Positions 1 to 21,271 of a DNA stretch of 21,271 nt are shown here, one piece after another; position 1 is the stretch's first letter, and each line of letters opens with the position of its first letter. Both the position numbers and the translations under genes were made by a program. The stretch spans positions 1 through 21,271 of the IMG/VR virus record IMGVR_UViG_3300024520_000561; one strand, 5' to 3'. The stretch is from a virus. The notes beneath the pieces were generated by a model. It saw only the letters and a list, made by a program, of their open reading frames with translations, made no database searches and was not told the DNA's origin.

Positions 1-51
1 AATTAGGACTGAGTCTATGCCATGACTGGTAAGCATTGGTTGCTTGCTCAT
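1..51 (-). CDS. partial leftward ORF, N-terminus only, unknown function
   Basis: Seventeen codons are visible (beginning MSKQPMLTSHGID) before the window edge. The start ATG lies at 51-49 on the minus strand and overlaps the stop of the upstream leftward gene in an ATGA junction. A GAGGTG Shine-Dalgarno sequence (minus strand, about 62-57) sits 5 nt before the ATG, which is the main reason to believe it. It is probably co-translated with the 64-residue gene at 48-242. Nothing about function can be said from so short a piece. Confidence 0.55.
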   Translation of the reverse strand, partial: MSKQPMLTSHGIDSVLI

Positions 52-242
52 GCTGCCACCTCTGCTACTAGTGCCTTGATGTCAGCTATAAGGTTGTTGC
101 TTAACTCAAGGGTAGACATGGTAGACCAGTCGGTTAGCAAGGCTGGCGTGCCTGCTGTTGTGTATACGTCTGATACGTCCTCGCCTGTTAGACCATAGTA
201 TGCGTCCTGATGATTGTATGCTTGCTCGGTTGATGTGTTCAT
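48..242 (-). CDS. small leftward protein, 64 aa, unknown
   Basis: This is a 64-residue ORF read from the ATG at 242-240. That start is preferred over an in-frame ATG farther upstream because AAAGG lies 9 nt before it on the minus strand. The protein is soluble-looking and rich in Thr/Ser and acidic residues, with an Ala-rich, probably helical C-terminus (DIKALVAEVAA). I do not recognise the family. It opens a leftward unit divergent from the virion operon: two candidate leftward promoters lie upstream (276-303 and 319-346), and the next leftward gene starts inside its stop codon. Its strand makes it a candidate for non-virion phage functions, but that is inference from position only. Confidence 0.6.
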   Translation of the reverse strand: MNTSTEQAYNHQDAYYGLTGEDVSDVYTTAGTPALLTDWSTMSTLELSNNLIADIKALVAEVAA

Positions 243-275
243 AGTTAGTGCCTTTAGTTGGTTAGTTACAGTGTA

Positions 276-303
276 ATAATAGCAGGTTACGCGCAACATG
301 CAA
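276..303 (-). promoter_or_regulatory. candidate extended -10 promoter, leftward
   Basis: On the minus strand TTGCAT (303-298) is followed after 16 bp by TATTAT (281-276), preceded by TGC to give an extended -10 (TGCTATTAT). Transcription would start near 269, leaving a leader of about 27 nt to the ATG at 242. The -35 matches consensus poorly (3 of 6) and the -10 well (5 of 6). Confidence 0.4.
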
Positions 304-318
304 GCACTCATTCACATA

Positions 319-346
319 ATTGTACCCACCCGACAAGCGGTATACA
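319..346 (-). promoter_or_regulatory. second candidate leftward promoter beside the repeat element
   Basis: On the minus strand TACAAT (324-319) is a 5 of 6 match to the -10 consensus. A poor -35, TGTATA (346-341), lies 16 bp upstream. It is listed because the TTGACTA element at 350-376 stands in nearly the same geometry to it as the equivalent element does to the strong capsid promoter at 5521-5549. A weak -35 behind a conserved upstream site would fit an activated promoter. This is inference from spacing. Confidence 0.3.
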
Positions 347-349
347 TGG

Positions 350-376
350 TTGCATAGTCAACTACTGCCTAGTCAA
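350..376 (-). repeat. TTGACTA pair, leftward copy of a composite element
   Basis: The minus strand reads TTGACTA (376-370), 8 bp, TTGACTA (361-355), one base, GCAA (353-350). The same pattern, with identical 15-bp start-to-start spacing and the same GCAA one base after the second unit, occurs on the plus strand at 5490-5516 before the capsid promoter. It is probably a binding site for a regulator, since direct repeats at 15-bp pitch upstream of promoters are typical operator/activator layouts. The protein is unknown. Confidence 0.6.
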
Positions 377-439
377 TCGACATGCTTCCTTTTATACGGG
401 CGAGTGTGGAAAAGTGGACTTCGGAGACGCGAATAGTGC

Positions 440-458
440 GGGGGTCAGTTACACCCCC
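440..458. other. hairpin GGGGGT / ACCCCC, no T tract
   Basis: GGGGGT (440-445) and ACCCCC (453-458) form a perfect 6-bp stem with a 7-nt loop. Neither side is followed by a T run on its own strand, so it is not a convincing intrinsic terminator. It may be a structural or protein-binding feature of the divergent region. Confidence 0.4.
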
Positions 459-590
459 CAATACTTCCAAGGTCTGATTTCAATTAACTAATTACCATAA
501 CCCCCCAACATTCCCAAGACTCATACCCAATAAACCTATTATCCGAATCCTCCCACCAACTCAAAGTAAGCACGGACAGTCTAAGTAGGC

Positions 591-599
591 TGCTACAAT
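591..599 (+). promoter_or_regulatory. weak candidate rightward promoter (extended -10)
   Basis: TGCTACAAT has TG one base before TACAAT, an extended -10 hexamer matching at 5 of 6 positions. No recognisable -35 lies 16-18 bp upstream (around 570-577). It would start a transcript near 606, about 48 nt before the first virion-operon gene. A rightward promoter is needed in this region, but this one is only the best of several weak matches. Confidence 0.25.
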
Positions 600-653
600 A
601 GTGCTTATGGCAGATTACTGGTGTATTATACGAACACCTTAAAGGAGACTGAT

Positions 654-812
654 ATGGCTGTATCACCTAAAGACCAGACTAACGATGAATGGATAGCTGA
701 CTACGATAAGGCAGAGGCGGAGGAGCAGAAGAAGAAAGTCCGTGAAGGTGAATACTACGGGCTATCTGTTGAGCATATAGAATATCCCAAAATCTATACA
801 TGGGGTCATTAA
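654..812 (+). CDS. small acidic protein upstream of TerL, 52 aa
   Basis: The start is the ATG at 654, set by AAAGGAG 6 nt upstream; an in-frame ATG at 621 lacks such a site. The product is 52 residues, highly charged (an E/K-rich central helix around residues 15-29) and ends in an aromatic tail (YPKIYTWGH). It occupies the place where many phages keep the small terminase subunit, and its stop overlaps the TerL start (TAATG). At 52 residues it is much shorter than known TerS proteins (usually over 100) and no helix-turn-helix is evident. It is therefore an unknown protein; a terminase accessory role is possible but unsupported. Confidence 0.7.
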   Translation: MAVSPKDQTNDEWIADYDKAEAEEQKKKVREGEYYGLSVEHIEYPKIYTWGH

Positions 813-2146
813 TGGATATAGAATTACCGAATGAATGGGATTGCATGGAACACCAGAAACCACTATGGCAGTATCTTAGTAGTGGTGGTAAACGTGCTGT
901 TGCAGTATGGCATCGTCGAGCCGGTAAAGATTCCACTGGCTTAAACTATACCGCTGCTGAGGCTATGTCTAAGCCTGGTGTTTATTGGCACATGCTCCCG
1001 ACACAACGGCAAGCCCGTAAAGTAGTATGGGATGGTATTGATCGTAAAGGCCGGAGGATGATCGACCAAGTATTTCCTAAAGAGATTCGTAAGGCTACAC
1101 GTCAACAGGAAATGCAGATTGAGTTAAAGTCTGGTTCTATCTGGCAGTTGTGTGGCAGTGACAACTACGATGCCTTGGTTGGTGCTAACCCTACAGGGGT
1201 TATCTTCTCGGAGTGGTCATTATGTAATCCTGCTGCGTGGGACTTCATTCGTCCTATTTTAGCGGAGAATGGTGGCTGGGCATTATTCATCTATACGGCA
1301 CGGGGTAAGAACCACGGACACGATATGGCTGAAATGGCTAGGCAGAATCCTAAGTGGTACTTTTCGAAACTAACAGCAGACGATACTACCCGTGAAGATG
1401 GTACGCCTATTATCACGCCAGAGGCTATTCAAGATGATCGTGATGCCGGTATGTCTGAAGATATGATTCAGCAGGAATACTATTGTTCTTTCGATGTGGC
1501 TATTCAAGGTGCTTACTTTGCTGCGGAACTAGCTACGGCTCGTGCGGATAAGCGTGTTGGCTTTCTACCAGTTGACCCTTCTTTACAGGTTCATACCTTT
1601 TGGGATTTAGGTATTAATGATGCTATGACGATATGGTTTGTTCAAGCTATCGGTAAAGAGATTCGACTGATTAACTACTACGAAAATAATAACTTTGGCA
1701 TGGCCCACTATATTGACTACCTAAATACGTTCAAGGTTGAGCATAAGTGCCATTACGGTGAACACTACGCCCCTCACGACATTAAGGTGAGAGAGCTAAT
1801 GTCTGGTAAGTCACGTCAGGATACCGCGAGAGAAATGGGTATTAACTTTAGAGTGGTTAAGCAGCATCGTGTCATTGACGGTATTGAAGCTGTGCGTAGA
1901 TTGTTCTCTAGGTTCTGGTTCGACGACTCACGTTGCGCTAAAGGGATTGATTGTATTGCGTCTTACCATAGAGAGTTTAGCGAGAAGGATGGTGTCTATA
2001 AAGATGCCCCTGTTCACGACTGGGCTTCTCATGGTGCTGACAGTTTACGGATGCTAGCAATGGGCTGGCACGAACGATTAAACAGTGGTTCGGGTAGACC
2101 TAAACAAGCGGTGCAAACCAAAGTAGGGTTTAATATCTTTGAATAA
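812..2146 (+). CDS. terL: terminase large subunit (packaging ATPase and nuclease)
   Basis: TerL is the motor that translocates DNA through the portal and cuts concatemers. The 444-residue product (from ATG 812) shows the full motif set: an arginine-rich Walker A (WHRRAGKDS, residues 33-41), Walker B with catalytic Glu (GVIFSEW, E134), a coupling motif TAR (162-164), and the RNase H-fold nuclease with acidic residues in TFWDLGIND (D265) and near the C-terminus in HDWASHGAD (D403/D410). The start at 812 is chosen over the in-frame ATG at 800 because GGGG lies 6 nt before it and it overlaps the upstream stop as TAATG. No small terminase subunit is recognisable next to it. Length is in the lower normal range for podoviral TerL. 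Confidence 0.95.
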   Translation: MDIELPNEWDCMEHQKPLWQYLSSGGKRAVAVWHRRAGKDSTGLNYTAAEAMSKPGVYWHMLPTQRQARKVVWDGIDRKGRRMIDQVFPKEIRKATRQQEMQIELKSGSIWQLCGSDNYDALVGANPTGVIFSEWSLCNPAAWDFIRPILAENGGWALFIYTARGKNHGHDMAEMARQNPKWYFSKLTADDTTREDGTPIITPEAIQDDRDAGMSEDMIQQEYYCSFDVAIQGAYFAAELATARADKRVGFLPVDPSLQVHTFWDLGINDAMTIWFVQAIGKEIRLINYYENNNFGMAHYIDYLNTFKVEHKCHYGEHYAPHDIKVRELMSGKSRQDTAREMGINFRVVKQHRVIDGIEAVRRLFSRFWFDDSRCAKGIDCIASYHREFSEKDGVYKDAPVHDWASHGADSLRMLAMGWHERLNSGSGRPKQAVQTKVGFNIFE

Positions 2147-2573
2147 GCGTCATGCTAGAGAGGTGGAGTGGTCGTTAGTGTTCACCCCTAGCGAGTATAA
2201 GCACTGGTCAATGAGGTGGTTACACCCTGAGTTTCGTCATGTATATGCAATAAGACAGGAAGGAGACTACTGGTTAAAGGTAGACAGCGGGGGTAATTTA
2301 CTATCTACTATCATCCTTACGGTAGAAGACTATCCTATGCTCCGTGATTACACAGGGCAAAAGGCTACTATCGTTAATGTTAGGAGTGTTCCTGCATTGG
2401 CACATAGAGGCGGTCTTTGTTATTTTAATTGCGTAGAAGTGTGTAAGGCACTGCTAGGTATCAAGAGTTTTTTAACTTTCACACCATATCAACTATTTAG
2501 GAGTTTAACCCATGAGCGGAATGTTCTCATCAAAAAACCCAAACAAAAAAGCGCAAGAGCAGCAACAAGCTGA
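2139..2573 (+). CDS. possible circularly permuted papain-like (NlpC/P60-type) protein
   Basis: This is an up to 144-residue protein. It overlaps the TerL end by 8 nt if it starts at TTG 2139 (weak AGTAGGG upstream). A GTG at 2178, 9 nt after GGTGGAG, is an alternative start giving 131 residues. The sequence has a His in a beta-strand-like context (FRHVYAI, H34 in the long form) followed 64 residues later by an Asn-Cys at the head of a predicted helix (FNCVEVCKALLGI, C98). His-before-Cys order with NC starting a helix is the arrangement of permuted NlpC/P60-like enzymes (YiiX/LRAT type). The assignment is inference from motif order; it could be a structural protein that merely keeps the fold. 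The last 62 nt overlap the next gene in another frame. Confidence 0.75.
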   Translation: MNKRHAREVEWSLVFTPSEYKHWSMRWLHPEFRHVYAIRQEGDYWLKVDSGGNLLSTIILTVEDYPMLRDYTGQKATIVNVRSVPALAHRGGLCYFNCVEVCKALLGIKSFLTFTPYQLFRSLTHERNVLIKKPKQKSARAATS

Positions 2574-2727
2574 GTTAGCGAGACAGAAGAAGCTAGAAGA
2601 ATTGAAGACAGCCGAGGAAGAAGACGAGATTGGTCGTCGGAAAGCTCTATCCGCTTCCGGTGCTGGTGGTCGTCAATCTCTGATTAAGACAAGTCAGGCA
2701 GGTTTAAAAGCAACTACAGGCAGCTAA
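2512..2727 (+). CDS. small conserved-looking phage protein before the portal, 71 aa
   Basis: The ATG at 2512 is preceded 8 nt upstream by TTAGGAG, so the start is well supported even though it lies inside the 3' end of the previous gene. The 71-residue product is a long Lys/Glu/Gln-rich helix (residues 10-45, probably coiled coil) followed by a Gly/Ser-rich tail (GAGGRQSLIKTSQAGL). Small proteins with a basic Gly-Ser/Thr-Leu-rich tail are common between terminase and portal genes in tailed phages, but their function is not established. Its stop lies 1 nt before the portal ATG, indicating co-translation. Confidence 0.75.
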   Translation: MSGMFSSKNPNKKAQEQQQAELARQKKLEELKTAEEEDEIGRRKALSASGAGGRQSLIKTSQAGLKATTGS

Positions 2728-2728
2728 C

Positions 2729-4279
2729 ATGATACCTAAAGGTCTAGGAACCGAGCAAGATTTGCTTAAACGGTTCAAGAAGGCAGAAGATCGCTTTGAA
2801 ATGTGGCGGTCACTGCATCAAGAGGCTATGGACTATTCCTGTCCTAACCGTGAGACATTCAACGAAAGAAGTGCTGGGCAGACCAAGGATAGACATATCT
2901 TTGATTCAACGGCAGTCGTGGGATTAAGTCAGTTCGCTAACCGTATACAGGCAGCCTTGGTTCCATCATGGCAGCAGTGGGCGCGGATAGTAACAGGCAG
3001 TGAAGTACCCGCCGAGGATGCTGCTGAACTTAACCCTGAGTTAGAGATTATCACTAATAAGTTCTTCGATGCGTTGAACCATTCCAACTTCTCTACGGAG
3101 ATAAGCCCATCGCTAATAGATTTGGGCATTGGTACTGGTGCGATACTGCTTGAGGAAGGCGAGTTCAAGTCTGGTGATATGTTCCGGTTTACGAATATCC
3201 CCTTAGCGGAGTTGTACCCTGAACGTCCGCCTAATGGCCCTGTCGAAAGTGCTTGGCGTAAGCAAGAGATTGAACTTGCTCATGTAACGAGAGTTTGGCC
3301 CAAGGCTAAGTTACCGGATAAGTTAGCAGAGAAGGCTAAGAAAGACCCTTACTCTAAAGAAACCTTCCTTAACGGTATGCTGTTTAACCCTACCGATAAG
3401 AAGTATCACCAGATTGTAATGCACGAAGCTAGTAAGTCAGTCGTGTTCACACAGTCATTTAACAAGAAGCGTTTAATTGTATTCCGCTGGCAGGTAACAC
3501 CTAACGAAGTATTTGGTCGTGGGCCGGTTATCCAGCAGATTGCAGATATTCGCACGTTGAACAAGGTTAAAGAGTTTGTACTACAGAACGCAGCATTACA
3601 GATAGCCGGTGTTTATACGGGCGTTGATGATGGGATATTTAACCCTCACACGTTCCAAGTAAAACCCGGAATTATTAATCCGGTTTCCAGTAATGACATT
3701 AATAATCCGTCTATTCGTCCGCTTGAAAGAGCTGGGGATATTGGGTTAAGTCAGTTCGTGATGAATGATCTACAGGACGGTATTAAGAAAGCGTTAATGT
3801 CTGAGCCTTTGGGTGATGTTACGGATGCGGTTAAGTCTGCAACTGAGCAACAGATTAGGCAGAACGAGAACCTTAAAGATAGAGGCTCAAGCTTTGGTCG
3901 ATTAAAGACTGAGCTAGTTGAGCCGTTGATTGCTGCCGGTATGGACATTTTAAAGTCTCGCGGTGTTATCCCTGACCTTAAACTAGATGGTAAAGAAGTT
4001 ACTATTCGCCATACTAGCCCGTTAGCTAAGTCAGAAGACGTTGAAGACTTCCAGAACATTCAGATTTGGTTGCAGACTCTTATGGGTATGCTTCCTCCTG
4101 AAATGATGGCTCTAGCTGTCAAGATGGAAGACGTGCCGCGATTCATGCAAGAGAAGTTGGGATTACCAGCAACACTTGTTCGGACACCAGAAGAATCCAA
4201 CGCTATGATGCAGAAAGCGCAGCAGGAAGCAGAAGCACAACAGGAGGCTCAAGGTGGACAACAGCAGCAACCCGTTTGA
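2729..4279 (+). CDS. portal / head-tail connector protein, T7 gp8-like
   Basis: This 516-residue protein matches the podoviral head-to-tail connecting family: a basic N-terminal helix with FEMWRSLHQEAMDYSCPNRE, the following FDSTAVVGLSQFANRIQAALVPSWQQWARI segment, a beta-rich wing with IVFRWQVTPNEVFGRGPVIQQIADIRTLN around residues 250-280, and a helical C-terminal part ending in a Gln-rich tail. Twelve copies would form the ring at the capsid vertex through which TerL pumps DNA and to which the tail attaches. The start follows the previous stop by 1 nt with only a weak Shine-Dalgarno, consistent with translational coupling. Length is close to T7 gp8 (about 536). Confidence 0.93.
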   Translation: MIPKGLGTEQDLLKRFKKAEDRFEMWRSLHQEAMDYSCPNRETFNERSAGQTKDRHIFDSTAVVGLSQFANRIQAALVPSWQQWARIVTGSEVPAEDAAELNPELEIITNKFFDALNHSNFSTEISPSLIDLGIGTGAILLEEGEFKSGDMFRFTNIPLAELYPERPPNGPVESAWRKQEIELAHVTRVWPKAKLPDKLAEKAKKDPYSKETFLNGMLFNPTDKKYHQIVMHEASKSVVFTQSFNKKRLIVFRWQVTPNEVFGRGPVIQQIADIRTLNKVKEFVLQNAALQIAGVYTGVDDGIFNPHTFQVKPGIINPVSSNDINNPSIRPLERAGDIGLSQFVMNDLQDGIKKALMSEPLGDVTDAVKSATEQQIRQNENLKDRGSSFGRLKTELVEPLIAAGMDILKSRGVIPDLKLDGKEVTIRHTSPLAKSEDVEDFQNIQIWLQTLMGMLPPEMMALAVKMEDVPRFMQEKLGLPATLVRTPEESNAMMQKAQQEAEAQQEAQGGQQQQPV

Positions 4280-4517
4280 TGATCTAGGACAACAGCCAGA
4301 AGTAACCGGCCTTAATGCGCGTGACTACTTAATCCACCAAGTATTCAAACAGAGTGCAGAAGGGGCCGAGTTGTTGAGGCAATGGAAAGAAGTGCTTATA
4401 ATGACCGCCACTGTAAAGCCTAACTCTACGCAAATGGAGGTAGGTATCAGTGAAGGTCAAAAACTGTTCATCCGTAACATACTATTAACTATTAATAAGG
4501 TAGAGAATGATGACTGA
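4254..4517 (+). CDS. small phage protein, Bbp19-like, 87 aa
   Basis: The GTG start at 4254 lies inside the portal gene and has a near-perfect AGGAGG 6 nt upstream (4242-4247), so the 26-nt overlap looks real. The product begins with a flexible acidic segment (DNSSNPFDDL). It then shows one helix containing EGAELLRQWKEV and a second with EGQKLFIRNILLTI. The spacing of Glu-Gly-x-(R/K)-x-x-(V/I)-x-x-I resembles the small Bbp19-type proteins found beside podoviral portals; that family link is from memory and moderately sure. Its role is unknown, though position suggests head assembly or portal association. Its stop overlaps the scaffold start. Confidence 0.75.
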   Translation: MDNSSNPFDDLGQQPEVTGLNARDYLIHQVFKQSAEGAELLRQWKEVLIMTATVKPNSTQMEVGISEGQKLFIRNILLTINKVENDD

Positions 4518-5292
4518 TTCCTTAATGGATACATCAGCAGAACCAGAAGCAAATACTGAAACAGCGGCAACCACTGAGACTTCAACAGAAGAAGCAGCGG
4601 CGGCAAAATACTATCTATCAGAAGGAGTAGCAGGTGAAGGTGATGCGCCAGAGTGGTTCAAAGGTGAAAAGTATAAGAATGTCTCTGAGCAAGCGAAGGG
4701 CTATAAAGAGCTTGAAAAGCGGTTCGGTAGTTTCACAGGCGCTCCCAAAGAATACGAATTAAACCTTAGCGAAGATATGGTTAATGCTGGGGTAGAGATA
4801 GCTGACGATGATTATATGCTGGCTGACGCTAAAGTGTTTGCGAAAGAGGCTGGGCTGAATCAGGAAGGCTTTGACAAGATGGTTGGCCTGTACGTTAAGA
4901 ACCAGCTAACTGACCAGATGGCACAGGCTGATTACAAGACAGACCAGATTAAAGCATTAGGCAGTGATGGCCCTGATCGTATTAACAATGTCTCTCTGTG
5001 GGCAGAAGCTAATATGGAAGGCGAGACTATGGAGCAGTTCAAGGCTTCAATGGTTAGTGCAGATGCTATTCAGATAGCCGAGTGGTTTATTGGTCGTGAG
5101 CAGAACGCAAGCGTATCTCCATCGGATGCTACTACGTTAAGCGGTAAGTCTGAGACTGAGATCAAGGATATGCAGTTTGCCAAGGATGAATACGGTGGTC
5201 GTAAGATTGCTACTGACCCTGCTTTCAGGGCTGAGTATGAAAAAGCACGTGATGCGTTCTATGGGAATACCCGCAGAGCTAACATAGGTTAA
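4507..5292 (+). CDS. capsid assembly (scaffolding) protein, T7 gp9-like
   Basis: This is a 261-residue acidic protein placed between portal and capsid genes, as in T7. The first 35 residues are low-complexity Glu/Thr/Ala. Then comes the segment PEWFKGEKYKNVSEQAKGYKELEKRFG followed by FTGAPKEYELNLSED, a pattern typical of podoviral scaffolds in which a conserved region leads into a long helical body. The positively charged C-terminus (YGNTRRANIG) could contact the capsid protein, as in other scaffolds. AAGGTAGAG stands before a double ATG (4507, 4510). A terminator follows 20 nt after the stop, so the transcription unit that starts upstream of TerL ends here at least partly. Confidence 0.88.
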   Translation: MMTDSLMDTSAEPEANTETAATTETSTEEAAAAKYYLSEGVAGEGDAPEWFKGEKYKNVSEQAKGYKELEKRFGSFTGAPKEYELNLSEDMVNAGVEIADDDYMLADAKVFAKEAGLNQEGFDKMVGLYVKNQLTDQMAQADYKTDQIKALGSDGPDRINNVSLWAEANMEGETMEQFKASMVSADAIQIAEWFIGREQNASVSPSDATTLSGKSETEIKDMQFAKDEYGGRKIATDPAFRAEYEKARDAFYGNTRRANIG

Positions 5293-5311
5293 TCCCAGCA
5301 TGGGACTACAG

Positions 5312-5334
5312 ACCCCCTTTATTGGGGGTTTTTT
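5312..5334 (+). terminator. rho-independent terminator after the scaffold gene
   Basis: ACCCCC (5312-5317), a 6-nt loop TTTATT and GGGGGT (5324-5329) are followed by a run ending in six T (5329-5334). This is a textbook intrinsic terminator on the plus strand. A smaller hairpin (TCCCA GCA TGGGA, 5293-5305) precedes it. It separates the packaging/portal/scaffold transcript from the capsid transcript. Confidence 0.92.
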
Positions 5335-5489
5335 GTGTCTGTAAGTTAGGGAAATGAAAATAAACTTAACTCTATTTACGTAATGGCCTTTTTTGGCCCC
5401 CTAATTGATGTAAGAAGTTTGATTAGGGCAATAGACTGGTAACAAACAATTATTTTTTGTACCGTTTCTGTACGTTTCAGGGTATTTAG

Positions 5490-5516
5490 TTGACTAGTAA
5501 ACCATTGACTAAGCAA
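5490..5516 (+). repeat. TTGACTA pair, rightward copy of a composite element
   Basis: TTGACTA (5490-5496), 8 bp, TTGACTA (5505-5511), one base, GCAA (5513-5516). The -35 hexamer TTGACA begins at 5521, so it forms a third, slightly diverged unit at 16-bp pitch. The arrangement matches that on the minus strand at 350-376. The element ends 4 bp before the -35, the position expected for an activator or overlapping repressor site. Confidence 0.65.
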
Positions 5517-5520
5517 TTAG

Positions 5521-5549
5521 TTGACAACGAAACGGGGTGCTGGTATAAA
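5521..5549 (+). promoter_or_regulatory. strong sigma-70 promoter for the capsid transcript
   Basis: TTGACA (5521-5526), a 17-bp spacer and TATAAA (5544-5549), with TG one base before the -10. The -35 is perfect, the spacing optimal and the -10 matches at 5 of 6 positions with an extended -10. The predicted start is near 5556, giving a 128-nt leader to the capsid ATG. Host RNA polymerase would use this promoter well unless repressed. The spacer carries CGAAACGG (5528-5535), an inverted copy of CCGTTTC found at 5462-5468 and 5620-5626, a possible operator. Confidence 0.88.
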
Positions 5550-5583
5550 GCATATATCTTCCTACCGCTACCCTTTCTATAGG

Positions 5584-5628
5584 CCGGAACAGGATTTAAC
5601 CAGATTTGGCTAAATCGCTCCGTTTCGG
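5584..5628 (+). other. stem-loop 1 in the capsid mRNA leader
   Basis: The outer stem CCGGAAC (5584-5590) pairs with GTTTCGG (5622-5628) through 7 bp including one G-U. An asymmetric internal loop (AG / GCTCC) follows, then an inner stem GATTTA-A-CCA (5593-5602) with TGG-C-TAAATC (5607-5616), broken by one mismatch and closed by a 4-nt GATT loop. It lies about 28 nt from the predicted 5' end of the transcript. A role in mRNA stability or translational control is inferred. Confidence 0.6.
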
Positions 5629-5632
5629 ACAC

Positions 5633-5663
5633 ACGATTAACCAAAAAAGCAGTACTTAATCGT
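5633..5663 (+). other. stem-loop 2, perfect 8-bp inverted repeat before the capsid ribosome site
   Basis: ACGATTAA (5633-5640) and TTAATCGT (5656-5663) are exact reverse complements separated by 15 nt. The stem ends 7 nt before the Shine-Dalgarno GAAGGGA (5671-5677) of the capsid gene. It could act as an mRNA-stabilising or processing structure, or as a dyad operator at the DNA level. Confidence 0.65.
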
Positions 5664-5683
5664 AACTATAGAAGGGACATAAT

Positions 5684-6547
5684 ATGTCTACTAGTTTAAC
5701 TAACGTTGCCTCAATTGAATTTGACAATGAAGTAAAGCACGAATACCAAGGGGCAGCTTCGCTCCGTAATACCGTAACAGTTCGTACCGGCGTAGTGGGT
5801 GGTTCATACCGTTTCGCTCGTATGGGTAAAGGCATGGCTAACCAAAAAGCTATCCAAGCCGATGTTACTCCAATGGATATTTCACACGCACGTCAAACCG
5901 CCATTCTAGGCGATTGGAATGCACCGGAATACACCGATATCTTCGCTCAGGCAGAAGTAAACTTTGACGAAAAAGCAGAGCTGGCGCAAAGTATCGCTAA
6001 AGCTATGGCTCGTCGTGAAGATCAGATAATCATTGACGCTATTGAAGCTGCTACATTCGCTGCAACTAACGACTCTAATCCTGATACTGCGCGTGTTGAA
6101 GATATTTCAGCTACTCGTAACTTCGATTTGGCATCTATTCGTACAGCTAAAGGTCATTTAGATGATATTGAAGCTGATAGCGCTGACCGTCATATCGTTC
6201 TTCGTGCTCAAGCATTGCAAGAGTTGTTGTCTGACAGCACTGTAACTAGCGGCGATTTCAACACTGTTCGCGCACTTGTTAACGGTGAGCTTGATACTTA
6301 CATGGGCTTCAAATTCCATGTTATAGGTACTCGCGCTGAAGGCGGCTTGTCTGGTGTTGCTGCTGACCGTACAGCTTATGCTTATACTAAAGCGGCTATT
6401 GGTTTAGCTATTGGAATCGACATGACTACTAATATCGACTGGATTGCTCAGAAGACTTCATGGTTGTGTAATGGTTGCTTTAAAGCTGGCGCGATTGTTC
6501 GTGAAGCTCAAGGCATTGTTAAAATTCAATATGATGAGGGTGTATAA
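5684..6547 (+). CDS. major capsid protein, HK97 fold
   Basis: This 287-residue protein follows the scaffold and its own strong promoter, as expected of the most abundant virion protein. Features typical of HK97-type capsid proteins are visible. An N-terminal segment (residues 1-45) leads into a beta-hairpin (GSYRFARMGKGMANQKA). A long spine helix follows (EKAELAQSIAKAMARREDQIIIDAIEAA, residues 95-125), then an A-domain with LRAQALQELLSD and YMGFKFHVIGTRAE. The C-terminal strand pair is AGAIVREAQGIVKIQYDEG. GAAGGGA lies 6 nt before the ATG. It is shorter than T7 gp10A (345) but in the range of other podoviral capsid proteins. No frameshifted second form is evident. Confidence 0.92.
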   Translation: MSTSLTNVASIEFDNEVKHEYQGAASLRNTVTVRTGVVGGSYRFARMGKGMANQKAIQADVTPMDISHARQTAILGDWNAPEYTDIFAQAEVNFDEKAELAQSIAKAMARREDQIIIDAIEAATFAATNDSNPDTARVEDISATRNFDLASIRTAKGHLDDIEADSADRHIVLRAQALQELLSDSTVTSGDFNTVRALVNGELDTYMGFKFHVIGTRAEGGLSGVAADRTAYAYTKAAIGLAIGIDMTTNIDWIAQKTSWLCNGCFKAGAIVREAQGIVKIQYDEGV

Positions 6548-6549
6548 TC

Positions 6550-6819
6550 ATGGCTTTTTCTGCAACAGAGTTTTTGCCTCTCTCAAGTATGGCAAACAGT
6601 AACGCAGCGCGTCACTACACTTATTCTACAACCGACACTAAGGCAACTGCTGTAGCTTCTGGCTATTTTGACAGCGTTGCTTCTACGTTGAATGTAGGTG
6701 ATTTAATCTGGGCTGTTGGTGTTACTGGCGGTACAGAAGTGTTTACCTTAATTATGGTAGATGCTATCAGTGCGGCAAACGTTGTAACTACTAAGAGTTC
6801 TACGCTAACTTTGGCGTAA
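6550..6819 (+). CDS. small virion protein following the capsid gene, 89 aa
   Basis: This is an 89-residue, Ser/Thr/Ala-rich and probably all-beta protein starting 2 nt after the capsid stop, with GAGGGTG upstream. It contains YTYSTTDTKATAVASGYFDSVASTLNVGDLIWAVG, a pattern I associate with small proteins downstream of phage capsid genes (a Tyr/Thr-rich strand, then a GYF turn and a GD-I strand). The context favours a head decoration/stabilisation protein or other minor head component. That role is inferred from position and beta content; no catalytic residues are seen. Confidence 0.8.
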   Translation: MAFSATEFLPLSSMANSNAARHYTYSTTDTKATAVASGYFDSVASTLNVGDLIWAVGVTGGTEVFTLIMVDAISAANVVTTKSSTLTLA

Positions 6820-6828
6820 GGCTTTACT

Positions 6829-6842
6829 GGGCAGGGATGCCC
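6829..6842 (+). other. short hairpin after the 89-aa gene
   Basis: GGGCA (6829-6833), loop GGGA, TGCCC (6838-6842). It is followed by only a broken T-rich stretch (TACTTATTCT), so at best it is a weak terminator or an RNA processing signal. Confidence 0.4.
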
Positions 6843-6852
6843 TACTTATTCT

Positions 6853-6875
6853 AGGCGTAGCTTATGGCTGCGCCT
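6853..6875 (+). other. 10-bp hairpin before the tail tubular A gene
   Basis: AGGCGTAGCT (6853-6862), loop TAT, GGCTGCGCCT (6866-6875) can pair over 10 bp with two G-U pairs. No T tract follows. It lies 9 nt before the Shine-Dalgarno GAGGA (6885-6889) of the next gene. Together with the neighbouring hairpin it fills the 76-nt gap and could separate capsid mRNA from downstream tail-gene mRNA by processing. Confidence 0.5.
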
Positions 6876-6895
6876 TATCTGATTGAGGATTATTC

Positions 6896-7468
6896 ATGGC
6901 GACTTCCATTAGTATCGCTTCAAATGCACTTGTTCTTATCGGTGATAACCCAATCAGCTCCTTTACGGAGGCGGGAACAGGCGCACAAGCTGCGGCCAAT
7001 CTGTACCCCAATGCTTACGAGCAAGCACTATCTGAACACCCTTGGTCTTTTGCGACTAAGGAGGCTGTTCTAAGCAGGCTAAGTGCTTTACCTGATACCC
7101 GCACCGGCTTTAAATATGCGTTCCAACTCCCTAGCGATATGATTCGGCTATGGAAGATTATGGATGATGGTCATTACGCTATTGTTAACGGTTTACTGTA
7201 CTCCAATTTAGAGTCGCTAATGGCTCGGTATGTCTACAAGGTTAATGAGTCTGAACTGCCAGCTCACTTCGTTAGCGGCTTGCAGTATAGGTTGGCCGCT
7301 GACTTTGCTTTGCTGGTTACAGAGAGTCCATCTAAGGCTCAGATATTTGAAACCAAAGCTCACAAGGCTTTTGCTAAGGCTAGAACGATAGACTCACAGC
7401 AATCACCTTCTATCCCAATTCAGGACAAACCGTTTACCGATGTTCGTGGTTATGGGTTGGGCATTTAA
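6896..7468 (+). CDS. tail tubular protein A-like (adaptor, T7 gp11-like)
   Basis: This 190-residue protein has the recognisable start of this family: ISIASNALVLIGDNPISSFTE, then AANLYPNAYEQALSEHPWSFATKEAVLSRL, where the conserved HPWSFA-type motif occupies residues about 48-53. YAFQLPSDMIRLWKI and a helical end with LQYRLAADFALLVTES follow. In T7-like phages this protein forms the ring that joins portal to nozzle. GAGGA lies 6 nt before the ATG. Its stop overlaps the start of the nozzle gene (TAATG), consistent with stoichiometric co-translation. Confidence 0.88.
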   Translation: MATSISIASNALVLIGDNPISSFTEAGTGAQAAANLYPNAYEQALSEHPWSFATKEAVLSRLSALPDTRTGFKYAFQLPSDMIRLWKIMDDGHYAIVNGLLYSNLESLMARYVYKVNESELPAHFVSGLQYRLAADFALLVTESPSKAQIFETKAHKAFAKARTIDSQQSPSIPIQDKPFTDVRGYGLGI

Positions 7469-9480
7469 TGGGCTTATGGCACTTTCAGTCTAGCTTAAAT
7501 AAAGGTGAGCTAGACCCTCGCCTTGCTGGGCGTATTGACTTAGCGGCCTACTACAACGGGCTAAAGACAGCGACCAACGTACTAGCACTTCCTCAAGGGG
7601 GAATGACTAAGCGCGCTGGAATGGAGTATATCGCTACGGCTACAGCTAATGGGAGGCTTGAGCCTTTCAGCTTTAACACTGAGCAGAACTACTTGTTAGC
7701 TTTCTCGAACCTGCAAGTCAAAGTATTTAAGGACGATGTTCTACAAGCAACAGTTGTTACCCCTTGGACGTTAGCTCAACTAGCCGATATTGACTACATT
7801 CAATCTGCCGACACCGCTATTGTGGTTCATCCTGACGTAGCGCCTTATGCTATTTCTAGGACTTCGCATACTGCGTGGACGGTAGCGGCAATCTCACTAT
7901 CTAACATCCCTCAGTTTGATTTCAATGATGCGTCTAGCCCTACGCCTGTGGCAGAAGTGCAGAGGATTAACTTCTCAGCCCATAACTACGGCGATAGGTA
8001 TAAGATTTCCTTAAATGGGGTTCTTACCGAAGAAATTGTATTCGCCAGTAATAACACAGCTAACCACAATGATATAGCCGACGCCCTGCAAGCCCTGATA
8101 AATACAGGCAACACAGGAATATCCGTTACAACACAAACATCATTAGATACTTACAATGTGACACTTGCTGGTGACTCTGCTGATAACTGGGATGAAATGA
8201 CCGTTACCGGCGTTTCTACTAAAAGCACAAGCTTTGAAGCAACAACTACGACAATCACTGGCGGCACCACACGCAAAGAAGATGTGTGGTCTGCAACTAG
8301 AGGCTGGCCTAGAACAGCTACTTTCCATGAAGGTCGCTTATGGTTTGGTGGCTCGTCCTCGTTACCTGCTGCGTTATGGGGTAGCCGTGTTAATGACTTC
8401 TTTAACTTCGATGAAGGTAGAGCTAGGGATGATGAGTTAATCTTCGCCTCACTCGACACCGATCAGGTTAATGCCATTGAGGGTATATTCTCTAACCGGA
8501 CATTGCAGGTGTTTACGTCTGGTGGTGAGTTCTATGTTCCTGAGTCGCCAATAACCCCAGCGAATGTAGGGGTTAAGCCACAGAGTAACATTGGCTCTAA
8601 ACGTGTACGCCCAGTGACGATTGACGGGGTGACCCTTTTTGTCCAGCGTACCGGCAAGGCGCTAATCCAGTATGTGTTTATTAATGAGTTTCAGGCTAAC
8701 CAAAGCAAGCCTGTATCTACATTAGCTCCGCATTTAATGAAAGACCCTATCCAAATGCAAGTTTCACGTGGAACGGAGGCTAGCGATGCTAACTACGTTT
8801 ACCTTGTGAACGCTGACGGTACGGTTACAGTCTTTAATACGTTAAGTGGTGAGGACGTTCAGGCGTTTACAGCATGGACTACATCGGGTGATATTAAGTC
8901 ACTAGCAGTCGTTGACGATAGGGTTTACCAGTTGGTCGAAAGAGAGATTAACAGCTCAACCGTTTACTATATCGAGAAAGAGAATCCTTTGCTTAATACT
9001 GACGCAGCTACTATTGGCACCGGCTTGGCGAGTGATACACTTACCGGCTTAGGGCATTTAGAAGGCGAGACTGTAAGGGTTAAAGCTGACGGTACCGTAC
9101 AGGAAGATGAGGTTGTAGTTAGTGGTCAAATTACTATCGGAAAGACTGCGGATACTATTGAAGCAGGGTTAAACTTTCAGCCAATTATTGAGACAATGCC
9201 TGTTACCATGAAGATACCAAACGTGGGTGATATAGCGGCTAAGAAGAAGAAACTGACAAGAGTAGCATTGCACTTATACGAGTCGAATGCAGTTAAGGTT
9301 AATGGTGAGTTATTGCCAGATAGAACTATTGGGCAAGACATATTTGAAGCTCCAACACCACAAACAGGATTGAAGCGGTTACGTCTTGCGGGTTGGTCAA
9401 CTGAGGCTAGTGTAATAATTACACAAGAAGAACCAATGCCGCTAACGGTATTAAGCATAGGAATTGAGGTAAGTATCTAA
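7468..9480 (+). CDS. tail nozzle / tubular protein B-like
   Basis: This 670-residue protein lies directly after the gp11-like gene, where T7 keeps gp12. The N-terminus FQSSLNKGELDPRLAGRIDLAAYYNGLKTATNVLALPQGGMTKRAGMEYI is a pattern widely seen in podoviral tail proteins (a GELDP/GR-DL motif followed by GG-x-x-KRAG). Later, TRGWPRTATFHEGRLWFGGSSSLPAALWGSRVNDFFNF and TSGGEFYVPESPITP suggest beta-propeller-like blades. An inserted Thr/Ser-rich segment around residues 170-265 looks like an added beta domain on the surface. The role as distal tail tube is inferred from family pattern and order. Confidence 0.82.
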   Translation: MGLWHFQSSLNKGELDPRLAGRIDLAAYYNGLKTATNVLALPQGGMTKRAGMEYIATATANGRLEPFSFNTEQNYLLAFSNLQVKVFKDDVLQATVVTPWTLAQLADIDYIQSADTAIVVHPDVAPYAISRTSHTAWTVAAISLSNIPQFDFNDASSPTPVAEVQRINFSAHNYGDRYKISLNGVLTEEIVFASNNTANHNDIADALQALINTGNTGISVTTQTSLDTYNVTLAGDSADNWDEMTVTGVSTKSTSFEATTTTITGGTTRKEDVWSATRGWPRTATFHEGRLWFGGSSSLPAALWGSRVNDFFNFDEGRARDDELIFASLDTDQVNAIEGIFSNRTLQVFTSGGEFYVPESPITPANVGVKPQSNIGSKRVRPVTIDGVTLFVQRTGKALIQYVFINEFQANQSKPVSTLAPHLMKDPIQMQVSRGTEASDANYVYLVNADGTVTVFNTLSGEDVQAFTAWTTSGDIKSLAVVDDRVYQLVEREINSSTVYYIEKENPLLNTDAATIGTGLASDTLTGLGHLEGETVRVKADGTVQEDEVVVSGQITIGKTADTIEAGLNFQPIIETMPVTMKIPNVGDIAAKKKKLTRVALHLYESNAVKVNGELLPDRTIGQDIFEAPTPQTGLKRLRLAGWSTEASVIITQEEPMPLTVLSIGIEVSI

Positions 9481-9998
9481 TGGCAGCAGCAGCATATTAT
9501 GTGGTGGTTGCGGCACTAGCCGTATCAGAACACCAGCAGACTAGAGCCAAAGGCAAGATGGAAAAAGGGGAAGCCGAAGTTGGTGCTGCCCAAGAAGAAA
9601 CAGCCGCAGCGTCAAGAGAAGCTGATCGGAAGTCTGCGCTATCTAGGGCTATCGCTTCACAGAACGCAAGTGGTGGGGCTAGAGGGGTAGGACTGACAGG
9701 CTCTGTAATGTCGGTAATGAAAGAAGATATGCGTAGAGAAGCCGAAGACACACAGCGTGACCAGTTTATGACTGGGCTAAGAGCAGATGCCATGAGAAAG
9801 AAGGGGGACATAGCTATGAAGCAAGCTGGTATTAATGCGACTATGGGCTTGCTCGGAACAGCGGCTTCTATGATGGCTGCGGCTCCATCTGGCGGAGATA
9901 CTAATACTTATGGAAATATATCAGGGTACGGGCCTAACGCAAAGGCTAACGCAGGGGGGCAGTTTACGTCCTCTAATTTTGTTGGCCCAAAACAGTAA
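9480..9998 (+). CDS. internal virion protein, gp14-like, 172 aa
   Basis: This 172-residue Ala-rich, mostly helical protein starts in the stop codon of the nozzle gene (TAATG). A short hydrophobic N-terminal helix (AAAAYYVVVAALAV), a long charged helix rich in Glu/Lys/Arg (residues 20-60), and SQNASGGARGVGLTGSVMSVMKEDMRREAEDTQRDQF lead into a second hydrophobic stretch (GLLGTAASMMAAA). The combination of Ala-rich helices, a G-V-x-LTGS-like motif and membrane-seeking ends is typical of small internal/ejection proteins of podoviruses. It probably goes with the DNA into the host envelope. The function is assigned by pattern and gene order. Confidence 0.75.
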   Translation: MAAAAYYVVVAALAVSEHQQTRAKGKMEKGEAEVGAAQEETAAASREADRKSALSRAIASQNASGGARGVGLTGSVMSVMKEDMRREAEDTQRDQFMTGLRADAMRKKGDIAMKQAGINATMGLLGTAASMMAAAPSGGDTNTYGNISGYGPNAKANAGGQFTSSNFVGPKQ

Positions 9999-10014
9999 CT
10001 GTCTGGAATAAATA

Positions 10015-12099
10015 ATGGAAAGATACGAAAAGCAAGTTGGCTTACAATCGGTAGACCTATCCACTGGGGCAGTATCACTTGCCGGTAAGTTAAACCAGTT
10101 CAAAGACATGGCTATGAAGCGTATCGAGAAAGATGCTGTTAAGCGCGGTATTGAGAAGGCTAGTCAGGTTGAGATTAAGACGGACTCTAGTGGTAATGTG
10201 ATTGCTCCTGAGAAGCGTGAGGTTGGTATATGGGGAAGCATTGAGGATGAACAGTATAACGCTGCTATCACTGACGCTTACAATATTACATTGCAGACAG
10301 ACATTCTAGCTGACGTGTCTCGTATTGCTGCTGAGAATCCCGACGACCTAGAAGCTTACGATAAAGCTTATGCTGCTAACTTCGCAGGGACAATCAATAA
10401 CGCTGACCCTGCCTCAAGACAAGCCGCTAGGAACGTGTTTACTCAAGCTAATGCTAGAGAGCGCGGGAATATCCAGACCACACTAATCAAGAGAAAGCGT
10501 GAGGTAGCTAAAATTGAGCGGTTTAACTCACTTCAATCGCTGCTAGAGTCGGCAAGCTCTATCGGATTTGGAGGCGGTGACATAGCCCCCGAAGGAGTGC
10601 TGTATAAAGAGGCTTTAGATAGTATGGTGCGGACCGGCGACATAAGCGCGGATGCTGCAAATACTATGTGGAAAGCTGCTGAGTTTGAGATAGAGAAGTC
10701 AGTAGATATGGGGCGGATTAATTCCCTGTTCGATAGTGACGGACCAGAAGCGGCTAAAGCTGCCTTTGCAGAAATGCAAAAAGGGATAGGGGAAGGCAAC
10801 TATTCATCCGGTGAATGGCAGACAGTCCTATCTCAAACAAATACCATGCTGAACCGTAGATTAAGTTCTTTAGCCGCAGGGAGTGCAGTTCAAGACCGCC
10901 AAAACACTGATATGGTTAATGACTATATCTTGGCTCTAAAGGAAGGCAAGAAAGTAAGTGAAGAACAAACCTTAGCCGTTAGGGCGCTGGCAGCGACTAA
11001 CGAGAGGTTCCAAGAGCCTGTAACGATAGCTGAGTCTCTATCAGAAACGTCCAACCTTTCAGCAGAAATGAGGGCTGAGAAGATGGAATCTTTAATGGCT
11101 AGTGACGGAACTATGCCACTTGAGAATGTAGACGAATTAACCACGCTAGAGGCTAACGAGGCTGTATTACATAAGGCGTTCAGCACCGAACCTTACAATA
11201 CGCTAACTGAGCAAGGTTCAGATATTATATCAGGCGAGCCGTTTAATCCTATGGACCCTGACTCTGTTGCTACTCGAATGCAGGACCAGATCGCCGCTTC
11301 TGCTCATGCAGGGTTTGAAGTGCCGTTTGTTAGTCGAGGGGAAGCTAAAGCCATTATTGGGCAATTTCCCACAATGACATTAGCCCAGAAGACAGCATTA
11401 GCATTATCACTATCAGAGGCAACTAATGCCTTCGGTATCTTTGATGAAGAAGGGGCGAGGTCTTTTGCCACAGTGGGCAACACTGGGAACGAGGTAATGA
11501 TTGGCAATGTATTTAGGGGCGAAGAAGCTATAACTCTTGGCAATGTAAAGCCAATAGAAATGAGCGATTACCAAGATGCGCTAGAGGTTTACAGCCAAGG
11601 CATTTTAGAGGCTAGGGAAATAGCAGGGGTAAGGGAATCTGCTATTCATGCCTATGCAGGGCTATACGGGAACGAACCGTTTAACCGTGAGAGCTTTGAA
11701 GAAATCCTACAGGTTGTTGGGGGTGCATCTGCTAACATAAACGACTTCAACACATTGCTGCCTGACTTGGTGACTGACGACCAGTTTCAAGACTTTATTG
11801 ATGATGCTGACGTGGGGCATCCGGTTTTAGAAATGGTAAGAGAAGAAAGAGGTGTTACGGTTAAAGAGGCGCAAGACTTATTAGCAGGGGCTAGATGGCT
11901 GAAAGGCGCGGATGGGTACAAGCTACTCCTTGAAGGGGGTGGCGAAATACTACGAGAGCCAGTCAATCTAACAGAAGAAATGATTACCACTGAAAATCTC
12001 AGAGCTGGGGTAGTACATAGACGAGTACAAAGAGAAGCAGTAATGCACGATAGAAGCTCAAGCCCTAGCGCAGCGTATCACCCGATTGAAAGGTTTTAG
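10015..12099 (+). CDS. large internal virion (ejection) protein, gp15-like position
   Basis: This 694-residue, acidic, predominantly helical protein lies between the gp14-like gene and two further internal proteins, the place of T7 gp15. The N-terminus (RYEKQVGLQSVDLSTGAVSLAGKLNQFKDMAMKRIEKDAVKRGIEKASQ) is a basic amphipathic helical region, and repeated helices rich in Ala/Glu/Asn follow. No lytic transglycosylase motif or other enzyme signature was found. It is most likely a structural core protein ejected to form part of the periplasmic DNA conduit. This is inference from size, composition and order; sequence similarity to gp15 itself is not obvious by eye. Confidence 0.72.
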   Translation: MERYEKQVGLQSVDLSTGAVSLAGKLNQFKDMAMKRIEKDAVKRGIEKASQVEIKTDSSGNVIAPEKREVGIWGSIEDEQYNAAITDAYNITLQTDILADVSRIAAENPDDLEAYDKAYAANFAGTINNADPASRQAARNVFTQANARERGNIQTTLIKRKREVAKIERFNSLQSLLESASSIGFGGGDIAPEGVLYKEALDSMVRTGDISADAANTMWKAAEFEIEKSVDMGRINSLFDSDGPEAAKAAFAEMQKGIGEGNYSSGEWQTVLSQTNTMLNRRLSSLAAGSAVQDRQNTDMVNDYILALKEGKKVSEEQTLAVRALAATNERFQEPVTIAESLSETSNLSAEMRAEKMESLMASDGTMPLENVDELTTLEANEAVLHKAFSTEPYNTLTEQGSDIISGEPFNPMDPDSVATRMQDQIAASAHAGFEVPFVSRGEAKAIIGQFPTMTLAQKTALALSLSEATNAFGIFDEEGARSFATVGNTGNEVMIGNVFRGEEAITLGNVKPIEMSDYQDALEVYSQGILEAREIAGVRESAIHAYAGLYGNEPFNRESFEEILQVVGGASANINDFNTLLPDLVTDDQFQDFIDDADVGHPVLEMVREERGVTVKEAQDLLAGARWLKGADGYKLLLEGGGEILREPVNLTEEMITTENLRAGVVHRRVQREAVMHDRSSSPSAAYHPIERF

Positions 12100-12101
12100 T
12101 A

Positions 12102-13658
12102 GTGACATTATTTAACCCTATAGACCAACAGAACAGGGATGATAATTCTTATTATGCTGAATCTGTGGCTGCACCGGACTTTACCGAGACTTACGATGCC
12201 GCTCTTGGCTTGGTTATTGATGAAGGGCTGACGATTTCTACCTTCTTGAATAGAGAGGCTAAGAGAGAGCGTAACCAGCAGGTTAACACTCTTATTAATG
12301 AAGGCGGCTATGACCGGAATACTTACGATGTTGCTGGGGGCGGATTCGATTATGACTTGTTCGCTAGGAATACTGGCTTAGTAAAGACTGACTACGAATT
12401 GCATACAGAACGAAACGAGATGCTGGCACGGCGTAGAGCTTATTCTGAAAGTGTTACGAGTGGCGGTGGTGGGGTTGCTAACTTTCTAGGTGCTGCACAT
12501 GGGTATATGATTGACCCGTTAAATGCGGCAACAATGGGAGTATCAACTTCAGTAGCGGCGGCTAGGTCGCTTACGCTTGCTGCAAGGATGGCGCAGACTG
12601 GATTAAAAACAGCGGCTGTGGCTACGGCTACGGAAGCGGCTATCCAACCATTTGTATTCAACTACAAGGAAAGTATTAACTCTCCTTACAGTGCTGGTGA
12701 TGCGCTAGCGGCTATTGGCCTAACTGCTGTTGGCGGCTTTGGTTTAGGTGCTGGGTTTAGTGGCGTTACCGGAATGTTTAAAAAGGCCCGAATGGAACGT
12801 GCGGCTGCGCGGGATGAAGTCTTAGCGCAGAAGATGGATGGGATTGTTCGGAACCTAGAGCATGGCAGGGAAGTTCGCGGTGCCTCCCCTACAATCAAGG
12901 CTTCCCGAGTCGTAGCGGATGCTAAGGTAGAGCCAGAAGTAGCAGCAGTAGAATTGTCTAAAGACCTTGAGAGCCAGATAGCACAAATAGAGAAAGAGTC
13001 TGTCAGTGTTGCTATGTTCTTAAAGCGTGAAGGTGGCGTGAATGTAAGCGACTTCGACTTAGATTCAGTGCTTCCAAGGAAGCAGGGCGGGAAACCACTG
13101 TACCGTAAAAAAGGCGGCATGGATGTTGAGACTGTTAGAGAGAAGCTAGAAGGCGAAGGGTGGCATTTAACCAATGAAGAGGTTATTGAGCTAATACAGG
13201 ATATATCGCATGGTCGTAAAACTCCGTATTTAGATCAAGATGCAGGAGCGAAGAAGGGGCAGCTAGAGCATGAGCTAGGTGAGGTAAGTAGAGCTATAGA
13301 CGAAGGTGCTGAGAAGGACTTGTTCAGAACTGCATTTAAAGCTGACGTTGAAGCTGACCTAGATACGTTCCGTGCAATGGATGATGCGGCTGCGGAGTTT
13401 GAAAACAGGCAAGCACCGAGGCCGGAAGATGCCCGACCAGTGCCTAAAGCGCCTAATCATACCAGCCAAAGACAAGCCGATATTCTGCAAGGGCAAGAAC
13501 TACTGGACAGCTTTAACCGTGCAATGGATGATTACCACTCTTTAGATAACCCGAAGGTAAGTGTTGATGGAGAGTATGTTGATGGTGGTGTATTTATGAA
13601 GCAAATTGACGAGGAAATAGACGGTTTAGAGTCTGTGCTGGTGTGTGCCGTTGGCTGA
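12102..13658 (+). CDS. internal virion (ejection) protein with membrane-seeking region, 518 aa
   Basis: Translation starts at GTG 12102, 8 nt after AAAGG and 2 nt after the previous stop. Residues about 120-225 are Ala/Gly-rich and hydrophobic (NFLGAAHGYMIDPLNAATMG, then AIGLTAVGGFGLGAGFSGVTG), as expected of a protein that inserts into the inner membrane during DNA ejection. Residues about 300-355 (VAMFLKREGGVNVSDFDLDS, then a GG-x-D-x-E-x-x-REKLEGEGW segment) resemble a module found in large phage polyvalent proteins; that link is a weak recollection. It ends in LESVLVCAVG and overlaps the next gene by 14 nt in the +1 frame, so the two may be halves of one functional protein. Confidence 0.75.
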   Translation: MTLFNPIDQQNRDDNSYYAESVAAPDFTETYDAALGLVIDEGLTISTFLNREAKRERNQQVNTLINEGGYDRNTYDVAGGGFDYDLFARNTGLVKTDYELHTERNEMLARRRAYSESVTSGGGGVANFLGAAHGYMIDPLNAATMGVSTSVAAARSLTLAARMAQTGLKTAAVATATEAAIQPFVFNYKESINSPYSAGDALAAIGLTAVGGFGLGAGFSGVTGMFKKARMERAAARDEVLAQKMDGIVRNLEHGREVRGASPTIKASRVVADAKVEPEVAAVELSKDLESQIAQIEKESVSVAMFLKREGGVNVSDFDLDSVLPRKQGGKPLYRKKGGMDVETVREKLEGEGWHLTNEEVIELIQDISHGRKTPYLDQDAGAKKGQLEHELGEVSRAIDEGAEKDLFRTAFKADVEADLDTFRAMDDAAAEFENRQAPRPEDARPVPKAPNHTSQRQADILQGQELLDSFNRAMDDYHSLDNPKVSVDGEYVDGGVFMKQIDEEIDGLESVLVCAVG

Positions 13659-15954
13659 TTTTACCAAGTGTATAAACATAGCTGTTGAGAAAGGCCGTAT
13701 ATCTAAAAAGGTAGGGCAGGAACTTTTAAAGGCAGAGAATACCGATGCTGTTCTAGGCTCAATGATTGACAGGCTAACCAGAACTAAGCGTGAAGCTGCT
13801 ATATCAGCCTTACGTCTGGATGCTGCATACCGAATGGTTAAAGCTCACCCTGAGTCGCAGTACCTTGGGTTAAGCTCATTGCTTGACCGTGACATGTCTA
13901 GGCAATCTAAAAGCGTAAATGTAACTAAGCGTGAGTCGTATTACATTGGCAATTACGAGGCGCAAGTGCGGGAAATGATCTCGGCACTTAAAACAAGAAA
14001 GCTAGGTTTAGTGCAAGACACGGACACACTAAAGCAGGTCATTAGAGCTATCTATGGCGAAACCGAAGGGGTATCAGCAGAGGCTAAGAAGTTTGCTGAT
14101 TCTTGGACTAGGCTTGACGATATTATGGTTGCTGACGGTAACAGGCTAGGCAAGAGCGTTACTAAGAATGAGCGATACAATGTTCCTCAGACTCACAACC
14201 GTAGAGCGGTTAAGAAGATGGGTGAAGAGAAGTGGGTTGCCTATATATGGGATAAGCTTGATAGAAGCAAGATGCTTAACGATATTGGCGAAGAACTAAC
14301 CGACGACCAACTGCTAAAGGCGCTGAAGGCTTCTCATGCAGCTATCATTTCTGACGGGTTAAGTAAGACCGCTGACTTGCAGGTGCCACTACTGGCTAAG
14401 AAGTTATCGCGCAAGGGTTCAGAAAAGCGGTTCCTCTATTTCAAAGATGCTGATAGCTGGATTGACTACCAGACCACTATGGGTAAAGGGGATATATTCT
14501 CTACGCTAACCGATAATATTCACGCTAATGCACATGACAATGCAATGCTTGAGATATTCGGCCCCAACCCTAACGAAGTGTTCCAAGCTTTACGCGCTCA
14601 AGTAATTAAAGACACTGGACTATCTGGAGTTAAGCTATCTTTTTTAGACGCTAAGTGGAATGTGATTTCTGGCAAGATAGGTGAAGGAAACCTAACCACT
14701 GCTGCGGACGGTATGCAGTCAATGCAAAACGTCCTAGTGGCAAGCTTGCTAGATGGTGCGTTCTTATCTGCTATTGCTGACGTAGGGTTATCTATATTAA
14801 CCACTACGGCTAACGGGATGTCGTCATTCAAGATGATTAAGCGGCACATGAGTATGTTAAACCCTGCTAATGAGGCGGATAGATTAACCGCTATGAGGAT
14901 AGGCTTAACTGCTGGGGCAGCTACCGATCACGCCTTATATGCAAACAGGTTTGGCAGTGTTGCGGGTAGCGGCGTTACAGCTAAAATGGCAGAAGGTGTT
15001 ATGCGCGGTACTTGGCTGTCTATATGGACAGATGCAGGGCGTAAAGCGTTTGGGATGGAGTTCTCGGCTATGTTGGCTGACAACTTTGGCAAGTCGTTTG
15101 ACGAGCTAAACAATATATTTAAAGGTGGTGTTGCTGAGTACGGCATTACCAAGCAAGACTGGGATATATTTAGAGCCGAGAAACATATTAACAATGAAGG
15201 GGTTATCTTTGCTGATTTAACACACTCAAGCGCAAAGAAGTTTCACCAGATGATGATGACTGAGACTGATTTCGCTGTGCCTATGCCTGATAACAATGTT
15301 AGAGCAATGATGACAGGCGGGTTAGGCAGGGCAACTACTGGTGGCATGGTAATGAAAGCAGCAACTACCTTTATGGGCTTCCCTCTAACAATGATGGCTA
15401 CGCATCTAAGGAAGGGCGCAGCTAAGCAAGGGCCATCAGGAAAGTTAGCATCTCTCTCTATGCTAGCTGTGACGCTTACTGTGTTCGGGGCAATATCGCA
15501 GCAAGCTAAATCAGTCACTAAAGGCGAGCATCTTAGAGATATGGACGATCCTAAATTTCTTGTGGACTCTTTGATACAGGGCGGCAGTTTAGGTATTTTC
15601 GATGTTATTCTTAAAGACGTAAACAGATATGGCGATAAACCTACCTCTGGCTTCCTTGGGCCTTTAGGGACATTGGTTGATGATACAATACAGCTAACTT
15701 TTGGTAATGCGCGACAGGTAGTTACAGGAGAGGATACGAATATCGGCGGAGAGTCCGTGGCATTTGCATCACGCTACCTGCCTAACCCTTGGCAAGGACG
15801 ACTGGTTCTTGATTCGCTGTACGACCAATTTGCGATAGCGGCTGACCCTAACGCACAGAAAAAGTTTAATAGACGTATGAGAGCGCGAGAGCGCGATGAT
15901 GGAGTTCAATATTTTAGGCGTAGAGGCCAAACAATCACAGAGGCATTAAAATGA
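13645..15954 (+). CDS. large internal virion (ejection) protein, gp16-like C-terminal part, 769 aa
   Basis: The listed start is GTG 13645, but no Shine-Dalgarno is seen and TTG 13651 is equally possible. Translation may depend on coupling to, or frameshifting from, the upstream gene. The protein begins with a helical segment (ADFTKCINIAVEKGRISKKVGQELL). It has a hydrophobic segment around residues 362-387 (NVLVASLLDGAFLSAIADVG), then a GLTAGAATDHALYANRFGSVAG motif, and further hydrophobic stretches near 575-620. This layout fits the large ejection protein that crosses the inner membrane in T7-like phages. The lysozyme/transglycosylase domain found at the start of T7 gp16 is absent here and in the neighbouring internal proteins. 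Confidence 0.75.
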   Translation: MPLADFTKCINIAVEKGRISKKVGQELLKAENTDAVLGSMIDRLTRTKREAAISALRLDAAYRMVKAHPESQYLGLSSLLDRDMSRQSKSVNVTKRESYYIGNYEAQVREMISALKTRKLGLVQDTDTLKQVIRAIYGETEGVSAEAKKFADSWTRLDDIMVADGNRLGKSVTKNERYNVPQTHNRRAVKKMGEEKWVAYIWDKLDRSKMLNDIGEELTDDQLLKALKASHAAIISDGLSKTADLQVPLLAKKLSRKGSEKRFLYFKDADSWIDYQTTMGKGDIFSTLTDNIHANAHDNAMLEIFGPNPNEVFQALRAQVIKDTGLSGVKLSFLDAKWNVISGKIGEGNLTTAADGMQSMQNVLVASLLDGAFLSAIADVGLSILTTTANGMSSFKMIKRHMSMLNPANEADRLTAMRIGLTAGAATDHALYANRFGSVAGSGVTAKMAEGVMRGTWLSIWTDAGRKAFGMEFSAMLADNFGKSFDELNNIFKGGVAEYGITKQDWDIFRAEKHINNEGVIFADLTHSSAKKFHQMMMTETDFAVPMPDNNVRAMMTGGLGRATTGGMVMKAATTFMGFPLTMMATHLRKGAAKQGPSGKLASLSMLAVTLTVFGAISQQAKSVTKGEHLRDMDDPKFLVDSLIQGGSLGIFDVILKDVNRYGDKPTSGFLGPLGTLVDDTIQLTFGNARQVVTGEDTNIGGESVAFASRYLPNPWQGRLVLDSLYDQFAIAADPNAQKKFNRRMRARERDDGVQYFRRRGQTITEALK

Positions 15955-18900
15955 CAATCACAGTAAACGCAGCACGAAATGAATACACAGCTACAGCAGG
16001 GCAAACCCTGTTCAGCTATACGTTTAAGATATACGAGGACACTGATCTTAATGTGTATGTCACTCCTGCTGGTCAAGTAGCCGATGATGCTACTGACGTT
16101 ATTACAGCCTTTACGGTAACTGGAGAAGGTGTTGCTGCTGGCGGCACGATTACACTGACAGTACCGGCTAGTGTTGGCGACTTAGTAACCATTGTGTCTG
16201 ACATTCCTACTGACCGTACAACTGATTATCAGGTGAGTGGTGATTATGTTCCGCTTACTGTTAATAATGACTTTGACCGTACTGTATCACTGGTTAAACA
16301 GGTTCTAGGTGAACAGCAGCGTACATTGCAGTTTCAGCAATCAGAGCAAGGCGGTGTTGGCTTAACTATGCCTACTCCCGTTGCGGCTAACTATATTCGC
16401 TGGAAAGCTGATCTTTCAGGCTTTGAGAATATCGCTTCTACTGCCGGTACTGCTGCCGAAGTTAAAACCTTATATGAGTCTAATGCTGATACTAATGAGT
16501 TCAACGATGCTGAGAAAACTAAGCTCGGCACAGTAGATACTAACGCTGCTGACGATCAGACAGGCGCTGAGATTAAGGCTGCCTATGAAGGCGAAGCTGA
16601 TACTAATGCTTTTACAGATGCGGAGCAGACACTAGTTGGCACAGCTTCTCAAGCGGCAGATACTAATAAGCGTGACGCCTCCACTGGTGTTTTAACTGGC
16701 GGAGTTATGTCTACTGGTGCTGGTGCAACCGAGTTCTCTATCTCGGATGGTACAGGCCAAGTGGTTAGCTCTACTGGGGTTATTACGGACGTTAGCTGGA
16801 CCGGCAAAAGCAACATCACGCCTACGAACATAGCTGCGCAGAACATTACGTTTATCAGTATTAATTCGTCAGGGGTGGTGGTTGAATCCTCGGCTCGTTG
16901 GACTAATGCTCAGTCGAGAGCTGAAATAATTATCGGGGTTGCGGTTCACGTTGATAGAGTTAATGTCGATGCGGTTAACAATGAGCAGCACTACGCTCTA
17001 CAAGCCACAAGCCAGTTAGCCGACTTATACGAGGGCTTAGGCTTCTTTAATATCAGTGGCAACTTGTTCTCTGCTAACGGGGCCAACTTAAACATTAATA
17101 AATCCGCTGGTGTTATGGCCGCGCATGGCGCTAACTACGCTAACGATGCTGACAGTCCTAGCGCAATAGCCTTAGCTTCACTCACGGGGCTTTCCTTTCA
17201 GTATAGATATTCGGACGGCACCAACGGCACAACAGGCATTGCCTTCGACCCTAACAATTTAGATGATGGGGCTGGTGGGTTAACTGCACTATCGAACAAC
17301 AAGTGGTCTGTGCAACGAGTGTACTCTTTCACTTCTAATAACGTGAAGATACAGCGAGGGGTTGAATCATTCGGCACCTTAGATAAAGCGGTTGCTGGGC
17401 TATCCAGCGAGGCTTATGTAACTGAGCCATCTATTCTAGCTAATGGGCTGCTTCGTGGCTTTATTATCTGTAAGAAAGGGGCCACTGATTTAAGCAATAC
17501 TGCTACAACTTCTTTCTTGCAAGCATCCAAGTTCCAAGATATTGCGGTTGGCGGGGCAGGTGGCGTTGCTAGTGATATGCAATCAACCTATGAAAACTCT
17601 ACCCCTAACCCTGAGATATTAACGGATGATACTGGGGGTGCAGTAACGTATCGCCGAGGGACAACAGGTGGCGACACTGACGATGTGGTAGAAGTGCAAA
17701 ACAATGCTGGCACTAAAACATTCGCCGTAACTGGTGCTGGTGCGATAACGACTCTCAGCACAGTAGATGGCCGTGATGTAGCTACGGACGGCACTAAGCT
17801 GGACACCGTTGAAACTTCTGCCGATGTTACCGATGAAGCTAATGTCACCACTGCCTTAGATGGTGCCACTCTAACGGCTGTTACTGTTGCTACTGGTGAT
17901 AAAGTATTAGTCCAAGATGCTGACGACTTAGACAACCTTAAAACGGTTACTGCTCAATCTATTGCTGACCTTGGCACTGGCGGCACTGACGCAGCTATCC
18001 GCGCACAGGTTGAAGCTACGGCTAACACTGCTGGCTCTGATAACGTGGCGCTAGGTGATGCGGCTTTTGGCTCAAACAGTAGCGGAGTCAGAAACGTAGG
18101 GCTTGGCGATAACGCGCTTGCAGGCAGTCTCTCGGCAAACGGCAACGTGGGTGTAGGGTCGTTCGCGGGAGCTACCATAACGACTGCCTTTGGCCTAACG
18201 GCTGTAGGTGAAAAGGCATTGCAGACCAGTAACGCTAACGGAACGGCCGTGGGCTGGTACGCAGCGCAATCAAGCACTGTAACCATCAACGCATTCGGGT
18301 ATCAGGCTTTGCGTGACCATACGTCAGGTGTGAATTGTGCAGCCTTCGGCAATGACAGCTTAAGGGTCAACACCATTGGGGCAAGAAATAGCGGCTTCGG
18401 GTCCGGCAGTTTACGCTATCTCGTGGGCGCATATCACGATAATACTGGCCTCGGCAATGACGCTCTTAAGTACACAACCGCAGCGGCTAACCTAACCTCA
18501 TACACAAACTGTACAGGCGTAGGGCATGACACAAGAGTAAGTGGCGACAACCAGGTACAGATAGGCGACTCAGCAACCACGACTTACGCTTATGGTGCCG
18601 TGCAAGATCGTTCTGACATGCGAGACAAGGCTGACATTGCTGATACAGTTTTAGGCTTAGATTTCATAAACGCTGTGCGCCCAGTGGATTTCCGTTGGGA
18701 CTACCGCGACGACTATTTTGATGAAGTTACAACTACTGAAAATCAGTTAATGGTAGAGGCGGTTGATGCTGTTCTTGACGATGAAGGCGAAGTGATAGAA
18801 CCAGCTCGCCCCGCAGTATACGAAGACGTTGAAGTATCAAGCCTAGTCGCTGTCACCAAAGACGGCAGCCGTAAGCGTAACCGTAAGCATCATGGCGTTA

Positions 18901-19118
18901 TCGCCCAAGAAATTCAGCAGTTGATCGCTGACACTGGTGTTGATTTCGCTGGCTTTAAAGATGCTGGGTACGATGGCAATGGTGAGGACGTTCTAAGTAT
19001 TGGTTACACTGAGTTTGTTGCTCCTTTGATTAAAGCAGTACAGGAACTATCCGCGAAAAATGATACACTGACCGCCCTATTAATCAGCAAGGGTGTGATA
19101 GATGCAGATGAAATATAA
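15951..19118 (+). CDS. tail fibre with T7-type N-terminus and C-terminal S74 chaperone domain
   Basis: This is a 1055-residue receptor-binding fibre. Residues 1-155 (TVNAARNEYTATAGQTLFSYTFKIYEDTDLNVYV onward) match the T7 gp17-like domain that anchors the fibre to the tail. Residues 170-206 and 207-243 are two copies of a 37-residue repeat (x-YExxADTNxFxDAE). A beta-rich domain covers about 245-530 and a coiled-coil-like linker 590-680. Residues 697-860 carry YadA-head-like repeats (NVALGDAAFG, GVGSFAG, AVGEKAL, AFGYQAL, GFGSGSL, GLGNDALK). The last 168 residues are a peptidase S74 intramolecular chaperone with the SDMRDK motif (Ser888, Lys893), so self-cleavage before Ser888 after trimerisation is expected. 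AGAGG lies before the ATG, which overlaps the previous stop (ATGA). Confidence 0.92.
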   Translation: MTITVNAARNEYTATAGQTLFSYTFKIYEDTDLNVYVTPAGQVADDATDVITAFTVTGEGVAAGGTITLTVPASVGDLVTIVSDIPTDRTTDYQVSGDYVPLTVNNDFDRTVSLVKQVLGEQQRTLQFQQSEQGGVGLTMPTPVAANYIRWKADLSGFENIASTAGTAAEVKTLYESNADTNEFNDAEKTKLGTVDTNAADDQTGAEIKAAYEGEADTNAFTDAEQTLVGTASQAADTNKRDASTGVLTGGVMSTGAGATEFSISDGTGQVVSSTGVITDVSWTGKSNITPTNIAAQNITFISINSSGVVVESSARWTNAQSRAEIIIGVAVHVDRVNVDAVNNEQHYALQATSQLADLYEGLGFFNISGNLFSANGANLNINKSAGVMAAHGANYANDADSPSAIALASLTGLSFQYRYSDGTNGTTGIAFDPNNLDDGAGGLTALSNNKWSVQRVYSFTSNNVKIQRGVESFGTLDKAVAGLSSEAYVTEPSILANGLLRGFIICKKGATDLSNTATTSFLQASKFQDIAVGGAGGVASDMQSTYENSTPNPEILTDDTGGAVTYRRGTTGGDTDDVVEVQNNAGTKTFAVTGAGAITTLSTVDGRDVATDGTKLDTVETSADVTDEANVTTALDGATLTAVTVATGDKVLVQDADDLDNLKTVTAQSIADLGTGGTDAAIRAQVEATANTAGSDNVALGDAAFGSNSSGVRNVGLGDNALAGSLSANGNVGVGSFAGATITTAFGLTAVGEKALQTSNANGTAVGWYAAQSSTVTINAFGYQALRDHTSGVNCAAFGNDSLRVNTIGARNSGFGSGSLRYLVGAYHDNTGLGNDALKYTTAAANLTSYTNCTGVGHDTRVSGDNQVQIGDSATTTYAYGAVQDRSDMRDKADIADTVLGLDFINAVRPVDFRWDYRDDYFDEVTTTENQLMVEAVDAVLDDEGEVIEPARPAVYEDVEVSSLVAVTKDGSRKRNRKHHGVIAQEIQQLIADTGVDFAGFKDAGYDGNGEDVLSIGYTEFVAPLIKAVQELSAKNDTLTALLISKGVIDADEI

Positions 19119-19230
19119 CGAAGAAGATAGGTACTATATAGCTGGTGTAGTCATGGTTGTGGGTTATCTCGCAACTATGGCTGTGATGATCTCAGGCTCC
19201 ATTGCCTATGTACAGGTGTCGCTATTATGA
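19108..19230 (+). CDS. 40-residue single-span membrane protein
   Basis: A short ORF fills the apparent gap between the fibre and the next gene. It starts at ATG 19108 (11 nt before the fibre stop ends) and ends in a TGA overlapping the next ATG at 19227 (ATGA). The product has a charged N-terminus (MKYNEEDRYY) followed by about 24 hydrophobic residues (AGVVMVVGYLATMAVMISGS onward) and a short tail. This is a clean single transmembrane segment. No strong Shine-Dalgarno is visible, so coupling to the fibre stop is likely. Its position at the head of the membrane/lysis block suggests a lysis-accessory or holin-like role, which is inference only. Confidence 0.65.
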   Translation: MKYNEEDRYYIAGVVMVVGYLATMAVMISGSIAYVQVSLL

Positions 19231-19868
19231 TTGATTTTATTATGTCAGTGCTCGACTGGGGACTAACCTTTCTACTATGGGCGTTAGGTTTCTTCACGCT
19301 GTCGGGGGTTGTCGTAGCTGTCGGGATGCTGTTTAAGAAAGATTTAGGTGTTCGGACGTTTTCTACCGGCGAAACGGTTGCTAACTATGAGCTACCAGAT
19401 TGGTTGTACTGGTGGCAGAACCTAGAAGATAACCTTACTGGTGATAAGCGTGGCGACTACTGGAACGCAGAGAGGTTTCGTCCGTCAATCTTCACTCAGG
19501 CTGTATGGACAAGCCCGACACTGAAAATGTGGTGGTGGTCTGCTATACGCAACCCTGCCAACAATCTAAAGCGTATTGTTATTGGTGTTGATGTTCGAGA
19601 GTTTACGTTCCACAAGCTTTGTGGCGACGACTCAGTGCGTGACGATACGAATAGTGAAGGCTTCCATATCTTATATGCTAGACCAAAAGACGGATGGTTC
19701 ATTAGGCCTTTGTTCTATTTGGTTAAGGGGTACGGCAATGGTCGCGGCGTGGTGCTCCAATTCGGTTGGAAGATTAAGCTTAAATATAACACTGTTACCT
19801 ACTCACAAGAGATTGATAACTTTAAAGGTGTCACTGTAGAGATGAACCCATACAAGGATTTAACGTGA
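19227..19868 (+). CDS. membrane-anchored phage protein, 213 aa, unknown role
   Basis: The N-terminal 35 residues are a hydrophobic anchor (VLDWGLTFLLWALGFFTLSGVVVAVGMLF). A Trp/Tyr-rich soluble domain follows, with DWLYWWQNLEDNLTGDKRGDYWNAERF (residues about 58-84), KMWWWSAIRNPANNLKRI (100-117) and a beta-rich end. The W-x-N-x-ED and RNPANN motifs recall an uncharacterised family in podoviral late regions (possibly DUF7338), which I cannot confirm. Small phage membrane proteins here sit beside lysis genes, but no enzymatic residues are evident. CAGGTG precedes the ATG, and the 3' end overlaps the endolysin start by 4 nt (GTGA). Confidence 0.8.
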   Translation: MIDFIMSVLDWGLTFLLWALGFFTLSGVVVAVGMLFKKDLGVRTFSTGETVANYELPDWLYWWQNLEDNLTGDKRGDYWNAERFRPSIFTQAVWTSPTLKMWWWSAIRNPANNLKRIVIGVDVREFTFHKLCGDDSVRDDTNSEGFHILYARPKDGWFIRPLFYLVKGYGNGRGVVLQFGWKIKLKYNTVTYSQEIDNFKGVTVEMNPYKDLT

Positions 19869-20311
19869 TTATGCAATTTATGCCATCCAGTTTCGCACAC
19901 ATTAGATCAGACAGCATGGGCAGCGGCCACTACCTAGCAAGCCGTGGGCGCAGAAAGCACAGGGGCGTAGACTTCGACGTTAACAAAGACACTGAGATTT
20001 TAGCGGTTGCTGCTGGTATTGTTACCAAGCTGGGCTATCCGTACAGCCCCGGCGACCTGAAAAAAGGCCATCTTAGGTATGTTGAAGTTACAACTCACGA
20101 CTTGCACCGGACTCGCTATTTCTATTGTAAGCCTGTTTGTGCAATAGGTGACGAGATATTAAAGCGCACTCCTATCGGCCTACAGCAGGACTTACAGGCT
20201 GTGTACGGTACCAATATGGATAACCACTTACACTTTGAAGTCATTGACAGGCTAGACACTGTGCTTGACCCTATTGCGTACCTTAAAACACAAGAGAAGG
20301 GTAACAAATGA
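19865..20311 (+). CDS. M23-family metallopeptidase, endolysin candidate
   Basis: This 148-residue protein has the zinc-binding set of LytM/lysostaphin-type M23 peptidases: H32-x-x-x-D36 in KHRGVDFDV, then H121-x-H123 in NMDNHLHFEV, with HDLHRT (H78/H81) between. Such enzymes cut peptide cross-links in peptidoglycan. Standing between a membrane protein and two holins, it is most likely the lysis enzyme, although virion M23 peptidases for entry also exist. No signal peptide is seen, so export would rely on the holin. The start is GTG 19865 because AAGGA lies 6 nt upstream; ATG 19871 is 12 nt away. The short length leaves room for the catalytic domain only. Confidence 0.9.
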   Translation: MIMQFMPSSFAHIRSDSMGSGHYLASRGRRKHRGVDFDVNKDTEILAVAAGIVTKLGYPYSPGDLKKGHLRYVEVTTHDLHRTRYFYCKPVCAIGDEILKRTPIGLQQDLQAVYGTNMDNHLHFEVIDRLDTVLDPIAYLKTQEKGNK

Positions 20312-20811
20312 GCGACTGGAAGAACGTGCTAGGCAGTATTGCACCTACTCTAGCTACGGCTTTAGGTGGGCCCATGGCTGGGACTGCTGTTAAGTTCTTA
20401 GCTGGTCACTTCCTTAATGACGAGGATGCAAGTGTTGCTGACATTGAAGCGGCTATTGTGTGCTCAACACCGGAAGACCTAGCAGAGCTGAAACGCATCG
20501 ACGCCAACTTTAAGATTGAGATGAAGAAGCTAGGCGTTGATGTGTACCGTATTGAAGTTGGTGACCGCCAAGGCGCTAGAAATATGGCAGCAGTGAATAT
20601 GATGCCGCAGATTATCCTAAGTATTATCTTCGTTGGCGGGTACTTTGGTTTAGTTTATATGCTGTTTGCAGGTCACGTTGTTATTGACGAGTCTATAAGG
20701 GATATGTCGAATATACTGCTGGGTGTACTCACCGCTAACATTCCAGGTATAATGCAGTTCTGGTTCGGTTCGAGCCACGGCAGTAAGCATAAAAATCTAA
20801 CCACAAGTTAG
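20308..20811 (+). CDS. holin of the three-TM GTA-holin type
   Basis: This 167-residue protein has a hydrophobic N-terminal region (LGSIAPTLATALGGPMAGTAVKFLAG), a charged middle containing VGDRQGARNMAAVNMMPQ, and two clear membrane spans (IILSIIFVGGYFGLVYMLFAG and NILLGVLTANIPGIMQFWFG) ending in FGSSHGSKHKN. The DR-x-x-AR motif before the second span and the WFGSS-x-GS-x-K end are the pattern of the 3TM holin family named for gene transfer agent release. It would form inner-membrane lesions letting the endolysin reach the cell wall. AGAAGGG precedes the ATG, which overlaps the endolysin stop (ATGA), so the pair is translationally coupled. Confidence 0.85.
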   Translation: MSDWKNVLGSIAPTLATALGGPMAGTAVKFLAGHFLNDEDASVADIEAAIVCSTPEDLAELKRIDANFKIEMKKLGVDVYRIEVGDRQGARNMAAVNMMPQIILSIIFVGGYFGLVYMLFAGHVVIDESIRDMSNILLGVLTANIPGIMQFWFGSSHGSKHKNLTTS

Positions 20812-20824
20812 CGCAAGTGGCGCT
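20810..20824 (+). other. hairpin between the two holin genes
   Basis: AGCGC (20810-20814), loop AAGTG, GCGCT (20820-20824), without a following T tract. The 54-nt gap also holds the purine-rich AGAGAGAGA Shine-Dalgarno-like stretch of the next gene. It could separate translation of the two holins, but not as a strong terminator. Confidence 0.35.
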
Positions 20825-20865
20825 GAAATCAACACTAACCTATACTGACAGAGAGAGATAAAGCT

Positions 20866-21162
20866 ATGCCCGACAATCCGAGTAACTGGGTAAACGCTTT
20901 ACCACCATGGTTAGGAGGTGCGCTTATGGCCTTTTTTATGGCTGTAGTCAGAGTGATTTATGACAAAGAAGAAACAAGTGCTGTGCGTATATTGATGGAG
21001 GCGTTCATTTGCGGTTCGCTTACTGTGTCTGCTGGCTCTGCTTTCGCGGCAATGGGTTATGGACAGAATTGGTATCTGTTCTGCGGGGGTATGATCGGTA
21101 TGCTAGGGTCCCAAACTCTACGCGCTTTTGCTAAGAAGTTTATAAACAAAAAAATCCCCTAA
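20866..21162 (+). CDS. lambda S-like class I holin, 98 aa
   Basis: This 98-residue protein has three predicted membrane spans (residues about 10-32, 42-66, 69-88) and a basic tail (AKKFINKKIP). The motifs VRVIYDKEETSAVRILMEAFICG and FCGGMIGMLGSQTLRAFAKKF match the lambda-type phage holin family (PF05106-like: x-R-x-x-x-EA-x-x-CG, GG-x-IG-x-x-G). It is the second holin-type protein in this block, so one of the two may be an antiholin or the pair may act in different timing roles. Only one N-terminal Met is present, so there is no lambda-style dual start. Its last codons lie inside a terminator that faces left. Confidence 0.88.
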   Translation: MPDNPSNWVNALPPWLGGALMAFFMAVVRVIYDKEETSAVRILMEAFICGSLTVSAGSAFAAMGYGQNWYLFCGGMIGMLGSQTLRAFAKKFINKKIP

Positions 21163-21172
21163 CTAGTAGGGG
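21148..21172 (-). terminator. leftward rho-independent terminator overlapping the last holin
   Basis: Read on the minus strand, CCCCTA (21172-21167), loop CTAGT and TAGGGG (21161-21156) are followed by ATTTTTTTG. On the plus strand the T tract is missing after the stem, so it works for leftward transcription. It implies leftward genes beyond the right edge converging on the late operon. Confidence 0.85.
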
Positions 21173-21271
21173 CAAAGAGCGCTTTCACGCTAGGGAATCT
21201 CAAGTACCTATCGTACTACACTAACCATGCTATAGGAACAGCCTTTATTGGTGCTGGCTTAACAGGCGGTT
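21163..21271. other. 109-nt right-end region without a complete gene
   Basis: No start codon with a ribosome site is visible on the plus strand. The frame of the preceding holin stays open after its TAA to the window end. On the minus strand short frames are closed by stops. A CTATAGG sequence lies at 21230-21236. This is probably the edge of the converging leftward region. Confidence 0.4.

Follow-up and report, generated by a model that had tools for sequence, protein, structure and literature searches.

What could place the same composite sequence, in opposite orientations, upstream of two distant genes of a small phage, and which kind of protein would read it there? In the window analyzed here (the whole stretch of viral DNA, 21,271 nucleotides long), the pattern TTGACTA-N8-TTGACTA-N-GCAA occurs at 376-350 on the minus strand and at 5490-5516 on the plus strand. 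An earlier note on this DNA had described both copies, and they are indeed exact: the 18 specified bases and both spacings match at each site, and the first units extend further, at both sites, as TTGACTAG. A search of the whole 21-kb record gave just these two copies, even with three mismatches allowed (0.02 expected), and both lie in intergenic DNA, which according to our own gene list makes up 1185 of the 21,271 bases. An exact tandem pair of 7-mers that recurs elsewhere at equal spacing was obtained in one of 300 dinucleotide shuffles, and the real window holds this pair alone. The pattern is therefore real and exact, and chance is an unlikely source of it.

The record represents the structural half of a small podovirus, with Methylophilales phage MEP301, Pelagibacter phages and small Vibrio podoviruses as its kin. 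Its genes encode the terminase large subunit, a head-tail adaptor, a scaffold-like product, the major head protein, tail and other virion proteins, a tail fiber or spike, an endopeptidase and a holin, and no RNA polymerase gene is in view in the 21 kb of this podovirus record. Judging from relatives of 32-38 kb, the record would be a fragment that lacks about one third of the genome, or more. The following features surround the two copies:

48 to 242, minus strand: first leftward open reading frame (64 aa, no family match).
5310 to 5331, plus strand: terminator-like hairpin with a T run, after the scaffold-like gene, which it separates from the capsid promoter.
5684 to 6547, plus strand: gene of the major capsid protein, which the capsid promoter serves (match to PHROG 3437, major head protein, with E 1.6e-54).

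A second leftward reading frame overlaps the first at position 51 and continues past the left end of the record, and a search for relatives of the leftward frame found none. There is also a direct repeat, ACCCCCCAAYAYTYCCAAG, whose copies at 453-471 and 500-518 lie 47 bp apart in the DNA that separates the leftward unit from the terminase unit.

Conservation in related phages, on which the earlier note had staked its proposal, is not seen: the pair at the capsid site is absent from about 55 relatives, and the left arm has no comparable counterpart in any related phage. Recurrent tandem pairs found in ten relatives correspond to contig ends or to local or low-complexity repeats, with no intergenic analogue recognized among them. 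The nearest of these relatives reach 70-78% protein identity at best, and the collections may omit records very near the window, so that the absence excludes an operator common to the family, which we rejected since the pair is missing at the corresponding promoters, and leaves room for one restricted to a lineage. Judged from these genomes, the pair is lineage-specific.

The element is better described as two 12-bp dyads of the form TTGnCTAnnCAA, 15 bp apart, where the GCAA of the original pattern forms the second dyad's right arm:

350 to 376, minus strand: putative left double operator, with dyad 1 (TTGACTAGGCAG) at 376-365, the 3-bp spacer TAG, and dyad 2 (TTGACTATGCAA) at 361-350.
5490 to 5516, plus strand: putative capsid double operator, with dyad 1 (TTGACTAGTAAA) at 5490-5501, the spacer CCA, and dyad 2 (TTGACTAAGCAA) at 5505-5516.

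At each site the second unit fits TTGnCTAnnCAA exactly and the first with one mismatch, the imperfect first units carrying CAG and AAA in place of CAA. The four 12-bp units show 5, 4, 4 and 4 dyad pairs out of 6, a level of at least 4 that is reached by 3.2% of 12-mers, and the symmetry at the proposed centers amounts to 17 of 24 pairs (11 at the next best offset). Across the two intergenic regions covered, pairs of such dyads with this 15-bp period occur at 350 and 5490 only. The TTGACAA at 5521 resembles a third unit, but with 2 of 6 dyad pairs it is actually the -35 of the capsid promoter. The element is very probably a protein-binding site common to the two upstream regions, and the pair is probably functional, its operators belonging to a known kind but sitting in an unusual location. 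Our literature search on the dyad sequences returned no relevant paper, and a TrpR-like operator, which we also considered, was dropped for a resemblance that is only partial.

The kind of operator is suggested by bacterial genomes. When viral contigs were scanned for the 18 bases, ten matches appeared, several of which are arrays of the 12-bp dyad TTGnCTAnnCAA with a 15-bp period. A generalized double dyad was derived from those phage arrays and then sought in 85,000 GTDB bacterial genomes, where it occurs 35 times, in ten cases beside a gene of the MarR family, either within about 60 bp of it or overlapping the gene start. These ten are scattered over several phyla (Enterococcus, Trichococcus, Lactococcus, Paenibacillus, three Burkholderiales, two Acidobacteriales and Marinomonas), and a Pfam scan of eight of the ten genes placed all eight over the MarR cut-offs. 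An operator matrix was built from the ten MarR-linked sites (L287, L290, L298, L300, L302, L304, L305, L308, L315 and L316). It gives 31.8 bits to the capsid site and 28.7 bits to the left site, the latter slightly under the range of the MarR operators themselves when left out one at a time (29.8-41.8 bits). The best score in 300 shuffled windows was 17.4 bits, and ten related phage genomes reached at most 11.2 bits. About 80 contigs picked solely for a TTGACTA-N8-TTGACTA pair peaked at 22.7 bits, which indicates that the bases of the window outside both heptamers also fit the MarR sites.

Because the dyad pattern was generalized from matches to the window's own pattern, part of its likeness to the window follows from how it was derived; the proximity to MarR genes does not, nor do the scores of the window sites above those of chance TTGACTA pairs. 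The raw numbers of viral-contig matches are not used as evidence, since a reversed-pattern control gave 22 matches versus 10 for the pattern. In 369 genomes of one bacterial class the strict double dyad occurs once, in the query genome; strict double dyads are rare in bacteria, and host proteins that recognize exactly this site may therefore be uncommon. Among the earlier claims, that of a composite direct repeat has been reshaped by these data: the shared protein site is sustained by the exact recurrence, and the bare direct repeat gives way to units that are dyads of the MarR-operator type.

These scores also bear on the simplest reading, in which TTGAC would be the start of a -35 box, its tandem copies the product of local duplication, and no protein would bind them. 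Unit 1 of the capsid copy and the -35 region do agree at 14 of 17 bases, the relatives show no conservation, and in the 369 genomes of one class the bare TTGACTA pair does not exceed its reversed control in number. But the equal-spacing recurrence in 1 of 300 shuffles, the confinement of both copies to the small intergenic fraction, and dyads and matrix scores well above those of chance pairs all speak against it, as does the finding of a -10 at 16-18 bp for none of the TTGACTA copies, and we hold chance or promoter-like sequence to be very improbable.

Our preferred reading, to which we would give a probability of roughly 0.55, is that the elements are double operators for a MarR-type winged-helix regulator, encoded by the phage or by its host, which most likely represses the capsid promoter. 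No MarR gene was found in the 21-kb window, itself a fragment, or in 16 related phage records, with weak sub-threshold matches only. The MarR family is present in 14 of 14 control genomes, and a MarR protein of the host is possible. The phage-encoded regulator of the earlier note is accordingly one of two equally possible options, as the window offers no MarR or other regulator gene and the host could be the source.

Other phages carry related arrangements. Arrays of TTGnCTAnnCAA with two to more than six units and a 15-bp period occur in L201 (10300-10380), L267 (3050-3136), L276 (1472-1528) and related contigs, where they sit just upstream of the small terminase gene, beside a TGCTGCACTGCAACATG motif, in what is one phage group. 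Since several arrays precede terminase genes, a terminase-binding (pac or cos) site was considered as well; it would leave the copy at the capsid promoter unexplained, and the reading is weakened further by the differences between the terminase proteins of the array-bearing phages. In L203 (485-511), L210 (953-979) and L262 (2835-2861) the double dyad lies within a TTAACAC/GTGTTAA inverted repeat, directly before a gene for a LexA-type winged-helix protein, followed in L262 by the terminase large subunit gene; this arrangement is a candidate autoregulated phage switch.

This last group raises the possibility of some other dimeric regulator encoded by the phage, either a helix-turn-helix protein of the Cro/CI type or a LexA-like winged-helix one, which would act on both promoters and make the likeness to MarR sites coincidental. 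It is consistent with the absence of any MarR gene over the cut-off in the array-carrying phages, and with an HTH_3 gene over the cut-off in 4 of the 17 records of the group to which the window belongs. However, the genome scan, which was unselected for gene context, gave MarR as the closest match instead of HTH_3 or LexA, and the matrix-scanned phages with HTH_3 genes do not carry the element. We regard such a regulator as possible but rather unlikely.

How a MarR-type protein could act at the capsid site depends on the promoter next to it:

5521 to 5549, plus strand: capsid promoter, with -35 TTGACA at 5521-5526, a 17-bp spacer ending in TGG, and -10 TATAAA at 5544-5549.

The -10-like TATAAA noted earlier downstream of the capsid copy has been confirmed in this way: many relatives have a sigma-70 promoter at the matching position relative to the conserved leader and the capsid start, and the capsid promoter is well supported because of it. 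Transcription would start near 5556. The putative operator would then span about -66 to -40, with 4 bp between its end and the -35. In the scheme that we infer, from the binding and the protein involved to the direction of control and the choice of leftward promoter, each 12-bp dyad would accommodate a single dimer of a MarR-type regulator. Encoded by the absent portion of the phage genome or by the host, this one regulator would occupy both the DNA ahead of the capsid promoter and that ahead of the leftward genes. Two dimers standing just upstream of this near-consensus sigma-70 promoter could crowd RNA polymerase, an effect that would end with the loss of the regulator, its titration or its release by a ligand, while the leftward unit would be the target of the left copy. 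The position upstream of the -35 is weaker for a repressor than that seen in the MarR-linked bacterial cases, where the operator is found close to the beginning of the regulator's gene or right at it.

Activation deserves attention on the same grounds. An activator bound at about -45 and -60 might couple the two units, as the earlier note proposed, by recruiting RNA polymerase both to the capsid promoter and to a weak TACAAT promoter on the left. The location of the capsid site upstream of the -35 and the similar distances to the -10-like hexamers (25 bp leftward, 27 bp at the capsid) would allow this. Yet the sequence of the capsid promoter (TTGACA, 17 bp, TGG-TATAAA) already comes close to consensus, and relatives have a similar promoter without any site, for which reasons repression is likelier than activation; TACAAT, moreover, is without a -35, and a better leftward promoter lies nearer the gene. 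An activator site seems to us improbable.

The transcript downstream of the capsid promoter has features of its own. The leader RNA (5556-5683) folds well below shuffled sequences (z -3.66), with 5572-5582 paired to 5666-5676, a segment containing the Shine-Dalgarno sequence. Its motif CCGATACCC..GGCCGG is conserved in most of about 55 relatives, compensatory changes affect 8 of 13 consensus pairs (20 sequences), and Rfam gave no match; the leader looks like an unnamed riboregulator of capsid translation. In part of one subgroup of relatives (L012-L017), AACGTCA or CGTCAA is repeated at 15-bp spacing before the capsid -35, across which GTCAA faces TTGAC, perhaps as a different operator at the same place.

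On the left side two candidate promoter elements have to be compared:

276 to 303, minus strand: candidate leftward promoter, with a -35-like TTGCAT at 303-298, a 16-bp spacer, and the extended -10 TGCTATTAT (TGC-TATTAT) at 284-276.
319 to 324, minus strand: TACAAT, the -10 proposed earlier, with no -35 at 16-18 bp and missing from the list of our promoter scan.

The combination TTGCAT-N16-TGCTATTAT is the likely leftward promoter and fits the leftward reading frame better than TACAAT; it would give a short leader with a Shine-Dalgarno sequence before the ATG at 242. The relatives gave no support for a promoter at 276-303. The leftward promoter is uncertain, and the left copy would be one without a well-placed promoter. 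TACAAT itself is the less likely -10, having no recognizable -35 and a better extended -10 nearer the gene, and its control by the left copy is conjectural. The earlier idea of an operator or activator coupling the leftward unit to the capsid unit is thus supported for the shared site and the capsid promoter, and conjectural for the control of TACAAT and the phage-encoded regulator.

The broader proposal, that this podovirus ties capsid and leftward transcription to a MarR-type repressor, possibly one of the host that senses a ligand, is unlikely as it stands. If true, late or packaging genes would have been put under a MarR-type switch more than once, given the double dyad before terminase genes in unrelated phages. 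How small podoviruses without an RNA polymerase of their own delay their structural genes is poorly known, and a MarR-type pair on the capsid promoter would offer a concrete, testable class of protein and a route by which host stress or small molecules could reach phage timing. An anonymous repeat also becomes a searchable operator matrix.

Several known systems can be set beside these sites. The lambda CII sites are direct repeats about 10 bp apart that flank the -35, and like other phage activator boxes they share with the window a short repeated motif beside the -35; here, in contrast, the dyads are 15 bp apart and wholly upstream of it, and the TTGACAA that covers the -35 lacks dyad form, for which reasons a site of the CII type was rejected. 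The arrays of L201 and L267 and the sites of L203, L210 and L262 share with the window the dyad and its 15-bp period, ahead of late or packaging genes, but they belong to unrelated phages, comprise up to six or more units and, in one group, have a LexA-type winged-helix gene directly downstream. In Escherichia coli, marO contains two separate dyads of the TTG...CAA type bound by MarR dimers, which differ from those of the window in their inner bases and spacing and belong to a drug-efflux regulon. The bacterial MarR-linked operators share with the window the 12-bp dyad TTGnCTAnnCAA, its two units, the 15-bp period and the intergenic location; they lie at the start of a MarR gene, whereas the sites of the window lie upstream of a capsid promoter and of a leftward reading frame.
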